A stretch of 46,566 bases of DNA from Methanosarcina sp. DH2 (GTDB taxonomy: Archaea; Halobacteriota; Methanosarcinia; Methanosarcinales; Methanosarcinaceae): the NCBI RefSeq assembly GCF_020804225.1, contig NZ_WJBI01000002.1, forward strand, positions 450,836 through 497,401, read 5' to 3'. Position 1 is the first letter of the stretch, and the number at the start of each line of letters is the position of its first letter. Position numbers and translations under genes: made by a program. Shown in pieces: positions 1 through 46,566 of this stretch. The notes beneath the pieces were generated by a model that saw nothing but the letters and a program-made list of their open reading frames with translations, did no database searches and was not told where the DNA came from.

Positions 1-485
1 AGCATGGAGGTTGTCATAAGGGCTGAGCCAACAAGGATGATCTTTTGCCCTTTGCGTTTTGCAGCTTCATCTACAACGGTCTCGTTGAGGACGTCAGTTC
101 CGAGATCAAGGATCTCAAATCCGTTTGCTCCGAGCATGGTTGAGACAAGACGGTGTCCGATGTCATGGATATCTCCTTCTGCAACAAAGGTGATTGCAAG
201 CCCGGTTCCTTCGTCTCCTGCCACTTTGGTTCTCTCAAGTTCGGGAGTAAGGACCTTCATTGCAGCTTCCATGGTTTTTGCAGACATCATGATCTGAGGC
301 AGAAAAACCTCGGCAGCTTCGAACTTGTCACCGATAATCTTCATCCCGGGGGAAAGTCCCTTTGTGATGATGTCAATAGGGGGAATTCCTGCATCCAGGG
401 CTTCCTGGGCTAACTGTGCGCAACCTGCGACGTTTTGAGTCACGATCGCGTTTGTTAACTTTTCAAAAATCTCTTGGTTTGCCAT
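1..485 (-). CDS. mtmC: Monomethylamine corrinoid protein MtmC (3' end outside window)
   Basis: Carries the methyl group from monomethylamine, via the pyrrolysine enzyme MtmB, to MtbA on a protein-bound corrinoid. Translating from ATG at 485 gives 161 complete codons before the window edge. The N-terminus MANQEIF, a helical cap domain (about 1-90) and the B12-binding motif GDIHDIGHRLV are visible; His107 in D-x-H-x-x-G is the expected lower axial cobalt ligand. The reading frame runs off the edge at TTSM, so the C-terminal part of the Rossmann-like domain is missing. A GGAGG ribosome site lies at 496-500, about 10 nt before the ATG. MtmC is preferred over the paralogues MtbC and MttC because of the N-terminal sequence and the mtbA/ramA/pyl neighbourhood; the paralogues are the main alternative. 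mtmB would be expected just beyond the left edge. Confidence 0.88.
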   Translation of the reverse strand, partial: MANQEIFEKLTNAIVTQNVAGCAQLAQEALDAGIPPIDIITKGLSPGMKIIGDKFEAAEVFLPQIMMSAKTMEAAMKVLTPELERTKVAGDEGTGLAITFVAEGDIHDIGHRLVSTMLGANGFEILDLGTDVLNETVVDEAAKRKGQKIILVGSALMTTSM

Positions 486-512
486 TTTTTTTAAACCTCC
501 ATTTCCGTTGAA

Positions 513-530
513 ACTGGCTGTTCTGCCAGT
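513..530 (-). promoter_or_regulatory. Perfect 6-bp hairpin in mtmC leader
   Basis: ACTGGC-TGTTCT-GCCAGT is a perfect inverted repeat with a 6-nt loop. It lies 28 nt before the mtmC start codon and just upstream of its ribosome binding site. In the transcript it would be a small stem-loop near the translation start. A regulatory role is inference. Confidence 0.35.
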
Positions 531-1339
531 ATTAGTTGGGCAGTACAATGCTTACGGAGTTCCGATAGACAATGGATTTTGCAAAGGGTTATTGCTCAAG
601 TATGCCCAAGCTCCGCTAGGTAAAAAAAGCGTTTGCATGGGGTTCTCACTATATTACAAGCCCTGCGCCTTATATTCAGCCATTAGGCGTAGGGAATGCC
701 TTCGCAGTATTATCCTGATTGCCTATTACGGAAATTATTCACTATCATTTGCCATTTCTTACCCGATTTTTCAGGTTCTTTGTGAATAATTTCTTTTCTC
801 CTGATTGCTACCTGGGAAGTTTGCTGGAGACTGCAAATTTGTTTATTTCCCAGTCGAATTAGCACTCATATCCCAAATTTCCCAACAGTATGCCTGCTGG
901 AACTGCCTGGAATTGTCCTGAACATTCAGATACGAATTCCTAAAATAAAGATGGAAATTCTAGTATATAAACGAACACTATATTTCTTTATTATATATTA
1001 TAATAGAAAATTTTAAGTGAGATTTTTTTCAGGCTATGCCTTTTGAAATTCAGGTTATTTCTCACTTTTTTTCTCCTGATTGTCTCAGCTCAAGGCAGTT
1101 GAACAAAAAGTATAAATATAATCTATCGGAAGTTTTTTGACTTGAGCTTAATATATGGAATCTCCGGCTTCGAAATGTGTTTACTAAATTTTCTCTTCTA
1201 ATAGAAATCTTTAAATATTAGATATGCTGCTGCTCCTGCAGAACAAACCGGTTCTTCTGAAAAACCAGAGGCTAGCAGAATCGATATAATCAGAAGCCCT
1301 CTCTCAAGCTGGGCTGCGGTGAGATGTAAAGAAAACGAT

Positions 1340-1366
1340 AAAAAAGAAACCGGCTTGGGTGCCGGC
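1340..1366 (-). terminator. Terminator after mtbA
   Basis: On the - strand CCGGC-ACCCAA-GCCGG forms a 5-bp GC stem, extended by a G-T pair, followed by TTTCTTTTTT. It starts about 60 nt beyond the mtbA stop codon. Confidence 0.6.
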
Positions 1367-1427
1367 ATTTTAATTTCTTATTATTATTCTGTTATTTTTT
1401 AGTCCGGTAATTTCGTCCGTACCTTGT

Positions 1428-2447
1428 TTAATATTTATAGTTTTTAGCACAGTCAACCATTTTCTGGAGATTGGCACTAGGTGTCATGCTCACAATTCCG
1501 CATCCGGGTGAAAGCAGTCCTACACCAGCGTCAAGTACTTTCTTTGAGGCTTCTGCAACATCCTCGGGGGTCCCATTCCAGAGTACAGCTACCGGATCAA
1601 CATTTCCGATAATGATTGCGTTTTCCACATTACCTGTTGCGGTCTTGATATCCACTCTCTGGTCTACACTGATGCCGTTTACGCCGGTCTTGTCCATAAT
1701 TGCAAGACCGTTGGTTGTGTTTCCACAGATGTGGAGGATCGTGCCGACATCGAGTTCCTTCATAGCATCAATGATCTTTTTCTGGTAGGGTAGAGCATAC
1801 TTCTCGTAGAATTCTCCACCAATTAGCTCGTAGCTTGCTGTCGGGTCAATAATGGCTATCGTATCTGCCCCGTTTTCAACCATTGCTTTTGCATATGCTA
1901 CGTTGAAATCCGAGCAGAAATCCAGAAGTGCAGGGACAATTTCCTCACCTGTGAAAAGGTTTCCAAACCAGGCATCTCCGTTGATATGCTGGGCAAGAGA
2001 GAAGGGACCGATCATAGACCCTATAACAGGGAGTTCTTTTCCATATTTGTCGGAAAGGATCTTGATAGCTTCAAGGATTAAGCCCACTCTGCCTTCATTC
2101 AAGCTGTATTCCTTAATCTTGTCCAGGTCTTCCAGGTTCTTTACGCTGTGTTTTATCACAGAAGGCTGCTGCTTCAGGTCGCCAGCCTTTATTCCGCAGC
2201 CAAAAAGTTCTGCTTCGGCTGTGATGTCGAAGGGAACTCTAACTGCTTCAAAGCCAATTACTGTGTGTCCTGCTTCTGCAAGTGTTGCCATTTTTTCTGC
2301 GTCTGCATGGGCGTCAGGCCAGTAGGCTCCGGAGGCTTCCATCTGTTCAATAGTTGCGGTCTGTGTGAAACATACAGCAGGCATTCTGTCTACTGGCTGT
2401 TTTCTCAGTGCACGGTATAATCGTTCTTTTGGTGTATATTCTGTCAT
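1428..2447 (-). CDS. mtbA: Methylcobamide:coenzyme M methyltransferase MtbA (methylamine-specific)
   Basis: Transfers the methyl group from methylated MtmC, MtbC or MttC corrinoid protein to coenzyme M, giving methyl-CoM for methyl-CoM reductase. The 339-residue product is full length for this uroporphyrinogen-decarboxylase-fold family. Zinc ligands that activate the CoM thiol are visible as His239 and Cys241 (LHICGN) and Cys316 (SPGCGI). The paralogue MtaA (methanol pathway) has the same architecture; the position next to mtmC and ramA favours MtbA. It starts at ATG 2447 behind a purine-rich AGAGGGA, has its own terminator, and is separated from mtmC and ramA by long spacers, so it is probably monocistronic. 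Confidence 0.88.
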
Positions 2448-2776
2448 CTATAATCCCTCTCTAAGTTCTATAGACAGCCCTAATTTCAAAAATCCATACT
2501 ATAAATAAATATGTATTATTATTTCTTAATTAAAGATTTTATTATAAAAAACTATCAATTAATCTGGTGGAAACGGCTGAATCTCCTCTCAAAACAAGTA
2601 AATTTGTTTTATTCCTCATGCCCTGGGGAAACTTTAATGTATATAGAGGCTCGGGGATTTAATTAAGGTTAACTTCTCTAGAGTATAGTCCGGTTCAAAA
2701 TTTCTTCCCCAATCTCAGACCGAGAGATGAACCACAGAAAACCTGAAAAATAAGGAAAAGCTACAATATCTTTTTA

Positions 2777-2845
2777 GTTAGTCTTCCTGAGCGCAGCGAA
2801 AAGGACAGCGTACTCCCGAGACGCAATCGGACGAGGCGCAATTTG
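2777..2845. repeat. Dispersed hairpin repeat, copy 1
   Basis: Contains the shared core CTGAGCGCAGCGAAAAGGAC followed by GTACTCCCGAGACGCAATC. It resembles the copies at 2871-2976 and 4970-5056. The left part (GTC..) and AGGAC can pair across the AGCG core, so the transcript could fold. Confidence 0.6.
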
Positions 2846-2870
2846 GAAAGTAAAAGCTTTAATTTTATAA

Positions 2871-2976
2871 GTTAGTCTGCTTGAGCGAGCGAAGCGAGTG
2901 AAACGGACCTCGTGCTCCCGATGCGAAACTCGGGCAGCGAAACTCGGGCAGCGAAACTTGGAATGAGCAACTCGGG
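2871..2976. repeat. Dispersed hairpin repeat, copy 2, with internal 15-bp tandem units
   Basis: Same family as 2777-2845: TTGAGCGAGCGAAGCGAGTG, then CTCCCGATGCGAAACTCGGG. The distal part has become a tandem array of about three GCGAAACTCGGGCA units. No coding potential is seen. Confidence 0.6.
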
Positions 2977-3126
2977 AGGAATAGTCTATATATTGTATAA
3001 GTTATAAATTATTATTCTCTTCCCTGCATCGAATTAGAAGAATCTACTCTTCATATCCCATTCTTTTCCGGGGCAGTCCATGGTGCCGGGACGCCTCGAC
3101 AATGATACTCCCGGAGGATCTAAAAA

Positions 3127-4749
3127 ATGTACGGAATAGCACTTGATCTGGGTACCAGCGGTTTTAGAGCCCAGCTTATTGACCTTGAAACAAACGAGAC
3201 CTTGAAGACAGTTATAACCATGGGTCACCCCCTTCCAGGAGGGAACGTCATGGACCACCTGGATTTCGCAATCACTACAGGTGAGGACGTGGCTCACGGA
3301 GTAATTATCGAAACTATCAGGAGGATGTTCCTGAAATTCGATGCGGATCTTTCGAAAGTAGAAAGACTTGCTGTCTGCGGAAATCCTATCCAGCTTTCTC
3401 TTTTCCAGAATATCGAGATAAGAGACCTGGCATATGCCGGAGAAAACAAGCAGAAAATGCTCGGAGTCCAGAACGTAAAAAGAGATGCCCGTGTATTCCC
3501 AGCTTCAGAACTTTTCGGGGATAAAGATCTTCCGAACTGTGAAGTAATCGTGCCTCCCGCAATCAAACACGAGATAGGGGCTGACGCCCTTGCAATGATG
3601 CTCGAGACTGATTTTCTTATTCAGACAGAACCTGCACTCGTGACCGATTACGGGACAAATGCAGAAATGGCTCTCAAAGTAGGAGATAGGATTATAACGG
3701 CAAGCGCTGCCGCAGGTCCTGCAATTGAAGGGCAGGGCATAAGTTCAGGGATGCTTGCAAGCCCGGGGGCAATCTGTGATGTAAAACCTGAAGGCGAATA
3801 CTGGAAAATTATAGTGCTCGATAAGGAAATGGAAAAACAGGATGCCTATCTCATCAACCCTGTAACAGGCGAAATGAAAGAATCCTATGGGTACGAAGCT
3901 GCAGGTATCACAGGGACAGGAGTTATCTCGGTTTTTGCACTTGCTCTGAAAAGCGGGCTCATTGAAAAGCCTCCAAAACTCCCCAATGGAAAACTGATTC
4001 TGGGCACTGGAATTGAAATTAATGAAAAAGATGTCGAAGAAGCCGGAAAAGCCATCGGAGCGATTCGGGCTGCTCACATGACCCTTATAGTAGAATCCGG
4101 GATTAAATACGAAGACCTTGAGTATGCCTATATGTCAGGAGCTTCCGGAGCCTATGTAGACGCTGAAGCTGCCCGCAGGCTCGGAGCCGCTCCTGGTTAT
4201 GCAAAAAAAATAGTCCAGTTTGGAAACACTTCTCTTGCCCTTGCACGGGAACTTGTGCTGAACAGGTCGAGGCTGGATGATGTTATCGAGGTTGCAAAAA
4301 GAATTACCGCCGACCACCTCATGATGGCAACAAGCGATACTTTCAATAATTTCTACTTATGTGAACTCTCCTACTGGACCATGGGCATGCCCCTCGAAAT
4401 GTATGACCAGATGCTTGAACTCTACGGTCTACCAAAACTCCCCAAAATACTTGAACATGTCGACATAGAAAAACGGGTCAGTAAGGATATCGAACAGGTA
4501 GGAGTCGGCGGGCTTGCCATCCTCAAAGAAATAGGTATAATCCTCGAAGTTCCTGTAGAGAAGTGTGTATACTGCCAGACCTGCGTAAATGAATGCCCTG
4601 AAGACGCCCTTGAAATCGTCGAAACCGACGGCATAAGGATCGCAAAATACGACAGCCAGAAATGCCTTGGCACGAGCTGCCGGCGCTGTGTCAGTGTTTG
4701 CCCCGAAAATGCCATCGACATTACAAAACTCAAAATAAAGGAAAAATAA
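3127..4749 (+). CDS. ramA: Corrinoid activation protein RamA (reductive activator of methylamine methyltransfer)
   Basis: Uses ATP and an iron-sulfur centre to reduce inactive Co(II) methylamine corrinoid proteins to Co(I), starting or restarting methanogenesis from mono-, di- and trimethylamine. The 540-residue length fits. The N-terminus MYGIALDLGTSGFRAQLIDL is the phosphate-binding loop of an actin/Hsp70-like ATPase fold. The C-terminal tail holds two [4Fe-4S] ferredoxin motifs: Cys480/483/486/490 and Cys513/518/521/525. The start is ATG 3127 behind GGAGG. It is transcribed towards pylD (convergent) and has its own terminator. The setting between mtbA and the pyl genes matches methylamine clusters of Methanosarcina. 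Confidence 0.92.
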   Translation: MYGIALDLGTSGFRAQLIDLETNETLKTVITMGHPLPGGNVMDHLDFAITTGEDVAHGVIIETIRRMFLKFDADLSKVERLAVCGNPIQLSLFQNIEIRDLAYAGENKQKMLGVQNVKRDARVFPASELFGDKDLPNCEVIVPPAIKHEIGADALAMMLETDFLIQTEPALVTDYGTNAEMALKVGDRIITASAAAGPAIEGQGISSGMLASPGAICDVKPEGEYWKIIVLDKEMEKQDAYLINPVTGEMKESYGYEAAGITGTGVISVFALALKSGLIEKPPKLPNGKLILGTGIEINEKDVEEAGKAIGAIRAAHMTLIVESGIKYEDLEYAYMSGASGAYVDAEAARRLGAAPGYAKKIVQFGNTSLALARELVLNRSRLDDVIEVAKRITADHLMMATSDTFNNFYLCELSYWTMGMPLEMYDQMLELYGLPKLPKILEHVDIEKRVSKDIEQVGVGGLAILKEIGIILEVPVEKCVYCQTCVNECPEDALEIVETDGIRIAKYDSQKCLGTSCRRCVSVCPENAIDITKLKIKEK

Positions 4750-4754
4750 GGCTC

Positions 4755-4782
4755 GTGGGATTTATTCTCCCACTATTTTTTT
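4755..4782 (+). terminator. Terminator after ramA
   Basis: GTGGGA-TTTATTC-TCCCAC stem-loop followed by TATTTTTTTAC, 5 nt after the ramA stop codon. Confidence 0.65.
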
Positions 4783-4836
4783 ACTTGCTCTTCACTCAGC
4801 CCACCAGATCAATGCGCAATTCTGCGCTATAATTTA

Positions 4837-4967
4837 GAGCCTATCCGAAAAGTCAGTAATGCATGTTGAAAAGTCACAATAGGTCTATAATGTCAGAGTA
4901 TCCGTTCCGGTTTTGCATATTGCATATTGTAAAAGTTATAGCAGGTAACCACTTTTCGGATAGGCTC
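4837..4967. mobile_element. MITE-like element, copy 1 (131 bp)
   Basis: Bounded by perfect 17-bp terminal inverted repeats, GAGCCTATCCGAAAAGT and its complement. It is flanked on both sides by TTA (4834-4836 and 4968-4970), a 3-bp target duplication. There is no open frame for a transposase. By reading, it is identical over all 131 bp to the copy at 37376-37506. GAG termini with a T-N-A target fit a non-autonomous derivative of an IS5-family (IS1031-like) element; that family assignment is inference. It sits at the left edge of dispersed repeat copy 3. Confidence 0.85.
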
Positions 4968-4969
4968 TT

Positions 4970-5056
4970 AGTCCTCTTGAGCGTAGCGAAAAGGACGCGT
5001 ACTCCCGAGGCGCAATTCGGGCGAGACGCAATTCAGGCAATACGTAATTCGGGAAC
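4970..5056. repeat. Dispersed hairpin repeat, copy 3
   Basis: GTCCT-CTTGAGCGTAGCGAAA-AGGAC forms a small hairpin, followed by CGCGTACTCCCGAGGCGC and degenerate repeats of GACGCAATTC(G/A)GGC. It is clearly related to 2777-2845 and 2871-2976. The MITE is inserted directly at its left end. Confidence 0.6.
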
Positions 5057-5080
5057 TCAAATCAAAGCAGAATAAGATTC

Positions 5081-5107
5081 GTGAGGAAAGGTCTCCTCAC
5101 TTTTTCT
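5081..5107 (+). terminator. Second hairpin terminator between ramA and pylD
   Basis: GTGAGGA-AAGGTC-TCCTCAC is a perfect 7-bp stem followed by TTTTTCTTT on the + strand, between the convergent ramA and pylD genes. It could stop ramA read-through; in the opposite direction no T-tract follows. Confidence 0.6.
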
Positions 5108-5115
5108 TTACTTTT

Positions 5116-5895
5116 TTACAGGACAGAATACAGCATGGATGCAGTCCCTATCCCGAGAGGTTCCATTACAAGTTCAACTCCATACTTCTTTTGAAGCTCC
5201 CTGGAAATTGCGCAGGGAATCCCAGGGGTAGAGATCACACAGTTTTCGGAAAGTACCGCTTCGGGAATTGTGTCCTCACAGGGTGTCGCCTCGAAAATAA
5301 TGGAGAATTTTTTGGGATTGTCGGGGTCGAAAGGAATAATTCCAAGGCTGGAAACGCTTTTTTCGAGAAGATCTCTGTCTGCATCGTATCCGTAAACCCT
5401 GAAACCCTTGTGTACAAAATGTGCCGCTCCCGGGAATCCTACTTTTCCCAGTCCCACGGCAAGCACGTCCTTTGAATCGGCTTTCAGGTGCCTGGAGGCT
5501 ATTTCAGCATATATTATACCTGTACAGGGCTGATTGTTGGCTATTTTTCCGTTTTTGAGGTTGTGTGCAAGGAAGGTATTGTCATCTGCCATAAGGATAA
5601 TTTGCGCTCCATTCCTTACTGCTTCGTAATAACCACTTACGTCAGGCATATCCGTAACGAAGCTATCAAACCCGAAATACTCGGTAATTGCGTGCAAAGA
5701 AGCCGAAAAGTTCCCTATGATCCCGTTTCCCGAGGTCACAGGTACGATGCCTATCTTTTCACAGCATGGGGTTGTGCCGTAGAAGTCTTTACAGACTCCT
5801 TTTATATCAAGGCCTGTAACTCTCCGCACAGCAGAATCGGCTTCCTGAAGCTGTCTGTTAATATTTTCAAGGTCTTCTGGGGTTAAAAGTGCCAT
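5116..5895 (-). CDS. pylD: Pyrrolysine biosynthesis protein PylD
   Basis: Last step of pyrrolysine synthesis: NAD-dependent oxidation of 3-methylornithyl-N6-lysine to an aldehyde that cyclises to the pyrroline ring. The 259 residues match the Methanosarcina family length. The N-terminal helical part is followed by a Rossmann-type dinucleotide site around DVLAVGLGKVGFPGAAHFV, with an acidic end at YGYDADRD. It starts at ATG 5895 behind AAGGAAG. It follows pylC after 57 nt and ends the pylTSBCD cluster. Confidence 0.95.
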   Translation of the reverse strand: MALLTPEDLENINRQLQEADSAVRRVTGLDIKGVCKDFYGTTPCCEKIGIVPVTSGNGIIGNFSASLHAITEYFGFDSFVTDMPDVSGYYEAVRNGAQIILMADDNTFLAHNLKNGKIANNQPCTGIIYAEIASRHLKADSKDVLAVGLGKVGFPGAAHFVHKGFRVYGYDADRDLLEKSVSSLGIIPFDPDNPKKFSIIFEATPCEDTIPEAVLSENCVISTPGIPCAISRELQKKYGVELVMEPLGIGTASMLYSVL

Positions 5896-5952
5896 TTTTA
5901 TCTTCCTTTTCTGTTTTTGAACACATTTTTATTCTAAAAAATTCTTACTGCT

Positions 5953-7044
5953 TTACAAAGTAGCTCCGAAACGTTCTTTCAGGATTGAAAGCCCTTTACT
6001 CTTTTTAGACTCGGCTTCTTCCCTATCCTTGCCCCAGAAAACCAGAGTAAATACAGGGTCCTCTCCTTTACACAGGAAAATCTCAATGCCGAGCTCCTCA
6101 TAATACTTACCGTAATCACTCCCCATGGAAAGCACCTGTTCTCCCACAGGGATAAGAGCTCCGTTTTCCGCAAGCATGAGGTGTTCATAAATGCAGCATC
6201 TGTCTTCAGGAAGGGTTTTGATCTCTTCAATACCCTCTCCGAAGGCACAGAACAAAAGCTCTATGAGGTTAACCCCTGAAGAATGATAGACTACAGTTGG
6301 GGTCTGGCTCGGGAAACGGGCATCGATTTCTATTACTTTCAACCCCATGGGACCGGAGATTGCTTCCACATCCATAATTCCTTTTAAGGAAAGGTTTGCT
6401 GCAAGGGAATAGGATATCTCCCTGAAGGAGAAGTCGAGAGGGAGAGGGGTTACCATATGGCAGTCATAGGTTTCGTCAATGTGTACAAGAGTTTCCTTTA
6501 CCACAGCAAAATGGCTTCCGTCTCCTATCACTTCAAGGGAAACCACTTCCCCTTCCACATATTCTTCGATAAGCATGCCAGGCTCAAGACCCCCAAGTTC
6601 CTTTTCGTCATAAATTATCCTGGTTCCCACACTGCTGCTTTCACAGGAGGGTTTTACAAAATAAGGTGGCTCAGATGGTTTATCCTGCGGGGTGGGGATT
6701 CTTATGGTCGCAAAGTATTCTTTTGATTTCTTCTTATCTCTGCTGATCCAATAAGCTTCAAAATCGAAGAGCACGGGGCAGGAAAATTTTTCCTTTATGG
6801 CACTCAGAAATTCAATGCACTCAAGATTTTCATTTACCGGGAGTACGGCATCAACCTTTTTTGAGATCTCCAGAAGTTTTTCCGGCTCTTTTATTACATC
6901 AAAACAGTGGAACTCGTCAACATAGTTTCTGATAAGTGCCTGTGGATTTTTGTCTATCGCAACTACTTTCATTCCGGCTTTCTTAGAGAGATACGCAGCT
7001 TCGAAGCCCTGGAGTTTCCCGCCTATAAGGCATATTGTTTTCAG
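5953..7044 (-). CDS. pylC: Pyrrolysine biosynthesis ligase PylC
   Basis: ATP-grasp ligase joining 3R-methyl-D-ornithine to the epsilon-amine of lysine. The protein is homologous throughout to known PylC, beginning KTICLIGGKLQGFEAAYLSK, with ATP-grasp loops such as FVKPSCESSSVGTRI. No ATG is available at the N-terminus. The expected first codon is CTG at 7042-7044, which gives exactly 363 residues, the length I recall for M. barkeri PylC. The alternative is TTG at 7066-7068 (371 residues), inside the end of pylB. With the CTG start, one base separates the pylB TAG stop from pylC, and GGGGTG about 7 nt upstream could serve as ribosome site. Translational coupling to pylB is likely. Confidence 0.92.
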   Translation of the reverse strand: MKTICLIGGKLQGFEAAYLSKKAGMKVVAIDKNPQALIRNYVDEFHCFDVIKEPEKLLEISKKVDAVLPVNENLECIEFLSAIKEKFSCPVLFDFEAYWISRDKKKSKEYFATIRIPTPQDKPSEPPYFVKPSCESSSVGTRIIYDEKELGGLEPGMLIEEYVEGEVVSLEVIGDGSHFAVVKETLVHIDETYDCHMVTPLPLDFSFREISYSLAANLSLKGIMDVEAISGPMGLKVIEIDARFPSQTPTVVYHSSGVNLIELLFCAFGEGIEEIKTLPEDRCCIYEHLMLAENGALIPVGEQVLSMGSDYGKYYEELGIEIFLCKGEDPVFTLVFWGKDREEAESKKSKGLSILKERFGATL

Positions 7045-7045
7045 G

Positions 7046-8098
7046 CTAGCACCCCAGGATTTTCTCAAACTCAGCCTGTGGTGCGGGTTCCATTCCCATG
7101 ACCTTCAGCTTTTTGATAACGCTTGCAATATCTCTGTCCCGCTCTTCCATGCCGCGGTCGTAATTGGCAACTCCCTCTAATCGGGAATCGGGGGGCAGGA
7201 TAGAGGTAACAATGTTTGCTCCGGCATTTAAGCGGTATACCATGCCATCGATACCTTCCAGGTCAAGGGAAGCCGGGATCAGGCATTTCGGGAACATAAG
7301 CCTGAGAATTGAAATAATCTTCAGTTCCGAAAGTTTTGAATTTTCCCTGAAACCCTCAAGTGGGGTCCCTTCTTGAGGCAGGAAGGTCATAACCCTGACC
7401 ATATCAGGGTTATTTGATTTCATTCCCCTGATAGAAATAACAGTCGATTCTATATCGTTCCCGACGCCGGTAAGAATTCCGTCTTCTACACAGTATCCAT
7501 GTTCCTTTGCAAAGAGGCGAGCATTAAACCGTTCTTCGAAGGACTGTCCGACTCTGAGATTTTTGTAAAGCTCAGGATCATAGGTTTCCTGGTAGAGGGC
7601 GAAAAAGTTTGCCCCTTTCTTCTTTGCTTTGAGAAGAGTGCTGTTGTCCATCACTCCCGGAGAAATCATAATTGGAAGCCCGAGTTCTTCCTTTACTGTA
7701 CGGACAAGATCAACAAAGCGGTCCGGCTCTTCATAATAATACGGGTCTTCTCCCATTGTCAGGTCAATCATGTGAAAGCCTGCTCCTTTTAAGGCTTTAC
7801 ACATCTCTTTGATCTCTTCCCCGGTCAGGCGGTAGCGGTTGATTTCATTTTTACAGTTATAGTAACAAAAAGCACACTGGTTTTTACAGTAAGTGGAGAA
7901 ATAGATAAAGCAGTTAAGAAACACCCTGTTGCCGAAATAATGGTCTCTGACCTTTCGAGCTAGATGGTATAGCTTTTCGAGCTCTTCTTCGGATTCAAGG
8001 GAAAGAAGAGCCCTCAGGTCATCATCAGACAATTCAAGGCCTTCAATGATTTTCTCTCCGAACCTGTCAAGTTCTTCGGTTGCCATTTTTTGGATCAA
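7046..8098 (-). CDS. pylB: Pyrrolysine biosynthesis radical SAM mutase PylB (3-methylornithine synthase)
   Basis: Radical SAM enzyme that rearranges L-lysine to 3R-methyl-D-ornithine, the first step of pyrrolysine synthesis. The 350 residues match the family. The cluster-binding motif is Cys71-x3-Cys75-x2-Cys78 (CKNQCAFCYYNC). The start at MIQKMATEELDRFG is a TTG codon at 8096-8098; an ATG four codons later (8086) is possible. The stop codon is TAG at 7046-7048, amber, in the cluster that encodes amber decoding. Read-through would add pyrrolysine and 20 residues before TAA. The gene sits between pylS and pylC. Confidence 0.95.
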   Translation of the reverse strand: MIQKMATEELDRFGEKIIEGLELSDDDLRALLSLESEEELEKLYHLARKVRDHYFGNRVFLNCFIYFSTYCKNQCAFCYYNCKNEINRYRLTGEEIKEMCKALKGAGFHMIDLTMGEDPYYYEEPDRFVDLVRTVKEELGLPIMISPGVMDNSTLLKAKKKGANFFALYQETYDPELYKNLRVGQSFEERFNARLFAKEHGYCVEDGILTGVGNDIESTVISIRGMKSNNPDMVRVMTFLPQEGTPLEGFRENSKLSELKIISILRLMFPKCLIPASLDLEGIDGMVYRLNAGANIVTSILPPDSRLEGVANYDRGMEERDRDIASVIKKLKVMGMEPAPQAEFEKILGC

Positions 8099-8210
8099 AA
8101 TTTCACCCTCTCATGCTTGCAGCTTTTTCCTTTCTAACTTTTTACAGCTTTTTTACAGCTTTTCTCTCATATTTTTTCCATATTTTTCCAGTCCAGACCC
8201 TTCAGGACCA

Positions 8211-8275
8211 GTTTGCCATTTTCAAGCCCTGCTTTGCCATTTCAAGTCGTGTTGCCGGTCTTCTGCCATTTTAAG
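8211..8275. repeat. Three imperfect copies of a 14-16 bp motif in the pylS-pylB spacer
   Basis: On the + strand the copies are GTTTGCCATTTTCAAG, CTTTGCCATTTCAAG and TCTGCCATTTTAAG. They lie in the 288-bp spacer between pylS and pylB, about 110-180 bp before the pylB start. On the - strand each reads CTTgAAAATGGCa. No gene is seen in the spacer. Confidence 0.45.
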
Positions 8276-8386
8276 TTTTTATTGCTGTCTGTTGCCGTTT
8301 ATTGATATTCTTCCATTATTGTCATCTGATATCTCTGCCCGGTACACTCCAGGCAGTTCACTGTATATCTTAAGGGAATTCCCGAT

Positions 8387-9926
<1,540 letters not shown>

Positions 9927-10010
9927 TTATAGACTCTGGAAAGTGTTTCCTGATTCTATAAAAAATCTCAGTGGAATGTTATGCAAGTGCCATTCCGGGA
10001 TTCAGAAACG

Positions 10011-10082
10011 TGGCGGAAACCCCGGGAATCTAACCCGGCTGAACGGATTTAGAGTCCATTCGATCTACATGATCAGGTTTCC
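10011..10082 (-). tRNA. pylT: tRNA-Pyl (anticodon CUA), pylT
   Basis: The reverse strand reads GGAAACC at the 5' end and GGTTTCC-G-CCA at the 3' end: a 7-bp acceptor stem with encoded CCA. The CTA anticodon is at 10050-10052. The T-arm GCCGGGTTAGATTCCCGG and the reduced D-arm are typical of tRNA-Pyl. The full 72 nt agree with the published M. barkeri pylT as I remember it. It reads UAG and is charged by PylS. AT-rich DNA upstream (10085-10180) contains a TATA-like stretch at about 10167-10177. Confidence 0.97.
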
Positions 10083-10363
10083 TCCTCGACAAAATAGAAT
10101 AAAAATTTGATTTGTTGTTTTTTTCTCTATAGCAATCTTAATTGATAAGATAAAATAATATTCTTTAATATATATGTTTATTGGTGAAAAACTGCCTAAA
10201 TCTGGGTTTTAATTTATATTTTTTGGGAAACAGCTTTCTGTAAGTAGATCCTGATAAAAGACTGAAAAGAGAAAAAGCCAATATAAAAACCGGATGAAAG
10301 AGAAGGATAAAAGTCTCAGGATAAAAAGAAAAATGGATAAAGAAATAAATCAAGTTTGCCTGT
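10083..10363. other. Upstream region of pylT and 3' flank of the toroid protein gene
   Basis: No gene. Strongly AT-rich. The only candidate promoter element on the - strand is the ATATATATTAA run near 10167-10177, which would place transcription start of a pre-tRNA some 60 nt before pylT. Sequences closer to the tRNA lack a good TATA box. Confidence 0.4.
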
Positions 10364-11080
10364 TCAGGACCGTTCATACATCCCGAGTGTGCTCAGAGAC
10401 AGGGAAGTTGCGTTTATGTCTTCTTCTTTGTTTCCCCAGGCTCCACTTTTCCGGGCTTTTCCAAGGAGCCAATCGATTGAGTTCCCAATTTCCTTTTTGA
10501 AACCTGCAAGGAGAAGAGCCTGAATTGCCAGATTGCTTGTGGAAATATATTCCCAGCTTCCGTCCTGTCCTTTTTTTGAAAGAATCCATTCAGCCCTTTC
10601 CCGGATAAAAACCTCAAAATTCCTGCTTTCTGTCAGATTTTCCTGTTTTTTGAGGGCCGAGATAATGAGGGAAGTAGTACCAACCTGCTGCCAGGCAGGA
10701 CCGTAGTTTTCGTATAGCCAGTTACATCCCTCTATATCGGCAACCTCCATATCAGCGAGAGCCGCAAGACTATAGGCAGTATCATAGACATCTTCGTTCC
10801 ATGAGCCTTCTTTTTTCATGGAAAGCAGCCACTTTTCCGGTGCCCTGAATATAATTCCTTCAGCCGAAAGGGCTGAACAGGCTCTTGCCGTGTCTCTTAC
10901 TGAGGAGTTCCAGCAGTCACCTTCTTTTTTACGGATTAGGCGGGTAATATAGGGGTTCGGGAGTCCCCATAAAGCATGAGCCGATACTGTACTTGCAAGT
11001 TCCTTTACGGACTGAATTTGCTGGGCAGAGAGCCATTCGAAGCCTTTTTTCACGATATCCAATTCCAAGATGCTTAACAT
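10364..11080 (-). CDS. Toroid-repeat protein (prenyltransferase / squalene-cyclase repeats)
   Basis: 238 residues with at least three repeats of the alpha/alpha-toroid type: KKEGSWNEDVYDTAYSLAAL, KGQDGSWEYISTSNLAIQAL and SGAWGNKEEDINATSLSL, each Gly-Ser/Ala-Trp followed by a helix. This is the fold of squalene cyclases and prenyltransferase beta subunits, but the protein is far shorter than a cyclase (over 600) and no DxDD acid motif is visible. Catalytic function is therefore unknown; it may bind a ligand or partner. There is no signal peptide. ATG at 11080. It is divergent from the first DUF134 gene with 131 bp between; its 5' end has been duplicated at 11812-11945. Confidence 0.7.
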   Translation of the reverse strand: MLSILELDIVKKGFEWLSAQQIQSVKELASTVSAHALWGLPNPYITRLIRKKEGDCWNSSVRDTARACSALSAEGIIFRAPEKWLLSMKKEGSWNEDVYDTAYSLAALADMEVADIEGCNWLYENYGPAWQQVGTTSLIISALKKQENLTESRNFEVFIRERAEWILSKKGQDGSWEYISTSNLAIQALLLAGFKKEIGNSIDWLLGKARKSGAWGNKEEDINATSLSLSTLGMYERS

Positions 11081-11180
11081 TTAACGGTGCTTTTCAGGCT
11101 TCATGTATTAATACCTGACCTCACGAGTTTTTTATCCTGTCCCTGATCTACCTGTTCGGGAGAGATGGCCATAGTTACTT

Positions 11181-11216
11181 ATATGTATACGTTTTTGCAT
11201 AATGATGCATAATGGT
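11181..11216 (+). promoter_or_regulatory. Promoter and candidate operator of first DUF134 gene
   Basis: A TATA-like ATATGTATAC (11181-11190) is followed by GCATAATGATGCATAATGG from 11197, which overlaps the ATG at 11212. The same arrangement occurs at the second DUF134 gene (12050-12084), where the element is a near-perfect palindrome. The short distance from TATA box to ATG implies a leaderless or nearly leaderless message. Confidence 0.5.
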
Positions 11217-11697
11217 GCGCCCAAGGAAAAGAAAAATGGTGAATTTTGAACATCATTTAAGGCATTTCAAGCCTGAAAATTTCGAAGAGGGTTCATTTGA
11301 GGAAATAGTCCTTACAGTTGACGAACTTGAAGCCATGAGGCTCAGTTTTCTGGAAAATTTATCCCAGATTGAGGCTGCAGTCTGTATGGATGTTCACCAA
11401 TCTACTTTTCAGAGGACGCTTAAACGGGCACTTGAAAAAGTAACCGAAGCCTTTGTGTATGGAAAATCAGTGAAAATTGAAGGAGGAGATTACAGGATGC
11501 CAGGAGGAGATGGAAGTGGCCCGGGTGTGGGCAAAAGCCGGAAAGGAAGAGGGCAGTGCAGGAGCAGGGGAGGAACTGGCGGTCCGGAAGGGACATGCAT
11601 ATGCCCTGAATGCGGATACGAGGTGCCTCATAAGTCGGGAGTACCCTGCATTGAGGTGAAATGTGAAAAGTGCGGGGCTTCAATGGTCAGGAAGTGA
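11212..11697 (+). CDS. DUF134 (UPF0251) putative DNA-binding protein, copy 1
   Basis: 161 residues. The basic N-terminus MVRPRKRKMVNFE is followed by a sigma-70-region-4-like helix-turn-helix at about 35-85 (LTVDELEAMRLSFLENLSQI.. then VHQSTFQRTLKRALEK). A Gly/Arg-rich linker spans about 95-125. The tail holds two CxxC pairs, CPECGYEVPHKSGVPC and CEKCG, likely to bind metal. Members of this family are often found beside DUF5320 and NifX-like proteins, as here. Likely a transcription regulator; the target is unknown. The paralogue at 12080-12574 lies downstream in the same direction. Confidence 0.82.
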   Translation: MVRPRKRKMVNFEHHLRHFKPENFEEGSFEEIVLTVDELEAMRLSFLENLSQIEAAVCMDVHQSTFQRTLKRALEKVTEAFVYGKSVKIEGGDYRMPGGDGSGPGVGKSRKGRGQCRSRGGTGGPEGTCICPECGYEVPHKSGVPCIEVKCEKCGASMVRK

Positions 11698-11703
11698 CCG
11701 CCA

Positions 11704-11816
11704 ACACGGATAATTTCCAATAATAGTGTTCATACCCCCGGCTTACAGAACATAAGTGTAGGGCCAGCAATTTTTGACAGCTACCCGAAAAAGAGCTGGA
11801 TAATCCCGAGCAATAT
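11704..11816. repeat. Spacer repeat A2 (copy of the pylT-pylS spacer)
   Basis: Imperfect copy of 9806-9926: ACGGATAATTTCCAATAATA, CCCCCGGCTTACAGAACATA, TTTTTGACAGCTACCCG, and AATCCCGAGCAATATA at the end. It joins directly to a copy of the 5' part of the toroid-repeat gene. Confidence 0.75.
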
Positions 11817-11945
11817 AGGGTTCGGAAGCCCCCAGAAAGCGTGAGCCTATACTGTACTTGCAAGTTCCTTTACCGACTCAATTTTCTGGGCAGAGAGCCA
11901 TTCGAAGCCATTTTTCACGATATCGAGTTCCGGCTTGTTTGACAT
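11812..11945 (-). pseudogene. 5' fragment of the toroid-repeat gene, with internal amber codon
   Basis: From ATG at 11945 the - strand reads MSNKPELDIVKNGFEWLSAQ and continues KIESVKELASTV, then TAG, then AHAFWGLPNP. This is clearly a copy of residues 1-45 of the protein at 10364-11080, where the TAG position is a TCG serine codon. After about 45 codons it fuses to spacer repeat A2. TAG is at 11847-11849. A remnant, not a functional gene; because the organism decodes TAG, the amber alone would not prove loss, but the truncation does. Confidence 0.8.
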
Positions 11946-12049
11946 TTCGCTGTGCTTTTCCGACCCCATCTCTTAAAACTTGACTGACACGTCTCCTTTC
12001 TTTCCCTATAAAGGCTACTTTAGGGCCAGAGCCTGCATTAGTGCGAAAC

Positions 12050-12084
12050 TATATATATTTTGCATTATTATGCATAATTATGCG
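12050..12084 (+). promoter_or_regulatory. Promoter and palindromic candidate operator of second DUF134 gene
   Basis: TATA box ACTATATATATTT (12049-12060) is followed by GCATTATTATGCATAATTATGC (22 nt, 12062-12083), a near-perfect palindrome centred on ATGCAT that overlaps the start codon (12080-12082). A similar element sits at the paralogue (11197-11216). Autoregulation is inferred. Confidence 0.5.
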
Positions 12085-12574
12085 CCCTAGAAAAAGAAGG
12101 ATGGTGAATTTCGAACATTCGGCAAGGCAGTTCAGGCCTTTCAGTCCTGAAGATGAAATTCCCGAAGAGGTCCTGCTGACAATTGATGAACTCGAGGCCA
12201 TGAGGCTCAGCTTTCTGGAAAACCTTTCCCAGGGCGAGGCTGCAGTCCGTATGGAGGTCCACCAGTCCACCTTTCAGAGGGCTCTGAAAAAAGCACTTGA
12301 AAAATTAACCGAAGCGCTTGTCTATGGAAAAGCAATAAGGATTGAAGGAGGGGATTACAGGATGCCAAGAGGAGACGGAAAAGGTCCTGCAGGCCAGGAT
12401 CCGGTTGGCGGCGGAAGAAGCCGCGGACAGGGCAGAGGCCGGGGCGGACGGTCCGGCGGACCTGAAGGAAACTGCGTATGTCCTGCCTGCGGGCATGAAA
12501 CTCCTCATACTCCGGGAGTCACCTGCAGCCAGGTAAAGTGCGAGAAATGTGGAATCCTTATGGTCAGGAAATGA
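12080..12574 (+). CDS. DUF134 (UPF0251) putative DNA-binding protein, copy 2
   Basis: 164 residues, the close paralogue of 11212-11697. It shares MVNFEH, IDELEAMRLSFLENLSQ, EAAV, VHQSTFQR and IEGGDYRMP, and the C-terminal CPACGHETPHTPGVTC and CEKCG pairs. The linker is more Arg/Gly-rich (RSRGQGRGRGGRSGG). Start ATG 12080 is chosen because it aligns with copy 1; a GTG at 12041 would put the TATA box inside the gene. It arose by the local duplication that also made 11704-11945. DUF5320 follows after about 160 bp, so this copy rather than copy 1 is next to its usual partner. Confidence 0.82.
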   Translation: MRPRKRRMVNFEHSARQFRPFSPEDEIPEEVLLTIDELEAMRLSFLENLSQGEAAVRMEVHQSTFQRALKKALEKLTEALVYGKAIRIEGGDYRMPRGDGKGPAGQDPVGGGRSRGQGRGRGGRSGGPEGNCVCPACGHETPHTPGVTCSQVKCEKCGILMVRK

Positions 12575-12735
12575 GTTAAAGAGTGGCTCGAAAAGAGAGT
12601 GGGAGGAAGGCATAACCAGTGCTCCTTTGATACTCCATTTCAATTTGTCTTATCAGGGTTGTTTAAAGATTTTTACCTGATCATTACGACTTAACAAAAA
12701 AATTCATGGTAAATTAAAAGATACAATGAAAGGAG

Positions 12736-13146
12736 TTGGAAACAATTTCACATGGAGACAGAACAGGCCCGATGGGCCAGGGACCAAAGACAGAACGGAC
12801 TATGGGTTACTGCTCGGGCAGTTACAGCCCGGGTCATATGACCGGAGTTACTGCATGTGCAGGTCGGGGCGCTGGCCTTGGAGCCGGGCGCGGTATGGGC
12901 CGGGGTGCAGGCCGCGGAGCAGGTGTGGGTTTCCGGCGCAGGAGAACCCCCGGTTTCGGAAGAGGTGGAGGGTTTGCTACCCAGGGTGAGTACTCCGGAT
13001 ACTACTATCCCGCACCTGCTCAGACCAGGGCGAAATCGAATCTCGATTCTTTTGAGAACCGGATAAGGTCCCTGAAACAGGAACTTGAAACCCTTATGGA
13101 GAGCTTGAAGAGATATCGGCTCCAGGCAAGAGATGAAAAGGAATAA
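12736..13146 (+). CDS. DUF5320-family Gly/Arg-rich small protein
   Basis: About 135 residues. The conserved core GDRTGPMGQGPKTERTMGYC is typical of DUF5320 proteins found beside DUF134 and nitrogenase-cofactor-like proteins. The middle is Gly/Arg/Ala-rich (GAGLGAGRGMGRGAGRGAG). The C-terminal 40 residues (FENRIRSLKQELETLMESLK) form a coiled coil. Function is unknown. The start is uncertain: there is no ATG before the core; TTG 12736 directly abuts the AGGAG site, while ATT 12745 has ideal spacing and would align with the usual family N-terminus. The first in-frame ATG (12772) would cut into the conserved core. Confidence 0.72.
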   Translation: METISHGDRTGPMGQGPKTERTMGYCSGSYSPGHMTGVTACAGRGAGLGAGRGMGRGAGRGAGVGFRRRRTPGFGRGGGFATQGEYSGYYYPAPAQTRAKSNLDSFENRIRSLKQELETLMESLKRYRLQARDEKE

Positions 13147-13252
13147 ATTAATAAATAAATTCAAAAATGAGTTCATTAAAGAGATGATTCATTGCTAGGT
13201 TCCGAATTCATTCATAAACGAACATGAAATCTTCGAATAACAGGCACAAAAT

Positions 13253-13278
13253 ATGAAAATGCATGAAAGCATTTTCAT
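13253..13278. promoter_or_regulatory. 10-bp perfect inverted repeat after DUF5320
   Basis: ATGAAAATGC-ATGAAA-GCATTTTCAT, a perfect palindrome with a 6-nt loop in the 288-bp spacer between the DUF5320 and radical SAM genes. It could be a terminator-like hairpin or a protein site; no T-tract follows directly. Confidence 0.4.
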
Positions 13279-13324
13279 GCGAAATTAGTTTTAATAAAAT
13301 GAATTTCGGGCTGGAAAATGGAGG

Positions 13325-13391
13325 GATTTCCTGCTGGATTTCCCGCTAGATTTCCCGCTAGATTCCCGCTAAATTCTTACTAGATTTCCTA
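13325..13391. repeat. 12-bp tandem repeat upstream of radical SAM gene
   Basis: Five to six imperfect units of GATTTCCCGCTA. The array ends about 45 bp before the ATG of the radical SAM gene, in the region expected to hold its promoter. Confidence 0.6.
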
Positions 13392-13434
13392 GTTTTTCGG
13401 GTCCTGATTTTTTTGTGAAAGGAAGAGTTAAAAA

Positions 13435-14415
13435 ATGAAGTCAAGAATCGTATACGGGCCTATTCTTTCCAGAAGGCTCGGAAGGTCTCTCGGAGTCGAT
13501 GTGATTAAAAACACCTGCTCGAAAAAGAACTGTAACTATGACTGTATCTACTGCCAGCTCGGGCATGTTGAGCTAAAACTCAGAAGTCCTGAAGATGTGA
13601 AAGAATTAGTTACCTCTAATGAAGTTTTAGAGAGTTTCCAGAAGTTCTATAAAGATATCGAGGGCCTGGACTATGTCACCTTTTCCGGAACGTGTGAACC
13701 TTCTCTGAACCTTTCTCTGGGGAAGATGATTCGGGGTGTCAGGAAAATAAGCGGGATTCCTATCTGTGTAATAACGAATTCTTCTCTTGTGGGAAGAGAG
13801 GATGTCCGGAAGAACCTGGCCCAGGCTGATCTGGTTGTTGCAACTCTGGTCTCAGGAAACGAAAATACCTGGAGAAGGATACACAGGCCTGCCCCCGGCG
13901 TAGACCTGCAGGAAATAATCGAGGGTTTGCGGGAACTTGCAAAAGCCGATTCCGGAAGAAGGCTTGCACTTGAGGTCATGTTTCTTGAGAGTGAAACCGG
14001 CGAGCCTCTGAACAGCACTGATGAAGAGGTCGAAAGCCTGATAAAAACAATCAGGTACATATGCCCTGACGAGATCGAAGTTCTGACAATCAGCCGCCCT
14101 CCTGCAGAAAAATGGGTGAAGCCGATCTCTGAGGAGAGGTTGAGAGAAATTGCGAAACGTTTCGTTTCGGAGTTCGGAGATGAAAAAGTAAGGCTTGTTT
14201 TAAAGGGAAAAAAGAAGAAGGTAATGGTTTTACACCGGGATCTGGATGAAGAGGTTTATGCACTTCTCCTTAGAAGGCCCTGTACCTTCGAACAGACCTG
14301 GCAGGGTCTGAGCATGAACCCTGAAAGCCTTCGTCCTGTCCTTGAAAAATTGCTCGGTGAAGGCAAAATAGATAAAATAGGATCCGAAACAGAGGAATAT
14401 TACAGGGCAAATTAA
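13435..14415 (+). CDS. Radical SAM protein
   Basis: 326 residues with the radical SAM motif Cys33-x3-Cys37-x2-Cys40 (CNYDCIYC). An additional Cys28 lies five residues earlier. The glycine-rich SAM-binding segment is in YVTFSGTCEPSLN. The family begins RIVYGPILSRRLGRSLGVDV and belongs to the archaeal/bacterial group annotated as Fe-S oxidoreductases of unknown reaction. The C-terminal 70 residues resemble a winged helix (DEEVYALLLRRPCTFEQTW). ATG 13435 is preceded by GGAAGAG. The neighbour tfuA is convergent. Substrate unknown. Confidence 0.8.
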   Translation: MKSRIVYGPILSRRLGRSLGVDVIKNTCSKKNCNYDCIYCQLGHVELKLRSPEDVKELVTSNEVLESFQKFYKDIEGLDYVTFSGTCEPSLNLSLGKMIRGVRKISGIPICVITNSSLVGREDVRKNLAQADLVVATLVSGNENTWRRIHRPAPGVDLQEIIEGLRELAKADSGRRLALEVMFLESETGEPLNSTDEEVESLIKTIRYICPDEIEVLTISRPPAEKWVKPISEERLREIAKRFVSEFGDEKVRLVLKGKKKKVMVLHRDLDEEVYALLLRRPCTFEQTWQGLSMNPESLRPVLEKLLGEGKIDKIGSETEEYYRAN

Positions 14416-14677
14416 GTTAAAGATTAAAATAAATAAGGGAGATAGCTTTCCCTAATGGAAAAACAGTTCTATGCAGTTGCAGAGGTAGTTGCGGCCGTTT
14501 TTCCCGTAGTCTTCGAAACAGGAATAATTTTCAAATTTCTCTAAACCAGGAATGTCTCATACTGCCGTTTTTCCGAAATAGACTCACAGAAGAAATCTGA
14601 AAAAAAGACTTGAAGAGCTAAAACTTGAAAAAACAGATTTGAAGAGCCGAAAAAGTTGATTGAGGAGGCTTTAAGCA

Positions 14678-15337
14678 TCAGGCTTCTCCAACCAGCTTTT
14701 TTACGGTTTCAAGTACAAGCACTGCATCCTGCCTTTTTACGTCAATTTCGCTGTTAATGCAAAAATCAAAAAGTTTCTTTCTTTTTTCTTCCGGCATCAG
14801 ACCTTTTTTTGCCCCTTCCTTTGTAAGCCCGAGATAGCTCCTGTCAGGGTAGTAAGTATTGATTGCAAGTTCCAGAAGGTCATCGTGTTCTTTTTCACTT
14901 ACAAGTCCGGCAGCATTAGCGGCTTTAAGGGTTTCCCGCATATTTACCAGGGGCACGGAGATGGGCTCAAACGTATCAGGATTGGTGCTTACGGCTACCT
15001 CATCATCGGACTCGATAATGCCATCCCTGTACCATTCATAGACTTTCCCGACGCCTATCATGCCATGTGTGTCCAGTTCCGAAGCCCGAAGGGCTCCCAT
15101 GCTGGCACCACCCACAACTTTCACTCCTGCACTAAGGGCAGACATTATCTCCCTGTGTCCTACTGCAGCCCGGTCAAAGAAAATCCCATCTATGATCCCC
15201 ATGACCGTATACCCCTGCTGGATGAATTTTTCAAGCTGGAACCTGCGTACGGGAGGCTGGTAGTTTGCCATGAGGATTTTTTTTGCATCCTCATGGCTGA
15301 TGCTATTTCCTGTGAATATGACTGCTCTTGCTTTCAT
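14678..15337 (-). CDS. tfuA: TfuA-like protein (partner of YcaO in McrA thioglycine formation)
   Basis: 219 residues of the TfuA family, starting MKARAVIFTGNSISHEDAK and including VVGGASMGALRASEL and the YEWYRDGIIESDDEVAV region. In M. acetivorans the tfuA-ycaO pair was shown to install the thioglycine in methyl-CoM reductase; TfuA is thought to supply or handle sulfur. The start is ATG 15337, which overlaps the ycaO stop in ATGA; a GTG four codons upstream (15349) is possible. The overlap implies one message and coupled translation with ycaO. Confidence 0.9.
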   Translation of the reverse strand: MKARAVIFTGNSISHEDAKKILMANYQPPVRRFQLEKFIQQGYTVMGIIDGIFFDRAAVGHREIMSALSAGVKVVGGASMGALRASELDTHGMIGVGKVYEWYRDGIIESDDEVAVSTNPDTFEPISVPLVNMRETLKAANAAGLVSEKEHDDLLELAINTYYPDRSYLGLTKEGAKKGLMPEEKRKKLFDFCINSEIDVKRQDAVLVLETVKKLVGEA

Positions 15338-16608
15338 CTTCTTTTCCACGGCTTATCGTTTATGTCCCTGGAAAACTCTCTCTTCTTCCCTGCGTTAATT
15401 CTCTTTCCTTTGCGGTCACGGTCGATCGTGAAAAGTTCAAAGCCCGGTATGATTACCCTGACTACAGGCACTGCGATTTCTTCTCTTGAGAGGTCCACGA
15501 CAAGCACCCTTTCAGCAAGGTTCTTTAGATTTTCAAGTATCATGTCTATATTTTCTGCAGGGCTCTTTCTGGAGAGGTCCTGCACTTCGGAAAGGGAAAT
15601 CTTTTCTCCTTCTTGGAACCAGAACCAGTTCAGACGCTTCATTCGGTCGTACCCTACGCTTCTGATAAAGCCTTCCCTATCCGTGTCTTCCCTTGCGCCC
15701 TGAATCTGGACAACCCTCGACTGCGCAGCTTCAGTTATTGCCCTTGCAACTGCGATCTCAGGTTTAGGGTGGGAACCTGCCCCCATAACCAGAAGAGCCG
15801 GATCTTTCAATTTTGCGTCATCAGTCGCCGCAATAACTGTGGGGACTCCGGTATCCGTGGGGACAAGCCAGACTTTCAGGTTTATTCCGGCATCTTTGAA
15901 CTTCCGGGCAAGATCGTACAGGTATCCGTCTTCTTCGGTCAGCACGATCTCTTTTCCAAGGTCTCGGGTAAACTGGGCTATGCTGATTGCATCCCTTTCT
16001 ATAACCTCAAGAAGCCCGTGCAGGATAGCTTCCTCAAGCACATTTCCTGAAGCCAACCCGTTGGTATTGCTCAGGAAAAACTTCTGACACTGCCCAGGGG
16101 CGTCATAGGGGTGGTAGACAGCATTTGCGCTCACGAATACTTCTTCTCCGCTCAGCAAATCGTGCGCTCCTACCCACTCAAGCAGAGAGCTTGGGTTGAA
16201 GGGCTGGGCCAGGAGCAGGGAACCGGGGTCAAGCACGCTGCAGTTTTCCCTGGCGTTTAAATATGACTCTACAAGGGCCGGAGCAGAAATGTCTCCCGCA
16301 ATGTTTGCGTTCAGGCCGGGTCTTTCTGCCAGACAGCGCTCAAAACTTTCCATTATTGCCGAAATCCTGGCTCTCTGCTCGGTTGAACCTTTACCTGAGT
16401 AGATGCTGATCGCTCCAGGAGCGGCACTGGGGCGGATTGCCGAGAAGATCGGAATCCCGAGCCTGTCCAGGTTTGTGATATCTGCAATTCGGGTAACACC
16501 TATCTTTTTTATCTGATCTTTTGTATTTTCAAGGGTCGTGGCTTCATCATACACGCGCTGGGTGCCTTCGATGTATGAAAGAGACCTGTCAATTTTTATT
16601 TCGGGCAT
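15334..16608 (-). CDS. ycaO: YcaO-domain protein, thioglycine synthase of methyl-CoM reductase
   Basis: 424 residues from ATG 16608 (MPEIKIDRSLSYIEGTQRVY); an ATG six codons upstream (16626) is possible. YcaO enzymes use ATP to activate a backbone amide; with TfuA this class makes the thioamide of McrA. Conserved ATP/Mg segments are visible: GKGSTEQRARISAIMESFER, LLEVIERDA and AITEAAQSR. The tail ends PWKRR, without the Pro-rich end typical of azoline-forming YcaO proteins. First gene of the ycaO-tfuA pair. Confidence 0.92.
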   Translation of the reverse strand: MPEIKIDRSLSYIEGTQRVYDEATTLENTKDQIKKIGVTRIADITNLDRLGIPIFSAIRPSAAPGAISIYSGKGSTEQRARISAIMESFERCLAERPGLNANIAGDISAPALVESYLNARENCSVLDPGSLLLAQPFNPSSLLEWVGAHDLLSGEEVFVSANAVYHPYDAPGQCQKFFLSNTNGLASGNVLEEAILHGLLEVIERDAISIAQFTRDLGKEIVLTEEDGYLYDLARKFKDAGINLKVWLVPTDTGVPTVIAATDDAKLKDPALLVMGAGSHPKPEIAVARAITEAAQSRVVQIQGAREDTDREGFIRSVGYDRMKRLNWFWFQEGEKISLSEVQDLSRKSPAENIDMILENLKNLAERVLVVDLSREEIAVPVVRVIIPGFELFTIDRDRKGKRINAGKKREFSRDINDKPWKRR

Positions 16609-16807
16609 AGCTAGAAACCTTCTCATCTCTTGTTATATATTTTGTGATTTTTCGGGAATATACGGACCTTTTCTACAGGGGGTTCTCATAATTTCCCTGT
16701 TCAGGACTTTTTTGACAAGCGAAATATAAATAGAATACAAACAGAATAACGCTATATATTGAAGGGATCTATAGTATGTAAGAGGGTTTATAAGGGGTTT
16801 TTGTCCG

Positions 16808-17035
16808 ATGAATATCAAACGATTATTTCTGGAACAAAACGTAGGAGGCTTTGACCTCGTTATCCGAACCATACTTGGAGTGGTTGCAACTCTTGCTCTT
16901 GCAATGAATCTTGTAAAGAGTTCTCCTTTAAAGTGGATCGTCGCGCTTATAGCTTTTACCGGACTCTATAGCTCGATCCTTAGACACTGCACTCCCTATA
17001 CTATGCTTGGGATCAACACTGCAAAGAAAAAATGA
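16808..17035 (+). CDS. Small membrane protein, DUF2892 (YgaP-type) family
   Basis: 75 residues: MNIKRLFLEQNVGGFDLVIR, two transmembrane helices (about 20-38 and 43-60) and a short tail with Cys62. This matches the DUF2892 transmembrane domain that also occurs fused to rhodanese in YgaP. No enzymatic role is known for the isolated domain. It is divergent from ycaO with about 200 bp between, which holds TATA-like stretches. Confidence 0.75.
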   Translation: MNIKRLFLEQNVGGFDLVIRTILGVVATLALAMNLVKSSPLKWIVALIAFTGLYSSILRHCTPYTMLGINTAKKK

Positions 17036-17352
17036 AAATATGTATAGAAGACTATCCTGATTAACTATGTTTGAAGAAGTATCTGTTTTTCAGTTTCTTT
17101 TTTCAGACTCTTCTCCTAAAAACTAAGCCGTTAATTTCTAGTTTTTTTCTCTGGGTTCTACTTGATTTCTTCCTTTTTTAACAGTTGGACGATATTCTGT
17201 AACAGCCATTTATTTTGTAAATGCACGAAAAATATATTGGGAGAACCTGTCCTTTTAGTGCCACAAAATGACTAATTTTTGCCACTCTACTTTATATATA
17301 AGTTCTATATTTCTTTATACAATCTGAAATTAAATGTAAAGATGATGGGAAA
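17036..17352. other. Intergenic region with TATA box for the small zinc protein
   Basis: No gene in 317 bp. CTTTATATATAAG at about 17290-17302 is a good archaeal TATA box, some 50 bp before the ATG at 17353. Confidence 0.5.
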
Positions 17353-17589
17353 ATGAGCGAGATAAAAATCTGTGAAGTTAGGTGTCCAAACTGTAAAAAA
17401 TGGTTCAGCTCAAAAATTGCTCAATTTGAAGATGCAGAAACATTTAAGCACGCTATAACGTACAAAAACGCAGAACCATGCCCGTATTGTAAGACAATGA
17501 TTTCCCATGACAAAGAAATCATGAGATTCTTAGAAAAAGATAACACTGGTAAAGTTATCAAAGAAACCAGGTGCATATATAATTTCTAA
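17353..17589 (+). CDS. Small zinc-ribbon protein
   Basis: 78 residues, with CPNC at 11-14 and CPYC at about 43-46, a two-CxxC zinc ribbon, and one more Cys near the end (TRCIYNF). The rest is charged and soluble. The TATA box and a GATGGGAAA leader support expression. It occurs alone, so the function is unknown. Confidence 0.65.
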   Translation: MSEIKICEVRCPNCKKWFSSKIAQFEDAETFKHAITYKNAEPCPYCKTMISHDKEIMRFLEKDNTGKVIKETRCIYNF

Positions 17590-17865
17590 GCTCTGCAAAA
17601 ATCTCCTGAAATAACAAACCCCATAATAACGAATTACCATTAACTAGACCGAATGAACTGGTAAATCTTTACTTGTTTATTTTCGGCTTCTTACAGCTGA
17701 TTTAATTGGTTTAATAGAAACCATCTTTCAGCAAATATTTTATCTTTTTTGATTCTACTGCAGTATCTGTACTAGACAAGTCCAGAAACGGCTTCGTATA
17801 AGAGGATATAAGTAAAAAAGGAATCTTGTGTAATAATTGCCGCATGCCTCTTACTCTGTCTGTGT

Positions 17866-18531
17866 TTACTTTGGTGCGACCATCTTTCCAGTGCCATACG
17901 CTGTCACAGTATCGAGCAGGTGACCCCAGATAGGCAGATGCTCTCGAATACCATTATATACGACCATCCTTTTACTTCATCTATGCGCCAATCTGCCTAA
18001 AGTTCTGCACCAACCGACCACCAGTTGCGCACCTTCACACCCGCCTGGGCAAGAGTATCTATGGTAGCTTCACGTTCAAAAATGCTTACAGGCCCACTCG
18101 CATCGATGACTGCGTGGAAATCAACCCCCTCAAGAACTGCATCTGATAATGGAAATTGCAAGCACGTTGAATCGCTGATTCCTGCAATTATGAGCTTTTT
18201 TCTTCCGTATTATTTACAGCCTCTCTAAATTCCGGCCAGCGCCATGCGTTAATAACACCGGGACGGCGGATTACCTTAACATCGGGGAATAGTGTACTCA
18301 ATTCAGGATGAATAGTGCCGTTCGGTCCCCAGTCCACGCTCGTGGTGAGGATCACGGGAAGATCAAAGATCTTTGCTGTCTTGGCCAGATCTATGACATT
18401 ATTCTTAAACTCTTCCGGAGTCATTCTCGTACAAGTTGCATGGGACCTACCTGGTGATCGATAAGCAGTAGCGCCGAATTTTCTGGAGTAAGAGCATCAT
18501 GAGGCCCCCCATGCTCTTGATACTTGCTCAT
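17866..18531 (-). pseudogene. Broken isochorismatase-family (YcaC-like) hydrolase gene
   Basis: From ATG 18531: HDALTPENSALLLIDHQVGP.., a frameshift near 18424, then TPEEFKNNVIDLAKTAKIFD.. to about 18190, another shift, LIIAGISDSTCLQFPLSDAV.. to NWWSVGAEL, a TAG at 17997-17999 where family members have a normal residue, ADWRIDEVK, a third shift, and GIREHLPIWGHLLDT to a TAA at 17866. The catalytic Asp (LLIDHQ) and Cys (DSTC) can be recognised. Three frame changes make it a pseudogene unless the assembly is poor. It follows pirin on the same strand. Confidence 0.85.
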
Positions 18532-18536
18532 TTTAT

Positions 18537-19457
18537 TTACCTCTCCTTTCTATGTTGCTTTATAAAAGTCCTGTTGTTCAGTTCATCAAAAGCGATACGC
18601 AACTCCTCTTGAGTGTTCATTACAATAGGACCATACCAGGCGACCGGTTCACCAATAGGCTTTCCAGATATTAGCAAGAACCTGACATGATCTCCTTCGG
18701 TTGAAACCATAACCTGATCACCATCATTGAAGAGAACAACGTCTCCGTTTTCCAGAAAAGGGTCTCGCTTCATATCAAAATAGTTGATACCTTGTATCTC
18801 GTAGGAAAACGGATCCTTTTCCTTGCAGAAGTATCCCTTTCCCTCAATGACGTAAGCCAGCACTGTGTGTCCACGTCTTGTAGGATGAGAGAATTCCGAT
18901 CCAGCTGGAACAGTTACATCAAGATATTCTGGATCAGTGACTATATCTCTAACTGGTCCCTGTTCACTTCCGACGGTTCCGCAAATGACCCTTATCTTTG
19001 TGCCATTCTCCAGCGATACCATCGGGATCTGGTCATTTTTCACGTCCCTATATCGCGGGTCCATCATTTTGTGAGATTTAGGTAGGTTAGCCCATAGCTG
19101 AAATCCATACATCAAACCTTCCTGGTCTCCTTTGGGCATTTCCTGATGAATAATTCCATTTCCGGCGGTCATCCATTGCACATCACCTGATGAAATAATT
19201 CCTCTGTTTCCCATGCTGTCCCCATGTTCGACATCACCACGAAGAACATATGTGATTGTCTCTATGCCACGGTGAGGATGCCAGGGAAAACCTTTGATGT
19301 AGTGTTCCGGATTATCGGACCTAAAATCATCAAGGAGCAAAAAGGGGTCGAAAATAGGAACCTGGCTGAACCCAAATGCTCTTTTGAGGTGGACCCCTGC
19401 TCCTTCAATTGTGGGCTTGCTCTTCAGGACCTTTGCTATCTTTCTAGTTTCAATCAT
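18537..19457 (-). CDS. Pirin-family protein
   Basis: 306 residues, bicupin pirin family. The N-terminal cupin carries the iron ligands: HPHRGIETITYVLRGDVEH (the two His of HPH) and GNGIIHQEMP (His and Glu). The C-terminal cupin continues to about 290. Prokaryotic pirins can have quercetinase activity or bind partner enzymes; the activity here is unknown. It starts at ATG 19457. It lies between an intact and a broken isochorismatase-family gene, all in the same direction with short gaps, so probably one operon concerned with small-molecule stress or detoxification. Confidence 0.88.
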   Translation of the reverse strand: MIETRKIAKVLKSKPTIEGAGVHLKRAFGFSQVPIFDPFLLLDDFRSDNPEHYIKGFPWHPHRGIETITYVLRGDVEHGDSMGNRGIISSGDVQWMTAGNGIIHQEMPKGDQEGLMYGFQLWANLPKSHKMMDPRYRDVKNDQIPMVSLENGTKIRVICGTVGSEQGPVRDIVTDPEYLDVTVPAGSEFSHPTRRGHTVLAYVIEGKGYFCKEKDPFSYEIQGINYFDMKRDPFLENGDVVLFNDGDQVMVSTEGDHVRFLLISGKPIGEPVAWYGPIVMNTQEELRIAFDELNNRTFIKQHRKER

Positions 19458-19511
19458 GATATTCTCCGTTGCTATGAAATTGTTATTTGATACTCTATTC
19501 TTCTTGGAAAA

Positions 19512-20099
19512 TTATTGAAACCCGATCATTGCACCATATTTTGAATAAACCTCTTTTATCAGCTCGCCTGCCTTTGGATTATTCCAATCATGCATCCATT
19601 CCGAGACCAGCGATTCGGTCGTAATTGGGATGACTCCTGCCTGTAGCATTCTCTTGACTCCGTATTTATGCGCATATGGAGTCGAGTCCCCGGCAGCATC
19701 GATCAATCCGTAAACTTCATACCCTTCCTTTAAGGCGTGTAGAGCAGTATATGTAAAGCACATACTGATCCATAGTCCTGAAATGACCATTTTATTTCTA
19801 CCCAGCTTCTTAACGGCATTCCGGGTTTTTTCATCTTCAAAAGCGTCAAAACTCGGAACTCCCCGTGCAAACACTTCCTGATTCGGGAACATTCCGCTAA
19901 CTTCCTGAATAAACTCACCCATTGCTTTAGGGTTAATAGAAGACAAAACAACAGGGACGTCCAGGATATTCGCAGCTTTCGCCGCTCCTACAACTGCATT
20001 CATGATCAGGCTCTTATCCCCTGAACCGATGCTTTTAAACATTGAAGGCTGGTAGTCTACCAGAACCAGAAGACTACTTTTATTAACATACAGAGTCAT
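19512..20099 (-). CDS. Isochorismatase-family (YcaC-like) hydrolase
   Basis: 195 residues from ATG 20099 (MTLYVNKSSLLVLVDYQPSM). The cysteine-hydrolase triad can be placed: Asp in LVDYQ, Lys in GRNKMVISG, Cys in WISMCFTYTALHAL. YcaC-like members hydrolyse unknown amide or ester substrates. The start is chosen at the motif-proximal ATG, since an earlier ATG (20138) would overlap the upstream gene by over 50 nt; with 20099 the overlap is 17 nt. Intact counterpart of the broken gene at 17866-18531. Confidence 0.82.
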   Translation of the reverse strand: MTLYVNKSSLLVLVDYQPSMFKSIGSGDKSLIMNAVVGAAKAANILDVPVVLSSINPKAMGEFIQEVSGMFPNQEVFARGVPSFDAFEDEKTRNAVKKLGRNKMVISGLWISMCFTYTALHALKEGYEVYGLIDAAGDSTPYAHKYGVKRMLQAGVIPITTESLVSEWMHDWNNPKAGELIKEVYSKYGAMIGFQ

Positions 20100-20391
20100 G
20101 TAGAGAAATTCCAGTATCTGTAAGACGGTACATTCCATTTTCTAATTTCAAGAATTTATCGTTTAACAGAAGATCCATATGAAACTTAAAGAAGAAATCG
20201 TTTAATCCTGACTCTTCTTTTAACTGTTCTTCAGTCTTCCCAAAGACTCCAACTAGCCTGAGAAGTTTTCTTCTTGTAGGATTTATAGAAGCCTTTTCCA
20301 TTGCCCAATGTCCCTGTTTGACATTTTCAGCTTCAGTCGGTTCCCCTTTTTTGTTAAAATAGGCATCAATTTCATCGATGTTTTCCTTCAT
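20083..20391 (-). CDS. Small winged-helix-like protein
   Basis: 102 residues. The pattern INPTRRKLLRLVGVFGKTEE, then LKEESGLNDFFFKFHMDLLL and a beta-wing (KFLKLENGMYRLTDTG), resembles a winged-helix domain that reads a helix, a recognition segment and a hairpin. It may regulate the isochorismatase-pirin operon of which it is the first gene; it overlaps the hydrolase start by 17 nt. Family not recognised with certainty. Confidence 0.65.
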   Translation of the reverse strand: MKENIDEIDAYFNKKGEPTEAENVKQGHWAMEKASINPTRRKLLRLVGVFGKTEEQLKEESGLNDFFFKFHMDLLLNDKFLKLENGMYRLTDTGISLHDSVC

Positions 20392-21140
20392 ATCAAAAAT
20401 CCATCCTTTTGAGGGTTTAAACCGGATTTTTTTAAAGTTCTGAAATCTATGTATAGTTATATTGTTACTTCTATATTTTAATTATATGTTTTAATTCTTT
20501 TTTATGTTCTGGGCAAATTTCATTCGTTAACACTGATCTTTTAATTTCTATATTGATTAAAATCTCTTATGGTCTTTAAGCATAGAACAAGAATTCGCAG
20601 AGAAGAGGGTATGTACGAGACTGCGGGCGGGTTTATAGTGCACTTTTCAGTAGAGAATAGGTTAAACACCTGGCGAAAGGACATGAAAATTCCGAAGTCG
20701 AAGAATTTGAAGAAGGAGAGCTTCCGAAGAGGTTGTATATAGTAACTATACAAAATAAAGGTAGAGAGATTGTGGTTTTGGTTTAAACTGAGGAGTTTTA
20801 CAAAGTCAAAAAAGCATGAGTAAAGATAAATCTGTGACTTTTAACCCTCACTATAACAACCTTAGTTATCTTCTTTTGTACAATTAGTTTCTGACTCCTT
20901 TATTCATTATTCTTTTAAGCTTTAAAATGATAACAAAATAATGTCAAAAAATTGGTCTCATAGTGATTTGTCTTCACCATAGCTTTAATTCTTGTCATGT
21001 TTTTCGGGAGCAGCGTAATATTTAATTTGGGTATAGTCGGTCAAATATCTCTAATTTATAACTTATATCGAATAATTAAGTTAAAAAAGCATATGTCGAA
21101 GGAAAATAAGAAATATAAGAATTGAAGGAAAAGTTGATTT
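20392..21140. other. Intergenic region with a probable gene remnant
   Basis: No complete gene in 750 bp. On the + strand 20677-20785 reads GHENSEVEEFEEGELPKRLY then IVTIQNKGREIVVLV and a stop, coding-like but without a start and in a different frame from the open segment before it (20610-20750). This looks like the tail of a decayed gene. The rest is AT-rich. Confidence 0.4.
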
Positions 21141-21689
21141 TTATCCTTTGTAAGGCTTTGCAACTTTGATACTTTTGTTTTCTTTTTTCATCCATTCGGA
21201 AAATGTAAGATGGTATAAAACGGAAATCATGAAAACAGGAATGGCGACACAGATTACAAACGGTACAAAATGGCCACAAAAGAAAATAAGAGAGAGCAAA
21301 ACCAGCAAAAATGAATTTACATAATAGTTTTCTTGTTGTCGGACTACTACATGCAATTTTCTATTGTGTATTTTAAGTTCGTCTTCCTCTCTAAACTGAA
21401 TAGAACTTCCTATTTGTTTTAACTTGTATTCCTTTGGCACTATCAGCTGTGAAAATGGAACAATAAAGGCTATGCTAATGAAAAGTAAACATGCAAGAAG
21501 AGAATATATCGAAATAATTTGTACGTTGTTAAGTGCATGTATGTTGAGTTTGCCGTATACGTTAGATAATGTTAAAGTATATAGCCCAAATATTACAAAT
21601 ACAAATTTTATTAGTGAAAAAAATCGATCCAGATTCTTATTATATATTTCAAATAGTTCGCACTCAATTTCTTTTTGTTGACCCAACAT
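21141..21689 (-). CDS. Hypothetical four-helix membrane protein
   Basis: 182 residues. Hydrophobic segments at about 25-45, 58-83, 122-140 and 142-162 suggest four transmembrane helices; between the second and third is a charged loop (PKEYKLKQIGSSIQFREEDE). The Lys-rich tail is probably cytoplasmic. Composition is AT-rich. I do not recognise the family. It stands alone between remnant-rich spacers, so acquisition by transfer is possible. Confidence 0.6.
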   Translation of the reverse strand: MLGQQKEIECELFEIYNKNLDRFFSLIKFVFVIFGLYTLTLSNVYGKLNIHALNNVQIISIYSLLACLLFISIAFIVPFSQLIVPKEYKLKQIGSSIQFREEDELKIHNRKLHVVVRQQENYYVNSFLLVLLSLIFFCGHFVPFVICVAIPVFMISVLYHLTFSEWMKKENKSIKVAKPYKG

Positions 21690-22201
21690 TTTGCTGCCTC
21701 CTTAAAAATAAACGACAGTAACATATTTAAGTATTTTGAATAGACCTGTTATAACTTCAATTTGTGTTATCTCACCAGAACTTCTCCCATAGTTTTTGTT
21801 TGCGAATTCTTCGGAAGCAGCTTAATGTTTAACCTGCTTTTTTCCTGTATCAGGATCTGGATATGAACTGTTTGCTGATGATACTCTCATCTAGTTTTTC
21901 GATCTGCTCCTTCCTCGTACGCAAATGTTCCTAAAGTGGCTGTACCTGAGTTTTTAGATGTCGAACTTCATCCCTTCTCATTCCATTCTCTATAAATTCC
22001 ATTCTCTACAATCTACACTATAGGCTACCTATTCATCTTTATGTGTTTTATTAAGTTGTGGTCCATTTCAATGAGTTTATCTGAGTGTGCTTAAAAGTCA
22101 TACCTTTTTCCCGACTCAGGACATTTGATTCCCTTATTTTAAAATAATATTAAGGAACTATAATATCTTAAATAAAATTAAAATCAGGGGTATGAGGGAT
22201 T
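21690..22201. other. Intergenic region before the P-type ATPase
   Basis: Apart from the short amber-containing frame at 21850-21981 nothing gene-like is seen. AT-rich sequence at about 22140-22175 (AATAATATTAAGGAACTATAA) probably holds the ATPase promoter. AGGGGTATGAGGGATT precedes its ATG. Confidence 0.4.
21850..21981 (-). pseudogene. Coiled-coil-like open frame with an internal TAG
   Basis: From ATG 21981: MRRDEVRHLKTQVQPL, TAG (21931-21933), EHLRTRKEQIEKLDESIISK, QFISRS, stop. The heptad-like pattern runs on across the amber codon. It may be a remnant of a larger gene, or a 43-residue peptide containing pyrrolysine; the former is more likely because no clear ribosome site is present. Confidence 0.35.
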
Positions 22202-24508
22202 ATGCAGGCTGAGGATAAAGGGGCAAATACTGATAGCTCTAAAGTTCAGGTAAATGAGCCCTCTCTTCACGATAAAAAAGACAACTCTGGCAGGGAAATG
22301 TCCGGAAATTCCCATGAATCTCACAAAGAAGGTGGGAATGAGCCTGCAGAAAACGTGTTGCATGAAGGTCATCCGGAAGACCAGACGATGCTTACTGAAG
22401 AGAAAGCGACGGATCACGGGCAGCATGGAGAGATGAAACATAAGGGTTATGAACAGTATGAGGGAGTGAAAGATCAAGGCCATGAGCAACATGAAGGAAT
22501 GGAGCATGAGGGCCATGGACCTTCCGGCGGGAAAGACCGCGGAAATCATCATACCCATATGCTTGAAGATTTCAAAAGAAGATTTATCGTTTCTCTCGTG
22601 TTAACTTTCCCAGTTTTGCTGCTCTCTCCTATGATCCAGGGTTTTTTTGGCTTTGAGTTTCTTGTCCCTGGTGCGGATTTCATCATCTTTTTGCTTTCCT
22701 CGGTCGTCTACTTCTACGGCGGCTATCCGTTTCTCAAAGGGATAAAACAGGAGCTTGCTGAAAAATCGCCTGGAATGATGACCCTTATAGCTATCGCTAT
22801 AAGTGTAGCTTATTTTTACAGTTCTGCTGTGGTCTTCGGGCTCATGGGAGAAGTGTTTTTCTGGGAACTGGTAACCCTTATCGATATCATGCTGCTCGGG
22901 CACTGGCTTGAGATGCGCTCTGTAATGGGGGCTTCAAGGGCGCTTGAAGAGCTGGTTAAAATCATGCCTTCGGTTGCTCATCTGAGAAAAAACGGCGAAA
23001 CTGTTGACGTGCCTGTTGACCAGTTGAAAATCGGGGACAGGGTTCTGGTCAAGCCTGGGGAAAAAGTACCTGTTGACGGGACTGTAATAGAGGGAACAAG
23101 CAACGTAAATGAATCGATGCTTACAGGGGAGTCAAAGCCTGTCACGAAAAATCCGGGAAATGAGGTTATAGGAGGCTCTATCAATGGAGAGGCGGCTTTT
23201 GTCGTGGAGGTCAAAAAAACAGGGAAGGACACCTACCTCAACCAGGTCGTCGAACTCGTCAGGACAGCGCAGGAAAGCAAATCAAAAACTCAGGACCTGG
23301 CAAATAGGGCTGCACTGTACCTCACGATCATAGCCCTGACTGTCGGGACCCTCACTTTTGTCTTCTGGACCCTTTTCGGGCAGGCACTTGTCTTTGCCCT
23401 TGAAAGAGCGGTTACCGTAATGGTCATCACCTGCCCGCATGCCCTTGGGCTTGCAATCCCTCTAGTGGTTGCGGTTTCAACTTCGATGGCAGCAAAGTCC
23501 GGACTCCTTATCAGGGACAGGCAGGCGTTTGAAAAAGCTCGCAGCCTGGAGGCTGTAATCTTTGATAAAACAGGTACTCTCACTGAAGGTCGGTTTGGGG
23601 TAACGGATGTGGTTTCTCTCGGAGGTGAAGGTGGAGAAACAAACGACAAAATAAATGACAAAAGGATTCTCAGTCTTGCAGTTTCCCTTGAAGCCAGTTC
23701 AGAACACCCGATTGCAAGAGGGATTCTTGACAGTGCAAGGGAAAAAGGGATAAATTCTGTAACGGTCGAAAAGTTCAGTTCCATTCCGGGGAAAGGAATC
23801 GAGGGCATAATTGAAGGAAAGAAATACTTCGTAGTAAGCCCCGGCTACCTTGAGGAAGCCGGAATCAGCCTGAAAGATGAGAAAATTGACGAAATTAAGG
23901 AGCAGGGAAAAACAGTTGTATTTCTGCTTGAAGGGGATAGGGTACTTGGAGCCCTTGCCCTTGCCGATATTGTCAGGAAGGAGTCAAGGGAAGCGATTTC
24001 AAAACTCAAAGGAATGGGCATAAAATGCCTGATGCTTACAGGGGACAACCGGTATGTTGCTGCCTGGGTATCCAGGGAGCTGGATCTTGACGACTACTTT
24101 GCAGAGGTCCTTCCCCACGAAAAGGCAGCAAAGGTCATAGAAGTCCAGAAGCAATATGTTACCGGCATGGTCGGGGACGGTGTCAATGATGCTCCTGCGC
24201 TTGCTCAGGCTGATGTGGGAATAGCTATCGGGGCAGGTACGGATGTTGCAATCGAAACCGCTGATATTGTGCTGGTCAAAAATGACCCGAGGGACGTGCT
24301 GTACATTATTGAGCTTTCCAGAAGGACATATTCCAAGATGTATCAGAACCTGCTCTGGGCAACCGGGTACAACGTTTTTGCAATTCCGCTTGCAGCAGGG
24401 GTGCTTTATGGATATGGCATTTTACTGAGTCCTGCCATAGGTGCAGTTCTCATGAGCCTGAGTACCGTAATCGTAGCGATAAATGCAAGAGCTTTAAAGA
24501 TGGGGTGA
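22202..24508 (+). CDS. CopB-like heavy-metal P1B-type ATPase
   Basis: 768 residues. The N-terminal 120 residues are soluble and very rich in His, Glu and Met (HEGHPEDQ, DHGQHGEMKH, EHEGHGPSGG), a probable metal buffer. Transmembrane helices follow from about 127. The membrane metal motif is Cys411-Pro412-His413 (ITCPHALGLA), the CPH signature of CopB-type copper or silver exporters rather than the CPC of CopA. The phosphorylation site is DKTGT at 455-459; SEHPIARG and GDGVNDAPALAQADVGIAIG are the nucleotide and hinge motifs. Typical CopB length. A small basic peptide gene starts 4 bp after its stop codon, with a cytochrome c gene beyond. Confidence 0.92.
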   Translation: MQAEDKGANTDSSKVQVNEPSLHDKKDNSGREMSGNSHESHKEGGNEPAENVLHEGHPEDQTMLTEEKATDHGQHGEMKHKGYEQYEGVKDQGHEQHEGMEHEGHGPSGGKDRGNHHTHMLEDFKRRFIVSLVLTFPVLLLSPMIQGFFGFEFLVPGADFIIFLLSSVVYFYGGYPFLKGIKQELAEKSPGMMTLIAIAISVAYFYSSAVVFGLMGEVFFWELVTLIDIMLLGHWLEMRSVMGASRALEELVKIMPSVAHLRKNGETVDVPVDQLKIGDRVLVKPGEKVPVDGTVIEGTSNVNESMLTGESKPVTKNPGNEVIGGSINGEAAFVVEVKKTGKDTYLNQVVELVRTAQESKSKTQDLANRAALYLTIIALTVGTLTFVFWTLFGQALVFALERAVTVMVITCPHALGLAIPLVVAVSTSMAAKSGLLIRDRQAFEKARSLEAVIFDKTGTLTEGRFGVTDVVSLGGEGGETNDKINDKRILSLAVSLEASSEHPIARGILDSAREKGINSVTVEKFSSIPGKGIEGIIEGKKYFVVSPGYLEEAGISLKDEKIDEIKEQGKTVVFLLEGDRVLGALALADIVRKESREAISKLKGMGIKCLMLTGDNRYVAAWVSRELDLDDYFAEVLPHEKAAKVIEVQKQYVTGMVGDGVNDAPALAQADVGIAIGAGTDVAIETADIVLVKNDPRDVLYIIELSRRTYSKMYQNLLWATGYNVFAIPLAAGVLYGYGILLSPAIGAVLMSLSTVIVAINARALKMG

Positions 24509-24512
24509 TTTA

Positions 24513-24617
24513 ATGTTCGGAATATTTCGCAGCTTGAAAAAGATACTGGCTCTGGTAGCCTTAGTTTCTGCAGCAACCAGATTCATTTCAAAGCGCACAA
24601 GGGGAAAAAGAAGATAA
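24513..24617 (+). CDS. Small basic membrane peptide (34 residues)
   Basis: ATG 24513, 4 bp after the ATPase stop, with GGGGTGA as ribosome site. The peptide begins MFGIFRSLKKILALVALVSA and ends ISKRTRGKRR. It has one hydrophobic helix (about 9-22) flanked by basic residues. Its tight spacing suggests translation together with the ATPase. Too short for homology; it could be a regulatory peptide of the pump, which is inference. Confidence 0.5.
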   Translation: MFGIFRSLKKILALVALVSAATRFISKRTRGKRR

Positions 24618-24730
24618 AATCGATGTAGAAAGCCTGGCTTCTTGAATGATGAATCAGGTATGTTAACTTTATTGACTAATAGGATCAACAGGTCTGCTAA
24701 TCGAATCAGATCTGATTTGAAGGGGGTTGA

Positions 24731-25363
24731 ATTATCGCAGATGGGGAAAGCAAAAGAAGTCCATTTCTGAATATCCTGCTGGTTTTATTAATTGCAGGGA
24801 TAGCTATCCTTATTTTTATGTTCGGGACAATGTGGGATTTTTCTCGTTCCGGAGACGGCTTCGGCCGGTCTGATACTTATCCGGAAAACAGGACTTCATA
24901 TCCTGGTAGAGGTATGTATCCTGGAAGTGGAATGTACCCAGGTAGTGGAATGTATCCAGGCAGGATTTCTCCTTCCTATAACATAACTGATTTTGAGTCA
25001 AACGGGGAGTTAATCTATTATACAGGATTTAACGAAAGCGGTGAGATTATCGAGATCGAGTACGGCCCTCGCTGGCTGTACGTTCATGGAGGGAGCTGCG
25101 TTGACTGCCACCGGACTGACGGTAGAGGAGGCTATCCGATAATGATGGGTTATGAAACCCCTTCGGATATCAGGTATGAAAACCTTGTTTCTGAAGACCA
25201 TGAAGAAGAGGAAGAACACCCTCCATACACGGAAGAGACCATCAAAAGGGCAATCCTGGTAGGCATTGATCCCGCAGGGGAGCCTCTTGACCTGACGATG
25301 CCCAGGTGGAAAATGACCGATGAAGATGTAGATGATGTTGTTGAATACCTTAAAACGTTATGA
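24731..25363 (+). CDS. Membrane-anchored c-type cytochrome
   Basis: One haem-binding CxxCH (GGSCVDCHRTDGRGGYP) and a probable Met ligand in LDLTMPRWKMTDEDVDDVVE define a mono-haem cytochrome c domain. The N-terminus is a signal anchor (SPFLNILLVLLIAGIAILIF), followed by a Gly/Met/Tyr/Pro repeat (YPGSGM about four times). No ATG, GTG or TTG starts the frame before the hydrophobic helix; the nearest in-frame ATG (24818) would delete most of it. ATT 24731 or ATC 24734 sits 4-7 nt after AGGGGG, so a rare start is proposed (about 210 residues). It lies downstream of the ATPase. Confidence 0.75.
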   Translation: MIADGESKRSPFLNILLVLLIAGIAILIFMFGTMWDFSRSGDGFGRSDTYPENRTSYPGRGMYPGSGMYPGSGMYPGRISPSYNITDFESNGELIYYTGFNESGEIIEIEYGPRWLYVHGGSCVDCHRTDGRGGYPIMMGYETPSDIRYENLVSEDHEEEEEHPPYTEETIKRAILVGIDPAGEPLDLTMPRWKMTDEDVDDVVEYLKTL

Positions 25364-25388
25364 GAGGGAAATCCTCTCTCTTTCCTTT
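25362..25388 (+). terminator. Terminator after the cytochrome gene
   Basis: GAGAGG-GAAAT-CCTCTC stem-loop followed by TTTCCTTTAT; the stem begins within the stop codon. Confidence 0.6.
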
Positions 25389-25513
25389 ATATATTTGAAT
25401 TCTCTATTCTTCAAATACGATCCTTCTATATTCCCTGAAAATTTCCAGATCTTTCTTGAGTCTTTTCAGGAATTCTCTTAGCCTTTTCAGGAGCTATCAG
25501 GGCTCTTTCCAGG

Positions 25514-25732
25514 TTACCGCCCGAGTTCTTTGACTCTTTTAGGCTGCCTGATAAGGTAATAAAGAAAAGCTCCTAAAATATATGTAAAAACAATAACTAT
25601 GACCCAGATAAGGCGTGTATTCCCTTCGTCCGTCTCCTTTCGAAGGCAGTCAACAAGGGTCCAGGCCCAGAGAATAAAAGAAAGAAGAAAAATAAATCCG
25701 AATATAATGAGAATAAGGGAGTTACCGAACAT
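25514..25732 (-). CDS. Small membrane protein, phospholipase-D-nuclease N-terminal (PLDc_N) type
   Basis: 72 residues with two transmembrane helices (about 5-27 and 42-62) and the family signature WTLVDCLRKE between them. PLDc_N is a membrane domain found alone or at the N-terminus of cardiolipin synthases; the isolated form has no known activity. The - strand gene stands alone. ATG at 25732. Confidence 0.7.
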   Translation of the reverse strand: MFGNSLILIIFGFIFLLSFILWAWTLVDCLRKETDEGNTRLIWVIVIVFTYILGAFLYYLIRQPKRVKELGR

Positions 25733-25779
25733 TTTACTGTTTCCTTTTTTGGCTTTTTATTATCTGTGCTTTTTAGCCC

Positions 25780-25925
25780 TGCTTTTCTTTACCTTGATAA
25801 TTTTCTTCCTTGATAACTTTCTTTACCTTGATAGTTTTCTTTACTTGACAACCTTCTTTACCTTGATAGTTTTCTTTACTTGATGCTTCTTTTTACTTGA
25901 TGCTTCTTTTTACTTGATGTTTTTT
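25780..25925. repeat. Degenerate tandem repeat of CTTGAT(A/G) units
   Basis: About eight units of TTTCTTTACCTTGATA or TTTTTACTTGATGCTTC, 14-20 bp each. The tract lies upstream of the PLDc_N gene and downstream of the gene ending at 26024. No coding function is seen. Confidence 0.55.
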
Positions 25926-26023
25926 CATTTTGAAGATGCATTCTGGAATTCTCTATTTTAACTGATGGTATTTTCAATATATAGCCCTAGTTACTTAAAC
26001 AGTTTGGTTTTTCCGCCTGCCTT

Positions 26024-26476
26024 TCATTTCGTATTCTCTGAGCTGGAGTGAACTTCCATCCCACTTCTATGCAGTACGTCTCCGGTTTTATCTTGTATTG
26101 TTATATCAAGTTTGTATACGGATTCTTTTTTTCTCGGAAACTCAAGCAAAATCGGATCTTTAATTGATACATTTTCATATAACTTTCTGTCAAGATTTTC
26201 CAGCGTGTTTCCATTTTCCTGAAGGTGATAGCTCACGTAACAGTCGATTATAGCACCTGGATTTGCCGGACTGTAAATTAACTCAAAACTGTCTTCATAG
26301 CTGTGTAATTCGCTCACGAATGTATCCTGCGAACTTTCTTCCCAGACAACTGTCTGTTCCACTTCGCTACTTCTTTCCACGGGAAGGAAATAAGCGAGCC
26401 CCCCCACTATCACTACAACCCCTAATAATAGAATGATCGCTAAAATAGATATTAAAACTTTGAATACGTTATTCAT
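26024..26476 (-). CDS. Hypothetical membrane-anchored extracytoplasmic protein
   Basis: 150 residues. A single N-terminal transmembrane helix (about 6-30: VLISILAIILLLGVVVIVGG) is followed by a beta-rich soluble domain of 115 residues with alternating acidic and hydrophobic residues, probably outside the cell. No cysteine pair or lipobox is seen except one Cys (IIDCYVSYH). The ATG at 26476 is preceded by GGAGGAATT, a good ribosome site. I do not recognise the family. It follows the MFS gene in the same direction, separated by some 100 bp. Confidence 0.65.
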   Translation of the reverse strand: MNNVFKVLISILAIILLLGVVVIVGGLAYFLPVERSSEVEQTVVWEESSQDTFVSELHSYEDSFELIYSPANPGAIIDCYVSYHLQENGNTLENLDRKLYENVSIKDPILLEFPRKKESVYKLDITIQDKTGDVLHRSGMEVHSSSENTK

Positions 26477-26581
26477 GCTAATTCCTCCGGATATTAAACC
26501 TTACCTTTTCCTGATTGTTAAATAAGTGCCTGAATGTTTATTTCTTATAAACAGTTGAGCCAGAAGATTAAGATGCCGGAC

Positions 26582-28015
26582 TCAGTATTTTAGCTCTTTC
26601 TCAAATTTCCTGAGCCTGAAATTGAGCAAAAATACGATATAAATTACCATACCTGCAAGCAAAAAGGCTCTTCCTGCAAACAGTTCATATAAAAGCCCGC
26701 CCAGGATCAGCCCGGTTATACTTGCAAGCCCTCCGAAGCTGCTAGCAAACCCCTGTACGGTTCCCTGGTAGTTCTTCCCTGCAATTTTTGATAACAGGGA
26801 GAGAAATGAAGGCCACATAAGCCCGTCACCCAGTGCGAAAAACCCTGTTGCAAGATAGGTCAGAAAGAGGTCTCCCGGGATAAGCAGCAGAAAATTTGTG
26901 CCGAGCATCAGGCTTCCGAATATTATAAGTGAGGCATCCGAATATCTTTTTGAAAGCCCCGGGAGTATAGAGCCCTGTACAATTATCAGAAGTGCGCTCA
27001 GGACAGTAAAGTAGACACCCATTTCCATGATGTCCCAGTCAAGAGCTGCAATCGCATGCAGTGGAAAGGCGGTGTAGAAAATATTGAAGCCGAGAAAGAT
27101 GAGGAAGTAAAGGCCGAGCATATAAGGGACATCAGGAAGCTTTAAAATCTCCCTGAAGGAAGGCTTCCCTGTTTCCTGCGCAGCCCTGCATTCCTTTATC
27201 TCGTAACCAAATACTTTTCTCACATCTTCAATATTGGCAGGTCCCTCAAGAGAACACTCTTTCTTTTCGGGGATATAATACACAATAAGTGCTGTCCCTA
27301 TAAGTGAAATCACTACTGCCCCAAGGACAGGAGCCGCTTCTCCATATTCTGTTACGCTCAAAAGCCCGGCAAGGGCAGGGCCAACTATGAACCCGAGGTT
27401 TGAGGAAATCGACATTTTCCCAAAATTTCGGTTTCTGTCTTTTTCTTCAGTAATGTCTGCCAGGTAAGCATTGGCTACGGACACGTTCCCTCCGGTCAGC
27501 CCGTCAAGAGCCCGGGCAAAGAAGAGCACTGCAAGGGGCAGGGTAAAGGCAAAAGCTCCCAGGACTTCGGAATCGACCTCAAAGAGAGTAGAGACCGGAA
27601 GAAAGAGGGCTGCAAAAAAGATGATCCATGAGAGCAGGGTCCCTAGCTGGCTTAAGAGCAGGATCTTTTTACGCCCGTAAATGTCAGACCACCTGCCGAG
27701 AATAGGGGCGCCTATGAGCTGGAAAGCAGGGTACATAGAACTTGCAAGCCCGTAAATGAAAGCATTTCCTCCAAGCCTGTTCACGAGAAATACAAGGAAG
27801 GGGAGAACTATGCTGAACCCGAGCGTACCTATGAAATTGACAGTAAGGAGAGGGAGAAGGGAGATTCTCTCCCCTGTCGGAGGGTCGGGACTATTTTTCT
27901 GCATCATATTCTCCTGACCTGCTCCAGTATTTTCCGGTTTATCTCCTGAAGCTTTTTTCGTCGACTCTTCAGAAATCTTTCCACCTCTCTTTTTCAAGTA
28001 AGATTTCAGGTTCAT
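26582..28015 (-). CDS. Major facilitator superfamily transporter (TetA-like drug/H+ antiporter)
   Basis: 477 residues from ATG 28015 (MNLKSYLKKRGG); an ATG at 28057 is possible. After a hydrophilic N-terminus of about 50 residues come 12 predicted helices. The MFS loop 2-3 motif appears as GRWSDIYGRKKILLLSQLG, and the family D-x-x-G-G motif as ARALDGLTGGNVSVANAYL. The sequence resembles TetA/multidrug efflux proteins; the substrate cannot be told from the sequence. The second half is separated by a soluble loop with EKKECSLEG. Confidence 0.85.
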   Translation of the reverse strand: MNLKSYLKKRGGKISEESTKKASGDKPENTGAGQENMMQKNSPDPPTGERISLLPLLTVNFIGTLGFSIVLPFLVFLVNRLGGNAFIYGLASSMYPAFQLIGAPILGRWSDIYGRKKILLLSQLGTLLSWIIFFAALFLPVSTLFEVDSEVLGAFAFTLPLAVLFFARALDGLTGGNVSVANAYLADITEEKDRNRNFGKMSISSNLGFIVGPALAGLLSVTEYGEAAPVLGAVVISLIGTALIVYYIPEKKECSLEGPANIEDVRKVFGYEIKECRAAQETGKPSFREILKLPDVPYMLGLYFLIFLGFNIFYTAFPLHAIAALDWDIMEMGVYFTVLSALLIIVQGSILPGLSKRYSDASLIIFGSLMLGTNFLLLIPGDLFLTYLATGFFALGDGLMWPSFLSLLSKIAGKNYQGTVQGFASSFGGLASITGLILGGLLYELFAGRAFLLAGMVIYIVFLLNFRLRKFEKELKY

Positions 28016-28087
28016 CAAATAAAGGCCGCGTTTCAGACAACAATTTCCAGATAACAATTCTCAGGTAACGTTTATTCCTGAGACAAT

Positions 28088-28419
28088 TTATCTTTTAATC
28101 TTGAGAATTTTAGCCCAGCCCCGTTTTCCGCATTTGGGGCACTTCAGGTACTTTTTATTTAGGCAATTGGGGCCAAGGAAGTTCTCTAGAGTTGAAACCT
28201 CAAAGAACTCTCCGCATGCCGGGCAACGGTAAGCGAAATTTTTAGCGTGCCAGATAACAAGCAGCAGAATTCCTATGATTATTACCAGTAGCCAGAGATA
28301 ACAGTAGTCAGGAAGCAGAAATACAGAGGAAAGAGCCGTTATTGCAATAAATAGGAGAAGTATGAGAGATGTCCTGTACCAGTCCCTTTTAGTAGTTTCT
28401 CCATATTTTTTGCGTTCAT
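28088..28419 (-). pseudogene. Zinc-ribbon membrane protein gene with a one-base frameshift
   Basis: From ATG 28419 the frame reads MNAKN and soon stops, but one more A in the A6 run (28406-28411) would give a 110-residue protein: MNAKKYGETTKRDWYRTSLI, two transmembrane helices, then CPACGEFFEVSTLENFLGPN and CPKCGKRGWAKILKIKR, a zinc ribbon with two CxxC pairs. The coding character is intact to the TAA at 28088. The shift is either a real mutation, homopolymer slippage or a sequencing error. Confidence 0.75.
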
Positions 28420-28783
28420 GATTGGTCTTCTCTTTTGTGTTCGTTCTTTTCGGTTTTAAATTTTCGTGTGAGAAATAAGGTTCTGGAGCTGCTTAACATT
28501 TGTTTCTCGGTGAAGTTTCCAGGGGCAGCCTTGAAGGCGCTTTTCAGTCCTATTTTTTTCCCCAAACTTGTGCGCAGCATGGCCTATCGGCTTCGGGGAA
28601 ATTAGCGAGTAATCTTCAACCTCACTGGTAAAATCGAGTGTCAAAAATCGAGTATCAAAATACCAACCTCTTATCGTGAAAGAAAAATATGAAAAAAGAA
28701 ATTGCCTGTGGGCTGGAGCAGGCAGTTTTTACAGCCCATGAGTCACTTAAGTTTTTAGATGCTGCATACTTCGCATTAAGTTT
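28420..28783. other. Intergenic region with pheS terminator
   Basis: No gene seen. The open frame at 28456-28644 lacks coding character. On the - strand a hairpin and T-tract follow pheS (listed separately). Confidence 0.45.
28691..28724 (-). terminator. Terminator after pheS
   Basis: - strand TGCCTG-(10 nt)-CAGGCA stem followed by ATTTCTTTTTTC, about 60 nt after the pheS stop codon. Confidence 0.55.
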
Positions 28784-30262
28784 TCAGATCTTGCAAACCT
28801 CGCTCCTCCTGAGCCAGTCAATATCAGACTGATAGAGGAGTCTCAGGTCTTTAAGTCCGAGTTTCAGCATGGCAAGCCGGCTTACCCCGAGCCCCCAGGC
28901 AAGGACGGGTTCTTTGATCCCGAAAGGTTCTGTGACTTCTTTTCTGAAGACACCTGCACCTCCGAGTTCAACCCAACCGAGGCCGTCCACATAAACCTCA
29001 GGTTCCACGCTAGGTTCTGTATAGGGGAAATATCCGGGGCGAAAGCGGACTTCTTCGAATCCCATCCTGTAGTAGAACTCTGCAAGCAGCCCGAGGAGGT
29101 CTGCAAAAGACATATCTTTACCCATGACCACGCCTTCAAGCTGTTCGAACTCGGGGGTATGGGTCGGGTCAATTGTTTCCCTGCGGTAAGCCCTGTCAAT
29201 ACAGAAGGCTTTTGCAGGAGGTTCGGGATGGTCTGCGAGATACTTTATGGTTACTGAAGTGGTATGGGTCCTGAGCACATTACGCCCGGCAAGTTCTCTG
29301 TTCCATATCCCTCCCCAGCCGCAGGAGTCAATGTCCCCTCCACTCTCGTGCATCGCTGCTACCTTATCTGAATATTCAGCTGGGATCTGGCAGGTGCTGC
29401 CGAGGTGGAATGTATCCTGCATATCTCTTGCAGGGTGGTCCTGGGGCTGGAAGAGGGCGTCAAAGTTCCAGAAAGAGCTCTGGATTATGCCGCCTTTGAT
29501 CTCTGTAAAGCCCATCTCCAGGAAGATCTGGCGCATCTGTTCGATCAGGCGCCTGTAAGGGTGAATTTTGGTCCCGTAAAGAGGTTTCGGAGTGATGTCG
29601 AGTCGGTAGGGCCTGAATTTTTTTCCTTTCCATGCACCGCTCTTCAGCAAGTCGGATGTGATCTGAGCAATTTCTTCTTCAAGGACAATACCCTGTGCTG
29701 CAAGAGCACTTCCTGCACCTGTTATTGAAACCGTCCTGAACTTCTCTTCGTGTTTTACAACAAGTTTGCGCTTTAGCAGGTCCTTTACAGTTCTTTCGTC
29801 AGCTGCAAGCTCTTCGAGAGTCTTTGCCTTGCCTGCAAAAGATGCGAGGGCTTCTTCATCTTTGCCAGCAGGGGGTTCTCCCGAAGGCACCATCAATCCG
29901 TTTTCAACCTTTGCCCATCCTTTTTTTACTAGCCAGCCGGTTGCAATTCCCACGGTTTGAGGAGAAAAACGACTCCTCAGTTCTTCAAGGGAGGTCGGGT
30001 CTTTCAGGGCATCAATTATCTGGCGCTCCGGAAGCCCGGTTTTCGTATATTCTTCTCCTTCCTTCGTAAGTGAGTAGCGTTCGAGCACTTTTTCGGAAAC
30101 GGAAGCAAGCTCTTTTTCCTGGAGCATGAAGGCTGCCTGCATTGCCGCATCCACCTGCAGTCCTGATTCCTCTTCCAGTTTATTGGGGGCTGCCGACCCG
30201 AATTCCTCAAGGGCGAGCAAGACCTTTTTCTCGTTAATTGTAAGGTTTTCCTGAGCACTCAT
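28784..30262 (-). CDS. pheS: Phenylalanyl-tRNA synthetase alpha subunit
   Basis: 492 residues, normal for archaeal PheS. The N-terminal 200 residues contain winged-helix domains that contact tRNA ([20 protein letters not shown] and following). The class II catalytic domain starts near 225: [20 protein letters not shown] (motif 1), [20 protein letters not shown] (motif 2) and [13 protein letters not shown] (motif 3). Forms an alpha2-beta2 enzyme with PheT, which is not in this window. It starts at ATG 30262. trpS is 120 bp upstream on the same strand, so co-transcription is possible. Confidence 0.96.
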
Positions 30263-30382
30263 ACTGTGACCACGTCCTGATCTTCCTGAAATGATTAAGA
30301 AATTGATTCTTTATAAGAATTTGATAAGTTTATGGCTAATTTAGTTTGAATAATTTAATTTGAACAGCTTAATTTGAACAAT

Positions 30383-31696
30383 TCAGTTTTTGTAGATAAT
30401 TCTGTACTCATCAAGCTGTTCCCGCGCAAGTTCCCGCTTTTCCTGATGATCTTTAAGGAATTCATGCATTTTTTCGGCTGCAAGCTGTTTGCATGAGCCG
30501 CACATCCTTGTGCCTGAGACACATTCTTGCCTTATCTCCAGCAATTCTCTATCATCATCAAGCAGGTGGAAAAGCATCAGCTCGAAGACAGAACACTCTT
30601 CAGGCTTTCCGCCAAGCTTCTTCTGCTCTTCGAGGGTTACACAGCCTCCGGTCTTTGCCCTTTTTACCTTCTTTGCCCCTTCTTTCGGGTCGTCCGTAAG
30701 GGCAATCTGACTCTCAGGGATGCTGCTGGACATTTTCCCGCCCTGCAGCCCGCTCATGAAACGGTGGTATGTGGATGCAGGAGGAATGAAAGCGTAGCCT
30801 CCTAACTCGACTGCAACCTCCCTGACAATCTTTTCAAGCCCTGCAAGATCGGGATATTCGAGCACGTCAATATGTTCTTCGTAGAGTTTTACTTTTCCGG
30901 GAATTCGTTTCTTGAGCTCCTGCAAAGCTTCTTTTTGGGCGGTTTTTCCCCGGACACTCAGGTATTTCCTTCCTGTCTTTACATCTTCTCGCTCTTCTAC
31001 CTTGAACATGTTCATTTTGCCTGCAAGCCCCCTTGTAAGGCGGAGGTGAGGGTCTTGGTCCGGACCTACGGGAACCACAACAGGCTTCGGTCCACTGAAT
31101 TCTTCGAGCTGGGGCTGGAGGATATCTGCAGCCTGGGTTGCCACGCTGAGCATATGGGAGAGGCTTGTTTCTCCTGAAAAGCCGTAAATGGCGCTCAGTT
31201 CTGAGAAATTGACTTTAGCGCCGAGTTCAAATGCAAGGTCTTTAACGCTCCCGCAACCTGACTGGAAGTAAATGAGGCCTTCGGGTTTGAAACCAAGGGC
31301 AATCAGGCTTAATATGTATTCTTCTACCCCGATTTCCCTGCACTTCTGCCAGGAAAAACCGCGCACCGAAAAAGCTTCCCTGTCCGCGATCCCTACAAAG
31401 GCTGAAGCTCCCATTTCCTGGTGCCAGACTATCTGGTCCATGACCATCTTATGCCCGAGGTGGACCCTCCCGGAAGGCATAAAACCGTCCATAACTGAAA
31501 AAGGGGCACCTGTCCGCATAGCCTCTGCAATCTGTTCGTAGTCGCGGTGCCCGAAGATGACTTTTCTCCGCATGTACTTATGCGGGGAAGGGATTTCCGG
31601 AAGTACATTTTCAAAAGGAGAAATCCCGAATTCTTCGAATAACTTGGAATAGTCAGTGATATCGCTTGAACTCCACGGGTCAAGTTTAGTATTCAT
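30383..31696 (-). CDS. trpS: Tryptophanyl-tRNA synthetase
   Basis: 437 residues from ATG 31696 ([20 protein letters not shown]); an ATG four codons upstream (31708) is possible. Class I signatures: [12 protein letters not shown] (HIGH-like HLGH) and [11 protein letters not shown] (KMSKS loop). The archaeal/eukaryotic type is shown by the N-terminal FGISPF region. Near the C-terminus [13 protein letters not shown] carries three Cys. Just upstream, 31868-31900 holds three tandem copies of CCACCTATTAT. Confidence 0.95.
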
Positions 31697-31867
31697 AAAG
31701 TCCCTCATGGGCTGCCTTTTCCCGAAAGCGCTGAAGGCAGCTTTTTTTTGCTACATAAATAAGGGTAAAGTAATTAAGAGTGTAAACTCCGTTCCGGCTA
31801 AATTGCTCTTTAAAAATACCTGCTCATATGTAAATGTTTATCTTCTGGCAGCCCCGGATACTGTCAT

Positions 31868-31900
31868 CCACCTATTATCCACCTATTATCCACCTATTAT
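31868..31900. repeat. 11-bp tandem repeat, three exact copies
   Basis: CCACCTATTAT repeated three times, between trpS and the radical-SAM-like gene. The region around it is otherwise empty. Confidence 0.75.
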
Positions 31901-31984
31901 CCCTTATTAACTGCCTGTTTTCGTCCCTTTACTATCCTCATCCGGCTACCAGTGGATTTAGAGTAATTCTGTAATAAGATCCGG

Positions 31985-33199
31985 TTATTTCTCGCAAATC
32001 TCTTCAAACGGATAGGGTAGTTTTGCCTCTTCAGGGATTTTATCGACTAATTCCATAAACTCGGGATCATGCATGGGGCTCAAACTCTTCTGCCGCTGGA
32101 AATACGGATAGCTCCTGATCCTATGCCAGATTTCTTTTAAGGGTATTTCTTTTACATTCCCGAACCTGAAAGGAGGATAAGGGCTTGGTTTTACATCTCC
32201 ATCTGCAGTTACATGCATCCAGCGCCTGCCTGCCATTGCACCCAGCATCTGTCCTTCGAAATAGGTGTTTGAAAACATTCGGGGACCTTCCGGGTCCGAG
32301 TTTATCCTGTGATACATTTCAAGAATTGTCCTCCGGTCCCTGTCAGTAATTACAGGTTCGCCTCTTTTTTTTGGCATTGATTCCCATACCGAAAATTCAT
32401 GTACTCCAAGTTCCGATGCAAGCGCGTAGAGGGCAGGAAGTTCCTTCATGTTTGAGAAAGAGGCATGCGTTGTCATTACAACCAGGAGTCCGGCTTCAAG
32501 AGCCATTTTTATGGTTGAGATTGCTCGCTCGTAAGCTCCTTCGGATTTTCGGATAGCGTCATGTTTTTTGGGATCAGTTGAATAAACGCCGACCATGAGG
32601 GAGTGAAGTCCGGCTTCTTTCAGGCGGAGAGCAGTTTCTTTTGAGAAGTCCGTGCCCCAGGTGGAACAATTAACTATAGCGCGTTTTTTGTCCACATACT
32701 CAACAAGCTCAAAAATTTCTTCGCGCAGGAGAGGGTCATTCTCAGTAAAACTAATTATTAATGTGCCAAGTTCCAGGGCTTCATCTATTATTCTTTTAAT
32801 TGTATACGTATCCAGTTCGTCAGCATCTGTTCCCGGCGGGTACCTTGAACTGTTCTGGCGTGTAAGCTCAATGGAAACGGTTTCAGGAACATATTTTCCC
32901 AGAGCTATCTGGACTTCTGCAAAAATGAGGCGCTTGAAAACAGGACTCGGGATGGGAGGCAGCCAGGCTGAAGGAATAACCCTGTCCTCCTGTGCAAGAG
33001 CCGGTTTTTCCTCCTGCAGGCGTGAGTTAATCTTTTTCAGGATAGGGCTGCAGACTGCTTTAAGTGTTCCACTTGCCGTAAGTTTCAAGGTTTCTTCTTT
33101 ATGTCGCTGAAGGTTCACAGACAGCCCTGGAATAGAGAGAAGTTCTATATCTATGTCTCTCGCAGAAAAGTCCGGCACATTCTTTTTTTCGGGAGTCAT
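31985..33199 (-). CDS. Radical SAM/SPASM homologue lacking the cluster cysteines
   Basis: 404 residues from ATG 33199. Residues 105-280 follow a radical SAM barrel: VPETVSIELTRQNSSRYPPG where ELT-xx-CN-xx-Cxx-C is expected, SFTENDPLLREE where T-GGEPLLR is expected, then AIVNCSTWGTDFSKETALRL and GLHSLMVGVYSTDPKKHDAI. Residues 324-349, GRRWMHVTADGDVKPSPYPP, align with a SPASM segment whose cysteines would be at M328 and S339. The only Cys are 50, 178 and 402. The frame is open and regular, so this is not random decay. Probably a non-catalytic or differently acting relative. Between trpS and aIF2-beta with free spacers on both sides. Confidence 0.75.
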   Translation of the reverse strand: MTPEKKNVPDFSARDIDIELLSIPGLSVNLQRHKEETLKLTASGTLKAVCSPILKKINSRLQEEKPALAQEDRVIPSAWLPPIPSPVFKRLIFAEVQIALGKYVPETVSIELTRQNSSRYPPGTDADELDTYTIKRIIDEALELGTLIISFTENDPLLREEIFELVEYVDKKRAIVNCSTWGTDFSKETALRLKEAGLHSLMVGVYSTDPKKHDAIRKSEGAYERAISTIKMALEAGLLVVMTTHASFSNMKELPALYALASELGVHEFSVWESMPKKRGEPVITDRDRRTILEMYHRINSDPEGPRMFSNTYFEGQMLGAMAGRRWMHVTADGDVKPSPYPPFRFGNVKEIPLKEIWHRIRSYPYFQRQKSLSPMHDPEFMELVDKIPEEAKLPYPFEEICEK

Positions 33200-33571
33200 T
33201 TTTTCTCACAGGTAATTTTCTTACGGGTTCTTGATTTGACTGGTAAATATTTAAAACCGTCTCTGGTTTAAACAACTCGTTTAAACAAGCTCGCTAAAGC
33301 GCTCCTTTTCTTTCCAGAAGCTAAGTAGAAGTATTTTTATTCGAGAAATTCACTCTAAACCAGCCTCAACAAGCCGTAAACTCTTTAAAAAATAGACAAT
33401 ATCCGAATATAAAATAAATAATATCCGAATATAATGCTGAACATGAATACTCTGTTTAATCTGAGATATCAGTTTGAGAATGTCAGTCTTGAAAATGGGG
33501 CTTAAGTTGTCCGGGCACGAGAACTGATATTAGTAGTCGGCCTGGACTGCCTCTTGAAATATTAAAAAAGC
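33200..33571. other. Intergenic region
   Basis: No gene in 372 bp. Contains two direct copies of AATATCCGAATATAA at about 33400-33435. AT-rich sequence near 33245-33255 (AATATTTAAAA) may belong to the promoter of the radical-SAM-like gene. Confidence 0.4.
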
Positions 33572-34183
33572 TTAAACCGCCCTTTCTGAGAAGGCAAGGT
33601 TTCCGCTGATTTTCTTTATCTTTACTTTGACCACATCGCCTTTTGAGGCTCCGGGCACGAAGACAGTATACTTATCTATTTTTGCTATCCCGTCACCTTT
33701 GGACCCAACGGCATCTATCCGGAGTTCGTAGGTTCCGCCTTCTTCAATGGCATCCCTGACAACCACATTGCTTACTTTTCTCTTTTTGACAGGTCTGTGA
33801 GCCCCGCAAGCAGAACATTTCAGGACAAGGACCCTATCCGTCCTTACAAGCTGGGTGTCCGGGCGTTCGCATTCCGAACACATAACGTATTCGTCCACAT
33901 AGGCCTGAATGTTGTCAGCGATCTGAGCTCTCGTAAACCTTCCCTGGAAGACTGCACGTGTGCCTTCTATCTTCCCTGCAGTTCCCAGTTCCCTGGTGAG
34001 ATATTTCATCAGGTGGTCAGGATCCCGGTTAAGGATATCTGCAATATTTCCGAAGTTATCCAGAATTGTGGTTTTGCCTTCGGAAAATATTCTCGGCTCA
34101 GGGATTACGAATCGAGCGTCCGTAGTCTCGGTGTCAGGCATCTTTGCCATTGCACGGTTCAAAAGCTCTTCGTAATCGTACAT
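33572..34183 (-). CDS. Translation initiation factor aIF2 beta with C-terminal TRAM domain
   Basis: 203 residues. The N-terminal part ([12 protein letters not shown] through [11 protein letters not shown]) is the aIF2-beta core; the zinc ribbon is Cys102-x2-Cys105 and Cys123-x2-Cys126. Residues 145-203 are a TRAM domain ([20 protein letters not shown]), an RNA-binding beta-barrel that some archaeal aIF2-beta proteins carry. Part of the aIF2 complex that delivers initiator tRNA; the TRAM tail suggests extra RNA contact. It directly follows rpl10e with a 35-bp gap, so likely one operon. Confidence 0.93.
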
Positions 34184-34218
34184 TATTATACTCCCTTTGA
34201 TTTTAACAGTTTAACTGG

Positions 34219-35351
<1,133 letters not shown>

Positions 35352-36473
35352 TTAGTTATTTATAAGTTTTATTGATGGCTCCGGGTATTTTTCAAAGAAT
35401 CCTGCAAGAAGCCCGAAGCAACCTGAAAGCATCATACTTCCGAAGGGTGCGGCAAAATGCATCTTTTTTGAAATTTCCTGCCTGAGCTCTGAACCTGAAA
35501 GCTTTTCAAGCATCTCCCTTTTCGGGCCTGTAACCATTATAGATCTAACTTGCTCAAAGCCCGGAGCTTCCTTTATATATGCGCCATGCCCTCCGTCTGT
35601 AAAAACTTCATCGAAGCCAAGTGTCCCCTCTGCAAGCCTGATAATATAGTCCTGAAGTTTTTCCGGGTTCATGCTGGAGCTGTGGTGCTCAAAAATAGCT
35701 GTGATCCTGTTTTCGTTTACAAGCGCCCCAAGAGTATGCCCATTTCCTATATTGATCACGATGGCAGGCTGGACGGCTGCAGAATCGGTAAGGGCTCCGA
35801 ATATGGCTGCAGGTCCCGTATCCATGAGTACTGCTCTCGTCTTAAGTACTGTCGTTGATTTAAGAAGTGAATCTGCCTGGGCTTTCATGCGGGTAAACGC
35901 CTGCGGGACTTCTTCTGGTCGGAAAACAAAATTTTCGAGCTTTCCCCCTTTCTCGATAAGTTCCTTTAGAAGTTCAAACCTGTATACCCGGTTGCTCTTA
36001 TCCGGAGCGTTTCCATGGTCCTGGACTGCCACTGCATAATTTTCCGGCATCCTTACTTCAAAATTTGAAAGTGCGCATGAAACGGCGCAGGGGTCAAAGT
36101 CCTTCATAACAACTTCCAGTGCTTCCCCAGAACCTGCAAGTTTCTTTGCCTCCTTATTTGAGACAATTCGGACCCCGAAAGCCTTCACTTTCTCAAGGTT
36201 GTCATGAATGGTCAGAGCAGCTTCTTCAGTAGCATATGCAGGGAACCCTGCTTTCAGGTGAGTGCGGACAGCCCATGCAGAAGGACCCCCTCCCATTATG
36301 GTCCCGGTAAGCACAAGTGCCTTTCCTGCCTTTGTCACTCTCCGCACTCTTTCCGCAGTAACTTGTGTTGGAGCAGGCATGACCATTATCAGGCTGTTTT
36401 CAACCTCTTTTTCAGAATCAAAGAGCAGGATGTCCTGCGTACCTGTCCCTATATCCGCTGCAAGTATGTGCAT
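35352..36473 (-). CDS. DUF1786 protein (actin-like ATPase fold, function unknown)
   Basis: 373 residues from ATG 36473, MHILAADIGTGTQDILLFDS, which is the conserved DUF1786 N-terminus with a phosphate-binding loop DIGTGTQD. The open frame extends 56 codons further upstream but that part is an artefact of a tandem repeat. Further conserved segments: IVINIGNGHTLGA (second phosphate loop) and DGGHGA. Family members were once labelled pyruvate-formate-lyase-activating-like without proof. Divergent from the MoaB/MogA gene. Function unknown. Confidence 0.78.
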   Translation of the reverse strand: MHILAADIGTGTQDILLFDSEKEVENSLIMVMPAPTQVTAERVRRVTKAGKALVLTGTIMGGGPSAWAVRTHLKAGFPAYATEEAALTIHDNLEKVKAFGVRIVSNKEAKKLAGSGEALEVVMKDFDPCAVSCALSNFEVRMPENYAVAVQDHGNAPDKSNRVYRFELLKELIEKGGKLENFVFRPEEVPQAFTRMKAQADSLLKSTTVLKTRAVLMDTGPAAIFGALTDSAAVQPAIVINIGNGHTLGALVNENRITAIFEHHSSSMNPEKLQDYIIRLAEGTLGFDEVFTDGGHGAYIKEAPGFEQVRSIMVTGPKREMLEKLSGSELRQEISKKMHFAAPFGSMMLSGCFGLLAGFFEKYPEPSIKLINN

Positions 36474-36553
36474 ACCCGAGCATTGGGCTGATAAGTTATT
36501 AAAATATGGGCAGGCAAGTAACATTACAGGATACAGGGTGACAGGTAGAATAG

Positions 36554-36650
36554 TCATAATGTGAAAACCGTAATGTGAAAACCGTAATGTGAAAATCATA
36601 ATGTGAATATCATAATATGAAAACTGTAATGTGAAAATCACAATGTAGCA
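36554..36650. repeat. 14-bp tandem repeat, about seven units
   Basis: Units of (C/T)(G/A)TAATGTGAAAAC, each slightly changed, in the spacer between the divergent DUF1786 and moaB/mogA genes, where both promoters should lie. A second array with the same period is at 46506-46566, with a different unit. Confidence 0.8.
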
Positions 36651-36709
36651 ACTGAACAGGATACCCAGAACAGGAGAATAATTTGAATATATTGGAGAGT
36701 GCTGTTTTC

Positions 36710-37249
36710 ATGAAAGAATCCATACCAGAAATTCACAAAAAAGACGCCAGAAAATCTTATTCTTTTGCCATAATTACGATTTCAACCTCAAGGTACGAAA
36801 AGTACGGAAATCCGTTTTTTCCTGAAGAAGCGGAAGACCTTTCAGGAAAAGCCATAAAAGACCTTCTTGAGATTGCAGGCAATAGCGTTTCTTTTTACAG
36901 GCTTGTGTCTGATGAAAAATATTCAATTCTTGATTCCCTTTTTGCCGCTCTTGGCAGCTCTGCGGATATTGTCGTAACAAGCGGAGGCACAGGGCTTGCT
37001 CCAAAAGACCTTACTATCGAGTCCGTAGCCCCTCTTTTTGAGAAAGAAATCCCTGGTTTCGGGGAACTTTTCAGGTACAAAAGCCTTGAAGAAATAGGAA
37101 CATCGGTAATCCTTACCCGAGCATCAGCAGGTGTAATAAAAGGAAAGGCAGTGTTCTGTCTCCCGGGGTCGCCAAATGCCGTAAAACTGGCCCTTTCAAA
37201 AATTATCATTCCCGAAGCCGGGCACATTGTCAGGCATGTGAGGGAATAA
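36710..37249 (+). CDS. Molybdenum cofactor biosynthesis protein, MoaB/MogA family
   Basis: 179 residues from ATG 36710 (MKESIPEIHKKDARKSYSFA); a TTG at 36683, 7 nt behind GGAG, would add nine residues. Core motifs of molybdopterin adenylyltransferases: ITISTSRY, VTSGGTGLAPKDLTIE (GGTG loop) and CLPGSPNAVKLAL. Activates molybdopterin by adenylation before molybdate or tungstate insertion, needed for formylmethanofuran dehydrogenase. No other cofactor genes are nearby. Confidence 0.88.
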   Translation: MKESIPEIHKKDARKSYSFAIITISTSRYEKYGNPFFPEEAEDLSGKAIKDLLEIAGNSVSFYRLVSDEKYSILDSLFAALGSSADIVVTSGGTGLAPKDLTIESVAPLFEKEIPGFGELFRYKSLEEIGTSVILTRASAGVIKGKAVFCLPGSPNAVKLALSKIIIPEAGHIVRHVRE

Positions 37250-37818
37250 ACCTGATAAGTTTTGGTAGATGGGCTTCTTAATGAGATAAGTAAGCTTGAA
37301 GAAGAGCACAGAATTGCGACTTTGAACTTCTCCCTGAAGAGTCCAGAGAAACCTTTCACAGGGAAAGCGGATTAAGAGCCTATCCGAAAAGTCAGTAATG
37401 CATGTTGAAAAGTCACAATAGGTCTATAATGTCAGAGTATCCGTTCCGGTTTTGCATATTGCATATTGTAAAAGTTATAGCAGGTAACCACTTTTCGGAT
37501 AGGCTCTAAGTATACTTGGAGTGCACGGAGCAATATTGTGGAACTTTAAAAATCGTTTCTCTTCTTTTTCTTCACTTATCTCTGAAGGGACCTATTATAA
37601 TTATTTTATTGCCATTTAGTGGGATATTTTTGTCCCAACGTCTTTTTCCACATCTTATTTTTTCGGTATTGTGCACGTTTTGGTTTCTTGTATGCAGGCA
37701 AGCTTAAAAATCTAAGTTCTAAGTCAATATTTCCGATCTCAATTGTAGAATCGACGGAGTTTTGAAACGGCTTGCCCCAAATCATTTTTTAATATATCTT
37801 CTCTCTTTATACAAATAT
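37250..37818. other. Intergenic region with small open frame and MITE
   Basis: A 37-codon frame from TTG 37262 to TAA 37375 (LLNEISKLEEEHRIATLNFS) looks coding-like but has no good start; its stop lies in the MITE target duplication. The MITE occupies 37376-37506. Behind it, AATATATCTTC and TTTATACAAATAT directly precede the SNF2 start. Confidence 0.4.
37376..37506. mobile_element. MITE-like element, copy 2 (131 bp)
   Basis: Identical in all 131 positions to 4837-4967, with the same 17-bp terminal inverted repeats (GAGCCTATCCGAAAAGT). It is flanked by TAA on both sides (37373-37375 and 37507-37509), a 3-bp target duplication that differs from the TTA at copy 1. No coding capacity. Confidence 0.87.
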
Positions 37819-40800
37819 ATGATAATCCTGCATGCAGGAAGAGTCGGAAAACAGTTCTTCTTATGGGGTGAAAGCCCGGCCGAAAGTGAAACTCCGGTTG
37901 TTCGGCGTGGGAGAAAACCTAAAACCCCGATTGTAAAACCTTATCCTTATGATTCGGGATTTGGAAACCTGTCTTCTGCCCTTGAGGTACTGCTGGGAAG
38001 TACTGGCTGGAAAGAGACGGAGAAAATTAACGTCTGGATTCCTACAACAGGTGGGGATCCGGTCCCTTCCAGCTCTCTTGTTGCTGAAATTCCGGATTCG
38101 AAAGCAGAACCTGCACTGGCTCCCTGGACTGTTCACGCATATCCCCTGGAAGCTGAAGAAGCTATTGTTCTCCTCTGTGCCTGTATGGGAAAAAGGGTTC
38201 TGGCTCCCGGCATAATCCCGGGGAACGACCTTATCTGGTGGGCAGAAGCCCTGAAATTTGCAGGCTCGCTGGTAGCAGGACAAAAATACCTGCCTGGCAT
38301 CCGGGGGGAGGAAGGAGAATACAGGGCTTTCTGGGAACCCGTATTTTCCGGAGAAGATGCAGGAGAGCTGGCAAAGCTGGTAAATCAAATGCCCCCTGCT
38401 GCAAGGGCTCTTACTCCTGAAGCTTCTTCCATGCTGCCGGAAATGCCTGCGGCTCTGGTGGCAAGGCAGTTTATCGAAGATTCTCTTGACTGGATAGTCC
38501 GGTCCGAGATCGGAGAAAAAAAGCTTGCAAAAGAGATCCGCAAAAGAAAATCCTTTGATAGCGTCCACGATGCCTGGGTTTCTGCTCTGAAAAGCCCTGA
38601 CGGGCTGATCTATGGAGACGAAAAAGAGCTTCTGCAGCTTGCGGCCCGAACCCGTGAATGGCAGCGCCCCCTAACTATCCTTACTACTTCCCCTTTCAGG
38701 TTCTGTTTCCGTCTGGAAGAACCGGCTGCGGAAGAAGAAACCGAAGAAAATGAAGATGGGAGAGGAGATACTAAAAAAGGCAGGGAAGGGATAGCTGATA
38801 TCGAAGTTCCCGAAGGACACTGGTATGTCCGCTACCTGCTTCAGTCCTACGAAGACCCGAGCCTTCTGATCCCTGTAAAAGAAGCCTGGAAGCCAAAGAA
38901 GGGCAGCCCGTTGAAAAGATATGATGTGAAAAACATTCGCCAATTTCTGTTATCTTCCCTTGGGCAGGCTTCCAGTATCAGTTCAGGAATTGCTTCCAGT
39001 CTTGAATCTCCCGACCCATCCGGATATTCCCTTGATACGAAAGAGGCTTACCGCTTCCTTACTGAAAGTGCAGTGAATCTAAGCCAGGCCGGTTTCGGGT
39101 TGCTTCTCCCTGGCTGGTGGACCCGTAAAGGTACAAAAACCCACTTAAAAGCCCAGGCAAAAGTTAAGGGCAAGAAGTTACAGGCCGGAAGCGGGCTTAC
39201 CCTCGAAAAGGTTGTCAGCTTTGACTGGGAAATCGCCCTGGGGGACAGGGTACTAACAATCAAAGAACTGCAGGCTCTTGCAAAGCTCAAGGCCCCGCTT
39301 GTGAAAGTCCGCGGGCAGTGGGTCGAGGTAAACGGTTCGGAAATCCGGGCTGCTCTTGAGTTCTGGCAGAAGAACCCTCACGGGGAAGCAAGTCTGCGCG
39401 AAATTATAAAGCTAGCTGTGGGCGCTTCCGAAAAAGCCGATGGTGTGGACGTTGAAGGGCTCAATGCGATCGGCTGGATTGGAGAATTAATCAGCCGCTT
39501 AAAGGACAAAGCCGGATTTGAAGAGCTTCCGGCTCCCGAGGGTTTTTCAGGAACCCTTCGGCCCTACCAGTTCCGAGGTTACTCCTGGCTGGCTTTCTTG
39601 AGGCAGTGGGGCATAGGAGCCTGCCTTGCAGATGACATGGGGCTTGGTAAAACCGTCCAGACTCTTGCTCTTATCCAGCATGACCTGGAACAGGTTGAAG
39701 AACAGGTTGAAGAACAGGTTGATAGACATAAAGCCCCAAAACCGGTTCTTCTTGTCTGCCCGACCTCTGTTATCAACAACTGGAAAAAAGAGGCTGCTCG
39801 CTTTACCCCGGAACTTTCGGTAATGGTCCACCACGGGACCAGCCGGAAAAAGGAAGAGGAATTTAGAATGGAAGCCATGAACCATGCTATTGTTATCTCA
39901 AGCTATGGGCTTCTGCAGCGGGACGTTAAGTTTTTAAAAGGGGTTCCCTGGGCCGGAGCAGTACTTGATGAAGCCCAGAACATCAAAAACCCGGAAACGA
40001 AACAGGCAAAGGCGGCCAGGGCTCTGGAAGCCGATTATCGCATAGCTCTAACAGGGACTCCGGTTGAAAACAATGTGGGCGACCTCTGGTCCATTATGGA
40101 GTTTTTAAACCCCGGTTTCCTTGGCAGCCAGGCTGGTTTCAAGCGGAATTTCTTTATTCCCATTCAGGCCGAAAGGGATCCGGAAGCTGCAAGGAGGCTG
40201 AAAGAAATTACGGGTCCTTTCATCCTGCGCCGCCTGAAGACCGATACTTCAATTATCTCCGACCTTCCGGAAAAAATGGAGATGAAGACCTATTGTACTC
40301 TGACAAAAGAACAGGCTTCTCTCTATGCTGCAGTCCTCGAAGATATCGAAGGGGCGATGGAAGACTCTGAAGAAGGCATCCAGAGAAAAGGTATAATCCT
40401 ATCTGCCCTTTCCAGGCTCAAGCAGGTCTGCAATCACCCGGCACAGTTTTTGAAGGACAACTCCGGCATTCCTGGAAGATCAGGAAAACTCGCAAGGCTT
40501 ACCGAAATGCTGGATGTGATTCTGGAAAACAAAGAAAAAGTTCTTGTTTTCACCCAGTTTGCGGAGATGGGCAAAATGTTAAAAGAGCACCTGCAGGCAA
40601 GCTTTGGCTGTGAAGTCCTTTTCCTTCACGGTGGGGTTCCCAGAAAGCAGCGGGACAGAATGCTTGAACGTTTCCAGGAGGGAAAAGAGTACCTCCCTAT
40701 CTTTGTCCTTTCCCTCAAAGCCGGAGGAACGGGGCTTAATCTTACGGGGGCAAACCATGTTTTCCACTTTGACCGCTGGTGGAACCCGGCTGTAGAAAAC

Positions 40801-41022
40801 CAGGCAACCGACAGGGCATTCCGTATAGGCCAGACAAGAAATGTTGAGGTGCATAAGTTCATCTGTGCAGGCACGCTTGAAGAAAAAATAGATGAGATTA
40901 TCGAACGCAAAGTGCAGGTTGCAGAGAATGTTGTCGGAACAGGTGAAGATTGGCTGACAGAACTTTCCGATGAGGAATTGAAGGACATTCTCGCCCTTCG
41001 AGAAGAAGCGGTAGGTGAATAA
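37819..41022 (+). CDS. SNF2-family DNA-dependent ATPase/helicase
   Basis: 1067 residues from ATG 37819 (MIILHAGRVGKQFFLWGESP), the usual family start; a TTG at 37762 is unlikely. The N-terminal 550 residues are a SNF2-associated domain. The ATPase core has DDMGLGKTVQ (GLGKT 608-612), DEAQ (717-720), ALTGTPVENN, and in the second RecA domain VFTQFAEMGKML and DRAFRIGQTRNVEVHKF (motif VI). A 3x VEEQ insert lies shortly after motif I. Its partner SWIM gene follows after a single base. Acts on DNA-protein complexes, possibly in repair or chromatin maintenance. Confidence 0.94.
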   Translation: MIILHAGRVGKQFFLWGESPAESETPVVRRGRKPKTPIVKPYPYDSGFGNLSSALEVLLGSTGWKETEKINVWIPTTGGDPVPSSSLVAEIPDSKAEPALAPWTVHAYPLEAEEAIVLLCACMGKRVLAPGIIPGNDLIWWAEALKFAGSLVAGQKYLPGIRGEEGEYRAFWEPVFSGEDAGELAKLVNQMPPAARALTPEASSMLPEMPAALVARQFIEDSLDWIVRSEIGEKKLAKEIRKRKSFDSVHDAWVSALKSPDGLIYGDEKELLQLAARTREWQRPLTILTTSPFRFCFRLEEPAAEEETEENEDGRGDTKKGREGIADIEVPEGHWYVRYLLQSYEDPSLLIPVKEAWKPKKGSPLKRYDVKNIRQFLLSSLGQASSISSGIASSLESPDPSGYSLDTKEAYRFLTESAVNLSQAGFGLLLPGWWTRKGTKTHLKAQAKVKGKKLQAGSGLTLEKVVSFDWEIALGDRVLTIKELQALAKLKAPLVKVRGQWVEVNGSEIRAALEFWQKNPHGEASLREIIKLAVGASEKADGVDVEGLNAIGWIGELISRLKDKAGFEELPAPEGFSGTLRPYQFRGYSWLAFLRQWGIGACLADDMGLGKTVQTLALIQHDLEQVEEQVEEQVDRHKAPKPVLLVCPTSVINNWKKEAARFTPELSVMVHHGTSRKKEEEFRMEAMNHAIVISSYGLLQRDVKFLKGVPWAGAVLDEAQNIKNPETKQAKAARALEADYRIALTGTPVENNVGDLWSIMEFLNPGFLGSQAGFKRNFFIPIQAERDPEAARRLKEITGPFILRRLKTDTSIISDLPEKMEMKTYCTLTKEQASLYAAVLEDIEGAMEDSEEGIQRKGIILSALSRLKQVCNHPAQFLKDNSGIPGRSGKLARLTEMLDVILENKEKVLVFTQFAEMGKMLKEHLQASFGCEVLFLHGGVPRKQRDRMLERFQEGKEYLPIFVLSLKAGGTGLNLTGANHVFHFDRWWNPAVENQATDRAFRIGQTRNVEVHKFICAGTLEEKIDEIIERKVQVAENVVGTGEDWLTELSDEELKDILALREEAVGE

Positions 41023-41023
41023 A

Positions 41024-41959
41024 ATGGCAGCTTACTGGGACGGCTATGGTAATTATGAGCCCACAAAGCCAATTGAGGTCAAAGGGGGCATCAAGGCAAA
41101 ATCCAAACGTGGAAGCTTTGCTCAGAGCTGGTGGGCAAAACGCTGGATCAAAACTCTTGAAAGCTTTAATATGGGGGCCAGGTTGAGCCGCGGAAAAAGC
41201 TATGCCCGTAAAGGCCAGGTAACCTCCATTAAAATAGAGGCCGGGCTCGTGAGGTCCAAAGTCCAGGGTTCAAACCCCACACCTTACTCGGTAACGATCA
41301 AAGTCCGGACCCTAACAGGTTCCGAATGGGAACTCCTTGCAGAAATAATTGCCCTGAAACCTATCTTTGCGGCAAAGCTTCTCGCAGGCGAGATGCCGGA
41401 AGATATTGACTCTGCATTCAGGGAAATAGGACTCTCCCTCTTTCCTGAAACACTCGATGACCTTGAAACCGACTGCTCCTGCCCTGACTGGTCAAACCCA
41501 TGTAAGCACATTGCAGCTGTTTACTACCTGCTCGGGGAAGAATTTGACAGGGACCCCTTCCTTATCTTTAAGCTAAGAGGTGTGGACATGGACGATTTTA
41601 TGTCCATTCTTGGAAAGGGCTTTGTTCCGGAAACTGTGGGTCAGGTAGCGGAAGCCGGGGTCCTTACAGGGCCTGATGATAAAACCGGAACTGCACTCGA
41701 GGCTGAAATCTCTCCTGTTTCTCCTGAGCCTCTGCCCATTGGCCCGGAAGTTTTCTGGGGCAGGCTCCCTGAAAGCCCTGGAGAAGAAAAAAGCCCTTCC
41801 CTTGAGGCTCACATTCCTCAGGCTCCAGCTGCCCTTCCAAAAAGGCTTGGAAAATTCCCCTTCTGGTGCGGCGAAGAAGATTTGCTTGAAGTGCTGGAGG
41901 AAATCTACAAAAAAGCTTCACCTGCAGGGATGATGATTTTCCTTGGAGAACGTAAATAA
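41024..41959 (+). CDS. SWIM zinc-finger protein (partner of SNF2 ATPase)
   Basis: 311 residues. The SWIM motif CxCx-n-CxH is CSCPDWSNPCKHIAAVYYLL at about 150-170. N-terminus MAAYWDGYGNYEPTKPIEVK with the SNF2-linked SFAQSWWAKRWIKTLE. The C-terminal part is Pro/Glu-rich. ATG 41024 is one base after the SNF2 stop, so the two are translationally linked; this pairing occurs in archaea and bacteria and suggests one complex. Confidence 0.9.
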   Translation: MAAYWDGYGNYEPTKPIEVKGGIKAKSKRGSFAQSWWAKRWIKTLESFNMGARLSRGKSYARKGQVTSIKIEAGLVRSKVQGSNPTPYSVTIKVRTLTGSEWELLAEIIALKPIFAAKLLAGEMPEDIDSAFREIGLSLFPETLDDLETDCSCPDWSNPCKHIAAVYYLLGEEFDRDPFLIFKLRGVDMDDFMSILGKGFVPETVGQVAEAGVLTGPDDKTGTALEAEISPVSPEPLPIGPEVFWGRLPESPGEEKSPSLEAHIPQAPAALPKRLGKFPFWCGEEDLLEVLEEIYKKASPAGMMIFLGERK

Positions 41960-42199
41960 ATGCTTTTGCATATTTTTCTTCAAAGTAAGCAAAATTTTAC
42001 GCTCTCAAGCAAAATTAACGTTCTATATACAATTATGGTCCATCTACAATCAGGTACGGAATCTGTTAATATTAAATGACTACTGAAATCATACATCCTG
42101 CGCTCTACAACGACCCTCTTACCGGGCTTCTTCTTGCATGGAAGTGTCAGGCAGGCTACTCTTCTGTGCCGTATTTTTTGTCTTTTATTTGGCGGCAAA

Positions 42200-42463
42200 T
42201 CAGTAGCTAACATAGATATGGTTTGCAACTTCCCTGTCCACGGCATACCGGGTCTGGTCTACCTCAAAGAGATAGGAGGGGGAGCGCCTGAGCAGTGTGA
42301 CAGGCATACCGGGCAGGATACCCATTGCTATCAGTTTCTGTAAAATCCCTGCATTTTTTGTTTCCAGACTGGAGATTTTTCCGGTTTTTCGGGGTTCCAT
42401 TGACGAAAGTGTGGTAGTTTTCAAGGTGGTATTCAGAGAGATATGTGAATTTTCTGCTATCAT
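42200..42463 (-). CDS. feoA: FeoA-domain protein
   Basis: 87 residues with the SH3-like FeoA core: LIAMGILPGMPVTLLRRSPS and VDQTRYAVDREVANHIYV. FeoA assists FeoB in ferrous iron uptake. The N-terminus is about ten residues longer than in typical FeoA. It overlaps the zinc-ribbon gene stop by 4 nt (ATGA), so its translation depends on it. Last gene of the three. Confidence 0.9.
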   Translation of the reverse strand: MIAENSHISLNTTLKTTTLSSMEPRKTGKISSLETKNAGILQKLIAMGILPGMPVTLLRRSPSYLFEVDQTRYAVDREVANHIYVSY

Positions 42464-42624
42464 TTAAAGAGGCTCCTTATTAGCTGTATTATCTTTGCTT
42501 CTTTTACAAGTTCGTACCCGCAGGAAGGGCAGCACTGTTTGCTGCAGTTGTGCAGTTTTCCGCAGCCGGTACATTTCGATTCATTTGCTTTTTCAAATTC
42601 GCTTCCGCAGAGAGGGCAGTTCAC
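42460..42624 (-). CDS. Small zinc-ribbon protein between feoB and feoA (54 residues)
   Basis: GTG 42624 to TGA 42460. The product begins MNCPLCGSEFEKANESKCTG and contains eight or more Cys in CPLC, CTGC, NCSKQCC and CPSC arrangements, ending EAKIIQLIRSLFK. The GTG overlaps the feoB stop (GTGA) and the TGA overlaps the feoA start (ATGA). It probably binds zinc or iron; in the operon it could sense or chaperone iron, as the unrelated FeoC does, but that is inference. Confidence 0.75.
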   Translation of the reverse strand: MNCPLCGSEFEKANESKCTGCGKLHNCSKQCCPSCGYELVKEAKIIQLIRSLFK

Positions 42625-44750
42625 AGGCTCACCCCCAGCGCTGTCAGGAGGGTGTTTACGATAAAACCTACGAGGAAGGCAGAGGGGAAGATGAATCCTG
42701 AGATCGCAAGGGCCATTTTAAATCCTCTCTCTTTTATGGTCATCATGAACTGGGCAATACAGGGCATAAAGAGGGTCAGAGTGACTGCCGCAACTACAAG
42801 CTGCACGCCTGTAAGCAACCCGGCATCATGCATTCCGTAAAGCCCTGCTGCCCCGAAATCTCTCCTGAAAAAGCCGAAGAGAAAAATATCGGCAGCATCA
42901 GAAGGAAGCCCGATCCAGACGGTCGGGTATTCCATTGTTTTCAGGGCAATGGCAAAAAGCCCTGTCAGCCTGCCTATCCAGATCAGTACGCTTGCCAGCA
43001 CAAAGAGAGGCAGGACTTCCAGGAAGTACCAGTGCATTCTTGAGTAGGTCTTCACGGCTATGTTTGAAAGCCGCGGAATTCTAAGAGGAGGCATCTCGAG
43101 AATGAATGTCGGGGCCTCTCCTGGCAGGATTTTCGCAGCCAGGTATCCTATGAAGACAAACTCAAGCACTATCACACCTGCCCAGATAAGCAGTCCATTC
43201 GGGTTTCCAGATAGGATGGAAAGAATAATGCCAAGTTGTGCCGAGCAGGGGATGGCAAGAGCCAGCAGGATGGTTGAAATAAGCCTTTCCCTTCTTGTTT
43301 CAAGGGTCCGCGTGACCATGGTAGCCATTGTGGAACAGCCAAAGCCGAGTACCATTGGAATTACCGCCCTTCCGCTGAGCCCTATTTTTTTGAACATACT
43401 GTCCAGGAGCAGGCCCAGCCTGGGGAGATATCCTGTATCCTCGATAATTGAGAACACAAGGAAGAAAGCTCCCACTATCGGCAAAATAAGAGCAATCGCA
43501 TAGGTTACTGCCTGCGTAAATATTCCGTACTCCCCTACAAAAAGGTCCTGCAGGGCAGGGTAGGGCACAAGGGATGTGAACCATGCGGTCACCAGGGGGT
43601 TTATGTGCTCTCCGAATACCGTATTCTCCAGGAAGTCAACAAGAATGCCTGCTGCAAAAACGCCTACGAAGCGGTAAAGTCCTAAATAGAGTACAAGAAG
43701 CAGCACCGGGATACCAAACAAAGGATGAGTCAGCACGCTGTCGATGTTTTCTGCGAGCAGGACCTTTTTCCGGGCCTTTTCCCTCTTTTCGGTTTTTTCT
43801 TTTTGCCCGGTCTCTCTTTCCTTAGTTTCTTTATCCGTATCCTGTACTTCCATTACCTGTTCCACTATTCTGTTTACAATTTCCTGCCTCTTGAGGGTGA
43901 ACAGGTAGGAAAGAGGGATTCCAGCCTTTTCCGAAGCCGTTTCTGCAAGTCTCTGAAACTCCTCAAAGCTGTTTCTTCTGCTTTCATTTTTCTCATTTTT
44001 GTCCCTGTATTCCTCTTCAGGACTGCATACAACATCAAGAGCTGTCCTATCTCCCTGAAGAAGCAGGAGGGAAAGGGATCTTTTTGATATTCCGGTTTCC
44101 TCTGCAGTTTTCAGCAGGCCTTCTGCTTCCGAGATGTATGGCTCTATTTCCTGCCCGTAATCAGTTTCCTGCGAAATTCTCTCGTATTTCTTATGAGTGA
44201 ATTCCATAATTGAAGTTTTGAGTTCTTCAATTCCTTTTCCTTCACTTGAAACCGTGCCTACTACCGGGATTCCGAGGGCTTTGCTGAGCCCCTGTATATC
44301 AATTTCTATTCCTCTTTCCTCAGCTTCGTCCATCATATTCAGGACAAGGATAAGGGGAGTCCCGGCTTCAAGGAGCTGGAGTGTGAAAGAGAGCATGCGC
44401 CTGAGATTTCTTGCATCCACTACATGCAGGCAGACAAAGGCTTTCTCTTCAAAAAGCAGACGCTGCGAGACTCTTTCTTCTTCGCTTACAGGGAGAAGGG
44501 AATACATTCCGGGTGTATCAATAAATTCATATTCCCTCTCTCCTATCCTGCCTTTTCCCCGGCTGATCTCAACTGAGGTTCCTGGATAATTGGAAACTAT
44601 AGTATAACTTCCGGAAAGGGCATTAAAAAGGCTGCTTTTTCCCACATTAGGGCTTCCTACAAGTACTATTTTAGGCAGCCCTTTACCTGGCATGCACTCC
44701 TTTTTTCCACGGCAACACTCCTTTTCAGGACAGATAAGTGGCAGTTTCAT
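42621..44750 (-). CDS. feoB: Ferrous iron transporter FeoB
   Basis: 709 residues. A Cys-rich N-terminus (CPEKECCRGKKEC, 7-19) precedes the G domain: G1 GSPNVGKS (32-39), G3 DTPG (79-82), G4 NMMD (139-142), with the GTP-dissociation-inhibitor helical region to about 290. A charged segment (KETKERETGQKEKTEKREK) links to the membrane part with two Gate motifs (VIPMVLGFGCSTMATMVTRT and similar). The Cys-rich leader is unlike E. coli FeoB. Two DtxR-like palindromes lie in the promoter. First gene of feoB-zinc ribbon-feoA. Confidence 0.95.
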   Translation of the reverse strand: MKLPLICPEKECCRGKKECMPGKGLPKIVLVGSPNVGKSSLFNALSGSYTIVSNYPGTSVEISRGKGRIGEREYEFIDTPGMYSLLPVSEEERVSQRLLFEEKAFVCLHVVDARNLRRMLSFTLQLLEAGTPLILVLNMMDEAEERGIEIDIQGLSKALGIPVVGTVSSEGKGIEELKTSIMEFTHKKYERISQETDYGQEIEPYISEAEGLLKTAEETGISKRSLSLLLLQGDRTALDVVCSPEEEYRDKNEKNESRRNSFEEFQRLAETASEKAGIPLSYLFTLKRQEIVNRIVEQVMEVQDTDKETKERETGQKEKTEKREKARKKVLLAENIDSVLTHPLFGIPVLLLVLYLGLYRFVGVFAAGILVDFLENTVFGEHINPLVTAWFTSLVPYPALQDLFVGEYGIFTQAVTYAIALILPIVGAFFLVFSIIEDTGYLPRLGLLLDSMFKKIGLSGRAVIPMVLGFGCSTMATMVTRTLETRRERLISTILLALAIPCSAQLGIILSILSGNPNGLLIWAGVIVLEFVFIGYLAAKILPGEAPTFILEMPPLRIPRLSNIAVKTYSRMHWYFLEVLPLFVLASVLIWIGRLTGLFAIALKTMEYPTVWIGLPSDAADIFLFGFFRRDFGAAGLYGMHDAGLLTGVQLVVAAVTLTLFMPCIAQFMMTIKERGFKMALAISGFIFPSAFLVGFIVNTLLTALGVSL

Positions 44751-44765
44751 CTTTAACTCTCATTT

Positions 44766-44779
44766 TTAGGCAGACCTAA
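44766..44779. promoter_or_regulatory. DtxR-family-like operator 1 upstream of feoB
   Basis: TTAGGCAGACCTAA, a TTAGG-N4-CCTAA palindrome of the type bound by DtxR/IdeR-family iron regulators. It is centred 22 bp before the feoB ATG, close to the expected start of transcription. Confidence 0.7.
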
Positions 44780-44798
44780 ATTTCTATTTTAGCCATAT

Positions 44799-44812
44799 TT
44801 AGGTACACCTAA
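44799..44812. promoter_or_regulatory. DtxR-family-like operator 2 upstream of feoB
   Basis: TTAGGTACACCTAA, the same TTAGG-N4-CCTAA palindrome, 33 bp from site 1 (centre to centre, about three helical turns), next to the A/T-rich AATATTTAAAG that could be the TATA box. Iron-dependent repression of feoB is inferred. Confidence 0.7.
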
Positions 44813-45029
44813 TATTTAAAGTTAATGAAGATCCTCTTTACTTTTTATATAATCGCCTTGATTAAAAACAGAGTCGTTAAAAATGCTTCATTTAAGAATA
44901 TCTTCTTTAAAAAGTCCTTATTTAAAAAGGCTAAAAACCAGGATTATCTAAAAAAGGATTTCTAAAAAAGGAGTAGCTAAAAATAGCTTTTAGCCTGAGA
45001 TTATGTTTTCACAGTTATTTCTCAAACTC

Positions 45030-45827
45030 CTATTTTTCTTTAATTTTTATTTCTCTGCTCATGTCTCTGAAGTATTCGAACAGGTCTTTTCCCCATCCGA
45101 TTGCCCCGGGTTCGAAGCTAATTATATACTGGCGGTCAAACCTTCCACTTTCATTAAACAACCCCAGAAGCATTATTTTATCAGAAGACACAACGACTGC
45201 AGGGATATCCGCTTCTTTTTTGTCCAGAATAAAGAGACTCGCGTTCTTCATTCTGAGAAATTCTTTCCCTTCTTTTTTGAAATCCTCTGCAAGCCGTAAG
45301 TATACGGATTCGCTCAGGACAAGGGAGATCTCAATATCTCTTCTGGCAAGCTCCAGGAAAAAGGCAGGGAATTGCGGGTGAAAATAAGAGAAAAACATGA
45401 GGATATGGTTCGAGTTAGAAGTATGCTTCACGAATTCCGGGTTAAGATCAAAAGTATGGCTCAGGTCCGGTTCTATCAGGCGATAATTTCCAAGCTCGCT
45501 GATCCGTTTCATAAGATGAAGGGGAATAGGTGTGAGCCTTCTGTCTGCCCAGAATTCCTCATTTTTCTCAAAAACCTCCAGGGTCTCAAGAAGAGGCTGC
45601 ATTTTTTCTATTACAATTTCTCCTATCAGGCTGAGGCGATACACGCCGTCTTCGTGGATTACAAGGTTCTGTTCCTTCAGCTTCTTTATCTGGGGAAGGA
45701 GAGCGGTTCTTGGAACTTGAAGCCTGTCAAGAATCTCCTGGGTATTCTTTGGTCCTTCCTTCAATAGCAGGAGAAAAGCTTTTCTCTTTTCTGAAAACAG
45801 GATCAAATCAAGCAAGTTTGGGTTCAT
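45030..45827 (-). CDS. DUF1724 winged-helix transcription regulator (Msr-like)
   Basis: 265 residues: N-terminal winged helix (LILFSEKRKAFLLLLKEGPK, RTALLPQIKKLKEQNLVIHE) and a C-terminal DUF1724 domain, the architecture of the Msr/MreA regulators that control methyltransferase genes in Methanosarcina. Target genes cannot be told from this window; the fit to methylotrophy genes is a family generalisation. It stops at TAG (45030-45032); read-through would add pyrrolysine and EFEK before TAA. ATG 45827. Convergence with feoB is not seen; both run in the same direction. Confidence 0.85.
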   Translation of the reverse strand: MNPNLLDLILFSEKRKAFLLLLKEGPKNTQEILDRLQVPRTALLPQIKKLKEQNLVIHEDGVYRLSLIGEIVIEKMQPLLETLEVFEKNEEFWADRRLTPIPLHLMKRISELGNYRLIEPDLSHTFDLNPEFVKHTSNSNHILMFFSYFHPQFPAFFLELARRDIEISLVLSESVYLRLAEDFKKEGKEFLRMKNASLFILDKKEADIPAVVVSSDKIMLLGLFNESGRFDRQYIISFEPGAIGWGKDLFEYFRDMSREIKIKEK

Positions 45828-46214
45828 TTACTCTCGCCGCCCGGAAGTGAAAGAAGGGTTTATTTTCCGGTTTTGGTTCTCTATAGAGTTAATGAATATC
45901 AAGCCGATAATAAAGATGTCGAAATTATTTGAATCCCTGCTCAGGTCCTTTCCATCAGCACGAAAAGCCTGTAGTACGGTGAATATGAAGTAACTGATAA
46001 AGAAACCGGGAACTGGATGTAACCTTAAATTGGGCTCACCGGGAAACTTTGATATAGATGCTGGTGAGAATGGGTGAAATCATACTCAAGGGTAAACTAG
46101 CTTCAAGGTAGAAGGAATTATTTCATCGATGTTGTGCATTTCTAATCACATTGATGATGTGAGCTTTTTATAATTAGCAGGCGAGTTTTATCATTAACAA
46201 TGTGAGGAAGGGTA
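45828..46214. other. Intergenic region
   Basis: No complete gene in 387 bp. A coding-like remnant is suggested at about 45995-46020 (EYEVTDKETGNWM, then stop). TATA-like sequence near 46168-46178 (TTTTTATAATTAG) may serve the downstream YhbY gene. Confidence 0.35.
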
Positions 46215-46475
46215 ATGGAGAAAGAAAAACTATACCAGCTGAAATCCGATGCAAACAAGATAAGTCCTATTCTTAATATTGGAAAGAATGGGGTCACTGA
46301 AACTCTGATCGAAGAACTGAATAAAAAATTGAAAGCTAACAGGCTTGTAAAGGTCAGGGTACTTAAGAGCGCAGAAGAAGGAAAAGATCTGAAAACTATT
46401 GCAGATGAGATTGCCGATGCTACAAGATCCACACTGATTGACGTACGTGGCAGGACAGTTGTGCTGTATAGATAA
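46215..46475 (+). CDS. YhbY/CRS1 (CRM-domain) RNA-binding protein
   Basis: 86 residues, a single CRM domain: NIGKNGVTETLIEELNKKLK, then VKVRVLKSAEE and the GRTVVLYR end. Such proteins bind rRNA and assist large-subunit assembly. ATG 46215 behind GGAAGGG. No partners in the visible window; the right side ends in a tandem repeat. Confidence 0.9.
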   Translation: MEKEKLYQLKSDANKISPILNIGKNGVTETLIEELNKKLKANRLVKVRVLKSAEEGKDLKTIADEIADATRSTLIDVRGRTVVLYR

Positions 46476-46505
46476 TAATTTCAGGGAGAAGCGGCTAATT
46501 AGCAG

Positions 46506-46566
46506 TACTCGATTAAAGGTACTCAATTAAAGGTACTCGATTAAAGGTACTCGATTAAAGGTACTC
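46506..46566. repeat. 14-bp tandem repeat TACTCGATTAAAGG, continuing past the right edge
   Basis: Four complete units and the start of a fifth, with one variant (TACTCAATTAAAGG). It begins 30 bp after the YhbY stop and continues beyond the window. Confidence 0.85.

Follow-up and report, generated by a model that had tools for sequence, protein, structure and literature searches.

The P0 gene and its missing cluster ligands

The window, a stretch of 46,566 nucleotides from the genome of Methanosarcina sp. DH2, contains at positions 31985–33199 a minus-strand open reading frame with an ATG start, its stop codon included in these coordinates, that encodes a protein of 404 residues, here named P0 (Table 1). 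The plus strand of the same interval is interrupted by many stop codons. The local gene order is L10e–aIF2-beta–P0–trpS–pheS, the neighbours encoding proteins that resemble ribosomal protein L10e, the translation factor aIF2-beta and the tryptophanyl- and phenylalanyl-tRNA synthetases.

Table 1. Features of the P0 locus, with positions in the window.
Feature	Position	Strand	Basis
P0, pseudo radical-SAM/twitch protein, full-length, 404 aa	31985..33199	-	ORF, Pfam, orthologues
N-terminal domain, residues 16-105, three strands and helices; SAWLPPIPSPVF signature common to P1 and P2	32885..33154	-	
Former [4Fe-4S]/SAM loop, residues 112-127; LTRQNSSRYPPGTDAD replaces xTRECKCNCEHCVVSG	32819..32866	-	
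Former SAM-binding GGE region: FTEND; EGD in Cys-bearing P0, GGE in P1 and P2	32735..32749	-	
W181: Trp in both Cys-less clades, Pro in Cys-bearing P0	32657..32659	-	
NTYFEGQMLGAMAGRRWMH motif, residues 311-329	32213..32269	-	alignment
A321, former auxiliary-cluster Cys	32237..32239	-	
T331, former auxiliary-cluster Cys	32207..32209	-	
S339, former auxiliary-cluster Cys (PCPY to PSPY)	32183..32185	-	
S374, former auxiliary-cluster Cys	32078..32080	-	
Ribosomal protein L10e-like, upstream syntenic neighbour	34219..34806	-	
aIF2-beta-like translation factor, 203 aa, upstream syntenic neighbour	33572..34183	-	
Tryptophanyl-tRNA synthetase-like, 441 aa, downstream syntenic neighbour	30383..31708	-	
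Phenylalanyl-tRNA synthetase alpha-like, 492 aa, downstream syntenic neighbour	28784..30262	-	

Two Pfam models match P0 above their cut-offs: Radical_SAM (PF04055; 1.1e-15, 58.7 bits, cut-off 29.5), which establishes homology with the radical SAM family, and SPASM (PF13186; 7.2e-6, 26.6 bits, cut-off 21.5). No Pfam match was reported within the N-terminal domain. The Radical_SAM match begins at residue 122, just past the point at which the CxxxCxxC motif for the [4Fe-4S] cluster should lie. This motif is absent from P0, as is the GGE-type SAM-binding motif, and on both counts P0 does not qualify as a functional radical SAM protein. Nor does it have the auxiliary-cluster cysteines of a SPASM/twitch protein, since positions 321, 331, 339 and 374 are all occupied by other residues. 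The only cysteines are residues 50, 178 and 402, at exactly the off-motif positions named in the original prediction, which had described a radical SAM barrel and SPASM-type tail that had lost every Fe-S ligand with neither a stop nor a frameshift. The Pfam matches, the predicted fold and the intact 404-residue frame all agree with that description, to which only the strand (minus) needs to be added. Recoding to selenocysteine or some other form of cysteine was considered and rejected; the ligand positions carry ordinary in-frame codons for Asn, Tyr, Gly, Ala, Ser and similar residues.

Predicted fold and nearest relatives

An AlphaFold model of P0, built from an alignment of 86 sequences, has a pLDDT of 92.5 and a pTM of 0.91, and its best PDB matches in a Foldseek search are PqqE, SkfB, SuiB, BlsE and MoaA. 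On these grounds an intact radical SAM fold is predicted, one that matches radical SAM/SPASM structures as had been expected. A sequence search of the PDB with P0 returns BlsE and PqqE. A control model of a Cys-bearing orthologue has the same fold, and loop confidence differs only in block 121–130 (75 versus 91), a gap between two models that we do not regard as evidence. P0 thus resembles the radical SAM/SPASM-twitch proteins in fold, domain order and the sequence of its SPASM region, but differs from them in having no [4Fe-4S] ligands at either site and in its altered SAM-binding motif.

None of the NCBIfam equivalog models reaches its own cut-off with P0. The best-scoring named models are the heme synthase AhbD (TIGR04545; 110.6 bits) and NirJ2 (TIGR04055; 99.9 bits), both with cut-offs of 500, and the same two rank highest for the paralogues P1 and P2 described below; to judge by these scores, AhbD and NirJ2 are likely to be the nearest characterised relatives. 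The genome also encodes a separate, putatively AhbD-like protein (L038). A named archaeal precedent for a radical SAM pseudo protein is the haloarchaeal family TIGR04347 (pseudo_SAM_Halo, 'pseudo-SAM/SPASM protein'), to which P0 does not belong by score: it obtains 75.2 bits against a cut-off of 525, no better than with generic radical SAM models. Our search of the open-access literature found no paper on TIGR04347 or on radical SAM pseudoenzymes.

Clade-wide loss of the cysteines

The ligand columns, in P0 numbering, are 116, 120 and 123 for the radical SAM triad and the four auxiliary positions given above. Scanning of contigs yielded 34 P0 loci, among which the ligand cysteines are missing from each of the 21 that belong to Methanosarcina and closely related Methanosarcinaceae; the loci of Methanococcoides, Methanosalsum and Methanothrix retain them wherever the motif is covered. 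An order-wide search of 186 genomes, supplemented with retrieved loci, defines the Cys-less genera as g1 (Methanosarcina), g4 and g5, together with g6 and g8, whose genomes are only 1.3–1.8 Mb in size. Nine other genera of Methanosarcinaceae (g2, g3, g7 and g9–g14) are Cys-bearing. All seven ligands are cysteine in 15/15 Cys-bearing Methanosarcinaceae sequences, where an extra cysteine is found at column 118, and in 0/37 sequences from the three genera of the Methanosarcina clade, bar one residual cysteine at 120. The five sequences of the sister clade g6/g8 likewise lack them, except for two residual cysteines at 120. The loss described in the original prediction for a single protein is therefore conserved throughout Methanosarcina and its relatives. 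Having been seen in about 40 separate assemblies, it is neither chance nor artefact; a sequencing or assembly error is ruled out by the identical loss in dozens of them. No second, Cys-intact copy of P0 was found in the genome that contains the window, only P1 and P2 (36–38% identity) and more distant radical SAM proteins.

The former cluster loop of P0 is shorter than in the Cys-bearing orthologues, and the NTYFEGQMLGAMAGRRWMH motif is strongly conserved in Cys-less and Cys-bearing proteins, with the exception of the change from Cys321 to Ala in the Methanosarcina clade. Cys-bearing P0 proteins have EGD throughout, and not GGE, so P0 may have been atypical even before the loss. In family f4 two Cys-bearing P0 proteins (L094 and L095) have one auxiliary cysteine fewer, CPY having become SPY at residue 339, and this is an independent partial erosion.

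Genes for L10e, aIF2-beta, TrpS and PheS flank P0 in g1, g4 and g5 and in most Cys-bearing genera, and in g6 the arrangement holds at least on the side of L10e and aIF2-beta. These common neighbours identify the Cys-less and Cys-bearing genes as positional orthologues. In many Cys-bearing genera (L071, L072, L082–L084, L101 and others) a gene for a KaiC-like ATPase lies between aIF2-beta and P0. It is missing from this site in all Cys-less genera, and a short remnant is present in L085. As a partner for P0 this neighbour (cluster 9) was rejected, being absent or a remnant in some Cys-bearing genera also.

Was the loss a single event? A tree of concatenated P1 and P2 places g1/g4/g5 as sister to g6/g8 with support of 93/96. 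A P0 tree rooted on P1 and P2 put g6/g8 at the base of P0, with a warning of long-branch effects, after which the P0 tree was rebuilt with the paralogues left out; with the motif (trait) columns removed, P0 unites g1/g4/g5 with g6/g8 (support 94/94). The replacement of Pro181 by Trp is common to both Cys-less clades. The simplest reading of these alignments and trees would be a single loss in a common ancestor followed by retention, a reading that is supported (93–94) but not decisive because of the basal position of g6/g8 in the P1/P2-rooted tree.

Selection on the Cys-less protein

Pairwise dN/dS was calculated by the Nei-Gojobori method, in which pairs with dS > 1 are saturated and values at high dS unreliable. 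For pairs with dS < 1, Cys-less P0 gives 0.07–0.19, compared with 0.06–0.11 for P0 of one Cys-bearing genus; in the same genomes P1 gives about 0.04–0.05 and P2 0.05–0.09. The value of about 0.1 for P0 lies well below 1, as foreseen. The reading frame is full-length in 40/42 Cys-less sequences. The two short ones are L105, which lies at a contig end, and L090 (G150), in which the C-terminus of P0 and two adjacent genes appear frame-shifted; since those genes are split as well, read errors are suggested.

A pseudogene is ruled out by the dN/dS of about 0.1 and the intact reading frames. It is also highly improbable that P0 is a slowly eroding relic of a function lost in the ancestor. The complete loss of the catalytic ligands and the relaxation of the former cluster loop would fit decay, but the low dN/dS, the full-length frames in all but two sequences and the retention of the gene even in genomes of 1.3–1.8 Mb speak against it. 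The original prediction had seen in P0 selection for a non-radical role, and had held that intact cysteines in related genomes would speak against this. Orthologues of this kind are present in Methanothrix and in further genera of Methanosarcinaceae. Because purifying selection on P0 continued afterwards, they date the loss rather than refute the idea, which is supported by the conserved loss, the low dN/dS and the intact predicted fold. The particular roles that the prediction put forward, those of a scaffold, a substrate binder or an inhibitor of a true radical SAM paralogue, are candidates only, though the genome does encode two Cys-intact paralogues.

Selection has not been even along the protein. 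In the Cys-less clade the entropy of the former cluster loop is 1.16, against 0.53 elsewhere (3.4% of windows being as high), whereas the cluster loop of Cys-bearing P0 has 0.33 against 0.73 elsewhere. Cys-bearing and Cys-less P0 have 71 sites in common that vary little or not at all, among them positions of the NTYFEG and GRRW motifs. A relaxed loop together with so many conserved sites gives the pattern of a cofactor site given up with other functions kept. P0 accordingly bears the marks of a pseudoenzyme: a fold that is kept (here as predicted), catalytic residues that are lost, and purifying selection.

Could the emptied protein have acquired a new chemistry? P0 might have kept its TIM barrel and substrate site for a non-radical reaction (isomerisation, hydrolysis or acid-base catalysis), or placed another cofactor in the vacated pocket. 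Its strong purifying selection, the conservation of the substrate-side motifs NTYFEG and GRRWMH and the newly fixed W181 are in keeping with such neofunctionalisation. We consider it unlikely, however, as few parts of the protein vary more in the Cys-less clade than the loop of the former active site. Only three clean fixed replacements separate Cys-bearing from Cys-less P0 (G154N, P181W and C321A), so there is no obvious new catalytic constellation.

Paralogues and prenyl-lipid genes

Two Cys-intact paralogues, P1 (37% identity to P0) and P2 (36%), are encoded in the genome that contains the window, and most of the Methanosarcinaceae genomes examined carry both. Both paralogues retain the auxiliary cysteines along with CxxxCxxC and a motif of GGE type in every sampled genome, including those of the genera with Cys-less P0. 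The gene for the geranylfarnesyl-diphosphate synthase GFPS_Meth (NF040627; 621 bits, cut-off 600) immediately precedes P1, which adjoins a CcmE-like gene and is itself followed by the ATP synthase operon; P1 has the same position behind GFPS or a homologue in other genomes that bear the three-copy set, including one Methanothrix. The CcmE-domain protein (L102:6625-7005) is encoded directly upstream of GFPS and P1, and its homologues adjoin P1 in several genera. P2 lies behind genes for UbiA and a flavoprotein of the geranylgeranyl-reductase-like GGR superfamily, an adjacency not found in Methanothrix G249 or in two other order-level genomes inspected. At E <= 1e-60 the GFPS_Meth model also matches f9 and other families that have no set, and misses f3, so that adjacency, rather than presence alone, is the marker.

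A fourth, more distant radical SAM protein, P3, is TIGR03961-like and has no SPASM match. All 9 of the set-bearing genomes tested have a clear orthologue, and only weak matches were obtained in G041 and G006, which have no set. In the genome that contains the window P3 (L215:6983-7975, G000:C25) comes immediately after the ribosomal genes L11-L1-L10-L12. P3 and P0 are about 2.4 kb apart in L078 (g6).

In G190 (f11) and G208 (f21) homologues of P0, P1, P2, GGR and UbiA, with P3 and an NMT1/THI5-like protein, are encoded in one cluster, and in G199 (f17) and G203 (f15) the same genes form two groups. The coordinates of these clusters are L195:7837-15546, L197:1445-9000, L196:3329-16868, and L198:8115-13262 with L199:8500-11609. 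These compact clusters, from four distant families of archaea, are a candidate for an operon that makes a prenylated redox lipid. Only in distant families is P0 clustered with P1 and P2. In Methanosarcina it lies among translation genes, apart from P1, P2 and P3, while P1 and P2 are strongly co-localised with putative pathway genes in Methanosarcinaceae.

The surroundings of P0 and P3 raise the question of a regulatory role, in which P0 would sense a methanophenazine precursor or SAM and control the paralogues or translation-linked expression. A ribosomal and tRNA-synthetase neighbourhood in Methanosarcinaceae, and the place of P3 behind ribosomal genes, are what such a regulator might show. 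Yet the cluster and GGE regions, both of them SAM-contacting elements, are altered in Methanosarcina, translation genes do not surround the loci of Methanothrix and f3/f4, and the synteny is older than the loss of the cysteines, which together make this role quite improbable.

A non-catalytic member of a methanophenazine pathway?

Methanophenazine carries electrons in the membrane. GFPS has been described as specific to methanophenazine, with its gene near the ATP synthase operon (PMC3017947). The rest of the biosynthetic pathway has been described as unidentified (PMC6315138) and as still to be discovered (PMC11477647), so that membership of P0, P1 and P2 in it is hypothetical. We put at about one in two the probability that evolution has turned P0 into a pseudoenzyme, which belongs, without catalysing a reaction itself, to a radical SAM set that probably makes methanophenazine. 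It is the identity of the pathway, the physical partnership and the substrate of P0 that we infer here.

Under this proposal the ancestral P0 in Methanosarcinaceae would have been a radical SAM/twitch enzyme that carried two clusters, one bound by CxxxCxxC and an auxiliary one bound by four cysteines. It would have served, with the homologous P1 and P2 and the more distant P3, a single pathway, presumably that of methanophenazine biosynthesis. The cysteines would have been lost in the common ancestor of Methanosarcina and the sister clade of small genomes, and the protein kept. The present P0 would then be a partner that carries out no radical chemistry, and may bind the shared substrate or an intermediate, or keep one Cys-intact protein (P1, P2 or P3) within an active assembly, or both. 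A bolder form of the proposal, which we offer tentatively, is that P0–P3, UbiA and the GGR-like reductase make up the missing methanophenazine pathway, with P0 as an obligate non-catalytic subunit in Methanosarcina and the sister clade. If true, one partner in a radical SAM assembly would be a pseudoenzyme, and the point at which it was decommissioned could be located on a tree.

P0 offers a datable case of a pseudoenzyme, with Cys-bearing orthologues and paralogues as controls, in the genetically tractable Methanosarcina. We know of no earlier case that combines a dated loss with such controls and a connection to an unsolved pathway. The work on P0–P3 points to a small number of candidate genes for methanophenazine, and this opens the question to direct testing by gene deletion.

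The product may of course be some other redox compound of these archaea, prenylated or lipid, or else a modified protein, with P0 still a pseudoenzyme. Peptide modification is common among SPASM proteins, the context of P0 in Methanosarcinaceae is one of translation genes, and we know of no lipid carrier in the four distant families that have the clusters. Such a product is possible but somewhat doubtful, given the adjacency of GFPS to P1 and of UbiA and GGR to P2, and the fact that the set and the menaquinone marker MqnC exclude each other. Among 393 genomes of the phylum the three-copy set is found in 99 and MqnC, over its cut-off, in 81, with an overlap of 0; within the order, MqnC occurs in families f5 (g25 and g26) and f2, from which the set is absent. 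Published work places a menaquinone in ANME-1 and methanophenazine in ANME-2a-c and ANME-3 (PMC9012536). From kinship and markers, f3/f4 would correspond to ANME-2, g25 of f5 to Methanoperedens, and g6/g8 to Methanimicrococcus-like organisms. One genome, G252 (L204), has MqnC over the cut-off and a single P2-like copy (57% identity), the three-copy set being absent.
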